From Bdellovibrionota bacterium (GTDB lineage: Bacteria; Bdellovibrionota; Bdellovibrionia; Bdellovibrionales; Bdellovibrionaceae): DNA of 54,303 nt. Made by a program: the position numbers and the translations under genes. The DNA lies in assembly GCA_963170155.1 (NCBI GenBank), contig CAUJGP010000027.1:1-54303 (forward strand). The letters are read 5' to 3'. Numbering within the stretch: the stretch's first letter is position 1; each line of letters starts with the position of its first letter. The notes under the pieces were generated by a model, which saw only the letters and a program-made list of their open reading frames with translations, searched no databases and was not told where the DNA came from. Shown piece after piece: positions 1 through 54,303 of this stretch.

Positions 1-117
1 AAGTCTATCGTCGATGCATGGGTGCAGGAGTATAACTCACAAAGACGGCATCAGAGTTTAGGATATTTAAGCCCAGATGAGTTTTTTGAAAGACAAAATC
101 TCCAAAATATTTGTTAA
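1..117 (+). pseudogene. C-terminal end of an IS3-family transposase (cut by window edge)
   Basis: The frame is open from base 1 to a TAA at 115-117. The 38 residues end in a typical IS3-family integrase-core tail: a Trp-Val-x-x-Tyr-Asn segment, then RRHQSLGYLSPDEFF. That signature closes the rve domain of OrfB transposases, so the identification rests on a strong but short motif. The catalytic DDE residues lie outside the window, so I cannot tell whether the gene is intact. It borders a toxin-antitoxin-rich patch, which fits a mobile-element boundary. Confidence 0.8.
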
Positions 118-142
118 AATAAGTGTTGAAATCATGGGTGCA
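1..142 (+). mobile_element. Right end of an IS3-like insertion sequence
   Basis: The transposase tail is followed within 25 bases by a sequence that reads on the minus strand from 142 as TGCACCCATGATTTCAACAC. This resembles the right terminal repeats of several IS3-family elements, which start with TG and contain a CCC run followed by TTT and ACACTT. The end at 142 is inferred, because the left end is outside the window and cannot be compared. Confidence 0.45.
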
Positions 143-297
143 TTACATACTCGTCATTTTTCTAGTGATGATACCAGGGTAAATAAATCTTATGGCTTTT
201 GTGATTAGCTGTAATAAAGTCTCGTTTTGATTATTTTCTAATGATTGATTAAGTTATTGAAAGTACGAGATAATATTTGTTGTTTGTCTGAGGCTAT

Positions 298-366
298 ATC
301 TATATCGTCTATCTATAAATAGACAAAGTAAGTAATATCGTCTATTTATAGATAGACGATATAGAT
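298..366. promoter_or_regulatory. Tandem palindromic operator upstream of the HTH-Fic pair
   Basis: A perfect 27-bp inverted repeat occupies 298-324 and 340-366 around a 15-bp spacer. Each arm holds its own near-palindrome, GTCTATCTATAAATAGAC (left) and GTCTATTTATAGATAGAC (right). The same 23-bp block therefore also recurs in direct orientation at 302-324 and 335-357, 33 bp apart, which is about three helical turns. A further half-site, GTCTATTT, lies at 373-380. The array ends about 15 bp before the HTH gene. It is very probably the autoregulatory binding site of that HTH protein (inference). Confidence 0.85.
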
Positions 367-395
367 TAAAAAGTCTATTTGGGTATGAGGGTAAT

Positions 396-866
396 ATGGC
401 AAAGAAAATGTCAGATTTAAGGCGAAGTCAGTTAGATCGATTTTTCAGTTCAAACGATAAACTAAGGGATTTTAAAAAGCCTAAATCAGGTTGGATTAAG
501 GAAATTCGAGAAGCATTGGGCATGAGTCTGCTTGATTTGGCAGATAGACTCGGTGTTATTAAACAAAATATCAACCAATTTGAAAGAAATGAGATTTCCG
601 GAAAATTGACTTTGGCATCGTTAGAGAAAGCTGCGGATGCCTTAGGGTGTGAGTTGGTCTATTTCCTTGTACCAAAAACGTCTTTACAATCTATGGTTGA
701 AGAGCAAGCTTTGAAGGCTGCAAAAGAGATTGTGAAGATGACAAATACAACGATGGGACTCGAAGACCAAGCAGCATCTAAAAAATCGCAGGAATTACTG
801 GAAAGAAAGTTAGCCTCCGAGTTGCTTCTTAAAAAGGATCGTCGAATTTGGAGATCTAAGTTATGA
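396..866 (+). CDS. HTH regulator/antitoxin, 'mobile mystery protein A' family
   Basis: This 156-residue protein has a Cro/CI-type helix-turn-helix at about residues 36-92 (REALGMSLLDLADRLGV, then LASLEKAADALGCELVY). The N-terminal LRRSQLDR segment and the later MGLEDQA segment match my memory of the family called mobile mystery protein A, which is always paired with a Fic-domain protein B. The stop overlaps the Fic start by 4 bp (ATGA), so the two are translationally coupled. By family analogy it binds the palindromes at 298-366 and restrains the Fic protein. The ATG at 396 is preceded by GAGGG. Residues T119-x-x-x-E123-D124 resemble, imperfectly, the inhibitory [S/T]xxxE[G/N] motif of Fic antitoxins. 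That reading is speculative. Confidence 0.85.
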   Translation: MAKKMSDLRRSQLDRFFSSNDKLRDFKKPKSGWIKEIREALGMSLLDLADRLGVIKQNINQFERNEISGKLTLASLEKAADALGCELVYFLVPKTSLQSMVEEQALKAAKEIVKMTNTTMGLEDQAASKKSQELLERKLASELLLKKDRRIWRSKL

Positions 867-1453
867 AAATTGAAAATCCGCCAGGTGCAACTCCGCTTGA
901 TGATGAAGCATTACAAGGATTGATTCCATCGTTAACAACACAAGGTGAGCTGAATGAATTTGAAGAACGAAACATTGCTGAGGCCATTGGATGGGCACTA
1001 AATAGTCGAAAACTTAGAGCTGAATTATTATCAGCCACTGGTCTAAGGCTACTTCATGAGAAAATGTTTGATCAAACTTGGAAATGGGCAGGTGATTTTA
1101 GATCGAAAGATCTTAATATCGGTGTCGACTGGCATAGAATCCAAAGTGAACTAGGGCAATTGCTCGGCGATGTAAAGTATTGGCAAGAAAACAAAACTTT
1201 TCCAATTGAGGAAATTGCAATTCGTTTTAGTTATAAACTTGTTTGGATACATCCGTTTTTAAATGGCAACGGCAGGTTTTCTCGGTTAGCCGCTGATCTA
1301 TTAATGATTTATAATGGTCATCAAAAATTTTCTTGGGGATCGCAAAATTTAACTTCTACTTCAGTTGCACGTGACACTTATTTAAAGGCGTTACGTAAGG
1401 TGGATAAAAATAACGAAGATATTGACTACCTACTTAAATTTTCAAGAAGTTAG
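863..1453 (+). CDS. Fic/Doc-domain protein, 'mobile mystery protein B' family
   Basis: This 196-residue protein carries a Fic core at H130-P-F-L-N134-G-N-G-R138-F-S-R141. Fic enzymes usually transfer AMP from ATP to a hydroxyl side chain of a target protein, and the motif His is the catalytic base. The residue that normally chelates Mg2+ (Asp/Glu in HPFx[D/E]GNGR) is Asn134 here. I recall Asn at this place in the mobile-mystery-B family, so it may be a family trait rather than decay. No clear [S/T]xxxE[G/N] inhibitory helix is visible in the protein itself, so inhibition would have to come from a partner. The coding sequence overlaps the upstream HTH gene and is followed 18 bp later by a HigA-like gene. 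Target and chemistry are unknown. Confidence 0.88.
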   Translation: MKIENPPGATPLDDEALQGLIPSLTTQGELNEFEERNIAEAIGWALNSRKLRAELLSATGLRLLHEKMFDQTWKWAGDFRSKDLNIGVDWHRIQSELGQLLGDVKYWQENKTFPIEEIAIRFSYKLVWIHPFLNGNGRFSRLAADLLMIYNGHQKFSWGSQNLTSTSVARDTYLKALRKVDKNNEDIDYLLKFSRS

Positions 1454-1471
1454 GATGGAAGGAATAGATTT

Positions 1472-1927
1472 ATGAGTATTTCAAAAGAGTTAATGGAGAC
1501 ACTTAAAGAAGAAGTGAAATCTGCCTCAAACCAAGTTGAAGAATCTTACCATAAATTAGTAGCACTTTTTCCACTTCAATCAATTGTTACAAAGGATCAA
1601 CACGCTATTGCACTTAAGGTTATTGAGAGACTGATTTCTTTTGCTAATAATGGAACTCAAGATGGAGGAACTAAAGTATACCTTAATACGCTTGTAATAC
1701 TTGTTGGAGAATATGAACGCGAAAATTATAAATCGAATCCAGTCTCTGGACGAGAAATGCTTGCTTACTTAATGAGTTTACAAGGACTGACCCAAAAAGA
1801 TTTAGCTAAAGAAGTTGGTGGTCAGCCAATCGTTTCAAAAATTCTTAAGGGTGAGTGTGATTTAAATATCCGCCAAATCAAAGCTCTTGCAAAACGGTTT
1901 AAAGTTTCTCCTGAGGTTTTTATTTGA
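1472..1927 (+). CDS. HigA-like antitoxin/transcriptional regulator without a HigB partner
   Basis: The 151-residue protein has the layout of YgjM-type HigA: an N-terminal helical region of about 90 residues and a C-terminal helix-turn-helix (residues about 95-150; SLQGLTQKDLAKEVGGQ, then LAKRFKVSPEVF at the end). HigA proteins normally neutralise the mRNA interferase HigB, encoded just upstream. Here the gene upstream is Fic, 18 bp away in the same direction, and no HigB-like frame is visible. GGAAGGA lies ahead of ATG 1472. It may be a third member of the Fic operon or an orphan antitoxin. Confidence 0.8.
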   Translation: MSISKELMETLKEEVKSASNQVEESYHKLVALFPLQSIVTKDQHAIALKVIERLISFANNGTQDGGTKVYLNTLVILVGEYERENYKSNPVSGREMLAYLMSLQGLTQKDLAKEVGGQPIVSKILKGECDLNIRQIKALAKRFKVSPEVFI

Positions 1928-1952
1928 ATGAAGTATCAACTAGATTTAAGCG

Positions 1953-1974
1953 AGCACCTAAAGGGTGTCTTTTT
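1953..1974 (+). terminator. Weak intrinsic terminator after the HigA-like gene
   Basis: GCACC-TAAAG-GGTGT forms a five-pair stem (one G-U) followed by CTTTTT. It lies 26 bp after the stop codon of the HigA-like gene. The stem is short, so termination may be partial. Confidence 0.5.
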
Positions 1975-2028
1975 AATGCTTATAAATACGCAAAATAATA
2001 TTATAAGTATCTGGAAATACATGTAAAT

Positions 2029-2066
2029 ATATAGCATATTGCTTAAATATCAGCAATATGCTATAT
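2029..2066. promoter_or_regulatory. Inverted-repeat operator of the DUF4258/HTH pair
   Basis: A perfect 14-bp inverted repeat, ATATAGCATATTGC at 2029-2042 and its complement at 2053-2066, surrounds a 10-bp spacer. It ends 13 bp before the likely start codon, so protein bound here would block transcription of the pair. The downstream HTH protein is the natural candidate ligand (inference). Confidence 0.75.
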
Positions 2067-2079
2067 TATGAGAGGTGCT

Positions 2080-2394
2080 ATGGCGATAAAAAAGAGGCCT
2101 AACGTACTTGAGGAAGTAAGACAGGCTACTTTAATAGGTAGGTTGATTCCCTCTCCCCATGCTCAGCAACAAATGGAAAAACGAAACATTCAGATGAGTG
2201 ATATCGAAGAAGCCATTTCAAGAGCAAGATTGGAGAAGAAAAAGGACTCTCTTACTGAAGATAAAAAAGAATGGAAGTACGCTTTGCGAGGAAAAAATGA
2301 TGAGGGTGATAAGGATTTGAGAATTATTATTATATTTGATGACCCTAGTGCCATTATCGTAACTGCCATTGATAAGAACAGGAAAGAGGACTGA
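2080..2394 (+). CDS. DUF4258 family protein, probable toxin of a toxin-antitoxin pair
   Basis: This is a 104-residue protein. The pattern SPHAQQQMEKRNIQMSDIEE, then a Trp-Lys-Tyr strand, and RIIIIFDD with IIVTAIDKN at the end, is typical of DUF4258. These are small RelE/MqsR-like folds, often encoded before an HTH antitoxin. I chose ATG 2080 over the in-frame ATG 2068 because AGAGGT (2071-2076) sits just before 2080, and 2068 would almost touch the operator arm. The stop is one base before the next start, so the pair is coupled. Toxicity is inferred from family and context. Confidence 0.75.
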   Translation: MAIKKRPNVLEEVRQATLIGRLIPSPHAQQQMEKRNIQMSDIEEAISRARLEKKKDSLTEDKKEWKYALRGKNDEGDKDLRIIIIFDDPSAIIVTAIDKNRKED

Positions 2395-2395
2395 T

Positions 2396-2863
2396 ATGAG
2401 CAAGATTTTAGAAACTTATACCTTCAAAGGATTTGGATTTGATGTTCTTCTTAAAAATGTTGTTCTTAAATCAGTCCATGGAGAAGAATATCCAGATATT
2501 AATATGAATGAAGTTAAGTTGAGTACGGCCAAGGCTCTACTCAACAGCAAGCAAAGAATTAATGGTTATCAGTTAAAGTTTTTACGAACATTTTTAAGAA
2601 TGTCTTTCGATGATGTTTCTAATAAAATTCATGTTCCAGCATCTACCTTACGATCATGGGAAAATAAAGGTACTGAATTTACGGGACTAACCATTGATCA
2701 AGAAAAAGCATTTCGAATTTTGGTGATCAACACAATCCTAGAAAGTGAAAAGAGCCAATATGGGTTAAACTTAACTCTAACCAAAGAATTCACCTCTCCC
2801 AAAAAACAAACGGCTTTGGATTTGGAGGCTAATTTGGATTATTCTTTTGTATCTAATGGATAA
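2396..2863 (+). CDS. HTH protein, probable antitoxin partner of the DUF4258 protein
   Basis: The start is set at ATG 2396, preceded by GAAAGAGGA and 1 bp after the DUF4258 stop, giving 155 residues. The C-terminal half has an XRE-like helix-turn-helix (LKFLRTFLRMSFDDVSNKIH, then PASTLRSWENKG), close to MqsA/YiaG-type antitoxin domains. The N-terminal zinc cysteines of MqsA are absent. Gene order toxin-then-antitoxin and a shared operator at 2029-2066 support the assignment. The short N-terminal part (FKGFGFDVLLKNVVLK) is unassigned and may be the toxin-binding element. Confidence 0.72.
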   Translation: MSKILETYTFKGFGFDVLLKNVVLKSVHGEEYPDINMNEVKLSTAKALLNSKQRINGYQLKFLRTFLRMSFDDVSNKIHVPASTLRSWENKGTEFTGLTIDQEKAFRILVINTILESEKSQYGLNLTLTKEFTSPKKQTALDLEANLDYSFVSNG

Positions 2864-2971
2864 ATTGAAACCTTAAGATGTGTTTACCCTGGTTGTCAGA
2901 GCGAGATTTCTGGGTATTTCAAAAGTTGATGACAGATGATAACAAGCAGACTTCTACCTTTAGTGAAAACA

Positions 2972-3041
2972 GTGACTTACGCCTCAGGCGGCAGTCACCC
3001 CAATTTTAAATCCCCTTTTCGGGGTTCTGGGCGCTAAGCCC
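2972..3041. other. Cluster of three hairpins in a GC-rich relic
   Basis: Three stems follow in 70 bases. GTGACT pairs with AGTCAC (2972-2998) around an inner GCC-TCA-GGC; CCCC pairs with GGGG (3012-3024); GGGC pairs with GCCC (3029-3041). The stretch 2960-3150 is visibly richer in G+C than the neighbouring island. It could be a structured RNA, a mobile-element end or an integration scar. I cannot assign a family. Confidence 0.4.
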
Positions 3042-3165
3042 GCGAAATCTAAAACAAGAGACTTCCACAGGTTACGAGATTCACCTCGACCGCACCATCA
3101 CACTTTATCACGCGAAATCACGGCTCTACGCCAAAGACTGGGGCAGTCGAGCTTTTGCTATCTAA
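3010..3165 (+). pseudogene. Possible remnant of a foreign coding sequence
   Basis: A frame open from 3010 (after TAA 3007-3009) to TAA 3163-3165 has no start codon with a ribosome-binding site. It reads, near its end, EIHLDRTITLYHAKSRLYAK, which looks protein-like and has GC-rich codons unlike its neighbours. It overlaps the 3' end of the opposite-strand CNNM gene by 8 bp. The family is not recognised; a transposase tail is one possibility. Confidence 0.25.
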
Positions 3166-4198
3166 ATTTGCGACCTTGTCCTCTTCTCATTTGCCATTGC
3201 TCAAGAGCAAATTGTCTTAGATCTGGAACAGAATCAAACTCATCTACGATTTCAACTCCAAGGAGAGTTTCTACGGCATCTTCAAGAGAAATAAGGCCTG
3301 TGATAACGCCGTATTCATCATTGACTAAGGCCACATGCTCTTTCTGTTTGATAAAGAAATCCAAAGCCTGAGCGACGGTAAGTTTTTCTGAAATGGTTTG
3401 GATTGGAGTCATGAGCTCTGCAATTTTAGTGGCATCTCGATCATGAGTGAGAGCTTCTAAAATTTTATAACGATGGGTCATCCCTATAATTTGATCGAGT
3501 TGTTCATGGTAGACGGGGATTCGCGAGTAGTGAATAGGACGGAATTTTTCGCTGACCTCTAGGACCGTCAATTTGCTTTCCAAAGCAAACATAACACTCC
3601 GGGGAGTCATGATATCAGCGATAAAGAGTTTATCCAGCATTAACAAGTTTTTAATAACTAAACTTTCTTTATTTTGTAAAGAGCCTTCTTGAGCACCGAG
3701 CTCGGCATGCATGATGACTTCTTCTCGCGTTACTTTGTGCGCGTCAGAGCCACCGAGGCGATCCGTAATCCACTCAGTGGCACGTACGATAGGGTAGAGA
3801 ATAAAGATCAACCCAGAAAGAGCATAGGCCGCAATAGGGGCAAATGCTTTCCAATTGCGTACCCCGATGGTTTTAGGAATAATTTCTGAAAAAATGAGAA
3901 TGGTAAGAGTTAAAATAACAGAAACCATAGTGATGTAGGCATCTCCCCACATTTCATGAGCGCGATAACCAATCAGAGAAGACCCCATCGTGGTGGCGAG
4001 TGTATTTAGAGTGAGTAATGCACCAATAGAACGATGAATTTGCATTTTGTGGTTTTGTAAGAGTTGAGCATAGCGCCGGCCGTCCTTGATCTTTAGAGCT
4101 AAATAGGTGGGTTGTATTGAGAGCAGTGTAGCTTCAAGAAGAGAACACAAAAATGAAATGATCATGACCAACGCAACTAAGACCAGAAATGAAACCAT
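3158..4198 (-). CDS. CNNM-domain/CBS-pair membrane protein (hemolysin C family)
   Basis: A 346-residue inner-membrane protein. Residues 1-140 contain the DUF21/CNNM transmembrane domain, with hydrophobic segments at about 2-22, 58-80, 88-108 and 120-140, and the family segment FSEIIPKTIG (103-112). A CBS pair follows, starting with IMTPRSVMF (196-204) and ending near GVITGLISLEDAVETLLG (297-314). The C-terminal CorC/HlyC domain found in many homologues is missing, and the chain ends in a basic tail (QMRRGQGRKFR). Relatives are linked to Mg2+/Co2+ homeostasis, with CBS domains sensing adenosyl nucleotides. The direction of transport is not shown here. It lies downstream of EF-G, separated by a strong terminator. 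Confidence 0.85.
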   Translation of the reverse strand: MVSFLVLVALVMIISFLCSLLEATLLSIQPTYLALKIKDGRRYAQLLQNHKMQIHRSIGALLTLNTLATTMGSSLIGYRAHEMWGDAYITMVSVILTLTILIFSEIIPKTIGVRNWKAFAPIAAYALSGLIFILYPIVRATEWITDRLGGSDAHKVTREEVIMHAELGAQEGSLQNKESLVIKNLLMLDKLFIADIMTPRSVMFALESKLTVLEVSEKFRPIHYSRIPVYHEQLDQIIGMTHRYKILEALTHDRDATKIAELMTPIQTISEKLTVAQALDFFIKQKEHVALVNDEYGVITGLISLEDAVETLLGVEIVDEFDSVPDLRQFALEQWQMRRGQGRKFR

Positions 4199-4235
4199 GC
4201 ATGTAATGCTAACAGAATCTTAGAAGCTTGTTAAA

Positions 4236-4270
4236 GCAAAAAAGCACCAAGACTTGAATCTTGGTGCTTT
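4236..4270 (-). terminator. Intrinsic terminator of the EF-G gene
   Basis: On the minus strand, AAAGCACCAAGA pairs perfectly with TCTTGGTGCTTT (12 bp, 6-nt loop) and a run of six T follows. It lies about 100 bp after the EF-G stop and before the CNNM start, so it separates the two transcripts. Confidence 0.9.
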
Positions 4271-4366
4271 AAAAATTATCAAAAACTTTATTTTTTGAAG
4301 AGACTCTAAGGTGATCGAGCCTATTTTTTAGTATCGTCCACCCCAAAGTAAAATTCCACAGATAGA

Positions 4367-6475
4367 CTAAGCGTTTTCTTTTGCACGCTTTTCTTGGTAT
4401 TTTTTAGCAAGTTCTTCTTGGACGTTTCTTGGCGCTACAGCATAGCGCGAGAATTCCATAGAAAATTCTCCTTTACCTTTTGTGGCTGAGCGAAGGTCTG
4501 TGGAGTACCCAAACATTTCGCTAAGCGGCACTTCCGCTGTAATGATCGAGTAGCCTTCGTTTGAATCTGTTCCAAGAATAATTCCACGGCGTTGGTTAAT
4601 CTGCCCAGTCGCAGGTCCTTGGTATTCTTCAGGTACTGAAGTTTCAAGTTTCATCAGTGGCTCAAGGACAGAAGGTTTTGCTCTTTCATAAGCTTGTCTC
4701 ATTGCAGCCATCGCGCAGATCTTAAAGGCCATGTATGATGAATCGACATCATGGTAAGAACCATCATCTAGATACACTTGAATGCCAACAATCGGAAACC
4801 CAATCAAAGGCCCTTTCACGCACTGTTCTTTGAATCCTTCTTCAACAGCGGGAATGAATTCACGGGGAATACGCCCCCCCACAACTCTATTTTCAAAAGC
4901 AAAAGTCGATGTTGCATCGGATGGAAGAGGTTCAATCTTTCCAATCACTTTTGCAAACTGCCCTGAACCACCTGTTTGCTTTTTATGAGTGTAATCGTAG
5001 ACGGCTTCTTGACCGATTGTTTCGCGATAAGCCACTTGAGGAGCTCCTGCAATGACTTCACAGTTAAATTCTCGCTTCATTCGCTCAATATACACTTCAA
5101 GGTGAAGCTCGCCCATACCAGAAATAATCGTCTCCGCTGACTCTTCGTCTCGGTGGACTCGGAATGTGGGATCTTCTTTGCGGAACTTTTGAAGGGCTTT
5201 TGAAAAGTTGTTGGCAGAACCCTTGTCTTTCGGTGATACCGCCAGCGAAATAACAGCGTCAGGCACATGCATAGATTGCATTGCTACGTTGTAATCATTC
5301 ATTGTGAAAGTATCGCCAGAAGCACAATCGATTCCAAATACAGCAACGATATCACCAGCATAGGAGGTGTCGATATCTTCCATTTTATCAGAATGCATTC
5401 TCACGAGACGTGGTACTTTGACTGACTTATGATTTGTTGTATTAGTGATAAAATCGCCTTTACTCATTTTCCCTTGATAAATACGCATATAGGTCAATTG
5501 GCCAAAAGGCGTCTCTTGAAGTTTGAAAGCCAAAGCAACAAGTGGCTTATTATCTTCTGGTAAAAGCTCAATACGCTCTTCGTTTTTATCTAAATCAAGA
5601 GCTGTTTCATGCTTTTCAGCAGGAGTAGGCAAATAACGAATAACAGCGTTGAGTAAAAGTTGAACACCCTTATTTTTGAAGGCAGAGCCACAAAAAACAG
5701 GACATAACTTAAGACTTAAAACACCTTTACGGATAGCAGCATGAATCTCCTCATTCGTAGGCATTTCATCCATTAAAAACTTTTCACCAACAACCTCATC
5801 GACATCGGCACACTTTTCAATCAAGTATCCACGATATTCTTTGGCCTGTTCGAGGAGTTCAGCAGGAATTTCTTCTTCTCTGATGTTTTCACCACTTTCG
5901 CCATCAAAGTAGTAAGCTTTCATGGTAATTAAATCAACGCAGCCTTTATGAGTGTCTTCAAGGCCAATAGGAATTTGAGCCATAACAGCATTGAGTTTTA
6001 ATTTATCGATAAGAGCATCTTTAACGCGGAAAGGATTAGCTCCTTGGCGATCCAGTTTATTAATAAAAGCAAGGCGAGGAACGCTGTATCTCTTCATTTG
6101 TCGATCGACGGTAATTGATTGAGACTGCACGCCGGCAACACCGCAGAGAACCAGAATAGCGCCATCCAGAACTCGTAGAGACCGTTCCACCTCAATTGTA
6201 AAGTCCACGTGCCCCGGAGTATCAATGAGGTTAACAATATTGTTATCCCACTGCACTTGAGTCGCTGCTGATTGAATCGTAATACCTTTTTCTCTTTCGA
6301 GATCCATGGAATCCATGGTGGCACCCACACCGTCTTTTCCCTTCACTTCGTGAATGGCATGAATTCGACCGCCATAAAAGAGAATACGCTCTGAAAGAGT
6401 GGTTTTTCCAGAGTCAATGTGAGCTGAGATCCCGATATTCCGGACATTGTTGATATCCCATTTCAAATTAGCCAT
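4367..6475 (-). CDS. fusA: Elongation factor G, spd/mitochondrial EF-G1 type
   Basis: A 702-residue translational GTPase that drives ribosomal translocation. G1 is AHIDSGKT (18-25), switch II is DTPGH (85-89) and G4 is NKLD (139-142). The later EF-G domains follow, including the GSGQFAKV segment and the [16 protein letters not shown] region of domain V. The P-loop Ser (canonical fusA has AHIDAGKT), [17 protein letters not shown] and [18 protein letters not shown] are hallmarks of the EF-G1 clade shared by spirochaetes, planctomycetes, deltaproteobacteria and mitochondria. In Borrelia the two such EF-Gs divide translocation and ribosome recycling, so a second EF-G gene is expected elsewhere. 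It stands alone, outside an rpsL-rpsG-tuf operon, and is divergent from recQ. Confidence 0.95.
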
Positions 6476-6645
6476 CAGGATAGATTCCTTTCTTGTATCA
6501 GTTACTATAATTATAATAAATTAAGATTAATATTAAAAAATTTTTTATAAAGCATATATTTACAAAAAATAGTACGAAACAAATCGGTTAACATGAAGAA
6601 AAAAAAAGTACAACAAGGAATTTAAAGTCCAAATTCAGGGGGGGC

Positions 6646-8175
6646 ATGTCACTTCAGAGCATTTTAAAAAAGTATTTTGATTTTGATGAATTTAAAGGCG
6701 ATCAAGAAAAAGTAATTCAGCAAATTCTGAAGGGGAAGGATGCTCTTGTTATCATGCCGACAGGATTTGGAAAAAGTCTTTGTTATCAACTTCCTGCAGC
6801 ATATTTTCAGGAGCATCAAGAGATTCAGAAGAAGGAAGAAAGCGTTTTTGCCACCGGAGTAACCGACACAACAAAAAACAAGAACAAAATGGGACTTGTT
6901 TTAGTCCTCTCCCCATTGATTGCTCTGATGGAAGATCAGGTTCAATCCGCCCGTAAAAAAGGACTGCAAGCGCGGGCCATTCATTCTGCTATGGGTTCTG
7001 AAGCCCGAGAAAAAGTTTTAAACGAATTGGCTGAAGGGGCTTTGAGTTTATTATATGTCACTCCGGAAAGATTTCGCAAAGAGTCTTTTTTAAAGGCTCT
7101 TTCTCAAGTGCGTGTTCGTCTGTTGGCAGTGGATGAAGCCCATTGCATTAGTCTTTGGGGTCATGATTTTCGCCCTGATTATTCAAAGTTAGGTGAAATT
7201 CGAGAGCAAATAGGCCGACCTCCTACCGTGGCTTTGACCGCAACGGCGACTCCACGTGTTCAGGAAGATATTATCAAACAACTCCAGTTAACCGATGTGC
7301 AGTCTTTTTTAGGAGGAATGGAGAGGCCTGAATTATCTCTTCAGGTTCATGATTTGTTTAGTTTAGAAGCAAAGATAGATGTCATTTGTGAATTACGAAA
7401 AAAAATAGAGGGTCCCATTATTATTTATTGGAGTTTAATTGGAACTCTCGAGAAGGCTTTTGCCGCGATTCAGAAAAGGGGAGAGTTTACTGAAGAATTT
7501 CCTCTTGAAAAATATCACGGACAGATGAGGCCTGCGGAGCGGAATCGATCTCAACAATCCTTTTACCAATCTGATGATATGACTTTGTTTGCCACACCGG
7601 CCTTTGGCTTAGGGGTGGATAAATCCAATATTCGAGCCGTGATTCATGGGGAACTTTCAACCTCCCTTGAAGCTTACTATCAAGAGGTGGGACGAGCAGG
7701 AAGAGATGGAGCTTCCGCAGAAGGCCATTTGCTATTGGATGAGGAAGATGTGTCGATTTCTATGGATTTTATTAAATGGTCATGCCCAGAACCTTCTTTT
7801 GTGCGCAAAGTTTATCAACTCGTGAGGGATCGATGGGACGAATACCGTGCTGGGGGGAATGATTTTTTACGACGAGAGATGAACTTCTACAATTCACGGG
7901 ATTTTCGGGTGGAAACAGCTTTGAATCAGTTGGAGAGGGCCGGAAGCCTCATTCTTAAGGGAACTCATTACGTGGCTCTCGACATATGGAATGAAGAATT
8001 TTTTTCACAGTCCCAACACGAGCGTCATTTTAAATCCCAAAATGAAAAACTATTGGCCATGCTCCGATGGGCTAAGCAGGTAGAGCAGTGTCGGTTAAAA
8101 TTAATTTATGAGTATTTTGGTTCTGCTCATCATGAGGATTGTCTCCGTTGTGATGTGTGCTTGGAGCGTGCTTGA
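6646..8175 (+). CDS. recQ: RecQ-family ATP-dependent DNA helicase
   Basis: A 509-residue superfamily 2 helicase that unwinds DNA 3' to 5' in recombination and repair. Walker A is PTGFGKS (38-44; RecQ usually has GGGKS). Motif II is VDEAH (162-166), followed by the RecQ aromatic-rich loop in the form CISLWGHDFRPDY. Motif VI is QEVGRAGRDG. Four cysteines (C482, C499, C502, C505) form the zinc-binding site at the very C-terminus. There is no HRDC domain and little winged-helix region after the zinc site. A Lys/Glu-rich insert of about 25 residues (57-81) follows motif I. The ATG at 6646 is preceded by AGGGGGGG. Confidence 0.88.
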   Translation: MSLQSILKKYFDFDEFKGDQEKVIQQILKGKDALVIMPTGFGKSLCYQLPAAYFQEHQEIQKKEESVFATGVTDTTKNKNKMGLVLVLSPLIALMEDQVQSARKKGLQARAIHSAMGSEAREKVLNELAEGALSLLYVTPERFRKESFLKALSQVRVRLLAVDEAHCISLWGHDFRPDYSKLGEIREQIGRPPTVALTATATPRVQEDIIKQLQLTDVQSFLGGMERPELSLQVHDLFSLEAKIDVICELRKKIEGPIIIYWSLIGTLEKAFAAIQKRGEFTEEFPLEKYHGQMRPAERNRSQQSFYQSDDMTLFATPAFGLGVDKSNIRAVIHGELSTSLEAYYQEVGRAGRDGASAEGHLLLDEEDVSISMDFIKWSCPEPSFVRKVYQLVRDRWDEYRAGGNDFLRREMNFYNSRDFRVETALNQLERAGSLILKGTHYVALDIWNEEFFSQSQHERHFKSQNEKLLAMLRWAKQVEQCRLKLIYEYFGSAHHEDCLRCDVCLERA

Positions 8176-8295
8176 TAAGGCTTTGATCTTCTTCGTTGCT
8201 TCGGCAGGGAAGAAGGATTATGAAGAAATACCAATCTTTAATTGGCATTAGGAAGCGTTAGGAATCAATCTTAATCTTTGAAAGGTGGTGAAGAT

Positions 8296-8778
8296 ATGGA
8301 TCAGAATATTTATGATTTTGAGGTTAAGGATATCCAAGGACATTTAGTTTCACTTAAGAAATTTGAAGGAAAAGTACTTCTCATTGTCAACGTGGCTTCA
8401 AAATGCGGGTTCACTCCCCAATACACGGAATTAGAGCAAATTTATAGAGAGCTAAAAGATAAAGGGTTTGAAATCTTAGCCTTTCCTTGTAATCAGTTCG
8501 GGGCTCAGGAGCCAGGGAATGAGGAAGAAATCAAGCAGTTTTGTTCTCTCACCTATGATGTTAGTTTTCCTTTATTCGCAAAAGTTGATGTGAATGGGGA
8601 ATCTGCATCTCCTCTTTATATGGCTTTAAAAGAATCGTTACCAGGGGTTCTTGGAACTAAAGCTATTAAGTGGAATTTTACCAAATTTTTAATTGATAAA
8701 ACGGGAAAGCCCATTCAACGGTACGCTCCAAACGATAAGCCCTTGGATTTGGTAAAGGATATTCAAAAGTTACTTTAA
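8296..8778 (+). CDS. Glutathione peroxidase family thiol peroxidase
   Basis: A 160-residue peroxidase. The start is ATG 8296 behind AAGGTGGTG, not the upstream in-frame TTG. The GPx tetrad is visible: peroxidatic C37 in ASKCGFTPQY, Q71 in NQFGAQEPG, and W126-N127 in IKWNFTKF. A second Cys, C83 in EIKQFCSLTY, sits where the resolving cysteine of yeast Gpx3-like enzymes lies. The family usually recycles with thioredoxin rather than glutathione, which is likely here. The active residue is Cys, not selenocysteine. There is no signal peptide, so it acts in the cytoplasm. It is monocistronic. Confidence 0.92.
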   Translation: MDQNIYDFEVKDIQGHLVSLKKFEGKVLLIVNVASKCGFTPQYTELEQIYRELKDKGFEILAFPCNQFGAQEPGNEEEIKQFCSLTYDVSFPLFAKVDVNGESASPLYMALKESLPGVLGTKAIKWNFTKFLIDKTGKPIQRYAPNDKPLDLVKDIQKLL

Positions 8779-8850
8779 TAGTTTTTTGGATATTTGATTT
8801 TGATATAGATTGATTATCGATAATAGAGATAGGTTGAGTATTTAATTGAA

Positions 8851-9525
8851 ATGAATGATTTAAGTTCGGTTCTTGTTGAACATAAGATTATTGGCGATCA
8901 AATTGTGGAAGTCGCCCGACGGTTGTATGCGCGGAATATGTTAGCAGCAGCGGATGGAAATATTTCTGTTCGAATCAATGAACACATGGTGTTGATCACT
9001 CCCTCTGGAGTTTCTAAAGCTTTTATCAAGGCTGAGGATTTAGCGTTAATAACGTTGGACCATCAAGTTTTATATGGAAAGGCTTCTTCTGAAAGGATGA
9101 TGCATTTAGAAGTTTACAAGCATTGTCCTTTGGCTCGCGCTGTGGTTCACGCTCATCCTACGACAGCGATTGCTTGGTCTGTGGCTCAGCCAGAATTAAC
9201 AAAACTTCCTGCGGAGTGTTTGAGTGAGGTGATTTTAGCGTGCGGGGATATTCCTTTTGTTCCTTATGCACGACCTGGGACTCCAGCCATGGGTAGTCAT
9301 CTGATTCCTTTTTTACCACAGCATCGAGCTCTTATTTTATCAAGACATGGGGCTCTTTCTTGGGGTGAGAGCCTTGACGAAGCTTGGAGAGGGATGGAGC
9401 GTATAGAACATTCCGCTGAGATTCTTTGGAAGGCCCAACAGCTTGGTGGACTTACAAGTTTACCTGGAGAAGAGGTTGCGGCTCTTCGAGAAATGCGTCG
9501 CTCCTTGGGGGAGAAATTATTATAA
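8851..9525 (+). CDS. Class II aldolase, probable 5-methylthioribulose-1-phosphate/5-deoxyribulose-1-phosphate aldolase
   Basis: A 224-residue class II aldolase/adducin protein. Metal ligands are H100 and H102 in VVHAHP, and H166 in SRHGAL; the catalytic acid is E81 in SSERMMH, as in L-fuculose-phosphate aldolase. It is 2 bp upstream of mtnA, which overlaps mtnP, and no mtnC or mtnD genes are nearby. In Rhodospirillum rubrum, pathogenic E. coli and Bacillus thuringiensis the same set (phosphorylase or nucleosidase, isomerase, class II aldolase) forms the DHAP shunt. There the sugar phosphate is cleaved to dihydroxyacetone phosphate and an aldehyde. The alternative is MtnB dehydratase of the Met salvage cycle, a member of the same superfamily. 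Context favours the aldolase. Confidence 0.75.
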   Translation: MNDLSSVLVEHKIIGDQIVEVARRLYARNMLAAADGNISVRINEHMVLITPSGVSKAFIKAEDLALITLDHQVLYGKASSERMMHLEVYKHCPLARAVVHAHPTTAIAWSVAQPELTKLPAECLSEVILACGDIPFVPYARPGTPAMGSHLIPFLPQHRALILSRHGALSWGESLDEAWRGMERIEHSAEILWKAQQLGGLTSLPGEEVAALREMRRSLGEKLL

Positions 9526-9527
9526 CT

Positions 9528-10640
9528 ATGAATTATTTAGAATCATTAGCCCTTCGATTTGAATATCAACCTTCTTCTTCCACTTTACAGGCGTCTTCTC
9601 CAAAAGTAGCATTATGGATTTTGGATCAGAGCTTACTCCCTTTGAAAGAGGAGTGGATTTTACTGTCTTCCGTGAATCAAACCATTGAGGCTATTCAGCA
9701 ATTGAAGGTGCGTGGCGCTCCTCTTATTGGGGTTGTGGCAGCTCTCAGTTTAGCAACTTCTGCTGCGCAAGGAGCTTCTCACGAACAATTAAACCGTGAG
9801 GCTCAAGCCCTGGAAGCGGCTCGGCCTACCGCTGTAAATTTGATGAACTGTATGAATCGGATGAAGAAGGCCTTGGCAGAAAAAGCCTCCTCAGAGCAAT
9901 TGGTTTTACTGGCTCAAGAATTATTTCGCGAGGATGAACACCTGTGCGAAAAGATCGCTGAGCAAGGGGCTGACCTTCTTCAATCAGGAGATTCCATCTT
10001 AACTCACTGTAATACAGGGGGGTTGGCGACGGTGGGTATTGGAACGGCTTTAGGCATTTTCAGAAAAGCCAAAGAACAAGGAAAAATAATTCATGTTTAT
10101 GTGGATGAGACGCGTCCTTTACTCCAGGGAGGTCGTTTAACCACTTGGGAATTAAAGAAGTTAGGAATCCCTTATACCTTGATAACAGATAGTATGGCTG
10201 GCTTTTTAATGGCGGCAAAAAAGGTTCAAAAAATTATTGTGGGTTGTGATCGCATCGCGAGTAATGGGGATTTTGCTAATAAAATTGGGACTTATAGTCT
10301 TTCAGTTCTCGCCCACTACCACAACGTTCCTTTTTATGTGGCGGGTCCTTATACCACTCTGGATTGGGAGTGTTCCTCAGGGGATAAAATCCCGATTGAA
10401 CAAAGAGCTCCAGAAGAGGTTTTAGGAGCTCAAGGTTTTTTTGGAAAGATACAATGGGCAGCTGAAGGAAGTTCGGTTTATAATCCCTCTTTTGATGTCA
10501 CCCCCGCTCATTTGGTGACTGGCTGGATTTTAAATTTTGGGGTTTTTAATAAAGACGATTTTGCACAAGGGAGAGTTAAGTCATGTATGCAGTCATCGGT
10601 GGGTCTGGTTTCGAGAAATTTGAAGGGTTCGAAGTCTTAG
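9528..10640 (+). CDS. mtnA: S-methyl-5-thioribose-1-phosphate isomerase
   Basis: A 370-residue aldose-ketose isomerase converting methylthioribose-1-phosphate (or 5-deoxyribose-1-phosphate) to the ribulose form. Family motifs are VRGAPLIG (61-68), catalytic C161 in LTHCNTGGLA, and catalytic D241 in GCDRIASNGDFANKIGTY. ATG 9528 lies 2 bp after the aldolase stop, with GGGGGAGAAA upstream; the frame upstream of it lies inside the aldolase gene and is not used. The 3' end runs 58 bp into mtnP in another frame, so the last ~19 residues are encoded in shared DNA. Confidence 0.93.
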   Translation: MNYLESLALRFEYQPSSSTLQASSPKVALWILDQSLLPLKEEWILLSSVNQTIEAIQQLKVRGAPLIGVVAALSLATSAAQGASHEQLNREAQALEAARPTAVNLMNCMNRMKKALAEKASSEQLVLLAQELFREDEHLCEKIAEQGADLLQSGDSILTHCNTGGLATVGIGTALGIFRKAKEQGKIIHVYVDETRPLLQGGRLTTWELKKLGIPYTLITDSMAGFLMAAKKVQKIIVGCDRIASNGDFANKIGTYSLSVLAHYHNVPFYVAGPYTTLDWECSSGDKIPIEQRAPEEVLGAQGFFGKIQWAAEGSSVYNPSFDVTPAHLVTGWILNFGVFNKDDFAQGRVKSCMQSSVGLVSRNLKGSKS

Positions 10641-11434
10641 AACTCTTGGAGACAAGCACGCCTTTTGGTGAAGCGTCAAGTGGCTTTAAGAGAGTGAAAG
10701 TCGATGGTAAAGAGTTTTTGTTTTTATCGCGCCATGGGGAACACCACGAGTTTTTACCTTCAGAAATCAACTATCGTGCCAATATTTTCGCTTTAAAAAA
10801 GCATGGAGCGAAAGGGGTGGTTTCCTTTAGTGCAGTGGGTTCTTTAGCTAAAGAATTAGCGCCAGGGGACTTGGTTGTTCCTCATCAGTACATCGATCGT
10901 ACAAAGGGACTTCGATCACACACTTTTTTAGGGAATGGTTTGATTGGGCATATCTCTTTAGCCCATCCCATTTGCTCTTTTATGGAATCTCAACTTAAAG
11001 AAATGCTACAAAAGAGTCCTTTGGATTTTAAGGTCCATTTTTCTAAGACCTATGTTTGTATTGAAGGGCCTTATTTTTCCACTAAAGCTGAAAGTCTGAG
11101 TTATCGTCAGCAGGGAGCTGATATCATTGGGATGAGCCATTTTCCGGAATATGCCTTAGCGAGAGAAGCAGGACTTCCTTATTTACCTTGTTGTTTTGTG
11201 ACAGATTATGATGGTTGGGACGATAGCATTCCTCATGTGACCGTGGAAGAAGTGGTGAAGGTGATGAAAGGGAATAACGCCAAGGCTTTTCAGCTTTTTA
11301 AAAATATTCTGTCACAAAAAGAGTTTTGGATTGATTCTTTGTCTCCTGAGGGGGGATTAAGAAATGGACTGTTCATGTCTCCGGATTTAATTCCAAAAGA
11401 TAAAAAACCTTGGTTAGAAATTTTGATGAGGTAA
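10583..11434 (+). CDS. mtnP: 5'-methylthioadenosine phosphorylase
   Basis: A 283-residue purine nucleoside phosphorylase of the MTAP type. The N-terminus MYAVIGGSGF binds phosphate, and FLSRHGEHHEFLPSEINYRAN, CIEGPYFSTKAES and VTDYDGW follow in family order. The Asp pair in TDYD selects adenine-type bases. It splits methylthioadenosine (and possibly 5'-deoxyadenosine) with phosphate to adenine and the sugar-1-phosphate, which feeds MtnA and then the aldolase. The start overlaps mtnA by 58 bp, with AAGGGAGAG just upstream, so it is translated from within the mtnA message. The C-terminal 30 residues are less typical. Confidence 0.92.
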   Translation: MYAVIGGSGFEKFEGFEVLELLETSTPFGEASSGFKRVKVDGKEFLFLSRHGEHHEFLPSEINYRANIFALKKHGAKGVVSFSAVGSLAKELAPGDLVVPHQYIDRTKGLRSHTFLGNGLIGHISLAHPICSFMESQLKEMLQKSPLDFKVHFSKTYVCIEGPYFSTKAESLSYRQQGADIIGMSHFPEYALAREAGLPYLPCCFVTDYDGWDDSIPHVTVEEVVKVMKGNNAKAFQLFKNILSQKEFWIDSLSPEGGLRNGLFMSPDLIPKDKKPWLEILMR

Positions 11435-11440
11435 GAGAAG

Positions 11441-11465
11441 AGATCGCGTGATGGTGATCTTTTTA
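11441..11465 (+). terminator. Terminator-like hairpin between mtnP and the next gene
   Basis: AGATCGC pairs with GTGATCT (one G-U, 6-nt loop), followed by TTTTATT. It closes the aldolase-mtnA-mtnP operon. The next start codon (11468) begins only about 7 bases later, and the only purine-rich patch (GGTGATC) lies inside the stem. Read-through transcripts would therefore have an occluded ribosome-binding site. Confidence 0.7.
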
Positions 11466-11467
11466 TT

Positions 11468-13027
11468 ATGACTGTTATGGATATTCTTCCCACCTACAAA
11501 CCCTCAGGTCTTAAAACCCACAGATCTTCTTCTGAGCCTCATGATCGGGGGTTTGTTGAATGGTTAGAAAAAAAGCTGGGTTATCCACTCTTTCTTTTTC
11601 ACCGGTTGGATGTGGGGACGTCTGGGATTTTACTCGTGGCCAAAACGTCTGAGGCGGCGGCTCAAGGGACTTTATTATTTCAAAGTAAAAGAATTTCTAA
11701 AACTTATTTGTTGATTACAAAAAAGCAGGCTTCTTCTACAGAGAACCTGAAAGAAGTGGTGGTGTCTTCGCTCATCAGTAAAAAAAGGGGGCAGTGGGTT
11801 TCTGAAACTCACTCAAAACCAAACAGTGAAACAAAATTTACATTCTTAAAATCTTTTGGTTCTTACCAATTATGGCAAGCTCAACCTTTTACAGGAAAGA
11901 CCCATCAAATTCGCTTGCATGCCCAGTCTTTAGGGTTATCAATTTTGGGCGATAAACTTTATGGAGGAGCTCCTTTTTTTCGTTTATGCCTCCATGCTTA
12001 CAAAATAGAGGATCAAGAAAACAATCATTGTTGGCAGGCGGAGCCTCCTCCTTTTTTTGAATATTTGGAGTGGTTGTTGGATCCACAGCTCTGCGCTCTT
12101 TTAGGAGCTGTGGATTTGCGAGAACAACTTTTGCGGTGGAAATATTTGCAAGGGGAGACTTATCGTTTAGTGCATGCTGAATCTCCTTCTTTGAGGATTG
12201 ACCGCTTCGGTGATCAGCTTTGGATTTATGACTACCATCATGAGTCTTTAAGTATGGGTTCCGAATCTTTAGTGGATTCTTTTTTTCAGAATTATCAATC
12301 CAAACCAAGTTGGATTCGCGAAATGAAAAATCGTGGGGAGCAACCGAATCACTCCCAGCTTAAGCCAAAGAATAACCCTTGTGCGAGATGGGTGATTTGT
12401 GAAAATAACATTACATATGAGCTGCGAGCGGACCAAGGGTTATCCCCAGGATTATTTCTGGATCAAAGAGAAAATCGTTTATGGGTTCAACAGCAAAGCC
12501 AGGGTCTAAGAGTTCTTAATTTATTTAGTTATACTTGTGGCTTTAGTTTAAATGCGGCTGTGGGCGGAGCCAGTGAAGTTGTGAGCGTTGATGTCAGCTC
12601 TGTATTCTTAGATTGGGGAAAGCACAATTTTCAACTCAATGGCTTGGATGCTTCTAAGTATGAATTTTGGAGTGCCGACAGCATGGACTTTCTCAAAAGA
12701 ACAGCTAAAAGAAACCGGAAATTTGATCTTATTATTTGTGATCCTCCCTCTTTTGGTCGTTCTCAGAAGAAAATTTTTAATATTGAAAAAGATTTATCAA
12801 AAATGGTTTCAATGATTTTTGACCTTCTGGCCCCTAGAGGAAAATTATTTTTAAGTACGAATTTTGAAAAATGGACGATGGTGCAATTTAAGAAAGTTGC
12901 TGTTCAATCACTACCAACCAAAAGCTTCCGAGAGTTGGAGCCTCCCATCGGCTCATTGGATTTTATTGAAGAGCAAACATCTATTCTTAAAACATTGCTT
13001 TTTGAACGTTGCGAAGATCATAACTGA
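11468..13027 (+). CDS. RluA-type pseudouridine synthase fused to RlmI/RlmK-type RNA methyltransferase
   Basis: A 519-residue two-domain protein. Residues 1-200 are an RluA-family pseudouridine synthase, with catalytic D48 in FHRLDVGTSGILLVAKT and the closing GKTHQIRLHAQSLGL, then GDKLYG. There is no S4 domain. Residues about 215-519 resemble the RlmI/RlmK (YccW) methyltransferases: RIDRFGDQLWI, SPGLFLDQRENR, AdoMet-binding VLNLFSYTCGFSLNAA and the catalytic-loop ICDPPSFG (D425). Both halves retain their motifs, so one chain probably makes a pseudouridine and a methylated base on rRNA or tRNA. The target is unknown. ATG 11468 is not well supported; ATG 11477 in the same frame is an alternative. 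Confidence 0.85.
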   Translation: MTVMDILPTYKPSGLKTHRSSSEPHDRGFVEWLEKKLGYPLFLFHRLDVGTSGILLVAKTSEAAAQGTLLFQSKRISKTYLLITKKQASSTENLKEVVVSSLISKKRGQWVSETHSKPNSETKFTFLKSFGSYQLWQAQPFTGKTHQIRLHAQSLGLSILGDKLYGGAPFFRLCLHAYKIEDQENNHCWQAEPPPFFEYLEWLLDPQLCALLGAVDLREQLLRWKYLQGETYRLVHAESPSLRIDRFGDQLWIYDYHHESLSMGSESLVDSFFQNYQSKPSWIREMKNRGEQPNHSQLKPKNNPCARWVICENNITYELRADQGLSPGLFLDQRENRLWVQQQSQGLRVLNLFSYTCGFSLNAAVGGASEVVSVDVSSVFLDWGKHNFQLNGLDASKYEFWSADSMDFLKRTAKRNRKFDLIICDPPSFGRSQKKIFNIEKDLSKMVSMIFDLLAPRGKLFLSTNFEKWTMVQFKKVAVQSLPTKSFRELEPPIGSLDFIEEQTSILKTLLFERCEDHN

Positions 13028-13677
13028 ACATAACTTTCATTAACAAAAAGCTCTTCCACAGGGGGAGGGTTTATCATGACTGAAGAAATTCCCGTAGAAT
13101 CATTATGATATTCTGTTCCTTTGTACCACACCACCATGGAAACATCGAGATATCCTTGAGTCAGCTTGTAAAAAATAGCTGTTGGAATATTGATGACCGT
13201 GGCCCATCGACCATTGTTGGAGCAATAGATGTTAGAGGGTTGTAATTGAGTTGTGCCAGGATAGTAGTAAATATTGGTACTGTAAGCGAGCCCATCTGAC
13301 GCTATAGGTGAACCTGATGCATCGATAGCCTTAAAATAAATGCTATGGTACTGAAAACCAGGATTAAAACAGCTTCCTTCTACTGAAATTTGGCTGAGAG
13401 TTTGTGTTAATTTGTAGGACACACGGTTGACGGAAATCGACACAAAGTTTGTTTGGTAAGCCTCATAGTCCATTGTATCAGGTTGAGAGGGTCGACTTGC
13501 TTCTCGCTGTTCTTCTGAGACGTAGTGGCCATTTCCATAGAGATTGTCTTGGTAAAATGATCCGCAGCCTATGAGGCAGAGGGGGATCATCATCAATCCT
13601 AGGGTTTTTAAATGTAAAAAACCATTTTCATTTGAGGAAAATAGTTTTAAAGAGAATAGAGTTTTGTAATTTTTCAT
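13018..13677 (-). CDS. Predicted lipoprotein, unrecognised
   Basis: A 219-residue protein. A basic N-terminus and hydrophobic stretch end in LIGC (C38), a lipobox, so the mature protein should be lipid-anchored at the envelope. The mature part is rich in Tyr, Ser and Asn, with a beta-rich look and two Cys (in EGSCFNPG and IYCSNNG) that could form a disulfide. No domain is recognised. The start is firm: GGGAGG lies 8 bp before ATG 13677. Its 3' end overlaps the convergent pseudouridine synthase/methyltransferase gene by 10 bp. Confidence 0.75.
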   Translation of the reverse strand: MKNYKTLFSLKLFSSNENGFLHLKTLGLMMIPLCLIGCGSFYQDNLYGNGHYVSEEQREASRPSQPDTMDYEAYQTNFVSISVNRVSYKLTQTLSQISVEGSCFNPGFQYHSIYFKAIDASGSPIASDGLAYSTNIYYYPGTTQLQPSNIYCSNNGRWATVINIPTAIFYKLTQGYLDVSMVVWYKGTEYHNDSTGISSVMINPPPVEELFVNESYVQL

Positions 13678-13952
13678 AAAATAACCTCCCTTAATCCTTT
13701 TAGAACACGAAATTTATTTGTTGCGTTCTTATGAGTCGTTTCTCATTTTTATACATTTAAGAGCATGATGAATCTTTAGAAACGGGCTCCAAGACATTTT
13801 GGTGTAAGCTCTTTCCTTATTACTGTGCAAAAATGAAGCCTATCTCAAATTGAGGCATTAACCGCAGATTCTCAAGGCCTGCAATCTTAACATAATCTTT
13901 ACGTGAATTCTTTTTTTAAAGCGGCCTATTGTAAACAGATGTGGAGGGGAAT

Positions 13953-14309
13953 GTGTCAGGTATAAAACAACGAATGTTATTTTTATTTTTTATCTTAGGT
14001 CTTTGGGGATCAGCTTCTGTGGCCGGAAGCATTTTAATGGTTGGATTAGACAAAGAGGGTAAAGAGATGATCATGGATGTTCCGGTAAAAAATTATAAGG
14101 ATAATTTAAAAAAGGCCATTGCGGGTGTTCAAATCAGCACTCTCCCCGTGCTGCAGAGAAAATCAGAATCCTTAAAAGGATGGATGTTGCGTTCTGTGGT
14201 TGTTGGGCTTGGAGTTAATTTAGAAGTGGGTATAGGAGAAGCTAAGTTAGGAGTTTTGCCTCGCTTTCGCGTGGGTTTTTCTAATGCTAAAGAACCCTCA
14301 GTTCCTTAA
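13953..14309 (+). CDS. Small exported protein, unrecognised (first of three)
   Basis: I place the start at GTG 13953, five bases after GGAGG (13943-13947), giving 118 residues. An N-terminal hydrophobic segment (MLFLFFILGLWGSASVAG) looks like a signal peptide cut near VAG-S. The mature protein is about 90 residues, with PVLQRKSESLKGW followed by VGLGVNLEVGIGEAKLGVLP and RFRVGFSN. Similar short strands with alternating hydrophobic residues occur in the next two genes, suggesting related beta-structured envelope proteins. No family is recognised. Confidence 0.65.
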   Translation: MSGIKQRMLFLFFILGLWGSASVAGSILMVGLDKEGKEMIMDVPVKNYKDNLKKAIAGVQISTLPVLQRKSESLKGWMLRSVVVGLGVNLEVGIGEAKLGVLPRFRVGFSNAKEPSVP

Positions 14310-14405
14310 GGTAATTTTTACTTTTTTGAAGGGACTTTCTAAAAAAGACCGGGGAGATTTCAGTATCACTGATTATTCATTTCTTATTTAGTAATGGAGT
14401 TTTAA

Positions 14406-15902
14406 ATGAGTAAATTAAAATTTACAGTTTTTTTAATCGCTACTTTTCTAATGGCTGCGTGTACGGAAAATAAAAATAAAGTATTGCTCCAGACGATCCC
14501 TTCCTCTTGGTATCATAGTGAAGAAGATTCTTCAAAAGACCTTGTCGAATATGAGGATAAAGGTCAGGAAGAAGAGAGCTTTGAGGGTTATCCAGAATTA
14601 AATCAAAGCATTACTCAACTTTTAGCTGTGGATTCTGAAGCGCTTGAAGAGGGCGATACGCAAGCCCAGGAGGATTTGGGTGAAAATGGATTTTATCATT
14701 CAGAAGAATCTTTTTTGATGACGAAAATGGCTTCGAATGAAATGAAACCTAAAGATTGGGTTCCATGGAGAGCAGAATATTTTATGACGGATCTTTCGCT
14801 GACCGGAAGTGGCTTCATTGGAGCTCTTGTCTTGAAAGGAACTTCAACAGTGCGGGCCTATTGGAGAAAGCAAGGTCCTAAAATAGGGGGTGCGAGTGCG
14901 GTGCACACCGAAGAAGAGAATTCAGAACCCATTGTGATAGTGAATGAGTTGAGCACTTCAAAAGAGATGGTTCAACAATTAGAGCCCGCGATTCAAGCTG
15001 CCATACGAACAGGAAAAATTAAGGATACTCCTGTTTTGAGGAAAAATCTTTTGCAAACAGCCAGAGAATTCCAGACTATTGCGGTTGGTATCCCAAGTTT
15101 TAATGGCTCACTCCCTTGGTGGGTTTCACGCTTCCGCCTTGATTTTACGGTGGATGCTGCCGGAAGAGTAGAACCTGTTGGGATGGTTGGCGGTGAAGTG
15201 CGGTTTCGCTTTGAATGGCATCGTTTAAAAAAAGTGAAATCGACTTCAAAGAGAGCCTCTTTGATTTTATCTGAAAAAGAAAAAGCTTTGAGAAGCAGCT
15301 TAAAAGAATTTATTGTTGCAACCGCTTATGATTTGCACGAAGTGTTTGAAAATCATTCGCAATTTGGTTTTAAAGCCCATCAAATGAGAATGGGAATCGG
15401 TATTTCGGTGAAGGGCAATATTGGTATTGTGAAGGGTTCCGCAGGGGTTGTCGGACAGATTTATTTCAATCGAAATGTAGAGCGACCTCATCTTTACCCC
15501 ATTCGCAAACAGATTTTGAGTTTAAAAGAGGAAGAAGTTCCTCCTCTTTTGATTATTGAGCGGCATCCGGCTCCAGAGCATTTGATCTTAGCATCAAATT
15601 TAGGGCTTCCCATGGAGGTTTACTCTACAAAAAAGAGAGCGATTGATTCTTCCGATGAAAATCAAGAAGGCTTTGAGGAAGCTGTTTATAGGCTGGAAAG
15701 AAAGAAATTTCGAAAAGGTTTGAAAAAAGCGGCGAAAATCGGAGCTTTTTTTGCCAAAAGGGCCGCAGAGGTTAAAACAAAAAATTGGAAAATTTATGAA
15801 CTGAGGACGGCCTTTGATGCTTCGATTTCAGGTGGCTTGGATTTGGTGACGCTTGTTGGGTCTGCCACGGCACAGATTTCGATGTTTAATGAGAATTTTT
15901 AG
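14406..15902 (+). CDS. Large predicted lipoprotein, unrecognised (second of three)
   Basis: A 498-residue protein with a signal peptide ending in LMAAC (C19), so probably a lipoprotein. An acidic Glu/Ser-rich linker (about 35-110) precedes two repeat-like modules. In each, a conserved-looking segment ends in a beta strand: PSFNGSLPWWVSRFRLDFTV, then MVGGEVRFRFEW; and later FGFKAHQMRMGIGISV, then GNIGIVKGSAGVVGQ. A last strand, SGGLDLVTLVGSATAQISMF, ends the chain like an amphipathic beta strand. The pattern resembles its two neighbours (PVLR, then RFRL). It may be a surface or periplasmic protein; function unknown. The gene follows the first exported protein by 96 bp. Confidence 0.7.
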   Translation: MSKLKFTVFLIATFLMAACTENKNKVLLQTIPSSWYHSEEDSSKDLVEYEDKGQEEESFEGYPELNQSITQLLAVDSEALEEGDTQAQEDLGENGFYHSEESFLMTKMASNEMKPKDWVPWRAEYFMTDLSLTGSGFIGALVLKGTSTVRAYWRKQGPKIGGASAVHTEEENSEPIVIVNELSTSKEMVQQLEPAIQAAIRTGKIKDTPVLRKNLLQTAREFQTIAVGIPSFNGSLPWWVSRFRLDFTVDAAGRVEPVGMVGGEVRFRFEWHRLKKVKSTSKRASLILSEKEKALRSSLKEFIVATAYDLHEVFENHSQFGFKAHQMRMGIGISVKGNIGIVKGSAGVVGQIYFNRNVERPHLYPIRKQILSLKEEEVPPLLIIERHPAPEHLILASNLGLPMEVYSTKKRAIDSSDENQEGFEEAVYRLERKKFRKGLKKAAKIGAFFAKRAAEVKTKNWKIYELRTAFDASISGGLDLVTLVGSATAQISMFNENF

Positions 15903-15978
15903 GATCATTTTTATTCATTCTAAAAATGAAAGTTTGTATTAATACAAACTATCTACAAAAAATAAAAGGAATTGAGTT

Positions 15979-16350
15979 ATGAAACAAAAAAAAGAAAAAA
16001 ATCTTTGCGGGTGGGTTATGATATCGGGAATTGTTTTTTCTTTGAGTATTCTCGTGATGGATAAAACCATTGCTGCATTACAAACTCAACAGACGTTATC
16101 CCATTACATTGAAGAAGAAATTTTGACTGTGGATGCCGCTCTTCAACGTGAAACCTCCGAAAGCACAATACTGTCGGATTCTCAATCTGATGAAGTTTAT
16201 TTTTTTCGTCGATTTTGGTTAAGACTAAGGCCGCGGATAGAGAGAGACATTCCTGGCTTCGCCGGATTGGCTGTCGTTCCCGAGTTGGAAATACTTTTTG
16301 AAAAACAAACACCTGAAGGTTGGGAGATTTACAGGATCGGCCAAAGGTAA
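15979..16350 (+). CDS. Small exported or membrane-anchored protein, unrecognised (third of three)
   Basis: A 123-residue protein with a Lys-rich start and a hydrophobic segment (WVMISGIVFSLSILVM) that is either a signal peptide or an anchor. The C-terminal part, RRFWLRLRPRIERDIPGFAG then VVPELEILFEK, recalls the WWVSRFRLDF and LPRFRVGF segments of the two preceding genes. All three may descend from one module. AAAAGGAATTG precedes ATG 15979. Confidence 0.6.
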   Translation: MKQKKEKNLCGWVMISGIVFSLSILVMDKTIAALQTQQTLSHYIEEEILTVDAALQRETSESTILSDSQSDEVYFFRRFWLRLRPRIERDIPGFAGLAVVPELEILFEKQTPEGWEIYRIGQR

Positions 16351-16458
16351 AGAAGATCAGAGCCCCTTCCAAAACTGAATTTATCATTCAAAAATAAATC
16401 CAATTTATTGCTGCTGCGACATTATATTCATTTATTTTATCTCAAGCTATTATCATTA

Positions 16459-16514
16459 AGCCCCTGGATGCCGATCAGTGATACAGATTAAAGGCATTCT
16501 GTCTTTGAAGGGCT
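16459..16514 (+). promoter_or_regulatory. Leader hairpin covering the ribosome-binding site of the cytochrome gene
   Basis: AGCCC (16459-16463) can pair with GGGCT (16510-16514), and ATGCC (16468-16472) with GGCAT (16493-16497). The 3' arm includes the GAAGGG that should serve as ribosome-binding site for the ATG at 16520. The fold may control translation, but the loop is long and no family is recognised. Confidence 0.35.
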
Positions 16515-16519
16515 ATTGA

Positions 16520-18202
16520 ATGAAAATTTTATTTTTTATTTTTTTAATAAATTCTTATGAGGTTTTAGCAAAAACAACCCCTGATTGGTCTAAGGACACA
16601 AGAATCAATCTTGGTGATCATCGGGCGAATATTTACCATTGGGATGAGAAGGATTTAGAGGATCAAAAGGCTTTGGGATATGTGCATGCTATGAGGTACC
16701 CAGTAAAAGTCACAGGCCTTTTACTTCCCTATCGATCCACTCAAATGTTTTCTCAATTACCAATGGAAAATCCTCTGAAACAACTTTTCTTATTTTATTG
16801 GGATCTTCCATTTGATAAAATAAAAGCAGAGGCTGGATTTTACGAGTGGTTAGGTCTTAGTAAATACAATGGTCCTGAGGCTGAAGGTATTTATAAAATG
16901 CCTTATCCTAATGGCAAACCTGATCAATTTTATGCTGGTGCAGGACTTGTTGAAACAAAAGATGGGCATGGTCTTACTTTTAGTTGTTTTGCATGTCATG
17001 CCACGAGCTTGTTTGGAACGACGGTGATGGGATTGACAAATAAACGTCCGCGAGCCAATAAATTTTTTGAATTGGGAAAAGTGGTTTTTCCTCATCTCTC
17101 TGAGTCTTTCTATAGAAAGGCCGTCAATGCGACAGAAGAAGATGTGCGTCAGTTCTCGCGAACAAAACGTAATATCGCCTCTGTTGATGGTGTGGTTCCA
17201 CGGGTTCTCGGTTTGGATACGTCTCTGGCTCATGTGACACTCAGTTTAGCTCGCCGTAACAGCGATGATTACGCGACTAAAAATCCATTTTATGAAAATA
17301 ATCCACGTTATAATGAGCTTCAAGATTTTGTGGCCGATTCTAAGCCCATGCCATGGTGGAATTTGAAGTATAAAACGCGGTGGTTGGCCGATGGGTCCGT
17401 GGTGAGTGGTAATCCAATATTAACAAACTTCCTTTGGAACGAAATTGGACGGGGAACTGATTTAAAAGAACTAGAGGATTGGATGAAAAACAGTGAAAAA
17501 GTGATCGAAGAGTTGACTACGGCGGTTTTTGCGACTGAGGCCCCTCGATTTACAGATTTCTTTTCTGCTGACGACATTAATCTTGAACGTGCACAGAGGG
17601 GAGAAAAACTTTTTAATCAATCATGCTCTCAATGCCATGGTATTTATGAAAAAGCATGGTCTTCGAAGAAAAGGGGACAACTTTCGCAATTGGAATTGTT
17701 GAAAACTACAAAAATTATTTATCATGAGACGACTCCCGTTAAAGAAATCGGTACGGATCCACAACGTTATGAAGCCACTACTTATTTTGCGGAGACTTTC
17801 AACAAGTTGGCCATTTCAAAGTGGATGGGAACTGTCATTGAACCACAGGTGGGATATGTTCCACCACCGCTCGTGGGAATTTGGGCGCGATATCCTTACT
17901 TTCACAATGGTTCCATTCCTAATTTGTGTGCTCTTTTATCAGTGGAAGAGCAACGGCCAAAAGTTTTTGTTATGGGGCCTGCCATCAATAAAGATACTGA
18001 TTATGATCAGGAGTGCGTTGGATATCCAGTGGGAAATAAAATACCTAAAAAATGGCTGTGGGATCAAGAGGCCAAAATGGATACGCGAAAGCCAGGGTTG
18101 AGAAATACAGGTCATACAAAAATGCTATTGGACGCTAATGGTAAAGAAAAGTGGACTTCATCGGATAAGAAAGACATTATCGAGTTTTTAAAAACGCTTT
18201 AA
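16520..18202 (+). CDS. Exported di-haem c-type cytochrome (RoxA/cytochrome c peroxidase-like)
   Basis: A 560-residue protein with a signal peptide (MKILFFIFLINSYEVLA). Two haem c sites are visible: CFACH (156-160) and CSQCH (369-373). The C-terminal half has PPPLVGIWARYPYFHNGSIP, like di-haem peroxidases and the rubber oxygenase RoxA, where an NGS-P-L segment lies near the distal haem. The spacing of 213 residues between haem sites and the length of 560 are closer to RoxA-like proteins than to classical MauG/CcpA (about 330-350 residues). It should act in the periplasm or outside the cell. The substrate cannot be deduced. Confidence 0.78.
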   Translation: MKILFFIFLINSYEVLAKTTPDWSKDTRINLGDHRANIYHWDEKDLEDQKALGYVHAMRYPVKVTGLLLPYRSTQMFSQLPMENPLKQLFLFYWDLPFDKIKAEAGFYEWLGLSKYNGPEAEGIYKMPYPNGKPDQFYAGAGLVETKDGHGLTFSCFACHATSLFGTTVMGLTNKRPRANKFFELGKVVFPHLSESFYRKAVNATEEDVRQFSRTKRNIASVDGVVPRVLGLDTSLAHVTLSLARRNSDDYATKNPFYENNPRYNELQDFVADSKPMPWWNLKYKTRWLADGSVVSGNPILTNFLWNEIGRGTDLKELEDWMKNSEKVIEELTTAVFATEAPRFTDFFSADDINLERAQRGEKLFNQSCSQCHGIYEKAWSSKKRGQLSQLELLKTTKIIYHETTPVKEIGTDPQRYEATTYFAETFNKLAISKWMGTVIEPQVGYVPPPLVGIWARYPYFHNGSIPNLCALLSVEEQRPKVFVMGPAINKDTDYDQECVGYPVGNKIPKKWLWDQEAKMDTRKPGLRNTGHTKMLLDANGKEKWTSSDKKDIIEFLKTL

Positions 18203-18213
18203 TACTCAGTTGC

Positions 18214-19539
18214 TTATTTTTGATCAAAGCTGGTTTCAAGAATAAATAAGTACTCATCTTTCAGATGTTTAAGAAGCTCTTTGAAATCAACTTCGTTTTT
18301 TTGAATAAAATTATAGTATTCTGCTCCATTTTTATTCTGAGCATGCCATTGTCCCAAGTGGTATGCTCCCCAATTTCCCAGATCAATTAAAAACTGTTTT
18401 TCAGCTTCTGTTTTTTGTTTGTAAGGTACATCGAATAAAGTCAGTTTTTTTTCGCGAATATAAAAATAAGATTGACCCAACGATGTTAAAAACAATTCTT
18501 TTTCTGTATAATCAAAAAACTCTCGACTGAGATGAAAGGATTCAAAAAGATCTCCTTGCTTTTTATAGTTCACTAGGCCTGATTCTTGTTTTTCTTTTAT
18601 TTCATAAATATGTTGGTGTCCTTTTATTTCAAGAAGCATCCAAAATCTCCGTGAGGTTAAAGCTTCTGTTTCATGATTGGAGGATTCAGGCACTTCGCTG
18701 GTTTGATGGGTCATTCCTCCTCCACGATCTTTCACAATAATAACAAGATCTAAAATTTTAACATCACTTCCAAAATGAGACTGGATCGTAGATTCAATCT
18801 CTGATTTATCAATTTTGATCAATTGAGGGTCAAAAGCGATGATTTCATTGTCTTTCAATAGAATTTTTCCATTGCTTGTTTTTCTCTCAACGTAATTACG
18901 TCTTAATATTTCATAATCTTTCATGGCAAGATTGGTTTTATCCTCGATGGACTGGGGGGTTTTCATAGGGCGTCCCGATAATCCCGACAGATAGGCTTGT
19001 ATTAAATTTTTTATTTTAATGTCTTTATTGTTGATCACTTTAAGGGAAAGCACGAAGTGAAAAAAATCATAAAAATAAGGACCAATGCCGCCATCGTCTA
19101 AGTCAATATTTTTTGTTTTCATTTCTTTGGATTTGATATCAGGGACTTTATGGATATTTCCTAAATGAGCATCACCCATGATTTGTCCTTCAAAACGAAT
19201 TATCTCACGTGAAAAAGAAGATTTATTTGTTTGGAACATGTGATTTCTTCTTTTACTGGTGAGGCGAAGATCCTTTTGAGCTTTCATAGGATGTTGTATC
19301 CAGGCCACCCACGACCAAAACTGGGAGGCATTGGAGCGAAATAATTGAGAGAGATTACGGCTCTTTTCTAATTGTTGCAGAGCTAAGGGTGGGGGTTGTT
19401 TTTGTTTGTCTTGGCTTGAAGGGTTTTGCTGGTTGTTATTGAAAGAAAAAATATCTTGGCAACGGTTTTGAGAGAACGCGAAATGACTGGGCAGAATACA
19501 ACTTGCCATGATAATCGATTGAACGAATAGCTTACTCAT
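18214..19539 (-). CDS. DUF2252 family protein with an export signal
   Basis: The C-terminal 400 residues match DUF2252, a family with a protein-kinase-like fold: GDAHLGNIHKV, then NIDLDDGGIGPYFYDFFHFVLSL, later GGGMTH, and GNWGAYHLGQWHAQNKNGAEYY near the end. I set the start at ATG 19539, because MSKLFVQSIIMASCILPSHF runs into FAFSQ, a good signal peptide giving 441 residues. The frame stays open to a TTG at 19716 (500 residues), and an in-frame ATG at 19644 is also possible. None has a clear ribosome-binding site. An exported DUF2252 protein is unusual, as ATP is scarce outside the cytoplasm. Function unknown. Confidence 0.7.
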   Translation of the reverse strand: MSKLFVQSIIMASCILPSHFAFSQNRCQDIFSFNNNQQNPSSQDKQKQPPPLALQQLEKSRNLSQLFRSNASQFWSWVAWIQHPMKAQKDLRLTSKRRNHMFQTNKSSFSREIIRFEGQIMGDAHLGNIHKVPDIKSKEMKTKNIDLDDGGIGPYFYDFFHFVLSLKVINNKDIKIKNLIQAYLSGLSGRPMKTPQSIEDKTNLAMKDYEILRRNYVERKTSNGKILLKDNEIIAFDPQLIKIDKSEIESTIQSHFGSDVKILDLVIIVKDRGGGMTHQTSEVPESSNHETEALTSRRFWMLLEIKGHQHIYEIKEKQESGLVNYKKQGDLFESFHLSREFFDYTEKELFLTSLGQSYFYIREKKLTLFDVPYKQKTEAEKQFLIDLGNWGAYHLGQWHAQNKNGAEYYNFIQKNEVDFKELLKHLKDEYLFILETSFDQK

Positions 19540-19891
19540 AGATAAAGAAGTTAAGAGTTTTGTGTTGTTCTCTTTACTTGAGGGGCATTTATTTCTTTGA
19601 TTCAATCTTAAAGTCTCCTCTTTTTTGTCTTTACTTTGAGCCATTGGCTTTTTTACTCTTTGAAGGGTACTTAAAATTCTTTTCAAAGAAGATGCCAAAA
19701 AGAGAGGGTGATCCAACGATGCAGATCAAAGTAATGGGAGGCCAATGAAGAAAAAAACTTTGAATTTAGAAATACTGTCAGATTGTTCAACATGTGTTAA
19801 GTTTTTAACAAGCGAGTTTCATTCGTAGTAAGATATGGTATCTTTTATTTGTAAACATGACATTTGATTTGAACTAAGGGAATAAGCTTAT

Positions 19892-20887
19892 ATGGCATTT
19901 TTAGAGATTAATAATTTGAGAAAATCCTACGAGGGGCAGTGCATTTTATCAGGGCTGAATCTTAGGGTGGATCGAGGTGAATTTATTTCTCTGCTGGGGC
20001 CTTCAGGTTCAGGTAAGACCACGGCTTTACGCTGTATTGCTGGTTTAGAAAAGCCCGATTCGGACAGTGGTACTCTTTTGATTGATGGACAAATGATGTC
20101 AGGAACTCAAACTTTTTGCCCTCCTGAGAAGCGCAGATTAGGGATGGTTTTTCAATCCTATGCTGTATGGCCTCATATGACTGTCCTGGAAAATGTTTTG
20201 TACCCTTTGCGGGTTCAGGCAAAAAAAAATCGGCTATCCCAAAAACAAATGGTGGTGAAAGCTCAAGAAGTTCTTGAATTGGTTCAATTAGAAAATTTTA
20301 CAGGACGATTTTCAAATCAATTATCAGGAGGACAGCAGCAACGCGTGGCTTTAGCGCGAGCATTAGTAACTCATCCAGATGTTCTCCTCTTGGATGAACC
20401 TTTAAGTAATTTAGATGCACTTCTTCGTGAGGAGTTAGGAGCAGAGATTCGTCGTTTACAAAAAGCCATCAATCTGACAACTTTATTGGTCACTCATGAT
20501 CAAAAGGAGGCTTTGGCACTTTCCGATCGTATTGTTCTGTTGAATGGTGGGAAAATTGATTCTTTGGGAAGCCCAGAAGAGCTTTATCAAAAACCTCCGA
20601 CTGAATTTTGCGCAGAGTTTTTGTCTTCGGCTCAAAAGTTAAATTTAAAAGAGAAAGCTCCCGCTTCAGAGAGAGTTTCATTATTTTTACCCCGCCGGTG
20701 GCTGATTTCAAAAACTCCACAGGACGAAAATAATACTTGGTATAAGATGCATGTTCAAAATCGAATCTATCTTGGTAGTGAGTATGAATATTGGGCTTCT
20801 AATGAAAGTTTATTTGCAGAGCCCATTCGTTTTTTTTCAAAGGAAAAATTAGAAAATCAAAGTGTGATCTATTTAAAATATTCTTAA
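19892..20887 (+). CDS. ABC transporter ATP-binding protein, PotA/FbpC-type, no permease nearby
   Basis: A 331-residue ATPase. Walker A is GPSGSGKTT, the Q-loop is FQSYAVWPHMTV, the signature is LSGGQQQRVALARAL, Walker B is LLLDEP and the switch His is in VTHDQKEA. A C-terminal extension of about 95 residues lies where OB/TOBE regulatory domains sit in importers for polyamines, iron or sugars, but it is short and divergent. No membrane or solute-binding protein genes adjoin it, so the ATPase must work with subunits encoded elsewhere. Substrate unknown. Confidence 0.88.
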   Translation: MAFLEINNLRKSYEGQCILSGLNLRVDRGEFISLLGPSGSGKTTALRCIAGLEKPDSDSGTLLIDGQMMSGTQTFCPPEKRRLGMVFQSYAVWPHMTVLENVLYPLRVQAKKNRLSQKQMVVKAQEVLELVQLENFTGRFSNQLSGGQQQRVALARALVTHPDVLLLDEPLSNLDALLREELGAEIRRLQKAINLTTLLVTHDQKEALALSDRIVLLNGGKIDSLGSPEELYQKPPTEFCAEFLSSAQKLNLKEKAPASERVSLFLPRRWLISKTPQDENNTWYKMHVQNRIYLGSEYEYWASNESLFAEPIRFFSKEKLENQSVIYLKYS

Positions 20888-20963
20888 AATAACGCAACTG
20901 ACTATAAAATATTCTAATACATTCTATCACTTAGGAAGCTATCACGAAAGAAATCATCAGTTT

Positions 20964-21003
20964 TATGGCTCTATTGATGAAAAGAGAGCCATAGCTTTTT
21001 TAT
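20964..21003 (+). terminator. Intrinsic terminator of the ABC ATPase gene
   Basis: TATGGCTCT (20964-20972) pairs perfectly with AGAGCCATA (20985-20993), followed by GCTTTTTTA. It lies 76 bp after the ATPase stop. Confidence 0.88.
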
Positions 21004-21273
21004 TTTGTTGAGTTCTTAGAAGTAATCCTTATCTTGCTGAAATTATTAAATAAAATTTTTCTTTTAAAGCACAAGAAGCCTGAGGCTTGATATGAAGATG
21101 AGTTATTTTCGTGCAAAGCGATTGATTAAAAAAATGATCTTTCGGTGTTCAGCTGGAAAAAATCACCACGGCTGTTCCATAGCGTGAAATATTTTCTTTG
21201 ATTGAAAGGTCAAGTCATGTTTTTTTGTTTTGCACAGGCAACAGGATTTTCCAAAATTTAATAGGAGGGGAGA
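21004..21273. other. Leader/intergenic region before the subtilase gene
   Basis: Between the ATPase terminator and the protease start I see no family-level feature. A 31-codon frame (21092-21187) begins 6 bases after GAGG and a small AAGCC-TGA-GGCTT hairpin. It is basic and Cys-containing, but nothing else supports it. The protease ribosome-binding site (TAGGAGGGG) closes the region. Confidence 0.3.
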
Positions 21274-23424
21274 ATGATTCAAAAAGGTGGCATCATCAGC
21301 TTAGAGTCATCCAGTTATCGAGGGGTTCTTTTTAGTATTGGTCTTTTATTTTTTGCTGCAAATGCGGGGTTTGCAGGAGATCGGCTCTTTTTACGCTCTG
21401 GGGTGATAAACTCTAAAGTAGAAGCGATGAAATTTTCAGCAATAGCAAGTACTGTCACCGATTATGTGGTACAGTTTAAAAATATTCCTACAGAGTCTGA
21501 TAAGGCTTCTTTAGCTTATCATGGAATCCAAATTTTTAAATATTTACCCGACGATGCATTTATTGTGAGGGGAAATCACACGCAGATTCAGGCTATTCGA
21601 AAACTTTCTACTGTGAATGCTGTTTTGGTTTATACTCCTAAAATGAAAGTCAGCCCTGATTTTGGTGCATTCAGTGTCTTTACCGCTGACACCATTGAAA
21701 ATGTTCTTATTAAAGCTTTTACAGATAAAGATGCAGTGAAGATTCTCGAAGGAATGCAAGGAATGGCTTCTTCAGGCATCACAATCTTAAAGCATCAAGG
21801 AAATTCTATCCTTGCTAATATTTCTCAAAAAAACTTATTTCTCGTCGCGGGCCTTCAGGGCGTTGAGCATCTTCAGCCGTATATTCCTATGAAAACATGG
21901 GATCGTTTTGATCTTATGGATGAAGATGTAAAGCAACCAACATCTCCCGGAGACTACACTGATCTCAATGGTTTTGAAGACGGAACACGGATCATGAACT
22001 TCAATGCTGCTTATAATGCTGGTTTTACTGGAGCTGGTGAAATTGCGGCAATGGCAGACACGGGTGTGGACACTGGAGATTTAAATACTCTCCATGAGGA
22101 TTTTAAAGGCGCTGTCAGCAAAGGTTATATTCACGGAATGTTTTCTAAGAGCTGGAATGATCCTATGGGGCATGGAACTCATGTTGCGGGTTCTATTGTA
22201 GGTCGCGGAGTTCATTCTAGTGGTAAGATTCGGGGAGGAGCGATTGAGGGGCAATTGATTGCTCAAGGAATGTGGAGTCCTCTCTTGGATAATTTAACTG
22301 TTCCTACAGAGTTGAATACTCTTTTTGAAACTTCTTATTCGGATGGAGCTCGTGTTCATTCAAATTCTTGGGGATCCCCTCGAAATTTTGGAGCGTATGA
22401 TAATTTTGCAGTGCAAGTTGATGAGTATGTATGGAATCACCCCGATATGCTTCCTATCTTTGCTGCTGGGAATAGTGGTATTGATGAGAACAAAGACGGA
22501 AGAATTGATTCTCATTCTATGTCTTCACCTGGAACGGCAAAAAACTGTCTGACAGTCGGAGCATCAGAAAATCTTACTGATCATGGCGGAATTCAACTTC
22601 CTATTGGTGAGTTGAAGTCGGCTCCAACATCATGGCCCGCTGAACCAATTAGCAGTGATTTTATGTCTAACAACCCCAATGGTCTTGCCATGTTTTCTTC
22701 TCGAGGCCCAACTTCAGATGGACGAACTAAGCCAGATGTGGTGGCCCCTGGAACTAATATTTTAAGCATTAAATCACAAGTGCCAGGAGCGAATGAGCTA
22801 TGGGGTGCTTATAATAAATACTACACTTATGCAGGAGGAACCTCTATGGCGACACCTCTGACTGCAGGTGCGGCACTGATTGCTCGTCAAAAACTAAAAA
22901 GCTTGGGTTTTGAAGCCCCTTCTGCAGCTTTGGTAAAGGGTCTTCTCATGCACACCGCTGTTGATCTTTTTCCTGGTCAATTTGGTCTTGTTGGTGCGGC
23001 GAGTGGACAAGAACTTTTGACTCAAAGACCTAACTCAGATGAGGGTTATGGAAGAGTGGATGTGGATCGCGTCGTTAATATTCCTATGCAGATCATTGAT
23101 GAAAAAGCAGGTGTTGCTCAAGGGCAGTCTCTTGTTTACCAGATAGATCTTCAGAGCCCTCAAAATAAGGCTTGGTTTACTTTGGTTTATACAGATGCTC
23201 CAGGAACAGCCAGTGCAGCTAAAGCCTTGGTTAATGATTTGGATCTTATTGTTACCACGCCAAGTGGTGAAGTTTTGACTTTAACAGATACGGTTAATAA
23301 TCACGAAATGATTGAAATTTCGAATGCTCAATCTGGAACTTATAAAGTTGAGGTAAGTGGTCAAAGGATTCCTGTAGGAAAAGAGGGCAAACAACCTTTT
23401 GCACTATTAATTTCTGCTCAGTGA
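21274..23424 (+). CDS. Secreted subtilisin-like serine protease (S8, Kp43-like)
   Basis: A 716-residue protease. The N-terminal hydrophobic segment (GVLFSIGLLFFAANAGFA) should be a signal peptide cut near residue 34. A propeptide-like region (about 60-200) precedes the catalytic domain: Asp262 in MADTGVDTGD, His300 in MGHGTHVAG, and Ser524 in GGTSMATPLTAGAA. The oxyanion Asn lies in FAAGNSG. The C-terminal 110 residues (KAWFTLVYTDAPG, NDLDLIVTTPSGE, SGTYKVEVSGQ) match the beta-barrel domain of Kp43-type subtilases. All catalytic residues are present. The ribosome-binding site TAGGAGGGG gives a firm start. It probably digests external protein. A strong terminator follows. Confidence 0.93.
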   Translation: MIQKGGIISLESSSYRGVLFSIGLLFFAANAGFAGDRLFLRSGVINSKVEAMKFSAIASTVTDYVVQFKNIPTESDKASLAYHGIQIFKYLPDDAFIVRGNHTQIQAIRKLSTVNAVLVYTPKMKVSPDFGAFSVFTADTIENVLIKAFTDKDAVKILEGMQGMASSGITILKHQGNSILANISQKNLFLVAGLQGVEHLQPYIPMKTWDRFDLMDEDVKQPTSPGDYTDLNGFEDGTRIMNFNAAYNAGFTGAGEIAAMADTGVDTGDLNTLHEDFKGAVSKGYIHGMFSKSWNDPMGHGTHVAGSIVGRGVHSSGKIRGGAIEGQLIAQGMWSPLLDNLTVPTELNTLFETSYSDGARVHSNSWGSPRNFGAYDNFAVQVDEYVWNHPDMLPIFAAGNSGIDENKDGRIDSHSMSSPGTAKNCLTVGASENLTDHGGIQLPIGELKSAPTSWPAEPISSDFMSNNPNGLAMFSSRGPTSDGRTKPDVVAPGTNILSIKSQVPGANELWGAYNKYYTYAGGTSMATPLTAGAALIARQKLKSLGFEAPSAALVKGLLMHTAVDLFPGQFGLVGAASGQELLTQRPNSDEGYGRVDVDRVVNIPMQIIDEKAGVAQGQSLVYQIDLQSPQNKAWFTLVYTDAPGTASAAKALVNDLDLIVTTPSGEVLTLTDTVNNHEMIEISNAQSGTYKVEVSGQRIPVGKEGKQPFALLISAQ

Positions 23425-23539
23425 TTGAGAAATCAAGAGAGGGATTTCTATTGTAAAGATAGGAAAAATTAATACAGGATCGTCGTCACAAATTTTATTT
23501 GCGATATTGATGAGGACCTTTTGTGCATTTTAATAAAGA

Positions 23540-23573
23540 AAAGGGTGTATGTGAAAAACATACACCCTTTTTT
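23540..23573. terminator. Strong, bidirectional intrinsic terminator
   Basis: AAAGGGTGTATGT (23540-23552) pairs perfectly with ACATACACCCTTT (23558-23570) around GAAAA. T runs follow in the plus direction (six T) and, less cleanly, in the minus direction (CCCTTTTC). It ends the protease transcript and could also end a minus-strand transcript from 23763. Confidence 0.9.
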
Positions 23574-23763
23574 AATGGTAGACGGCTTTTTCATTGATCG
23601 TGTAATTATTAGGTAGCTTCATTGTACAATCTTCAACACTCAGGTGAAGTGACATTTTTGAGAGAACAAAAGAAAACATTTCTTTTGTTTGTTTTTTTAA
23701 ATAACAAGCTATTTCAATACCTTGCAAGGGCAGTGAAGAGCTTCTATTTTGGCCTTTTATCAT
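23572..23763 (-). CDS. Possible small protein, weakly supported
   Basis: A 63-codon minus-strand frame lies in the 454-bp gap between the protease and carD and ends exactly at the bidirectional terminator. The only upstream purine patch (TTGGG) touches the ATG. The translation has no recognised domain, though SKMSLHLSVEDCTMKLPNN looks protein-like. The rest of the gap (23425-23878) holds only the terminator and the carD promoter region. Confidence 0.25.
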   Translation of the reverse strand: MIKGQNRSSSLPLQGIEIACYLKKQTKEMFSFVLSKMSLHLSVEDCTMKLPNNYTINEKAVYH

Positions 23764-23878
23764 CCCAATTTCATGTTTAAATATTTGACGATTTGTGAAG
23801 TCATAAATTGATAAATTGTGTCATGTATGCTAGAAGAGTCCGTGCTCATCTCTTGGAAATTTAATTGGAGGGCCCAAT

Positions 23879-24364
23879 ATGGATGCTTTTAAGGTTGGAG
23901 ATAATGCAGTTTATCCTGGCCATGGTGTAGGTAAAGTCATTTCAATCGATACAAAAGAAATTTTAGGACAGAAAAAAACTTTTTATACCATTCAGATCAT
24001 TGATAGTGGAATGAAGATCATGGTTCCACTGGATAATGTTAAATCAGTTGGTTTGCGCCCCATTATCTCTTCTTTAGAAGCGGCTCAAGTTTTAGACATT
24101 TTAAAAATGACAGAAGTGAAGATTGATAACCAAACGTGGAATCGCCGTTATCGCGAATATATGGAAAAAATCAAAACAGGGTCCGTTTTTGAAATTGCGG
24201 CTGTGTTGAGAGATCTGTTTCTTCTTAAAGTCGATAAAGAACTTAGTTTTGGTGAAAGAAAAATGCTAGATACCGCTCGTGGTTTGCTGATGAAAGAATT
24301 GTCTTTGGCAACAACACAAGAAGAATTATCTAAAGACGAAGTCAAAGCTATTTTTGGTATTTAA
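23879..24364 (+). CDS. CarD/CdnL-family RNA polymerase-binding regulator
   Basis: A 161-residue protein. Residues 1-60 form the RNA-polymerase-interacting Tudor-like domain (FKVGDNAVYPGHGVGKV, VPLDNVKSVGLRP). Residues 65-161 form the helical DNA-binding domain, with the conserved Trp87 in NQTWNRRYREYMEKIKTGS. In Mycobacterium and Thermus this Trp wedges into the upstream edge of the -10 bubble and stabilises open complexes. CdnL is typical of Myxococcus and Bdellovibrio relatives, actinobacteria and firmicutes. Upstream GGAGGGC lies near ATG 23879. It stands alone, 68 bp before gltX. Confidence 0.93.
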   Translation: MDAFKVGDNAVYPGHGVGKVISIDTKEILGQKKTFYTIQIIDSGMKIMVPLDNVKSVGLRPIISSLEAAQVLDILKMTEVKIDNQTWNRRYREYMEKIKTGSVFEIAAVLRDLFLLKVDKELSFGERKMLDTARGLLMKELSLATTQEELSKDEVKAIFGI

Positions 24365-24388
24365 TATTATAGTGATTTTTCGTAAGCT

Positions 24389-24426
24389 TCCATGCAAAAT
24401 AGATGAGAGATCTGTTTCTGCATGGA
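24389..24426 (+). promoter_or_regulatory. Leader hairpin touching the gltX ribosome-binding site
   Basis: TCCATGCA (24389-24396) pairs perfectly with TGCATGGA (24419-24426). The 3' arm takes in the first bases of GGAGG (24424-24428), the ribosome-binding site for ATG 24433. Opening the stem could control gltX translation. The 22-nt loop has no recognised ligand motif. Confidence 0.4.
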
Positions 24427-24432
24427 GGTATC

Positions 24433-25914
24433 ATGTCCGTTCAAAATAATAAGATTAGAGTTCGCTTTGCCCCTAGCCCTACCGGGTACTTACATGTGGG
24501 GGGAGCACGGACTGCTTTATTCAATTATCTTTTTGCTCATCATCAAGGGGGACAATTCATTATTCGTATTGAAGATACGGATCAAGCCCGCTCAACGGAA
24601 GAATCCTTGAAAATTATTCTCCATGATTTGAAATGGTTGGGGTTGGAGTGGAATGAAGGACCTGATTCTGAAAACTTGCAAGATAGAGGTCAGCATGGAC
24701 CTTATTATCAAAGCCGTCGATTGGCTATTTACTCCCAGTACGCTCAGAAATTACTCCAAGAAGGAAAAGCGTATTATTGTTTTTTGAGTGACGAAGAGAT
24801 AGAAGCACAGCGAGCAAAAGCAATCCAAGATGGACGACCTCCACAAGTCCAAAGCCCCTATGAGACTTGGTCATTAGAGCAAGCTCAATCCTATATGAAA
24901 GAAAAAGACATTAAGGGCGTCGTTCGATTTAAAACCCGGTCTTTGAAAAAAGATTATGTGGTTCCAGACTTGATTCGTGGAGAGGTTCGATTTCCTTCAG
25001 ACATGGTGGGTGATTTTGTTCTTCTCCGTTCGGACGGAATGCCTGTCTACAATTTTTGTTGTGTGATTGATGATGCTTTAATGGAAATATCCCATGTTTT
25101 GAGGGCGGAAGAGCATTTACCTAATACTTTACGTCAGTTGATGATTTATGAAGCCTGTGGCTGGAATCCACCTGCTTTTGGACATATGTCTCTTATTTTG
25201 AATGAAGAACGACAAAAATTGAGTAAGCGCCAGGGAGCTGTTTCTTGTGCTGAATTTAGAGAAATGGGATACTTACCCGAAGCTCTGAATAATTTTTTGG
25301 CTTTATTGGGATGGAGCTCTCCTCAAGGTCAAGAGATTTTATCGATGGAGGAGTTGATTCAACAATTCACATTAGATCGCCTCAATCCTGCTGGGGCTGT
25401 TTTTGATGTTAAAAAATTAAAATGGATGAATTCAGTTTATTTAAGAGCGCTTCCAGAGCAAGAGCTGTGGCAACGAGTGGAGCCTTTTTTAGCAAAAGCA
25501 AATTTAGAATTACCTACTGAGATGGAGTGGCGAATCAGGGCTTTGAAAGTTTTTAAAACATCCATGGAAGTTTTAAAAGATGCGGAAGAGTTGTTTAGAC
25601 CTATCTGCGATAAGCATTTTTTTATTTCTGAAGAAGCTCAGGAGGCCTTGGCTTGGGAATCCAGCCCTGTTGTATTGAAATCATGGTTAAAAAACTTGGA
25701 GGCTCGAGCTCAAGATTACATGACCGAAGAAGAATTCGTCGCTCTTCAAGAGTTAGTAAAAAATGAATCTGGAGTTAAAGGAAAACATCTTTTTATGCCT
25801 CTTCGTGTTGCTGTGATTGGAAAACCTCAAGGAGCTGAATTAAAAATATTAGTCCCATTACTCAATTTAAAATCTTTAATTCATCGGGCTCAACAAGTTT
25901 TAAATCGATATTAA
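24433..25914 (+). CDS. gltX: Glutamyl-tRNA synthetase
   Basis: A 493-residue class I synthetase. The HIGH motif reads HVGG (21-24) in APSPTGYLHVGGARTALF and the KMSKS motif reads KLSKR (262-266). Glutamate-binding and editing-region hallmarks such as RIEDTDQARS are present, and the length is normal. I chose ATG 24433 because GGAGG lies 4 bp before it; the longer frame from 24403 adds ten residues with no ribosome-binding site. cysS follows 18 bp downstream in the same direction. Confidence 0.95.
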   Translation: MSVQNNKIRVRFAPSPTGYLHVGGARTALFNYLFAHHQGGQFIIRIEDTDQARSTEESLKIILHDLKWLGLEWNEGPDSENLQDRGQHGPYYQSRRLAIYSQYAQKLLQEGKAYYCFLSDEEIEAQRAKAIQDGRPPQVQSPYETWSLEQAQSYMKEKDIKGVVRFKTRSLKKDYVVPDLIRGEVRFPSDMVGDFVLLRSDGMPVYNFCCVIDDALMEISHVLRAEEHLPNTLRQLMIYEACGWNPPAFGHMSLILNEERQKLSKRQGAVSCAEFREMGYLPEALNNFLALLGWSSPQGQEILSMEELIQQFTLDRLNPAGAVFDVKKLKWMNSVYLRALPEQELWQRVEPFLAKANLELPTEMEWRIRALKVFKTSMEVLKDAEELFRPICDKHFFISEEAQEALAWESSPVVLKSWLKNLEARAQDYMTEEEFVALQELVKNESGVKGKHLFMPLRVAVIGKPQGAELKILVPLLNLKSLIHRAQQVLNRY

Positions 25915-25932
25915 TGGGATTGGGAGATCTGA

Positions 25933-27393
25933 ATGCAATCACTCATTGTGTATAATAGTTTATCGAAGAAAAAAGAGGTTTTTCAGCCACTCATTGCAGG
26001 ACAAGTGAAAATGTACTGTTGTGGTCCCACAGTGTATGACTTGGTTCATGTGGGTAATTTTCGAGGAGCTATTTTTTATAATTTTGTTCGTCATTGGTTG
26101 GAGTATCTCGGTTATAAAGTAACTTTTGTTTATAATTATACGGATGTTGATGATAAAATTATTCGTAGAGCGCGAGATGAAAAGGTCAGCTGCGAGAGTG
26201 TTTCAGAAAAGTATATCCAGGAGTTTGAAAAAGATTTTTTTGCTTTAGGGCTTAAGAGGCATGACCATAATCCTCGAGTGACGAACCATATTGATGAAAT
26301 TATTTCTATGATTCAGGTTTTGATTGAAAAAAAAATAGCCTATGTGGTCGATGGTGAGGTTTTGTACAGTATTAATGCTTTCAATGGATATGGAAAGCTG
26401 AGTGGACGAAACCCAGAAGAATTGATTGCTGGTGCTCGAGTGGATATAGATCAACGTAAACGCAATCCTCTTGATTTCGCACTTTGGAAACCTTCAAAAG
26501 AAGAAGAGCCTTCCTGGCCTAGCCCTTGGGGGCCAGGGCGTCCAGGGTGGCACATTGAATGTTCGGCAATGGTGCGTAAAATTCTTGGAGATGAAATTGA
26601 CATCCATGGCGGAGGGTCTGATTTGATTTTTCCTCATCATGAGAATGAAATTGCACAGAGCGAAGGTTGCACAGGACATATTCTTTCGCGTTATTGGATT
26701 CATAACAATATGTTTACGTTTAGTGGACAAAAGATGTCGAAATCCTTGGGAAATGTTTGGAAAGCCCGCGAGTTTTTAGAAGAATATAATGCTGAAATCT
26801 TTAAATATATGGTATTGAGTGTTCATTATCGCAGTTTAAGTGAGTTTTCGGAAACAACGGCGGATTTGGCGATCAAGGCTTTAGCTCGTGTTTATTCATT
26901 TTTGGCACTGGCCAGTCACTTGATAAAAGAAAGCGAAGGTGAATCCGCTACTCATGAGGATGTCGATTCACGGATAAAGAATCATTGGGAGAAAATTGAG
27001 AGTGCTCTTAATGATGATTTTGGTACGCCGGAGGCCTTTGCTCAAATGTTTGAAGTAGTGCGTGAATTTAACCAACAATTTCGCCGTGGAATGAAGTTGA
27101 GTCCCAAATTGAAAGGAGCCATACAATCCTACTTGGCTTTTATGCAGCGCTTGGGAAGTATCTTTTCTCTTTTTCAACAAAATCCCCATCAGTTTTTGAT
27201 GGAACTGGATGATCGACTGCTCAAAAAGAAAAATCTCCAACGAGGAGAGATTGATCGTTTGGTTTTTGAAAGACAGAAGATCAGAGAGGCTAAGGATTTC
27301 AAGAAGGCTGACGAGTTGCGGGTGCAGCTGGCTAGTTTAGGGATTCAAGTGGCGGATACTCCGCAGGGGTCGTTTTGGGAAGTCCAAAAGTAG
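25933..27393 (+). CDS. cysS: Cysteinyl-tRNA synthetase
   Basis: A 486-residue class I synthetase. It has the Zn-binding C29-C30 region in [10 protein letters not shown], the HIGH motif as HVGN (39-42), GWHIECSAM and [20 protein letters not shown] for Zn/cysteine binding, and KMSKS at 267-271. Normal length with a DALR-type helical C-terminus. It lies between gltX and uvrB, and the uvrB start overlaps its last 19 bp. Confidence 0.96.
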
Positions 27394-29417
27394 AAAAAAG
27401 TAAGAAAAAACAAAAATTATTTAAATTGAAAACGGAGTTTAAACCCGCTGGCGATCAACCTGCGGCTATCCGTAAATTAGTGGAAGGACTTCATTCAGAG
27501 ATTAAGCACCAGGTTTTGCTCGGGGTGACGGGAAGTGGAAAAACCTTCACCATGGCTCATGTCATTGCACAGCTGCAAAAACCAACGTTGGTGATGGCAC
27601 CCAATAAGACACTCGCTGCTCAATTGTATGAGGAACTCAAAGAGCTCTTCCCAGACAATGCTGTAGAATATTTTGTGAGCTACTACGATTATTATCAGCC
27701 AGAAGCCTATGTTCCTTCGACGGATACTTTTATTGAAAAAGATTCAGCCATTAATGAACACATCGATCGTATGCGACATTCTGCGACTCGCTCGTTATTT
27801 GAACGCAAAGATGTGATTATTGTTGCAAGTGTCTCTTGTATTTATGGTTTGGGAAGCCCAGAGGCTTATTTAGGAATGATTGTTCGGGTTGAGGTCTCTC
27901 AAAAACTCAAGAGAGATGTCTTTTTAAAGGAATTGATTCGTATCCAGTATCAGAGAAATAACGTTGATTTCCATAGAGGAACGGTAAAGGTTCGTGGTGA
28001 TGTGGTTGAAGTCTTTCCTAGCTATGAAGAAATACGAGCCCTGAGGGTGGAGTTTTTTGGTGATTATGTCGATAAAATTTCTTGGTTTGATAGTTTGACG
28101 GGAGAAGTTTTAGAGGAACTCGATCAAATGTCTATTTTTCCAGCGAGCCACTACGTTACGGGAGATGAGGTTTTAAAAAAGGCCATTAAATCCATTCAAG
28201 AGGAATTGCGAGTGCGAATTCCTGAGTTTGAACAGCAATTAAAATTTCAGGAAGCTAAAAGAATTGAGCAGCGTACTTACTATGATATCGAAATGATTGA
28301 GTCCATTGGATTTTGTCAGGGCATTGAAAATTACTCTCGGCATATGACGGGAAGAGGGCCAGGGGAACCGCCCCCCACTCTTCTTGAGTATTTTCCTTCT
28401 GATTTTTTGACAATCATTGATGAAAGCCATGTAACGGTACCTCAAATCGGTGGTATGTACCGTGGAGATCGAGCACGCAAAACCACTTTAGTGGAGTTTG
28501 GATTTCGTTTGCCCTCCGCACTTGATAATCGTCCTTTGAATTTTCAAGAGTTTGAAAAACTCATGGACAAAGTGGTTTATGTTTCAGCCACTCCAGGGTC
28601 TTACGAATTAGAGAAGTCACAAGGATTGATTGTTGAGCAAATCTTGCGACCCACAGGTTTGCTTGATCCCATTGTGGAGGTCCATCCTGTTCAGTCACAA
28701 GTTGATGATTTGCTGAAAGAGATCAGAGCTTGCGTGAAAAGAAAAGAAAGGGTTTTGATCACCACTTTAACTAAAAAAAGTGCGGAAGCCTTAAGTGAAT
28801 ATTATGAATCCTTAAACATAAAAATTAAATATCTTCACAGCGAGATCGACACTCTTCAAAGAACCGAAATTCTGCGTGATTTGCGATTAGGTGTTTTTGA
28901 TGTGTTAGTTGGAATCAACTTATTGAGAGAAGGTCTGGATTTACCAGAAGTAAGCCTCGTAGGTATTACAGATGCGGACAAAGAAGGTTTTTTGCGTTCA
29001 GAACGTTCTTTGATTCAGACCATTGGCCGAGCGGCTCGAAATGCGAATGGGAGAGTCATTCTCTATGCGGATAAAATGACGGATTCTATGATGAAGGCTA
29101 TGGGAGAGACAGAACGTCGAAGAAAAATTCAAGCTCAATACAATAAAGACCATGGAATTACTCCTGCGACCATTCGAAGAAAAATCAGTGAGGGGTTAGG
29201 GGAAGTTTTAGTGAGTCATAAACAAAGTCAAGTGGCTGAGAGTAGAAAAGCTTATATGGCCAAACCCCCTGAGATAAGAAAAAAGATTGAAGAATTAAAA
29301 GCAACTATGAAAAAAATGGCGGCTAAATTGGAGTTTGAAGAAGCCGCTAAGATTCGAGATGAAGTGCGGCGTTTAGAGCTTCTAGAATTATCTGTACGCG
29401 AGGGGACTGAGTTTTGA
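27375..29417 (+). CDS. uvrB: UvrABC excinuclease subunit B
   Basis: A 680-residue nucleotide-excision-repair helicase subunit. Walker A is GVTGSGKT (50-57), the damage-probing beta-hairpin region is [17 protein letters not shown] (103-119), motif II is DESH, motif VI is QTIGRAARN, and the C-terminal UVR domain ([18 protein letters not shown]) binds UvrC. The start appears to be TTG 27375 inside the cysS 3' end, preceded by AGGGG (27365-27369). No ATG or GTG precedes the conserved FKPAGDQP segment, so a rare start codon is forced. uvrC follows after 1 bp. Confidence 0.95.
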
Positions 29418-29418
29418 G

Positions 29419-31308
29419 ATGGGAAATGATCTTAAATTGTTACCTAAATTGATTGAACTCAAGGAGAAGATTCGTCAATTCCCTGATCACTCAGGGGTTT
29501 ATTTGATGAAAAATAGCTCTGATAAGGTCATTTATGTTGGAAAAGCCAAGAATTTAAAGCAAAGAGTGAGGAGCTATTTTGGAGACTCTAAGGAGTTATC
29601 TCCGAAAACTCGTTTACTCGTCACACATATTGTTCTTATTGATTATATCTTAACGCAAACAGAGGTTGAAGCTTTTTTACTGGAAGCTTCTCTTATTAAA
29701 AAATACCGGCCTAAATACAATATTCGTCTTAAAGATGATAAAAGTTATCCTTACATTCGTATTTCTATGAAAGATGAATTCCCCAGACTTTATCTCAGTC
29801 GCTCTGTGAAATCGGATGGCTCGCTTTACTTTGGGCCATACACTCGAGGTGGAAGCGTTTTTGAAACAATGAATTTTTTAAATCAATCTTTTCAGTTGAG
29901 GGATTGTACAGATCATATTTTAGCAAGTCGCGACCGTCCGTGCATCAACTATCAAATGGGGCGATGTTCGGCTCCTTGCGTGAAAAAAATCAATTCCAGT
30001 GATTATTTATTGGATGTTCGCAAGGCTTTAACGTTTTTGCGGGGACAAAGTGGCGAGTTGATCGATGAGTTGCAGAAAAAAATGTTAAAATTGGCTGATG
30101 AAGAAAAATACGAGCAGGCAGCCCGATGGAGAGATACTCTTCGATCCCTGAATATGATTTTAGAGAAACAATCTGTTGTTGACCTGCAAGCTCGAAAAAA
30201 TCTTGATATTGTCACTTTTTGTGGAGATGCGCGAGGAACAGTGATTCAATTTTTATACGTTAGGCAGGGAAGGGTCTTGGGAACTCGCTCTCAGTTTCTT
30301 GCTGGTTTTGATTCTGCCGATCCTCAAGAAGATCCTCGAGAGTGGTTTGTCTCGGTTATCAATCAATATTACTGGGATAACATGATTCCAGATGAAGTAT
30401 TAATCTCCCATGATATTGGTGTTGAAATGGTGAAACTCATGCAAAACGTGTTAACAGAAAGACGCGGAGGGGAAGACGTCAAAATTTCATTGGCGACGAG
30501 CGATGAGAAAGAAAAAGAGCTGTTGGAGCTCACAGAAAAAAATGCCCAGGCTTCTTTGGAAAAACAATCGGATCGAGTGGAGTCTAAAAAAATGGGGCTA
30601 GATGAGATTAAAAATCGATTCAATTTACCTCTTTGGCCCCATCGAATAGAGTGTTACGATATTTCAAATTTCCATGGTAAAGAAATCGTGGCGAGTCAAG
30701 TGGTCTTTGAAGGAGGAATGCCTGTTAAAGATCAATATCGTCTTTATAAAATAAAATCTATTCAAGGTGCTAATGACTTTGCCGCTATGAAAGAAGTTTT
30801 AATGAGGAGATTCAAGCACCTGGAATGGGATAGGCCCCATTTGATTCTTGTGGATGGAGGAAAGGGACAACTTAATAAGGCTCTTCAAGCATTGAAAGAA
30901 GTGGGCCATGAGGATCTTCCTCTGGCTTCTTTGGCAAAGTCAAAAACCAAGAGTGATTTTGAAAGTGAAGACATTCAGAGCAGCGAAGAACGGTTTTATT
31001 TACCAGATCGTCAGAATCCAGTTGTTTTTAACAGAAATTCAGAAGCTTTCCGGATTTTGACTCAACTTCGTGACGAGGCTCATCGTTTTGCTATCACCTT
31101 TCACCGCAAATTAAGACATAAACAAAGTTTAGTTTCTATTTTGGATCAGGTTCCTGGTCTAGGAGAAAAAAGAAAAAAAATACTTCTACAAAAGTTCAAT
31201 GATGTCGAGGCTATCCTTCAGGCACAAGAAGAAGAAATCGCCACACTGCCTTCTTTTCATTTGGATTTAGCAAAGACTGTTAAAAAATTTCTTCTTGATT
31301 ATAAATAA
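29419..31308 (+). CDS. uvrC: UvrABC excinuclease subunit C
   Basis: A 629-residue dual nuclease. The GIY-YIG domain at the N-terminus reads GVYLM (26-30) and YVGKAKNLKQRVRSYF (39-54) and makes the 3' incision. The UVR segment (about 205-235) binds UvrB. The RNase H-like domain (ECYDISNFHG, LILVDGGKGQL, HRFAITFHR) makes the 5' incision, and a helix-hairpin-helix (VPGLGEKRKKILLQKF) closes the chain. ATG 29419 is 1 bp after the uvrB stop. uvrA is not in the window. Confidence 0.95.
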   Translation: MGNDLKLLPKLIELKEKIRQFPDHSGVYLMKNSSDKVIYVGKAKNLKQRVRSYFGDSKELSPKTRLLVTHIVLIDYILTQTEVEAFLLEASLIKKYRPKYNIRLKDDKSYPYIRISMKDEFPRLYLSRSVKSDGSLYFGPYTRGGSVFETMNFLNQSFQLRDCTDHILASRDRPCINYQMGRCSAPCVKKINSSDYLLDVRKALTFLRGQSGELIDELQKKMLKLADEEKYEQAARWRDTLRSLNMILEKQSVVDLQARKNLDIVTFCGDARGTVIQFLYVRQGRVLGTRSQFLAGFDSADPQEDPREWFVSVINQYYWDNMIPDEVLISHDIGVEMVKLMQNVLTERRGGEDVKISLATSDEKEKELLELTEKNAQASLEKQSDRVESKKMGLDEIKNRFNLPLWPHRIECYDISNFHGKEIVASQVVFEGGMPVKDQYRLYKIKSIQGANDFAAMKEVLMRRFKHLEWDRPHLILVDGGKGQLNKALQALKEVGHEDLPLASLAKSKTKSDFESEDIQSSEERFYLPDRQNPVVFNRNSEAFRILTQLRDEAHRFAITFHRKLRHKQSLVSILDQVPGLGEKRKKILLQKFNDVEAILQAQEEEIATLPSFHLDLAKTVKKFLLDYK

Positions 31309-31432
31309 TTTTTTGTCACAATAAAATCAGTACTTCTTTACGCCAACAATCTAATCCCTTTGTTTTTTCATCGCGGTGTCTGTAGAGTTTTTATTAGGAA
31401 GCGATAGGGTTGATTTTATTTGGAGGGTGGTT

Positions 31433-31729
31433 ATGTCACAGCCTGCGAAGAGATTAAGTGTAAGATTTGAACCGGACCCTGAATCTTATGTGCTTATCGA
31501 TACAGTTTATAATTTCAATCACTTTTCTGCAACACTCACAGGATTGATGTACAATGAATCTTATAGAGGTTGCGCGCTTATTATTTTGAAAGATCAATTA
31601 TTGGAAATAGATACAGAATGTTGGGTTAAGTTAGTAAATCTTCAAAATCCGATTAAAGCTGTTGTTCGTTGGAGAGAAGACTTCGACATTGGAGTCAGTA
31701 AAGTAGGGCTTCAATATTTGGATGTTTAA
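31433..31729 (+). CDS. PilZ-domain c-di-GMP receptor, single-domain
   Basis: A 98-residue protein starting at ATG 31433, preceded by TTGGAGGGTGG. Both halves of the c-di-GMP signature are present: R7-LSV-R11 (RxxxR) and N41-E-S43-YR-G46 ([D/N]xSxxG). The ending VGLQYLDV is the usual last PilZ strand. It is a stand-alone adaptor, expected to bind c-di-GMP in the cytoplasm and pass the signal to an unknown partner. Its 3' end meets, tail to tail, an RNA carrying a c-di-GMP riboswitch. Confidence 0.85.
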   Translation: MSQPAKRLSVRFEPDPESYVLIDTVYNFNHFSATLTGLMYNESYRGCALIILKDQLLEIDTECWVKLVNLQNPIKAVVRWREDFDIGVSKVGLQYLDV

Positions 31730-31774
31730 AAAAGAAAGCCTGCTCTGTCATCTTCGTGATTAACAAGAGCAGAC
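31728..31774 (-). terminator. Terminator of the c-di-GMP riboswitch RNA
   Basis: On the minus strand GTCTGCTCT pairs with AGAGCAGGC (nine pairs, one G-U) around a 19-nt loop, followed by TTTCTTTTTT. The T tract lies over the PilZ stop codon. It marks the 3' end of the minus-strand RNA that begins beyond 31939. Confidence 0.85.
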
Positions 31775-31801
31775 TTAAGGGGAATAAAAAAACCGTTCCA
31801 T
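31775..31801 (-). CDS. Eight-codon reading frame downstream of the c-di-GMP aptamer
   Basis: ATG 31801 opens a frame for MERFFYSP that stops with TAA at 31775-31777. AGGAG (31812-31808) lies 6 bases upstream, an ideal ribosome-binding site. The stop codon directly abuts the terminator stem. The frame is short enough to occur by chance, so the evidence is the ribosome-binding site, its position and the matching layout of the neighbouring micro-unit. Confidence 0.45.
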   Translation of the reverse strand: MERFFYSP

Positions 31802-31846
31802 GGGGATCTCCTTCCTTTTCAATACTTACCTACCATAGGTATCTTA

Positions 31847-31939
31847 CCTTTGGCACACTGGCTGGCATTTCTCATCCCGAGAGGTAGCCCCTTTAGTTTT
31901 GCGTCCCATCGTTTCCGATGGTTTGCCCTGAGACAAAGG
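31847..31939 (-). ncRNA. c-di-GMP-I (GEMM-I) riboswitch, merRNA-like
   Basis: Read on the minus strand, the conserved core is plain. AGGGCAAACC leads into CCATCG-GAAA-CGATGG, a six-pair P2 capped by a GNRA tetraloop, followed by GGGACGCAAA. CCTTTG (31939-31934) and CAAAGG (31852-31847) pair to close P1. The P3 side is divergent but can pair (GGC with GCC, TCTC with GAGA). These are the signature bases of class I c-di-GMP riboswitches. Downstream there is only a small TACCTA-TGG-TAGGTA hairpin, an eight-codon frame and a terminator. Bdellovibrio bacteriovorus makes a massively expressed c-di-GMP riboswitch RNA (merRNA) in attack phase without a controlled gene; this may be its counterpart (inference). 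Confidence 0.88.
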
Positions 31940-32028
31940 AAGGATATGATATGAATTAATTTCTACATCATTCCTAGATCAGAAAACTTTCTATAAGGCC
32001 TCCTTGATTAAAGTTATTAAACGTCCCG

Positions 32029-32064
32029 AAAAAAAGCCGTTATAAGAACTTTAGTTCAATAACG
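32029..32064 (-). terminator. Terminator directly after the 16-codon frame
   Basis: On the minus strand CGTTAT pairs with ATAACG, with an inner GAAC-TAAA-GTTC stem, then GGC and seven T. The stem starts at the base next to the stop codon at 32065. It separates the 16-codon unit from the riboswitch RNA. Confidence 0.85.
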
Positions 32065-32115
32065 CTACTTCGGAACACGAGATTCACAAGCTTTTTGTTT
32101 CCTAGACTTGTTCAT
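32065..32115 (-). CDS. Sixteen-residue basic micropeptide gene
   Basis: AAGGAGG (32130-32124) stands 8 bases before ATG 32115. The frame gives MNKSRKQKACESRVPK and stops at 32065-32067, where the terminator stem begins. The ribosome-binding site is one of the strongest in the window, and no larger gene uses it. The peptide is strongly basic (Lys/Arg 6 of 16) with one Cys. No known peptide is recognised. Alternatives: a small regulatory RNA, or a leader peptide whose translation affects the terminator. Confidence 0.5.
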   Translation of the reverse strand: MNKSRKQKACESRVPK

Positions 32116-32130
32116 ACTCTTTTCCTCCTT

Positions 32131-32425
32131 ATCACTTGACTTGACAACTTCCGTTTTATCAATAAGCGACCTCAACAATCATAGGTTACTAGACCCTTAT
32201 CGATAACGCAAATTTTTATTCACTTGTGTATCGAATTGACAATTGAATGAAAAATCAACAGTTTATGTTTATAAATAAATATTAATTAATATAATTGATA
32301 AAAAATAATAACAAATTGTTCTTTGATTTTATGGTGTCATGGATTTTACAAGGTGTATGGCGTGGATTTGCCTTTCTCTGTTCGATCTTGTGCTGAACGT
32401 TTTAAAGATGAGAAGGGATAAATTA
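32131..32425. other. AT-rich region upstream of the micro-genes
   Basis: This is the stretch between the cysteine-desulfurase stop and the 16-codon unit. It is very AT-rich (32220-32330) and should hold the minus-strand promoter(s), but no box is convincing enough to call. A weak AACAATTTGTT element followed on the minus strand by a T-rich tract (about 32300-32330) may end the desulfurase transcript. Confidence 0.3.
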
Positions 32426-33610
32426 TTATGGTTTTGCTTGTGGGTGTTGAGGACGAGTTATCTTTTCAAAGAGCAAAAGTGCTTTTCGAAGGTCTTCATC
32501 TGTGGTGAATTTGCCGAGAGATATACGCAAGCTTGAATGAATTTCATTGTCGGAAAAGCCTAGAGCTCGTAGCACGTGGCTGCCTTGACCTGAATCCGAA
32601 CTGCAAGCGCTGGTGGTGCTGACGCAAAGTTCACTCATCCGCGGTAGCCATTGATCCCATCGAATGCCAGGAAAACTGAGATGCAGATGACCGGGAATTC
32701 TCTCCGTTGGATGTCCATTGAGCTTGAGTGTGGGAAATAGTTTTTCGAGTTGGTATTTTAAATTGTTAGTTTGTTCTTGCAAGAGAAGAGAATCTTTAGG
32801 GATGAATTCATCCTGGGCAATTTTAGCTGCTTCACCGAGACCAATGATTCCCGGGGTATTGAGAGTTCCTGCACGCACGTTGTATTCTTGTCCCCCTCCG
32901 CGAATAAGAGGAGAAAGATTCATTTTGGAGTGATGTTGATCAAAGCGCCGATACAGAGCCCCCACCCCTTTGGGGCCATACATTTTATGAGCAGAGAGCG
33001 AGAGGAAGTCGATAGGGATATTTTGCAAATCGATGGGGATTTTTCCACAGGCTTGAGTGGCGTCCGTATGCAAACAAATTTTGTTTTTGATGGCTAATTC
33101 AGAAAGAGCAGCCATAGGATTCAAGCTTCCTAATTCATTATTGGCCCACATGAAGCTCATTAATACAGTATTGGGTCGCAAATGCTTTTCAACGGTTTTG
33201 ACATCGACTTGGCCAAAAGAATTTACAGGGATAAAATCGACGTCGACATTGAATTCTTTGAGTTGCTCAAAGGTTTCTAGGACGGATTTGTGTTCCACTT
33301 GGGAGGTAATAGCATGAAATGTTTGATTTGGATTTATTTTTCGGAGAGCCAAGATAAAGCCGAGGATGGCTAAACTATTGGACTCACTCGCACCACTAGT
33401 AAAAATAATTTCTTTAGGCAGGGATGCATTTAATAGAGCCATCACTTGCTTTCGAGCTTGGTCAATGGCGTGCATGGCGTTCCATCCTGCTCGATGTTGG
33501 CTGGAGGGGTTGGCGATGTGTTCCCTCAAAAAAGGAAGCATTTTTTCTATGACTCTAGGGTCAACGGGAGTACTGGCACTATAATCTAAGTAAATATTGT
33601 TTGTAGACAA
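32426..33610 (-). CDS. Cysteine desulfurase (NifS/IscS family)
   Basis: A 394-residue PLP enzyme that takes sulfur from cysteine for Fe-S clusters and tRNA thiolation. The PLP lysine is K209 in SLSAHKMYGPKGVGALY and the persulfide cysteine is C336 in TSACSSDSGQGSHVLRALG, on the long loop typical of IscS/NifS rather than SufS. The N-terminal IYLDYSASTPVDPRV is characteristic. iscU, iscR or tRNA-thiolation genes are not adjacent, so the sulfur acceptor is unknown. Confidence 0.92.
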   Translation of the reverse strand: MSTNNIYLDYSASTPVDPRVIEKMLPFLREHIANPSSQHRAGWNAMHAIDQARKQVMALLNASLPKEIIFTSGASESNSLAILGFILALRKINPNQTFHAITSQVEHKSVLETFEQLKEFNVDVDFIPVNSFGQVDVKTVEKHLRPNTVLMSFMWANNELGSLNPMAALSELAIKNKICLHTDATQACGKIPIDLQNIPIDFLSLSAHKMYGPKGVGALYRRFDQHHSKMNLSPLIRGGGQEYNVRAGTLNTPGIIGLGEAAKIAQDEFIPKDSLLLQEQTNNLKYQLEKLFPTLKLNGHPTERIPGHLHLSFPGIRWDQWLPRMSELCVSTTSACSSDSGQGSHVLRALGFSDNEIHSSLRISLGKFTTDEDLRKALLLFEKITRPQHPQAKP

Positions 33611-33690
33611 ATGAGAGGACTCCTTTTAAGTAGTGACCGTCAAGCTACGCTAAATTCGTAAAGCAAGTTAATGCATTATTTGGTAACAGT

Positions 33691-35139
33691 TTACTTTTTA
33701 GCTTGGAACGATTTTAATTGATCTGCCAAAGAGGAACCAAAAACTTGAGTTGATTTTTCAGAAAACTCTTGCCAAGACCCATCATCACCGTCCTTGGGAG
33801 GTGTGAGGCGCATTTTACGATCTTCAAAGAGAATTTCAGCGACTTGCACTGAAACAAAATCGCCCATCTTTGCATGTTCATAAGGATTCTCAGTGAGATC
33901 TTTGTAAGAGCTTTTGGGAAGAAGTGCGGTAATGCCAGGCTCAAGAGCAATAAAGAGACCAAAAGGTTCTTTCTTTTCAATTGATCCTTGAATAATTTTA
34001 CCAACGGGGTATTTTTGCATTACAAGAGCCCAAGGATCACCATTGGCATCTTTTAAACTTAATAAAAGCTTTCGATCCTCTGGATTTATTTCTTTTAAAA
34101 GAACACGTACTCGTTCTCCTGGTTTGATTAATTCGTCAGAGCGAAGAACACGCTTGGTATAACTCATTTCACTCAGGGGAATCAGGCCTTCAATACCAGG
34201 AAGGACTTGTACAAAAGCTCCAAACTTCAAGCATTGAGTGACTGTTCCTTCTAAAATATCTCCGGCTTTGAGTTGCTGATGGGCTGTTGTCCAAGGGGCA
34301 TCGGTGGCTTGTTTGGAGGAGAGAGAAATTTTTAATTGTCCACCTTGATCTTCAATTTTAAGAATTTTTACCGAAAGAGAATCTCCCACCTTTACTACGT
34401 CATTGGGATCATTAACCCTAGACCAACTGATCTCTGAAATATGCACAAGCCCTTCTAACCCAGGAGACAGTTCAACAAAGGCACCATATTTTTCTACGCG
34501 AGTTACAACTCCTTTCATGAGATCTCCTATTTTATGATCTTCAGTAAAGGCTGCCGAGGCTTCGTCTTTTTGCTGGTCCAGAACTTTTCTTCGTGAAACG
34601 ACAATATTTCGCCCTCTTTTTTCAAATTGGGTGATCAAAAATTCAAATTTTTTACCGACATAATCTTCAGCTTGTGTAATGGGTTTAGAGTCCATTTGGC
34701 TGATGGGGCAAAATGCTGTTTTTCCCATGAGACTCACCCGAAAGCCGCCATTGCAAACCTCTGAGACTCGCCCTTCGACAGGAATCATGCAATCAAAGGC
34801 ATCTTCAAGATTTTCGGCATCGGCGTGACTCGATTTTTTAGAAAGGCGGATTTCACTTCCTTTAATTTGATTAACGTAGACTTCAATTTGATCGCCGACT
34901 TTGTTGTTGATTTTGCCGTCGGCGTCTTTAAGTTCACTTGTTAGTAAGAGGCCGTCATTGGTTGTTCCTGTGGAGAGAAAACACTCTTCTTTGCCAATCG
35001 AGAGAATTTCTCCTGTGATCTTATCACCGACTTTTAGAGCTCGTTGCGATTGAGGATCATGGGTCGCTAAGAGAGAGGCAAACTCATCATGAGCTGTTGA
35101 TGTCACATCATCTCCAAATAAATCTTTATTATTTTTCAC
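33691..35139 (-). CDS. Five-S1-domain RNA-binding protein (ribosomal protein S1 paralogue)
   Basis: A 482-residue protein with five S1 OB-folds, starting near residues 35, 114, 200, 288 and 373. The third and fourth are best preserved (GVVTRVEKYGAFVELSPGLE, EGLVHISEISW). The first, second and fifth are divergent, as is usual for ribosome-binding N-terminal domains. The true S1 gene (rpsA, six domains) lies at 43947, so this is a paralogue that may bind mRNA or a specialised ribosome. The start is GTG 35139, with GGAGG 8 bp upstream. It is separated from YihY by 106 bp. Confidence 0.88.
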   Translation of the reverse strand: MKNNKDLFGDDVTSTAHDEFASLLATHDPQSQRALKVGDKITGEILSIGKEECFLSTGTTNDGLLLTSELKDADGKINNKVGDQIEVYVNQIKGSEIRLSKKSSHADAENLEDAFDCMIPVEGRVSEVCNGGFRVSLMGKTAFCPISQMDSKPITQAEDYVGKKFEFLITQFEKRGRNIVVSRRKVLDQQKDEASAAFTEDHKIGDLMKGVVTRVEKYGAFVELSPGLEGLVHISEISWSRVNDPNDVVKVGDSLSVKILKIEDQGGQLKISLSSKQATDAPWTTAHQQLKAGDILEGTVTQCLKFGAFVQVLPGIEGLIPLSEMSYTKRVLRSDELIKPGERVRVLLKEINPEDRKLLLSLKDANGDPWALVMQKYPVGKIIQGSIEKKEPFGLFIALEPGITALLPKSSYKDLTENPYEHAKMGDFVSVQVAEILFEDRKMRLTPPKDGDDGSWQEFSEKSTQVFGSSLADQLKSFQAKK

Positions 35140-35245
35140 GGAATAACCTCCAAGAGTCGTTTTTTGCTGAGAATGCTAATTTTTTATTAACATTGAGAGT
35201 GGGTTTCAAAGACCCGGATTCAAGTTCAAATAGTTTATGAGTAAA

Positions 35246-36079
35246 TCAGTTATCCTGGCTCTGTTCAAGCGCTTTTTGAAAGCCGGCACAAATGGAGGCA
35301 CCCAAAAGTATAACAAGCCAAATGATTGAAATCCAAATCATAAAAAGAGGAAGCGCCGCGAGACTCCCATAGAGCTTGGAGTAATTGAATATTTTGGTCG
35401 TAGCGAAATTGAAAAAACGATGAACCCCAACAAGGGAGACTGACGCGAAGAGGCCGCAAAAGATGGCAAGAGAGCTATGAACGGAGTGGTTGGGAAGCCA
35501 TTTATAAAGCGCAAATAAAGTTAATGTTAAAAATGCGAAAGATAAGGATAAAAAGAAAAAAGGATTGGAAATCCACTGGGAAATCATCGTTCGAGTTATA
35601 ATATTGAGAGCTAAGGCAATCGGAACCATGGTGATAACAATCCAATGGGTGATAAATCTTTTTAAGAGGCCCTTAGGGCTTCTCACATCCCAGATACGAT
35701 TCATCGCTTTTTCCAAAAAAGCCGCCAGGCGAGTCGTCGTAAAAATGAGAAAAGCAATATTAAAAAAACCCCAAGATCCGCTGTAGGATCTTTTGAGGAG
35801 AGAATGAAGATATTTACTGATTTCAGCACTCACAATACCTGAGAAATTTTTGATAAGAAGCACTTCCATTTTAGGATAGAGAAATTGAAGAAATCCGGTT
35901 GTTTTAAATATTCCCAGCGTCAGAAGGATAAAAGGTACGAAAGAGAGTAAAGTGACAAAAGAGAGAGCGTAGACAATGGTGAGTACATCTCGGTCTTGGA
36001 TGTGTTTAATGGCTTTCAAGAGAAGATGCCAAGTGGGTTTTTTTAATAAGGACTCTTTCACTGAGTTAAAATCAATCAT
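35246..36079 (-). CDS. YihY/BrkB-family inner-membrane protein
   Basis: A 277-residue integral membrane protein with about six hydrophobic segments. The family pattern is present: LTIVYALSFVTLLSFVPFIL at the N-terminus, SWGFFNIAFLIFTTTRL, the cytoplasmic NRIWDVRSPKGLLKRF and a last segment ending in LGASICAGFQ. The family was once mislabelled RNase BN; its role remains unclear (permease or envelope function). It lies divergent from the acyl-CoA dehydrogenase. Confidence 0.88.
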   Translation of the reverse strand: MIDFNSVKESLLKKPTWHLLLKAIKHIQDRDVLTIVYALSFVTLLSFVPFILLTLGIFKTTGFLQFLYPKMEVLLIKNFSGIVSAEISKYLHSLLKRSYSGSWGFFNIAFLIFTTTRLAAFLEKAMNRIWDVRSPKGLLKRFITHWIVITMVPIALALNIITRTMISQWISNPFFFLSLSFAFLTLTLFALYKWLPNHSVHSSLAIFCGLFASVSLVGVHRFFNFATTKIFNYSKLYGSLAALPLFMIWISIIWLVILLGASICAGFQKALEQSQDN

Positions 36080-36235
36080 AGATAAAATTTTTCCATAGAA
36101 AGAGGGTGAGGGGAAATCGTCATTGTTGCTAAGGCTATCTTATGGCTTTCCTTGAGAAAATGATTAACGCGAGCGTTCATTCTTTGACTCGAGTCTTTCT
36201 TCGCATGAAGGTCCTTCTTTCTAAGGAGCTTTACT

Positions 36236-37441
36236 ATGGCTGATTATAAAGAATGGGATTTGTTCCAACCGACTGAAACTCATCAAATGTTACGGGAAAC
36301 CGTCGCTGAATTCGTAAAAAAAGAAGTAGAACCTCAAGCCCTTGAGTGTGATCGTAAAGAAATCTTCAATCTTACTTTGTTTCGGAAGTTGGGAGATTTG
36401 GGTCTATTGGGAATTACTGTACCAGAAGCTTATGGTGGTTCTGAGATGGATGCTTTAGCTGCGGTTATTGCTCACGAAGAACTCTCAAGTTCTGATCCTG
36501 GATTTTGTTTGGCGTATTTAGCTCATTCTATGTTGAGTGTGAACAATTTGGCGGTGAATGGCTCTGAAGAGCAAAAGAAGAAATGGTTGCCTGGGCTTTG
36601 CTCAGGTCAACTTGTTGGTGCCATGGCAATGTCAGAGCCAGCGATAGGAACAGATGTTTTAGGGATGGCAACAACCGCAGTACGGGAAGGGTCTCATTAT
36701 AGGCTCAATGGTCGTAAAATGTGGATCACCAATGGAACATTAGATGAAGAGGGAACTCCTGCTGATTTTGTTTGGGTGTATGCTAAAACAGGAGAGCGTC
36801 AGGGACGCCCCCTTATTTCTACATTTATTGTAGAAAAAGGAATGCCTGGATATCAGGTGGGTCAGAAAATTCGAGATAAATGTGGTATGAGAGCTTCAAA
36901 TACAGCGGAGTTGGTCTTTGAAAACTGTCTAGTTCCAGTGACTCATCTTGTGGGAGAAGAGGGTGAAAGTGTAACTCATATGATGCGGAACCTCGAGTTG
37001 GAAAGATTGACTTTGGCAGCGATGAGCCTGGGGATTGCCCGTCGCTCTATTGAGATCATGAATCGCTACGCTTGTGAGCGAGAGGCTTTTGGAAAATCCC
37101 TTAATTTTTTTGGTCAAATTCAAAATTACATTGCCACCAGCTACGCTGAATTTAAAGCTTCTAAGTCCTATGTCTATGATGTCGCTCGTCGGATGAGTTT
37201 AGAGAAAGAGGGCGGCCGAATTGATTCTGATGGTGCTAAATTAGTTGCAACCACTATGGCAAAAAATGTTGCCGATCGAGCTATGCAGGTTTTAGGAGGG
37301 TATGGCTATGTGGGAGAGTATGTGGTGGAGCGCTTGTGGAGAGACTCTAAACTTTTAGAGATTGGCGGGGGAACAATTGAAGCTCACCAAAAGAATATTT
37401 CGAGGGATTTAACCAAAGATTCAAGCTTCATCGTACGGTGA
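36236..37441 (+). CDS. Acyl-CoA dehydrogenase
   Basis: A 401-residue FAD enzyme that forms an alpha-beta double bond in acyl-CoA. FAD and substrate motifs are visible: AMAMSEPAIGTDVLGM, KMWITNG and the C-terminal QVLGGYGYVGEYVVERLWRD. Where medium-chain enzymes have the catalytic Glu in YEGT, this one reads EIGGGTIEAHQ, so the base must be elsewhere (as in isovaleryl-type enzymes) or the Glu one step upstream. The chain length of the substrate cannot be told. AAGGAGC lies upstream of ATG 36236. Confidence 0.92.
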   Translation: MADYKEWDLFQPTETHQMLRETVAEFVKKEVEPQALECDRKEIFNLTLFRKLGDLGLLGITVPEAYGGSEMDALAAVIAHEELSSSDPGFCLAYLAHSMLSVNNLAVNGSEEQKKKWLPGLCSGQLVGAMAMSEPAIGTDVLGMATTAVREGSHYRLNGRKMWITNGTLDEEGTPADFVWVYAKTGERQGRPLISTFIVEKGMPGYQVGQKIRDKCGMRASNTAELVFENCLVPVTHLVGEEGESVTHMMRNLELERLTLAAMSLGIARRSIEIMNRYACEREAFGKSLNFFGQIQNYIATSYAEFKASKSYVYDVARRMSLEKEGGRIDSDGAKLVATTMAKNVADRAMQVLGGYGYVGEYVVERLWRDSKLLEIGGGTIEAHQKNISRDLTKDSSFIVR

Positions 37442-37494
37442 GAAGGATTTGTTTGTTTTTCATAAAAAGAAATTAGTTTTAATCACACCAAAAA

Positions 37495-38226
37495 ATGAAG
37501 TTAAAAATGAGTGCGTTTTTTCCCTATCCCGCTGAAATTGAAGTTGAAAAAAATTTTAAGGTCTCTTACCACCAAGTGCTTGAGCATATTTGGCCTCTAT
37601 TGACAAAAGAGCGTCGAAATAAAATTACAACTGTCGCCACCCATCGTAATTTTAATCTTACCGTCGTACTAGAGAATATCTATGATCGTGGCAATGCTTC
37701 GGCGGTCATGCGCTCTCAAGAAGCCTTTGGTTATCCTTGTGTAGAAGTGATTGAAGGTGGTGAGCGCTTTAAAAATGCGAATCGTGTGAGTTCTGGTGCT
37801 GAGAAATGGCTGCGGCAGCGGCGATGGAAGAGTTCTTTGGATTGCTGGGACCAGCTGAAAAAAGAAGGTTATCAGATCTGTGTAACAACGCTTCAGTCTT
37901 CTAAACCGTTGGGCGACATCGATTGGACCCGCCCAACGGCGTTGGTTTTAGGAAATGAGAAAGAAGGAGTTTCACAGGAACTTTTAGAACGAGCTGACGA
38001 ACGGATGATTATTCCTATGAGTGGCTTCGTTCAAAGTTTCAATATTTCCGTGGCGGGAGCGATTAGCCTCTATCATATCCATCAAATTCACCAACAGAAA
38101 CTGAAGGAATCATTGATGAGGGGACTTTCCGAAGAGCAAATTGATATTTTAAAGGCTTATTATGCCTTTAAAACCATGGATTCTTCTCCTCATATTTTAA
38201 AGGCAAAAATTCATTCTGAAACATAA
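37495..38226 (+). CDS. TrmH-like (SpoU family) tRNA/rRNA 2'-O-methyltransferase
   Basis: A 243-residue SPOUT methyltransferase. The motifs follow TrmH order: VVLENIYDRGNASAVMRS, with the Arg of motif 1, then ALVLGNEKEGVSQ, and IPMSGFVQSFNISVAGAISL, which forms the AdoMet knot. Similarity to E. coli TrmH (Gm18 of tRNA) extends through the C-terminal helix, so a tRNA target is favoured over rRNA. No ribosome-binding site precedes ATG 37495; ATG 37507 in frame is an alternative. Confidence 0.85.
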   Translation: MKLKMSAFFPYPAEIEVEKNFKVSYHQVLEHIWPLLTKERRNKITTVATHRNFNLTVVLENIYDRGNASAVMRSQEAFGYPCVEVIEGGERFKNANRVSSGAEKWLRQRRWKSSLDCWDQLKKEGYQICVTTLQSSKPLGDIDWTRPTALVLGNEKEGVSQELLERADERMIIPMSGFVQSFNISVAGAISLYHIHQIHQQKLKESLMRGLSEEQIDILKAYYAFKTMDSSPHILKAKIHSET

Positions 38227-38358
38227 TCCTTGGTTGTATAGGAATTTTAGAGTATGGATGCCCTTTGCAATATTTATTACAAAATTAAGGGCTCAGCGGA
38301 TTAACGATTTAATGAAGAGTATCTGGCTGGAGTATTTGTGGGTGGAAAGGGTCGCCGC

Positions 38359-38871
38359 ATGGCAAGCAAGAACAAAAAAAAGTCCAATTCGATAAAATCT
38401 TTAGAATTACAAAAGAAGGGAATTACTGTAGAGGGAAAGACACATTTAAAACTCAAAGAGCCCAGGAACTCAGAAGCAAAACTCTACGGAGAAATTCAAG
38501 TAGAAGAGGCTGAGTTGGAGCGCTTTGCTAATCGCACTTTAGTGCGACGTTATGAGATTGAGTTTACATGTCCAGAATTTACTTGTTTGTGCCCCCGAAG
38601 CGGATTTCCTGATTTTGCAACTATTTATATTCGCTATGTTCCAGATCAATGGTGTGTAGAGCTTAAATCTTTGAAGCTTTATATTAATAAGTTCAGAAAT
38701 GATAAGATTTTTCATGAAGATGTAACGAATTTGATTTTAGAAGATCTTGTGAGCTTGTTGGATCCTTGGGAAATAGAAGTCATTGGTGATTTTAGTGTCC
38801 GAGGAAATATTAAAACAGTTATCACTTCGAGACATTCTAAAGAAGGATCAGGTACTTCCCAGAAAATTTGA
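38359..38871 (+). CDS. queF: NADPH-dependent 7-cyano-7-deazaguanine reductase
   Basis: A 170-residue type I QueF that reduces preQ0 to preQ1 in queuosine biosynthesis. The catalytic Cys is C78 in [14 protein letters not shown], with Asp85, and the QueF motif reads [16 protein letters not shown] (canonical VESKSLKLY). The basic N-terminal 30 residues are an extension. ATG 38359 is chosen, with GGAAAGGG upstream; a GTG at 38338 is less likely. queC, queD, queE and tgt are not nearby. Confidence 0.92.
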
Positions 38872-38883
38872 TTTTAAGTCTCC

Positions 38884-39084
38884 TCATTTCGGCTTTGGTG
38901 GCCCCTGTGGGCCTCTCAGCTTCTTACAGTAGAAACATAAATGTCTATCGAAAGGGCTCTGCAGTTTTTTAAGAACGACTCCAATAGGAGCGATAACAAA
39001 AAAGTTCGTTTCTATAAATAGGCTTAATGAATAGCATCCAATTTTCTGGGAAACTTCTTGTCTAATAATACCAAGTGGGCACAT
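38884..39084 (-). CDS. Possible small Cys-containing protein, weakly supported
   Basis: A 66-codon minus-strand frame in the 406-bp gap between queF and the zinc-ribbon gene. It has a hydrophobic centre (LFIETNFFVIAPIGVVL) and a CFYC motif followed by a Pro/Lys tail. No ribosome-binding site is seen and no family is recognised. The rest of the gap holds a perfect hairpin at 39216-39249. Confidence 0.3.
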   Translation of the reverse strand: MCPLGIIRQEVSQKIGCYSLSLFIETNFFVIAPIGVVLKKLQSPFDRHLCFYCKKLRGPQGPPKPK

Positions 39085-39215
39085 CTTGATAACGCTATTA
39101 GCTAAGTCTAAACTCTTAAAATAAATAGATAAAATTTATTTATAAATGAACTCCCACAAAAGATTAAAGTTCTGTTACACTAGCCCTAAGGCTAAAAAGA
39201 TCTATAAAACAGGCA

Positions 39216-39249
39216 AAAGACTGAATTGAAGCATTTCAATTCAGTCTTT
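39216..39249. other. Perfect 15-bp hairpin ahead of the zinc-ribbon gene
   Basis: AAAGACTGAATTGAA pairs with TTCAATTCAGTCTTT around GCAT. No T run follows in the plus direction (GAAAAC), but the minus direction reads CTTTTGCC. It sits 29 bp upstream of ATG 39278, in the leader. It could be a protein-binding palindrome, an mRNA 5' stabiliser, or a minus-strand terminator for the frame at 38884 (which it precedes rather than follows, so unlikely). Confidence 0.55.
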
Positions 39250-39277
39250 GAAAACTGATATTTAATGGAGAATAATC

Positions 39278-39517
39278 ATGAACCAAAGTGGGAGTTTTCT
39301 GCGGCGGTGTCATGTTTGTGGGGCGACGATAGAGAAGACGAGTCGAAGTGGAGGAGCCTGCGGGCAGTGCGGGAAACATCTAGCTCCTTTTTATTACTTT
39401 GACGAAAGACAAATAATCGGTTTTGGTGATAGAGAGGGATTGAGTTGTCGATTAGGCGAATCGAAGACATCTTATGTTCCCTTGATTGGCATCGGACTCT
39501 ATTGGGAGGGAGGCTAG
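39278..39517 (+). CDS. Small zinc-ribbon protein
   Basis: A 79-residue protein with C11-HV-C14 and C28-GQ-C31, a four-Cys zinc ribbon, followed by a Tyr/Phe-rich middle and LIGIGLYWEGG. AATGGAGAATAATC gives a good ribosome-binding site. The next gene starts 8 bp after the stop, and its GGGAGGGAGG ribosome-binding site lies in the last codons of this one, so the two are co-transcribed. Function unknown. Confidence 0.7.
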   Translation: MNQSGSFLRRCHVCGATIEKTSRSGGACGQCGKHLAPFYYFDERQIIGFGDREGLSCRLGESKTSYVPLIGIGLYWEGG

Positions 39518-39524
39518 CCATATT

Positions 39525-40742
39525 ATGCAGGTGAAAATCGATGATATCCAAAAGTCACGAGAGAGATTGAAGGGAATCATTAAAGAGACAGCCGTTGATA
39601 AAAGCTTTAGTGCAAGTCAATTGTTGGGCTCTGAGGTGTATTTTAAAATGGAAAACGAGCAGCTGACCGGGAGTTTCAAAATTCGCGGCGCTCTTAGTAA
39701 AATTTCTTCCCTGAGTAAAGAAGAGCGCAACCGTGGAGTGGTTGCGAGTTCTGCTGGAAATCATGCCCAAGGTGTAGCCTATAGTGCAAAGCTCATGGGA
39801 GTCTCTTCAAAAATTGTTATGCCTGAAACTGCTCCTCTGATTAAAATAGATGCCACGCGGGGATATGGAGCAGACGTCGTTTTGTATGGTTCTATTTATG
39901 ATGATGCCTATGAAAAAGCAAAAATGATTGAAGCAGAAGAACAGCGAATTTTTGTTCATCCTTACGAAGATGAACAAATCATTGCAGGTCAAGGAACAAT
40001 CGGTTTAGAGCTTTTTGAAAAACTACCCGATTTAGACTCAGTTGTTGTACCTGTCGGAGGAGGTGGCCTGATTAGTGGGATTGCAATTGCCATGAAAAGC
40101 TTGAAGCCATCGCTCAAGATTTATGGTGTTCAATCATATTTAGCCCCTAATATGAAGAGATTATTTCATGATCAATCATTAGAAGTTTCCCTGGAGTCAC
40201 CAGTTAAGTCCACCATTGCGGATGGTATTGCTGTCAAGAGAGCCAGCCAAGTGATGTATGATACTTTTCTTAAAAAATGGGTGGATGATTTAGTCACTGT
40301 GAATGATGAAGAGATTGCTGAAGCCATCTTTTTTTTGATTGAAAGAGCGAAGGCTGTGGTAGAGGGGAGTGGTGCTGCTTCTTTGGCAGCTGCAATGGCA
40401 GGTAAAATCTCCTTAGGCAAGAAAAGTTGTTTTATTTTAAGCGGTGGTAATATTGATCTCAATCTTATTGGAAAAATCATTGATTTGGGTTTGATTCGCA
40501 AAGGACGATTAACAGAAATTTCTGTTATTGTCGCAGATCTTCCAGGCGTGCTTAGTCAAATGACGGCTTTGATTGCGCAAGAGAAAGCGAATATTTTGCA
40601 AGTACATCATGATCGTGTTGAGAGGGATTTGCAGCTTCGAGAGGCGCGTATTGATTTTTTAATTGAAACCACCAGCCATGAGCATATTTCTCGTGTACGA
40701 GCAGCCTTGCAAACCATCAAAGGTGTTCGTTTGATTCCCTAA
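39525..40742 (+). CDS. ilvA: Threonine dehydratase with C-terminal ACT domain
   Basis: A 405-residue PLP enzyme of the threonine ammonia-lyase family, deaminating threonine to 2-oxobutyrate. The PLP Lys is K52 in TGSFKIRGAL. SSAGNHAQGVAYSA, GGGGLISGIA and SGGNIDLNL follow. A single ACT domain (residues about 325-405, LTEISVIVADLPGVLSQ) suggests allosteric control by an amino acid. This is the shorter one-ACT type, not the two-ACT biosynthetic IlvA. ATG 39525 follows GGGAGGGAGG. Confidence 0.9.
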   Translation: MQVKIDDIQKSRERLKGIIKETAVDKSFSASQLLGSEVYFKMENEQLTGSFKIRGALSKISSLSKEERNRGVVASSAGNHAQGVAYSAKLMGVSSKIVMPETAPLIKIDATRGYGADVVLYGSIYDDAYEKAKMIEAEEQRIFVHPYEDEQIIAGQGTIGLELFEKLPDLDSVVVPVGGGGLISGIAIAMKSLKPSLKIYGVQSYLAPNMKRLFHDQSLEVSLESPVKSTIADGIAVKRASQVMYDTFLKKWVDDLVTVNDEEIAEAIFFLIERAKAVVEGSGAASLAAAMAGKISLGKKSCFILSGGNIDLNLIGKIIDLGLIRKGRLTEISVIVADLPGVLSQMTALIAQEKANILQVHHDRVERDLQLREARIDFLIETTSHEHISRVRAALQTIKGVRLIP

Positions 40743-40807
40743 GGGCGTGTTTGAAGATGAGGGAGATGGGCAGCGAAGCCTTTTTCCAATTTGGTAGCAT
40801 CGAGAGA

Positions 40808-41689
40808 TTAGAATCGTGGAACCTCAATCCATCCTTCATTTTTAGGAAAAGATTTAGGACGAGCTTCTGATTTTTTCTGAAAAACCCAAAAGGCTGTTAA
40901 TGCTGCCCAAAGGCTGTCAAAGGCAACGAGAGAATCAATGAAAAAGGTTTTATCTTGATCATAAATAAACAAATCAAGTTCTTTGACTAAATTTTTAAGG
41001 ACATACTCGCGGGCGGTCATGCCTTGAAAAGTTTTTCGTGTTTCAAAAACCATGGACTTCATTAGTTTTTGTTGATGAGACCAGCGAATCAGACTCAGGC
41101 GAGGAATAACTTCAATCAGTTTGGATTTCCAGTGCGGCTTGAGGCGACGAGCGAGAAAACGCCCTCGCGCCAAAAGGGGAGCGTGATTGGAACCTAAAGC
41201 ATCATTTAAACTCCAGGCTCCCTCGAGCTCTTTGGCCCATAGCTCTTCGGCACATCGTCGGGTATAAGGTGTAAAAAGGCGGTGATTTTTATTTTTTCTT
41301 TTATTTTGTCGGTGTTGTTTCCAGAGCCAAAGAATTTCTTCTTCATCACAAGCTTCGTAACCAGGGCATGTCAGTTCGCAACGAAAGCATTTTGGGAGGC
41401 TTAATGGGACGTCAAAGGCAATTTGCTTTAAGTGGTGTCGATATTCGTGGAGTGTTTCGTAGAGCTTAAGATCAGCAGAAACTTCTCCTTCAGAACTTAA
41501 TCGGTCTAGAACGCGACTAATAACCAACTTTTTGTGGGATTTGTAGTAGTCAAGAATTGTTAAAACGGTGCGATCGGATTTTCCGCCTCCGAGTGAAACT
41601 CCCATGAAACGGATAAAAGAGGGTTTAGGGTGTTTCTTGGGAGAAATTCGTGACTTCAATCGATTTGTTTTTTTCACGGAACGATCCAT
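40808..41689 (-). CDS. DUF429-like protein, possible RNase H-fold nuclease
   Basis: A 293-residue protein. The start GVSLGGGKSDRTVLTILDYY and the later IAFDVPLSLP match the pattern of DUF429 proteins, which are predicted to have an RNase H-like fold, and RLFTPYTRRCAEELW and FFIDSLVAFDSLWAALTAFW fit the same scaffold. A Cys cluster (CFRCELTCPGYEAC) is an extra. The N-terminus is very basic. The assignment comes from motif memory only. Confidence 0.6.
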   Translation of the reverse strand: MDRSVKKTNRLKSRISPKKHPKPSFIRFMGVSLGGGKSDRTVLTILDYYKSHKKLVISRVLDRLSSEGEVSADLKLYETLHEYRHHLKQIAFDVPLSLPKCFRCELTCPGYEACDEEEILWLWKQHRQNKRKNKNHRLFTPYTRRCAEELWAKELEGAWSLNDALGSNHAPLLARGRFLARRLKPHWKSKLIEVIPRLSLIRWSHQQKLMKSMVFETRKTFQGMTAREYVLKNLVKELDLFIYDQDKTFFIDSLVAFDSLWAALTAFWVFQKKSEARPKSFPKNEGWIEVPRF

Positions 41690-41946
41690 GGCGAAGGGAG
41701 AACGGTATTATTCTCTAAAAGCATACACACTTAGTCTCTCGGAAAATTTCATTTTTTGAAATTCTTTATTATTTTGTAACTTGTTGCACAAAGTTTCTTC
41801 TTTGGGAGATAATCTTCACTTCAGTTCTTGATCTCCTTCTCATTTTATCGTTTTATTTCTCAACAGAGAAAGAGACCTATTTGTCAGCACTGCGAATGCA
41901 AAGAACTTTTAATGTTGTTGCATAAATAAAGACCGGGGAAATATTC

Positions 41947-43095
41947 ATGCGTGTTTCACAAGAAATCAAAAATCTAATTCCTTATAAGCCGGGGAAGCCT
42001 ATTGCGGAAACCCAAAGGGAATTTGGATTATCGCGGGTGATTAAACTGGCTAGCAATGAAAATCCTTTGGGACCTTCATTAAAGGCTCTGGAAGCTTTGC
42101 GGTGCCATCTTTCTGACCTGCACCGCTACCCTGATCCAGGAGGATTTGAACTCTCTCAAAAGATTTCCAAAGTGTGGGGTGTCAATAAAAATTATATAGC
42201 TTTAGGGAATGGTTCCAATGAAATCATTGATCTCTTGATTCGTATTTTTTGCGAGCCAGGAGAAAAAATCGCCACAGCAGAAAAGGCCTTCTTGGCTTAT
42301 CCTATTTGTGCCCAAGCCGCTCGTGTAAAGACAATGACTGTTCCTTTGCTACCAAATTATAAAATGGATTTAGTAGCTTTAGCGGACCTCGTTTTACAGG
42401 ATCCTCAGATTCGTTTGGTTTTTTTACCAAATCCCAATAATCCCACGGGAACTTATATCCAGCGAAAAGAGGTCGATGCTTTTTTAAAGAAGGTGGGGAC
42501 TCGCCCGGATCTTTTAATTGTTTTTGATGAAGCTTATAACGAGTTTGTTCGAGCCTCTGACTATGCTTCTGGGCAAGAGTGGCTCGATCAGTACCCTTCT
42601 GTGGTTGTGATGCGAACCTTCAGTAAAGTATATGGTTTGGCGGGGTTGCGTTTAGGAGTGATGTTGGCTCATCCAGAAGTCATTGATTTTTATCATCGTG
42701 TGAGAAACCCCTTTAATACCAACGAGCTTGCTCAGGTGGCAGCAACAGCAGCCATTGATGACACTGAGTATCTTCGCGCCTCTCAGGACGTGGTATGGGA
42801 AGGTTTAGATCAAATTTATAAGGGATTAAATGACTTGGGCTTAGATTATTTAGAATCTCAGGCCAATTTTGTTTTATTTGATACGCAAAGAGATGCCGCT
42901 CAAGTTTATAATCACTTGTTGCGCCAAGGTTTAGTATTACGGCCTGTCGAGAATTATGGTTTACCAAGGCATTTAAGGTGGACAGTCGGATTAAAAGAAG
43001 AAAATGCTTTGATCTTGAAAGCCCTCCAGGAGGCCCTTATTAAAGTTCCTCCTCTAAAAAAAAAGCCTCTGAACGAGTCTTTAGAGAAATCATAG
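41947..43095 (+). CDS. hisC: Histidinol-phosphate/aromatic aminotransferase
   Basis: A 382-residue class I/II aminotransferase. The PLP lysine is K227 in RTFSKVYGLAGLRLGVM. The substrate-binding LPNPNNPTGTY and FDEAYNEF segments and the N-terminal SRVIKLASNENPLGPS are hallmarks of HisC. cmk follows 12 bp downstream and then rpsA. HisC-type genes beside aroA/tyrA-cmk-rpsA often act on aromatic amino acids, so both roles are possible. The ribosome-binding site is GGGGAAA. Confidence 0.88.
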   Translation: MRVSQEIKNLIPYKPGKPIAETQREFGLSRVIKLASNENPLGPSLKALEALRCHLSDLHRYPDPGGFELSQKISKVWGVNKNYIALGNGSNEIIDLLIRIFCEPGEKIATAEKAFLAYPICAQAARVKTMTVPLLPNYKMDLVALADLVLQDPQIRLVFLPNPNNPTGTYIQRKEVDAFLKKVGTRPDLLIVFDEAYNEFVRASDYASGQEWLDQYPSVVVMRTFSKVYGLAGLRLGVMLAHPEVIDFYHRVRNPFNTNELAQVAATAAIDDTEYLRASQDVVWEGLDQIYKGLNDLGLDYLESQANFVLFDTQRDAAQVYNHLLRQGLVLRPVENYGLPRHLRWTVGLKEENALILKALQEALIKVPPLKKKPLNESLEKS

Positions 43096-43107
43096 GGGGC
43101 GTTTGAT

Positions 43108-43767
43108 ATGGGTTATGTAGTTACTATTGATGGACCTGCGGCCTCTGGAAAAAGTTCCGTCAGTCGTGAGTTAGCGAGTCGTATGGGATGGAAGTGGCTG
43201 TCAACGGGTGCCTTTTATCGAGGGTTAGCGTATGTCGCTAATGAAGAAGGTGTCCCTTTGGAAGATGAAGAGGCCCTTGTCAAGTTGTCTCAATCTCCAA
43301 TATGGTCTATAGCGATGCAGCCTGAGCGAACAGAGGTTATCTATCGGGACCAAAAAGTGACCGATGAGGTTGCGAAGGATCAAGTGGGGTTGTGGGCTAG
43401 TCGTGTGAGTGCCTTGCCAAAGGTGCGAACAAGCCTTTTAAAAAACCAACGAGATTGCGAGAAGAACTCTCATGGTTTGGTCGCTGAAGGACGAGATTGT
43501 GGGTCTGTGGTGTTTCCTCAAGCACTTTTGAAGGTTTATTTGACAGCAGACCAGGTTCAACGAGCGACAAGACGAGCTCAGGATTTAGGAATGTCCGTGG
43601 AAGAAACAACGGTCTCTCAGCGGATTCGTGATCATCAGGACTCCACTCGTAAGTCAGCTCCATTGCAAGTTCCTGAACATGCATGGGTGGTCGATACCAC
43701 TCACTTGACACTGGCCCAAGCGGTCGCCATGATTGAAAAACGAATTCGTGAATCGATGAAAGAATAG
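43108..43767 (+). CDS. cmk: Cytidylate kinase
   Basis: A 219-residue kinase phosphorylating CMP and dCMP. Walker A is GPAASGKSS (9-17), STGAFYRGLA follows, and the motif GRDCGSVVFPQA (usually GRDIGTVVFP) and RDHQDSTRKSAPL complete the family pattern. It has hisC immediately upstream and rpsA downstream, a common order. Confidence 0.94.
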   Translation: MGYVVTIDGPAASGKSSVSRELASRMGWKWLSTGAFYRGLAYVANEEGVPLEDEEALVKLSQSPIWSIAMQPERTEVIYRDQKVTDEVAKDQVGLWASRVSALPKVRTSLLKNQRDCEKNSHGLVAEGRDCGSVVFPQALLKVYLTADQVQRATRRAQDLGMSVEETTVSQRIRDHQDSTRKSAPLQVPEHAWVVDTTHLTLAQAVAMIEKRIRESMKE

Positions 43768-43807
43768 GCTTTTTTTTGGTTTTTTCTGGATTTCAAAGGG
43801 TTTAAAT

Positions 43808-43836
43808 TTGACAAGCTATTTTAAGCCCTCTAAAAG
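43808..43836 (+). promoter_or_regulatory. Sigma-70-type promoter for rpsA
   Basis: A consensus -35 TTGACA (43808-43813) is followed after 17 bp by TAAAAG (43831-43836), a 4-of-6 match to TATAAT. It gives a leader of about 100 nt for rpsA. Confidence 0.55.
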
Positions 43837-43863
43837 CTGATAATGCTCATTTAAAGAGTAAAC

Positions 43864-43934
43864 GAATCCTTATTCAATGAGGATTCAATTTTTATAAAAA
43901 CGGTGGCGGGGTTGATCCTGCCTCCACTAGGAGG
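43864..43934 (+). promoter_or_regulatory. Structured rpsA leader, possible autoregulatory site
   Basis: Two hairpins lie in the leader. GAATCCT pairs with AGGATTC (43864-43886) and is followed by AATTTTT, like an attenuator. Then GGCGGG pairs with CCTGCC (43905-43922, one G-U). The AGGAGG site (43929-43934) begins 6 bases later and is a long 12 nt from the start codon. In E. coli, S1 represses its own mRNA through a folded leader; a similar role is possible here. Confidence 0.45.
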
Positions 43935-43946
43935 AACATTTTTTCT

Positions 43947-45740
43947 ATGTCAAAACAATTAAGCAAGTCCGAAAGGGAACGGCTCAACGTACTCGCTCTG
44001 CTCGATGAGGCGGATCAGCAAGTACCAGCTAATCCTGGTGATGAGGCCCCATTTAAAGGGCAAAACTTCGAATCTCTTTTTGAAGACTCCATTAAAGAGA
44101 ACGACTTTAAGGTCGGAGATGTCGTATCGGGAGTTGTAGTCGAAGTGCAAAGTGATTATGTTCTAGTGGATATTAATTACAAATCTGAAGGACTTATCCC
44201 TATTTCTGAATTTAGAATGCTTGATGGTGTTCGCGACGTAAAACCAGGTGAAAAAATTGAAGTTCTCATTGATCGGATTGAGAACGAGAATGGCATGATT
44301 GTGCTTTCTAAAGATAAGGCAGATATGCTTCGTGCTTGGTCTGATATTTCTAAAGCCGCTGAAAACGAAGAAGTGATTGAAGGGACTGTTGTTGCAAAAG
44401 TCAAAGGTGGTCTCAGTGTCGATATTGGTGTGAAAGCGTTCTTGCCTGGAAGCCAAATTGATCTTCGTCCTGTGAGAAATATGGATGTTTATATTGGCAA
44501 AAAATATAAATTTAAAGTCATTAAGTTTAATAAAAAACGTGGCAATATCGTTTTATCGCGACGGGCTCTTTTAGAGCAAGAGCGAGAAAGTCTTCGCAAT
44601 CAGACGCTTGATACAATGAAAGAAGGCTCAATCGTTACTGGGCTTGTCAAAAATATTACGGATTATGGTGCCTTTATTGATTTAGGAGGCATGGATGGTC
44701 TTCTTCATATTACAGATATGAGTTGGGGGCGCATTAAACATCCATCCGAAGTTTTAAACGTGGGAGATGAAATCACGGTTAAGGTTCTTAAGTATGATAA
44801 CGAGCGAGAGCGCGTTTCTTTAGGAATGAAACAACTTCAACCGGATCCATGGGATAGCATTCGTGATCGGTTCCCAATTAGCTCTAAAGTTCAAGGAAAG
44901 ATCGTTTCGCTTACAGACTATGGTGCTTTTGTTGAACTTGGGGAAGGTGTTGAAGGTTTAATTCACGTTTCTGAAATGAGCTGGACGAAACGTTTGAAGC
45001 ACCCATCACAAATTGTGAATGTTGGCGACGTTGTTGATGTTCAGGTTTTAGAGATTGATGCTGATAATCGTCGTATCAGTCTTGGTATGAAACAATTGCA
45101 ACCAAATCCATGGGTTGAAATGAAAGAAACTTATCCTCCAGGAACAATCATTGAAGGAGAAGTGAAGTCTGTCACTGATTTTGGTGTGTTTGTGGGTATT
45201 GAAGAGGGTATTGATGGATTGGTACATATTTCTGACTTCTCTTGGACTAAGAGAATCAATCATCCTTCTGAAATGTTTGCAAAAGGACAAAAGGTTCGTG
45301 CGGTTGTTTTAGGTGTTGATATTGAAAATGAAAGATTCTCTTTGGGTGTAAAACAGCTTGAAGCAGATCCTTGGTCAAATATTGAAACAAAATATTCAGT
45401 GGGAACTCAGCACGAAGTTAAGGTGGTTAAAACCGCTGATTTCGGAGTGTTTGTAGAGCTTGAGAGCGACATTGAAGGATTGATTCATATTTCTGAATTA
45501 ACCACAGATCGTATCAATCACCCTGATGAATTTATTAAGGTTGGAGATACTATTAAAGCCGAAGTGATCAGCATTGATAAAGATGCTCGTAAAATTGGTT
45601 TAAGCTCTAAGCTCGTTAAATTGCGCGACCAAAAAGCTGATGTTGAGGATTATGTTAAGAAGGCTACAAGTACTTCTAAAACAAGCCTAGGCGATGTTTT
45701 TGGAGACCAATTAAAAGGAATGAAATCCGATAAGCCTTAA
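43947..45740 (+). CDS. rpsA: 30S ribosomal protein S1
   Basis: A 597-residue protein with six S1 domains, starting near residues 53, 137, 223, 308, 395 and 482. Domains three to six are highly alike (for example GLVKNITDYGAFIDLG and GKIVSLTDYGAFVELG), as in bona fide S1. Length and order (cmk-rpsA) are normal. It helps mRNA bind to the ribosome. Confidence 0.95.
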   Translation: MSKQLSKSERERLNVLALLDEADQQVPANPGDEAPFKGQNFESLFEDSIKENDFKVGDVVSGVVVEVQSDYVLVDINYKSEGLIPISEFRMLDGVRDVKPGEKIEVLIDRIENENGMIVLSKDKADMLRAWSDISKAAENEEVIEGTVVAKVKGGLSVDIGVKAFLPGSQIDLRPVRNMDVYIGKKYKFKVIKFNKKRGNIVLSRRALLEQERESLRNQTLDTMKEGSIVTGLVKNITDYGAFIDLGGMDGLLHITDMSWGRIKHPSEVLNVGDEITVKVLKYDNERERVSLGMKQLQPDPWDSIRDRFPISSKVQGKIVSLTDYGAFVELGEGVEGLIHVSEMSWTKRLKHPSQIVNVGDVVDVQVLEIDADNRRISLGMKQLQPNPWVEMKETYPPGTIIEGEVKSVTDFGVFVGIEEGIDGLVHISDFSWTKRINHPSEMFAKGQKVRAVVLGVDIENERFSLGVKQLEADPWSNIETKYSVGTQHEVKVVKTADFGVFVELESDIEGLIHISELTTDRINHPDEFIKVGDTIKAEVISIDKDARKIGLSSKLVKLRDQKADVEDYVKKATSTSKTSLGDVFGDQLKGMKSDKP

Positions 45741-45758
45741 TCCGATAAGGCTTATTTT
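45730..45758 (+). terminator. First rpsA terminator
   Basis: ATAAGCCTT (overlapping the stop codon) pairs perfectly with AAGGCTTAT around an 8-nt loop and is followed by a short T run. Confidence 0.75.
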
Positions 45759-45783
45759 AAAAGGATAAAGTCATTAAATAAAG

Positions 45784-45816
45784 AACCCTGAGATTAAAAC
45801 TCAGGGTTTTTTATTT
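45784..45816. terminator. Bidirectional terminator between rpsA and gspF
   Basis: AACCCTGAG pairs perfectly with CTCAGGGTT around a 7-nt loop. It is followed by TTTTATTTT on the plus strand and CTTTATTT on the minus strand. It closes both convergent units. Confidence 0.88.
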
Positions 45817-45833
45817 TATAGACGATGGATTGA

Positions 45834-47054
45834 TTATCCGCCGATATTTTGCATTTCAAACATGGGAACCATGATAGCAAAGACAATAATTGCAATCACA
45901 ATCCCCATGACAACAATAACCACAGGACCCATAATATTCGTTAAGCCATCAACTTTATTTTTAACTTGAAAATCGTAGGCGTCAGAAACCTGAATGAGCA
46001 TGTTTTCGAGATCCCCTGTTTTTTCACCAATATTTACCATGTGAATGACAATGGGAGGAAACTGTCCTGATCGTTTAAGGGGTGTTGCGATGTTTTCTCC
46101 CTCAGTGATGTTATTGCGAGCTTCTTCAATAGCGTCTGCCAGAATGGCGTTGTTAACGACATTTTTGACAATATCAAGAGCTTGAAGCATCGGAACGCCA
46201 CCCGTCAGTAAGGTCGCTAATGTTCGTGTAAAGCGGGATACCGCAACCATTCGGACCATGGGGCCAAACATGGGAAACTTAAGCGAGATGGCGTCCCACT
46301 GGCGTGATCCAGATGGAGAGTTCTTCCAGTTCAGAAAAATAAAATACAGGCCGATGAAGAATCCAATAATTAAATACCAATAGTTTACCATAAATCCGCT
46401 GAGATCGATAATGACCGTAGAAATCCAGGGTAACTGCAGCTCAGGCGCCGATTCAAAAACAGTGACCATTTGAGGAATAACGAAAATAAAAAGACCCATG
46501 AGTAATATGACAGTAATCACCATCATAATAATAGGATACATCAGAGCGGATCTCACTTTGCTGGTCAGTTGGTCTTGAGCTTCAGTGAATTCAGCGAGTC
46601 GTACTAAAATGGTGTCCAGGGTTCCTGATGCTTCTCCTGCATCCACCATGGATATAAAAATTTTATTATAAATTTTAGGATAACGCTCTAATGTTTTGCA
46701 AAAGGTAGATCCCTCGTTCACCAAATTTTTGGATTCAGAAAGTGATTCACGCAAGAGAGGATGATCAACTTGATCGGCAACGGCTGAAAGCGAATCCACT
46801 AAAGGGATTTTGGCTTTAAGCAAAGTCGCTAATTGTCGCACCATCATGGAGAGGTCGCGGATGGGGACTGTCCCACTTGAGATTTTTCGGGCTCCCCCTG
46901 AGGATTGATGGGATTTTTGTTTATTTTTAATGTCAGTGACAAAGATGCCTTCTTTTTTCAACTTTAAACGAGCTGTACGGATATTTTCGGCATCGATGAT
47001 GCCTTTTTTATTTCTACCAGCCCGATCGAGCCCTTTGTATTCAAACACTGGCAT
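45834..47054 (-). CDS. gspF: Type II secretion inner-membrane platform protein GspF
   Basis: A 406-residue protein with two T2SSF domains and three transmembrane segments (about 170-195, 220-240, 375-400). Family segments are VFEYKGLDRAGRNKKG at the N-terminus and ALMYPIIMMVITVILLMGLF. The platform couples the GspE ATPase to pseudopilus growth. It is last in the minus-strand gspC-D-E-F order and is followed by a terminator. Confidence 0.92.
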   Translation of the reverse strand: MPVFEYKGLDRAGRNKKGIIDAENIRTARLKLKKEGIFVTDIKNKQKSHQSSGGARKISSGTVPIRDLSMMVRQLATLLKAKIPLVDSLSAVADQVDHPLLRESLSESKNLVNEGSTFCKTLERYPKIYNKIFISMVDAGEASGTLDTILVRLAEFTEAQDQLTSKVRSALMYPIIMMVITVILLMGLFIFVIPQMVTVFESAPELQLPWISTVIIDLSGFMVNYWYLIIGFFIGLYFIFLNWKNSPSGSRQWDAISLKFPMFGPMVRMVAVSRFTRTLATLLTGGVPMLQALDIVKNVVNNAILADAIEEARNNITEGENIATPLKRSGQFPPIVIHMVNIGEKTGDLENMLIQVSDAYDFQVKNKVDGLTNIMGPVVIVVMGIVIAIIVFAIMVPMFEMQNIGG

Positions 47055-47072
47055 AATTAATCCTGTCCGTCG

Positions 47073-48764
47073 TTATAAATCCATTTGCGTGTTACTAAAT
47101 AATTCTTCTAGAGTCGTAATGCCGCTTAAGACCTTTTGGACCCCATGTTCGCGAAAGGTTTGCATTCCCTCTTCAATGGCTTTTTTACGAATAGTGGCTC
47201 CATCTTTTCTTTGCATGATAAGGGATCGGACCCCTTCAGAAACCATCATGAATTCGGCGATAATGGTTCTTCCAATATAACCTTTGCCATTGCATTGATT
47301 GCATCCTCCTTTTTTGCAGATATTGGAATTCAGAACAGTGGAGCGAGGCACTCCTAAGCTTTGGATTTCGAGTTCGGTAGGCGTGTAGGGAACGCGGCAA
47401 TGAGGGCACAGAATACGCACGAGACGTTGCGCGATGACGCCTTGAAGAGATGTCGCAATCAGAAAAGGTTCGCATCCCATATCAATCATTCGTGGAAAGG
47501 CCCCGGCGGAATCATTGGTGTGGAGAGTAGAAAGCACTAAGTGACCCGTGAGCGAAGCATTAATGGAAATTTCAGCGGTTTCCAAGTCCCGAATCTCCCC
47601 GACCATGATGACATCTGGGTCTTGACGAAGAATGGCTCTGAGACCTGATCCAAAGGTAAGACCAATTTTAGCATTCACGGGGATTTGACCAATTCCGTGA
47701 ATCCTCTGTTCTACAGGATCTTCGATGGTGACAATATTAATATCGGGTTTATTGATTTTTGTGAGAGCGGCATACAGAGTGGTGGATTTACCAGATCCTG
47801 TAGGACCCGTGACTAATAAGATTCCATAAGTTCTATTAAGAATGTCATCAAACTTAGCGAGACTGTCCTCTGAAAATCCAAGTTGTTCTAATTCTAACAC
47901 AGTATTTGAACGATCTGCGAGACGCATCACCACTCGTTCTCCAAAGGCGGTCGGCATCGTATTGACCCGAACATCAATATCTTTTCCTCCAATTTTAAGC
48001 GGAATTCGCCCATCTTGAGGGAGCCGTTTTTCAGCGATATTGAGATTAGCCATGACTTTGACACGAGAGGTGATAGAGTTTTGCAGTTTTTTAGGAGGTT
48101 TAAAAATATCAACGAGGATACCATCAATGCGGTAACGGACCAGCATATCTTTTTCATAAGGTTCGATGTGAATATCAGAAGCTTTTTCTTTGACCGCTCT
48201 AAATAAAAGAGAATTAACCAATTTGATGACGGGGGCGTCATCCTCGCCAGAGTCAAGGAGATCAATTACTTGATCCTCAAAGTCTACGGCGTCTTCATTG
48301 CCAATCGCATCAAGGCCCGCCATATTCGACGTATTTTTTTCATACACCTTATTGATCGCATCAGACATGCGGGCGTGAGTTGTGACTAGAAATTTAACTT
48401 TCTTCTTGAAAATCACCCGTAAATCATCCAACGCTTTTGTATTTAAAGGATTGGAGGTCAGGATTCTCATGACCTCTCCTTCATCCTTATAGGGGAGACA
48501 AGAGTGATGTTTCGAATAGTTAATAGGGATATTATTAACTAAATCTGGAGAGATATCATTAATGGGAATGTCCTTGATGAACTCTAAACCCATTTGCTGA
48601 CAGAGCTCATGCACGATATCATCAGCGTTTGTAAACTCTTTTTGTTCAAGAGCCTGTCCCACGCTTCCATTATATTCTAAGGCAGGCACTCCCAAAAGGT
48701 AGCGAACCTGTTCTTCTTTGAGGGTCGTTGTTTTTTGGAGTACGGTTGCTATGTCAAGAGCCAT
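47073..48764 (-). CDS. gspE: Type II secretion ATPase GspE
   Basis: A 563-residue hexameric ATPase. Walker A is GPTGSGKS (320-327), the Asp box is ITIEDPVE-like (VTIEDPVEQ), Walker B reads LRQDPDVIMVGEIRD, and the His box is LSTLHTND. A four-Cys zinc site (CPHC, then CNQC) follows. The N-terminal domain (1-130) should bind GspL. It starts 3 bp after the gspD stop. Confidence 0.95.
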   Translation of the reverse strand: MALDIATVLQKTTTLKEEQVRYLLGVPALEYNGSVGQALEQKEFTNADDIVHELCQQMGLEFIKDIPINDISPDLVNNIPINYSKHHSCLPYKDEGEVMRILTSNPLNTKALDDLRVIFKKKVKFLVTTHARMSDAINKVYEKNTSNMAGLDAIGNEDAVDFEDQVIDLLDSGEDDAPVIKLVNSLLFRAVKEKASDIHIEPYEKDMLVRYRIDGILVDIFKPPKKLQNSITSRVKVMANLNIAEKRLPQDGRIPLKIGGKDIDVRVNTMPTAFGERVVMRLADRSNTVLELEQLGFSEDSLAKFDDILNRTYGILLVTGPTGSGKSTTLYAALTKINKPDINIVTIEDPVEQRIHGIGQIPVNAKIGLTFGSGLRAILRQDPDVIMVGEIRDLETAEISINASLTGHLVLSTLHTNDSAGAFPRMIDMGCEPFLIATSLQGVIAQRLVRILCPHCRVPYTPTELEIQSLGVPRSTVLNSNICKKGGCNQCNGKGYIGRTIIAEFMMVSEGVRSLIMQRKDGATIRKKAIEEGMQTFREHGVQKVLSGITTLEELFSNTQMDL

Positions 48765-48767
48765 TGT

Positions 48768-51161
48768 TTATTCCACCACACGGCCATCGAGTTCTTCAGG
48801 AGTCAAATTCAATTTGGGCTCTTCATGAAGATCTTCGAGTCCTTCGTCAATGGGCGGTTCACTCTCCATGGATTCAGGAGAGAGATTGCCAGCTCCATTG
48901 GCTTTTCCTCCAGGGATTTTAGCTTGTCGAGGAAGTTGGTCGATTTTTTTACCATAAGGATCACGACCGCCATTTTGCTTGATAAAACTGAGTCGCTCAT
49001 CGAGTTTTTTATCAACAATATCTTTGTTGTCTTTTGCATTTCGTATAATTTTAGGAGTGAGAAAAACTAATAAGTTATTTTTTACTTTTTTAACGGATCT
49101 TGATTTAAAGAGCCAACCCAAAATTGGGATATCTCCCAAAATGGGAACTTTCATGATTTGAACAGTTTCACTGTCTTTCATCAATCCTCCCAAGACAGCT
49201 GTGTCTCCATTAGGAACCACAATATTGGTGATAATATTACGTTTAGCAATACTCATTGTGTCTTTAAGATCTCCGGCTTCAGCTTCATTGATGGTTTGTT
49301 CGATTTTCAACCGAACATCATCACTGGCCGGAGAGATAAAGGGTTTTATTTTTAATTTTGTCGTAGCGTCTTTATATTGAGGCATCGTTTGTTGGGTCCC
49401 TTGCATAGAATTTTGCTGAGTAAATCCAACGGCGACTTCTCGACCGACTTCGATAGTGGATTCTTCATTATCCAGAGCCATGATTTGAGGAGTGGATAGA
49501 ATATTTGTTTGGTTGTTCGATTTGAGAAAATTGAGAAAACCCACAAGAGATGCGATTTTGACAGGTTGGCCAGAGACGGGGTTACGTATTTCAAAAGTGT
49601 CTTTGCTTCCGAAGCTCAAGATAGCGCCTGTACCGGCCACAGGGTTTAAGATATCCATCATATTAATACCACCGTTGAATCCTACGCGTCCCAGACCTCC
49701 ACTTTCTTTATTAAATTGATAATATCCAAGGCCCCAGTTGGCGTCGTCTTTAACAACCATTTCTAGGATGATGGCTTCAATATAAACTTGGTTGCGAGCA
49801 ATATCGATTTTGGAAAGTAAACCTAAAACGACTTCATAGTCTTGCCGACTGGCAGTGACAATCAGGCTGTTAGTTTCTTTATCGGCAGTAACTTTGATAT
49901 CCCCACCAAAAATGCTTGTTGGTGGGACGGGCGGTGGAGAAAAACTCCCCATTGGTCCCCCAAGGCCTCCGCCAGTAGAGCCAGAACTAGGAGTTTTGGT
50001 ATCTTTAGCGATTCCAGTCAGTGTTTGTGCGATTTTTTCAGCTTCTCCATTTCTAACATAGTAAACATACACTCCTCCATTTTCATCGGCTTTGATCCGA
50101 AAATCCAGCTGTGCAACGAGTTTTTTGACACGCTCAATGCCGGGTTGGTTTCCCACAATAATAAGAGAATTGGTTCTTTCATCGGGAATCACCATAAAAT
50201 AAGAAGTTCCGGATTGGCTCTGCGCCCCTCCTCTTGCCGTATTTCCTCCAAAGCGAGGCACTCCCGCAGAGAAACTGCCTCCGCCTCCTGCGCCTCTATT
50301 TTGAGTCCCTGTATCTTTATTAACAATTTTATTAATCAGTTCAGCCATATCTTTGGCTTTGGCATTTTTAACTCTTTGAACAAAGAGTTTCTCTTCAAAG
50401 CCCGGAACATCCAGTTGATTTAAAATTTTTGTGATGCGATCTACATTGGAACCGTAATCGGAAATGATCAACGAGTTCGTGGAGCTGAATGTTTGGATAT
50501 CACCTTCTTTAGAATACATCGCTCTTAATTCTCGATTCACCATTTCCGCAGAAATATGTTTTAGGTGTATAATTCGAGTGATCATTTGATCAGATATTGG
50601 ATAGTAACTGCCAGAGTAAGTTTCTATATTATCTTTTTGAGCCGCTCGAGATTGTTTAATTTTATAAAATCCATCTCCCGGCACGACAGTGAATCCATTA
50701 AACGCCAGAGCGGATAAAAAAGCTTTATAAGCTTCAGCAACAGTGATTTTTGTAGGGGCCACGATGGTAATTTTTCCTCGGACTGTCGAGTCGTAGATGA
50801 AGTTTTTACCAGTGAGTTCACCAATGGCCTTAATCACATCGGTTAACTCTGCATTGTTATAGTCAAAGCTATCAATGAGCTCCGGAAAATTTTTATTATT
50901 AATTTCGTCAATACTGGCTTGAGCGATTTTTTCTTTTTTTGATTTTGAAAGAATACTACTTGAATCTCCATCGGTGGCTGAGCTGCTATTGCCTGTATCT
51001 AGCGGGCGATTCCCTGGGTTGTCGAATCCACCTCCACTGGGAGAGCCAGGAAGAGGTGGAGGCGGTGCAAAATCATTATCATCAAACTGAGCTAAAGCAC
51101 TGGTGGCAGATAAGCTGGCTGCCGATGCAATTGATACTAAAATCATCCCTGTTTTTTTCAT
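48768..51161 (-). CDS. gspD: Type II secretion outer-membrane secretin GspD
   Basis: A 797-residue secretin with a signal peptide ending near SALAQ (residue 25). N0 to N3 domains are present (FDYNNAELTDVIKAIGELTG; IIHLKHISAEMVNRELRAMY). The secretin core shows VYIEAIILEMVVKDDANWGL, STPQIMALDNEESTIEVG and the closing VPILGDIPILGWLFKS. Gly/Ser-rich loops in the N3 region resemble long loops of other GspD. The last ~90 residues, Pro/Glu-rich, are an unusual tail and may bind a pilotin or other partner. Confidence 0.95.
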   Translation of the reverse strand: MKKTGMILVSIASAASLSATSALAQFDDNDFAPPPPLPGSPSGGGFDNPGNRPLDTGNSSSATDGDSSSILSKSKKEKIAQASIDEINNKNFPELIDSFDYNNAELTDVIKAIGELTGKNFIYDSTVRGKITIVAPTKITVAEAYKAFLSALAFNGFTVVPGDGFYKIKQSRAAQKDNIETYSGSYYPISDQMITRIIHLKHISAEMVNRELRAMYSKEGDIQTFSSTNSLIISDYGSNVDRITKILNQLDVPGFEEKLFVQRVKNAKAKDMAELINKIVNKDTGTQNRGAGGGGSFSAGVPRFGGNTARGGAQSQSGTSYFMVIPDERTNSLIIVGNQPGIERVKKLVAQLDFRIKADENGGVYVYYVRNGEAEKIAQTLTGIAKDTKTPSSGSTGGGLGGPMGSFSPPPVPPTSIFGGDIKVTADKETNSLIVTASRQDYEVVLGLLSKIDIARNQVYIEAIILEMVVKDDANWGLGYYQFNKESGGLGRVGFNGGINMMDILNPVAGTGAILSFGSKDTFEIRNPVSGQPVKIASLVGFLNFLKSNNQTNILSTPQIMALDNEESTIEVGREVAVGFTQQNSMQGTQQTMPQYKDATTKLKIKPFISPASDDVRLKIEQTINEAEAGDLKDTMSIAKRNIITNIVVPNGDTAVLGGLMKDSETVQIMKVPILGDIPILGWLFKSRSVKKVKNNLLVFLTPKIIRNAKDNKDIVDKKLDERLSFIKQNGGRDPYGKKIDQLPRQAKIPGGKANGAGNLSPESMESEPPIDEGLEDLHEEPKLNLTPEELDGRVVE

Positions 51162-51225
51162 ACGTCACCTTATTACCTTCATGGTAAAGAGTATTCATTG
51201 TTTCTTTTATCCAATGGATGTGTCA

Positions 51226-52155
51226 TCACTCCGTTAAGTTGTATTCTAAGTCTTCGTTTCTCCCGCCTCGCTCAATGGAAATACTCACCTTGTCCGAGCT
51301 TTTTAAAGCGTTGTAAAGCTCCATGGCTTTTGCAGGGCTATCCACAGGTTCTCCATTTACAGCTTTAATCACATCCATTCGATTAATGCCTAATTGTTCA
51401 AAAATGCTTCCAGCTTGAAAATCAAGAATTGTAAATCCATCAATTTCTCCCGTGCGAGGATTTTTGTGAGGAGCTGAGCGAGCTTGTTGGAGAAGGGAGG
51501 CTAGATTATTGGTGTACTTAAGAACATCACTACGTTTGAGGGAGAATTTGTTAGGAGCTACAGTTTTAACAACCTCTCCTTCAGCCTTAAGGGGTTGAGA
51601 GGTCATTGATCCTTGTTGAAAAGATAATTTAGATTTTGCTTGAATCTCAATAAATTCAAGTTGGTTATTGTTGAGATTTCTGAAAATGACTTTATTGCGC
51701 TCAATTTTCAGAATTTCAATGAGATTATCCACTTCAGCTTTCACCCGTACTGAAACTGTTTGGTTCTTGCTTTTATTATCAATGCTGGCTACAGACTTTA
51801 AAGGGTTTGAGTGAACAATGGTTCCAATTAAATTAATGGGAAGCTGAGTTAGAATAGGCGTTTGCTCTTCGTCTTGCCTTGGGCCTCCTTTCGGAGTGAG
51901 CGCCTCAGGAATGGTTCCATCCCAATTAAAAATATTTTTTGAAGTAATACCACTAAAGCCACTGCGAGGCGGGAGCTGCGCTATCATAGGGGTAGCTTGT
52001 TTGCTGGGTGGTGCTTTGGTAGGGAGCATGGAAGGGCGAAGTGATAGAATCAATAAATCCGCCAAACAGTATCCAACAAAGGTCGAAATAACCAGTGGGT
52101 ACCATTTGTTAAGGTTGAATTGAGCTAATTGTCCTTTTTTAATTGATAACTTCAC
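51226..52155 (-). CDS. gspC: Type II secretion protein GspC-like with PDZ domain
   Basis: A 309-residue protein with one N-terminal transmembrane segment (LVISTFVGYCLADLLILSL), a Pro-rich linker, the HR domain (about 95-175; INLIGTIVHSNPLKSVASI) and a PDZ domain at the C-terminus (ILDFQAGSIFEQLGINRMDVIKAVNG). GspC connects the inner-membrane platform with the secretin. It is the first gene of the minus-strand operon, 64 bp ahead of gspD. Confidence 0.88.
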   Translation of the reverse strand: MKLSIKKGQLAQFNLNKWYPLVISTFVGYCLADLLILSLRPSMLPTKAPPSKQATPMIAQLPPRSGFSGITSKNIFNWDGTIPEALTPKGGPRQDEEQTPILTQLPINLIGTIVHSNPLKSVASIDNKSKNQTVSVRVKAEVDNLIEILKIERNKVIFRNLNNNQLEFIEIQAKSKLSFQQGSMTSQPLKAEGEVVKTVAPNKFSLKRSDVLKYTNNLASLLQQARSAPHKNPRTGEIDGFTILDFQAGSIFEQLGINRMDVIKAVNGEPVDSPAKAMELYNALKSSDKVSISIERGGRNEDLEYNLTE

Positions 52156-52232
52156 TTTTCAAAGTCTATCAGGAGAGTTTTAAACATTTAAGCAAAGACT
52201 GACAGGACTCGACTTCTCGACGGGAACAGTAT

Positions 52233-52826
52233 CTATGTGGAAGGAGAAGACTGGGCTTTAGGAACCCATGGGGTCTCTGTAAAGCCACTTTGGTGGTTCA
52301 GCCAACGGCTTAGCGTGAATAAATGGTCACTGAAGCGGTTGAGGTATTTTAGGACAACTTGGTACTCTTTGTGAAAGTCGAGATGCGTTGTTTCTATGAC
52401 CGCAAGGGTCCAGCGTTCGGCGCGGCGGCATACCGTGCGAGCTGCATGGGCACTGAGGGCTGTTGGGATTCCACTGGGGAGAATAAAGTTTTTAAGAGGA
52501 GGGAGGTCTTCATTCCAAAGGTCGATCTCTTTCTCCAATTGAGTAATCATATCTTCGGAGAGCTGGGGAATCTTTTGCAACCATGTTGAATCATCACAGG
52601 CTAACAAACCGCCTGCAATAAATAACTCATGTTGAATTCGAGTGAGAATGGGCTTGAGAGAGTCCGCTTGAGAAGATGTTAGTTGTGACAACAGCAATCC
52701 TATACAAACATTCAACTCATCGATAGTTCCGTAGGCGTGAAAACGGGGATGGGATTTAGGTAACTTTGTTCCTCCAAAGAGAGAGGTCATTCCTTGATCC
52801 CCTTGGCGGGTATAAATTTTGGCCAT
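52233..52826 (-). CDS. Cob(I)alamin adenosyltransferase, PduO type
   Basis: A 197-residue enzyme that adenosylates cobalamin from ATP. The family motifs are clear: KIYTRQGDQGMTSLFGGTKL with the ATP-binding loop, AYGTIDELNVCIG, FILPSGIPTALSAHAARTVC and RRAERW. AAAGAGGAGAG lies upstream of ATG 52826. No other cobalamin or B12-enzyme genes are nearby. Confidence 0.93.
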   Translation of the reverse strand: MAKIYTRQGDQGMTSLFGGTKLPKSHPRFHAYGTIDELNVCIGLLLSQLTSSQADSLKPILTRIQHELFIAGGLLACDDSTWLQKIPQLSEDMITQLEKEIDLWNEDLPPLKNFILPSGIPTALSAHAARTVCRRAERWTLAVIETTHLDFHKEYQVVLKYLNRFSDHLFTLSRWLNHQSGFTETPWVPKAQSSPST

Positions 52827-52854
52827 GAAAGAATTCTCTCCTCTTTATAAGGTT

Positions 52855-52910
52855 AACAACTCATTTCGCCAGAAATTTTCTCCAGAGAAAAATGAGTTGT
52901 TTTATTTTTA
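52855..52910 (+). terminator. Strong plus-direction hairpin with T tract, ahead of the adenosyltransferase gene
   Basis: AACAACTCATTT (52855-52866) pairs perfectly with AAATGAGTTGTT (52890-52901), followed by TTATTTTTATC on the plus strand. No plus-strand gene lies upstream, as the adenosyltransferase is on the minus strand. On the minus strand it sits in that gene's leader and has no T run. Confidence 0.6.
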
Positions 52911-53000
52911 TCAATTTTGCCCCGATGATTCAAAAGATTTTTTATCTCTGTATTTTAATAGTCAAATGGGGCAAAAAGAGAGGAGACGAATTAAGCTTTT

Positions 53001-53303
53001 TTAAGCAGCAACTTTTGGTGTTGCGGGTTGCAAGAGACCTCGCGCACCAAAGGTTTTCAAGCAATCATTCCAAAAATTTTCTTTTAAGGCTTGTTCTTTA
53101 GAAGACAATCGTACGGGTGGAAAAGTACCTGTTTCGCAAAATTTCTCGAATTCTTTTTCATCACCGTGTTTAACCACTTTCATCATGATATTAAAATGCA
53201 TTTCCGTCATGGGTTTTCCATCAATGAGCATTTTCCTCAATCCAGCTTCGGGAGTTTGTGTGAGAAATTGGTAAAGGTTGGAAACGTCATAATTCATCGT
53301 CAT
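53001..53303 (-). CDS. Small unrecognised soluble protein
   Basis: A 100-residue protein, mostly helical and without signal peptide. Features are KMLIDGKPMTEMHFNIMMK and a Lys/Phe-rich middle; the C-terminus is Pro-Ala rich. The start is good: AGGAG lies 8 bp before ATG 53303 (a second ATG follows two codons later). The downstream adenosyltransferase gene starts 174 bp further on. Confidence 0.65.
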   Translation of the reverse strand: MTMNYDVSNLYQFLTQTPEAGLRKMLIDGKPMTEMHFNIMMKVVKHGDEKEFEKFCETGTFPPVRLSSKEQALKENFWNDCLKTFGARGLLQPATPKVAA

Positions 53304-53386
53304 AAATTAAACTCCTTTTGTTTTTACGTTGCTGTTTGTTTTTCCAGCTTTCCAGTTGTCTTTTTCTATCGGTTTATAAACGAGAG

Positions 53387-53443
53387 AAGAAGAGGTCGTC
53401 TCTTCTTAAAAAGGCGAAAAAGGCTATCTTCAGCCTTGTTTTT
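53387..53443. other. Two hairpins between divergent genes
   Basis: AAGAAGAG pairs with CTCTTCTT (53387-53407). AAGGCT pairs with AGCCTT (53420-53437) and is followed by GTTTTTA on the plus strand, and by CTTTTTCG on the minus strand. The second is terminator-like in both directions, yet both adjacent genes point away. It may end a small RNA on either strand. Confidence 0.45.
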
Positions 53444-53514
53444 AAGATAACTTCAACTTGGAGTGAAAAAAATATTTGCACTTTATATGAATTTTAAGGT
53501 GGGAGTGCTGGTTG

Positions 53515-54090
53515 ATGAATACCTTTATGACTACAAAATGGCTGAATGAATCAATCCATTATGATGGAACTCAATTAAAACCATTATTCGCTTATTTGAA
53601 GTATGGGATTTTAGGAGACTCTATTGTTTCATGGAAAGGGTCTTGTGAAGTGAGCTTTGAATTTATGGTAGATGGAGAAGATTTTATAGCGGGTAGTTCC
53701 ATTGCCGGCAGCAAAATGGTTCACTTTATTGTTGAGGTCTTTGACCGCGAGCTTGCCACAGGTGTTTTACTTCAGAGAGTTTTCGCATCCATTGTAAAGG
53801 ATTTACTGATGGAGCTTTCTCCCAATTTTGGTGATCAAATATTAGTCAGAGATGGTGACGACCTTTATTGGGGAGATCGGAAATTATCAATCAGTGTAGC
53901 TTCTCAAAGTGCTGTTTCTACAATGGTGCATTTTGCGGTGAATGTTTCTAATCAAGGGACTCCTGTTAAGACCTGTTCTTTAGAAGACTTGGGAGTGGAT
54001 TCAGAGGAATTTGCAGGTGCAGCGATGGATGCTCTTGCTCTTGAATGGACTTCTGTTTTAAAAGCAACTCGAAAAGTAAGACCACTTTGA
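53515..54090 (+). CDS. DUF366-like protein
   Basis: A 191-residue protein (ATG 53515, with GGTGGGAG upstream; an in-frame TTG one codon earlier is not needed). The segment IHYDGTQLKPLFAYLKYGIL, then GDSIVSWKGSCEV and MVHFIVEVFD, resembles DUF366, a family of unknown function that I recall as biotin-ligase/lipoate-ligase-like in fold. The C-terminal VKTCSLEDLGVD is conserved-looking. The assignment is by motif memory. Confidence 0.6.
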   Translation: MNTFMTTKWLNESIHYDGTQLKPLFAYLKYGILGDSIVSWKGSCEVSFEFMVDGEDFIAGSSIAGSKMVHFIVEVFDRELATGVLLQRVFASIVKDLLMELSPNFGDQILVRDGDDLYWGDRKLSISVASQSAVSTMVHFAVNVSNQGTPVKTCSLEDLGVDSEEFAGAAMDALALEWTSVLKATRKVRPL

Positions 54091-54266
54091 TGGGTGTTCA
54101 TGAGAGATTTTAAGGGGTATTCATCCAGAAAAGGGAGTTGTTTTCCTGTTAAATAGGGCTTTAAATACAGGCAACGTTGGTTAGAGGCTTTAATAATAAG
54201 AAAAAACTTGCCCTTATTTCTTTTTTTTAGTTTATTTGCCTTTTGCACGAATCATTCTTTTTTATT

Positions 54267-54303
54267 GCGGCCGTAGCTCAGTTGGATAGAGTACCTGGCT
54301 TCG
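54267..54303 (+). tRNA. tRNA-Arg(TCG), 5' part cut by window edge
   Basis: The sequence starts with an acceptor strand GCGGCCG, then TA, a D arm GCTC-AGTTGGATA-GAGT (one G-U), A26, anticodon stem CCTGG and loop start CT followed by TCG at positions 34-36. The window ends exactly at nucleotide 36. TCG reads CGA, so it is an arginine tRNA. The 3' half is outside the window. Confidence 0.88.

Follow-up and report, generated by a model that had tools for sequence, protein, structure and literature searches.

The window (the whole stretch of DNA that was analysed, 54,303 nucleotides) almost certainly encodes the merRNA of a member of the Bdellovibrionaceae, an orthologue of the merRNA of Bdellovibrio bacteriovorus HD100, on its minus strand. 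In that predator merRNA is more abundant than any other RNA. It is therefore a known kind of RNA. On balance we favour a reading in which the window's RNA, about 450 nt long, stands free and ends at its own terminator, with a conserved mini-ORF on either side of its class I c-di-GMP aptamer. Judging from the alignments, merRNA is not plainly non-coding. What appears to be new here is this pair of mini-ORFs, together with a covarying helix outside the aptamer, which we call P0: the literature that we found has no description of either, and beyond the 2013 paper (PMC3627812) it mentions merRNA only in passing.

A single c-di-GMP-I aptamer

We compared the 54-kb window with all 4227 Rfam models (cmscan), and just one model gave a match above threshold: RF01051, the c-di-GMP-I (GEMM-I) riboswitch. 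The match is on the minus strand, from 31937 to 31849, and scores 65.5 bits against a cut-off of 35 bits (E 1.2e-10). The initial annotation had placed a class I c-di-GMP riboswitch on this strand and had named a covariance search as the check; the match, which covers model positions 1-87 of 87, bears it out. The P1 base that it described is also there, with CCTTTG at 31939-31934 and CAAAGG at 31852-31847, so that the aptamer with P1 spans 31847-31939, and the UUUG...CCAAA of these strands is nearly invariant among relatives. It had considered the P3 side divergent, and here we disagree: the alignment runs from end to end with a posterior of 0.99 and two non-standard pairs flagged.

The ligand is in all likelihood c-di-GMP. 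Position 20 of the window's aptamer is presumably a G, unlike the A of GEMM-Ib. The cGAMP-sensing GEMM-Ib riboswitches of Geobacter belong to the same Rfam family, and have an A at nucleotide 20; the change A20G makes them selective for c-di-GMP (PMC6456294). The window's genome (2.85 Mb) has one copy of the c-di-GMP-I aptamer. A search of this genome for c-di-GMP-II aptamers gave no match, and the control for that search likewise gave no match anywhere. The window's aptamer is like other RF01051 riboswitches in that the covariance model finds it complete, and unlike them in that it would lie inside a free-standing RNA and not upstream of a conventional gene.

A predicted free-standing RNA with the layout of HD100 merRNA

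The predicted RNA runs from roughly 32180 to 31728 on the minus strand (about 450 nt). A scan of this strand for promoter and terminator consensus sequences found nothing, and the terminator was assessed by folding instead: a hairpin at 31773-31728 (-14.0 kcal/mol, z -2.6) with a U-rich tail is a predicted intrinsic terminator. This places its start about 75 nt and its end about 120 nt after the aptamer, in agreement with the initial annotation. The promoter is probably TTGCGT-17-TAACCT at 32183-32211, by analogy with HD100, where TTGAAA-18-TATCCT precedes the mapped 5' end at the corresponding place. This call is weak because the consensus scan missed the site. The gene on the downstream side (31376-31729) is on the opposite strand (convergent), so no conventional gene follows the aptamer. 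The earlier statement to that effect needs a qualification, as one conserved mini-ORF does sit there and a second one lies upstream.

One of the genomes that we compared (3,782,950 bp), which we take to be HD100 because the position of its aptamer agrees with the published merRNA, has its sole aptamer at 1,073,951-1,073,868 on the minus strand, within that RNA. HD100 merRNA was reported as one RNA of 445 nt at 1,073,741-1,074,185, and its share of the RNA-seq reads in attack phase was about equal to that of all the predator's protein genes combined (PMC3627812). In the window, too, the only c-di-GMP-I aptamer that a Bdellovibrio-group genome possesses lies in a putative free-standing RNA with a terminator and no sense gene, and the two RNAs share their layout from the promoter-like site through the terminator, so we retain the description of the window's RNA as merRNA-like. 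Both have a length of about 445-450 nt, about 230 nt before the single aptamer, and a terminator that ends about 120 nt past it. They also share, at similar spacing, parts outside the aptamer: P0, both mini-ORFs, and an AAGGAGG element. The window's RNA differs in that its 3' mini-ORF is shorter and its 5' part has an additional hairpin with U7. HD100 merRNA is massively expressed in attack phase, and the window's merRNA is predicted from sequence.

The surroundings differ as well. HD100 has an Mrp/NUBPL-type ATPase gene upstream, while the window has a cysteine-desulfurase-like gene and a PilZ-like gene, and the 4-kb loci of the two have no neighbouring ORF in common. merRNA is often found downstream of the Mrp/NUBPL-type ATPase gene, and was relocated in the window's lineage. 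The initial annotation described the gene at 31376-31729 (plus strand) as a PilZ receptor gene and suggested a local c-di-GMP module. The product does have the PilZ-type motifs RxxxR (RLSVR) and NxSxxG (NESYRG), which most homologues keep, but neither Pfam, searched up to E 10 (its PilZ profile included), nor a profile search against PDB gave a match. Of the 40 genomes that we searched, 13 (counting the window's own) have a homologue of this PilZ-like protein. In all relatives the homologues sit on another contig or at a distance of tens of kb or more from merRNA. The adjacency in the window is thus uninformative as to function, and we drop the idea of a module.

The 2013 authors did not find merRNA conserved outside Bdellovibrio, nor a conserved frame downstream (PMC3627812). 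The first of these statements no longer holds, as 46 of 60 relatives have the aptamer, as do 89 of the order's 141 genomes and 137 of the phylum's 369, always in single copy (these genomes are related, so the counts are not independent events). The family-specific pattern occurs on contigs named Bdellovibrio, Pseudobdellovibrio, Bdellovibrionaceae, or Bdellovibrionales, and on one named only "bacterium," which places the window in that group, in a genus of its own among the genomes compared. Three Bdellovibrio-genus genomes without a match to the aptamer are fragmented assemblies (230 to 550 contigs), so the absence may be a gap. A search of a plasmid collection gave one 42-base match only, in Ilyobacter. 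Of 20 genomes examined from distant classes of the phylum, 12 have their single aptamer roughly 100-300 nt before queE with a hairpin in between, so the RNA may act there as a conventional cis-regulator.

A mini-ORF upstream of the aptamer is under amino-acid selection

Upstream of the aptamer, 59 genomes share an orthologous frame of 9-20 codons with a strong ribosome site. In the window this 5' mini-ORF is at 32065-32115 on the minus strand and would encode MNKSRKQKACESRVPK. Its putative ribosome binding site, AAGGAGG (32119-32130), forms a Shine-Dalgarno (SD) duplex of -11.1 kcal/mol; the 5th percentile for random 20-mers is -7.7 kcal/mol. Other members of the peptide family are MKNRIHDHHDEPPK, MRRRKFDHRDKSPK, and MAKRPKDWRLDPPPK, and the C-termini among relatives include HDEPPK, NDKSPK, and LDPPPK, each followed by the stop codon. 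The penultimate residue is proline in 45 of the 52 distinct peptides, and the terminal residue is lysine or glutamate in 49 of the 52. In HD100 the 5' mini-ORF lies inside the mapped 445-nt RNA; the mini-ORF peptides of that RNA are MRTHEHHDDELK (5'), from which proline is absent, and MEGTNTYKDWFHSP. One relative has three mini-ORFs (LDPPPE-stop, LDPPPE-stop, and FPPPI-stop) in tandem, in the region from about 320 to about 90 nt before one aptamer.

When we compared nearest pairs across all genomes, 76 single-base codon differences in the 5' mini-ORF were synonymous and 42 were non-synonymous, against an expected 27.4 synonymous differences (p 2e-21, a nominal value as the pairs share ancestry). 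In the codons for DPPP, the third positions vary freely and the first two are fixed. By this test the codons are under amino-acid selection, and the 5' mini-ORF is very likely translated.

The P0 helix and a second mini-ORF

Directly 5' of P1, the sequence UCCUUCC (31944-31938, minus strand) can pair with GGAAGGA (31815-31809) at the start of the 3' mini-ORF, to give the predicted helix P0; a putative small hairpin (31821-31843, from sequence and folding) lies between the aptamer and the 3' strand of P0. This 3' strand corresponds to codons 2-3 of the mini-ORF (AUGGAAGGA) in most relatives; in the window the mini-ORF's ribosome site coincides with it. At least six of the seven pairs of P0 can form in all 52 testable genomes of the 55 in the family. 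There are compensatory double changes (for example UACUUCC/GGAAGUA and UUCUUCU/GGAAGAA), in which a C-G pair becomes A-U or U-A. With their own partners the strands form 6.55 pairs, against 6.09 with shuffled partners (p 0.005 for 11 distinct strand pairs, ignoring kinship). P0 was also recovered independently in the RNAalifold consensus, and it is mostly formed in single-sequence ensembles.

The 3' mini-ORF is at 31775-31801 on the minus strand in the window (MERFFYSP-stop; MEG..DWFHSP-stop in relatives), with an SD duplex of -9.4 kcal/mol, and its stop codon abuts the terminator. We searched the interval from aptamer to terminator for UUYAUUCCCCUUAR with up to two substitutions, and found this motif in 45 family genomes. 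If it is read as FHSP-stop or FYSP-stop, then 43 of the 45 have an upstream ATG without an intervening stop, while each of the other frames has one in 3 of 45. One genome is without an in-frame start and one uses GTG. The distance from ATG to stop ranges from 7 to 22 codons by genus, and the frame is kept nonetheless. The 3' mini-ORF is probably translated, and the 2013 statement that no frame is conserved downstream needs to be revised. The nearest-pair codon test found no synonymous excess in this mini-ORF, which implies that the nucleotides of UUYAUUCCCCUUAR are themselves constrained, and the mini-ORF may be partly an RNA element. We considered whether the motif (CCCCUUAG) pairs with CUAARGGGG of the aptamer, and rejected this, as the motif stays CCCC when GGGG changes to GGGA, without covariation.

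In E. coli, a C-terminal Pro-Pro slows termination, as in the arrest at YbeL-PP (PMC3834316). The proline at the stop of the 3' mini-ORF (..SP-stop) is similar, which makes ribosome pausing there plausible by analogy; HD100 APsRNA5 (..GPP-stop) has the same feature. The 5' mini-ORF differs from YbeL-PP in that it ends in Pro-Lys or Pro-Glu and not in Pro-Pro at the stop.

How merRNA might work, and alternatives

In the mechanism that we propose, abundant attack-phase merRNA would bind c-di-GMP. In free RNA, the 5' strand of P1 would be tied up, with some of the aptamer core, in a competing hairpin (UUUGYC-UCA-GGCAAA, from the alignment and folding). Upon ligand binding, P1 would replace this UUUGYC/GGCAAA hairpin and P0 would shift, which would set how easily ribosomes start on the 3' mini-ORF. 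Ribosomes at both ends of merRNA would then set its stability and its amount for each ligand state. We hold only tentatively that P0 gates translation of the 3' mini-ORF: energy folding gave no consistent sign for the direction of switching. Forcing P1 to form cost 1-10 kcal/mol, P0 persisted in most cases, and the accessibility of the SD site shifted little and in both directions.

The 2013 authors speculated that merRNA serves as a c-di-GMP reservoir (PMC3627812). This idea is compatible with the mechanism above, and a reservoir role is possible, if somewhat doubtful. It is less likely that merRNA is purely a non-coding reservoir, which would act by binding ligand in bulk, with reading frames that are incidental or that only stabilise the RNA via ribosomes. 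The extreme attack-phase level of HD100 merRNA would fit such a role, as would the conservation of the aptamer in single copy. Yet we would not expect amino-acid selection in the 5' mini-ORF or conservation of the 3' frame if the frames were incidental, and we consider this explanation unlikely.

merRNA might instead be a sponge that captures 30S subunits or CsrA, through three stretches complementary to the anti-SD sequence or through GGA motifs, with c-di-GMP modulating the capture. Besides the ribosome sites of the two mini-ORFs (-11.1 and -9.4 kcal/mol), there is a conserved AAGGAGG..CCU element about 70 nt 5' of the aptamer, at 31990-32007 on the minus strand in the window (AAGGAGG..CCTT), with near-optimal pairing to the 16S tail (-11.2 kcal/mol) and no start codon. 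CsrA is present in all 11 of the genomes tested. In many relatives, though, this middle element is itself within a small hairpin. GGA motifs are barely more frequent than in shuffled sequences (mean z 0.5 across 22 RNAs), short of the marked excess of a CsrB-like sponge for CsrA, and we rejected such a sponge on this count. A sponge of either kind strikes us as rather improbable.

Slightly more improbable still is a leader-peptide attenuator, in which translation of the 5' mini-ORF and slow termination at its Pro-Lys or Pro-Glu stop would decide whether transcription reads through to the aptamer; the RNA level would then follow the translational state as well as c-di-GMP. The slow termination at Pro-Pro in E. 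coli lends this some plausibility, and in the window a hairpin followed by U7 (32064-32029, minus strand, by folding) lies directly after the stop codon of the 5' mini-ORF. This hairpin may be an internal terminator in this genome, so that the 5' mini-ORF and the aptamer could be on separate transcripts here. But among the 106 loci scanned, only the window's own has a comparable hairpin and U-run, and HD100 merRNA was reported as a single RNA. Finally, class I c-di-GMP aptamers are normally cis-regulators of a neighbouring gene, and in distant classes of the phylum queE often lies downstream, but such a role here is very improbable: the window has no sense gene within reach, its next gene is convergent with a terminator between, and across the class the first ORF on the downstream side lies antisense in 59 of 80 genomes.

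Other attack-phase RNAs and implications

Among the attack-phase small RNAs listed for HD100, APsRNA5 ranks next after merRNA in abundance (388,842 RPKM; PMC3627812). This RNA (605,484-605,658, minus strand) contains an SD-led frame of 29 codons, MAKKHVVRKEYIWNREIRELALLTETGPP, and the frame with its GPP-stop end is kept in all 18 of the Bdellovibrio-genus genomes that have a DNA match (of 21). HD100 APsRNA2 and APsRNA1 also contain SD-led short frames, MVKNVDITKAEVTSS and one that ends in ..SKVSRRKQEQ-stop, respectively. As APsRNA5 also appears to encode a conserved microprotein, the "attack-phase small RNAs" may need re-annotation. A broader conjecture, which we think is unlikely to be right, is that the most abundant attack-phase RNAs of Bdellovibrio are ribosome-engaging micro-mRNAs and not non-coding reservoirs: merRNA, with its two mini-ORFs, and APsRNA5 would load and slow ribosomes by their proline-containing C-termini, and merRNA would be gated by c-di-GMP. 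If this were true, then c-di-GMP would set the translation capacity that is parked before prey entry.

With one merRNA per genome in much of the phylum, many sequences are available for comparison. The two mini-ORFs change how the c-di-GMP reservoir role should be tested, and together with P0 they are concrete targets for mutations that would separate the reservoir model from translation-based models.
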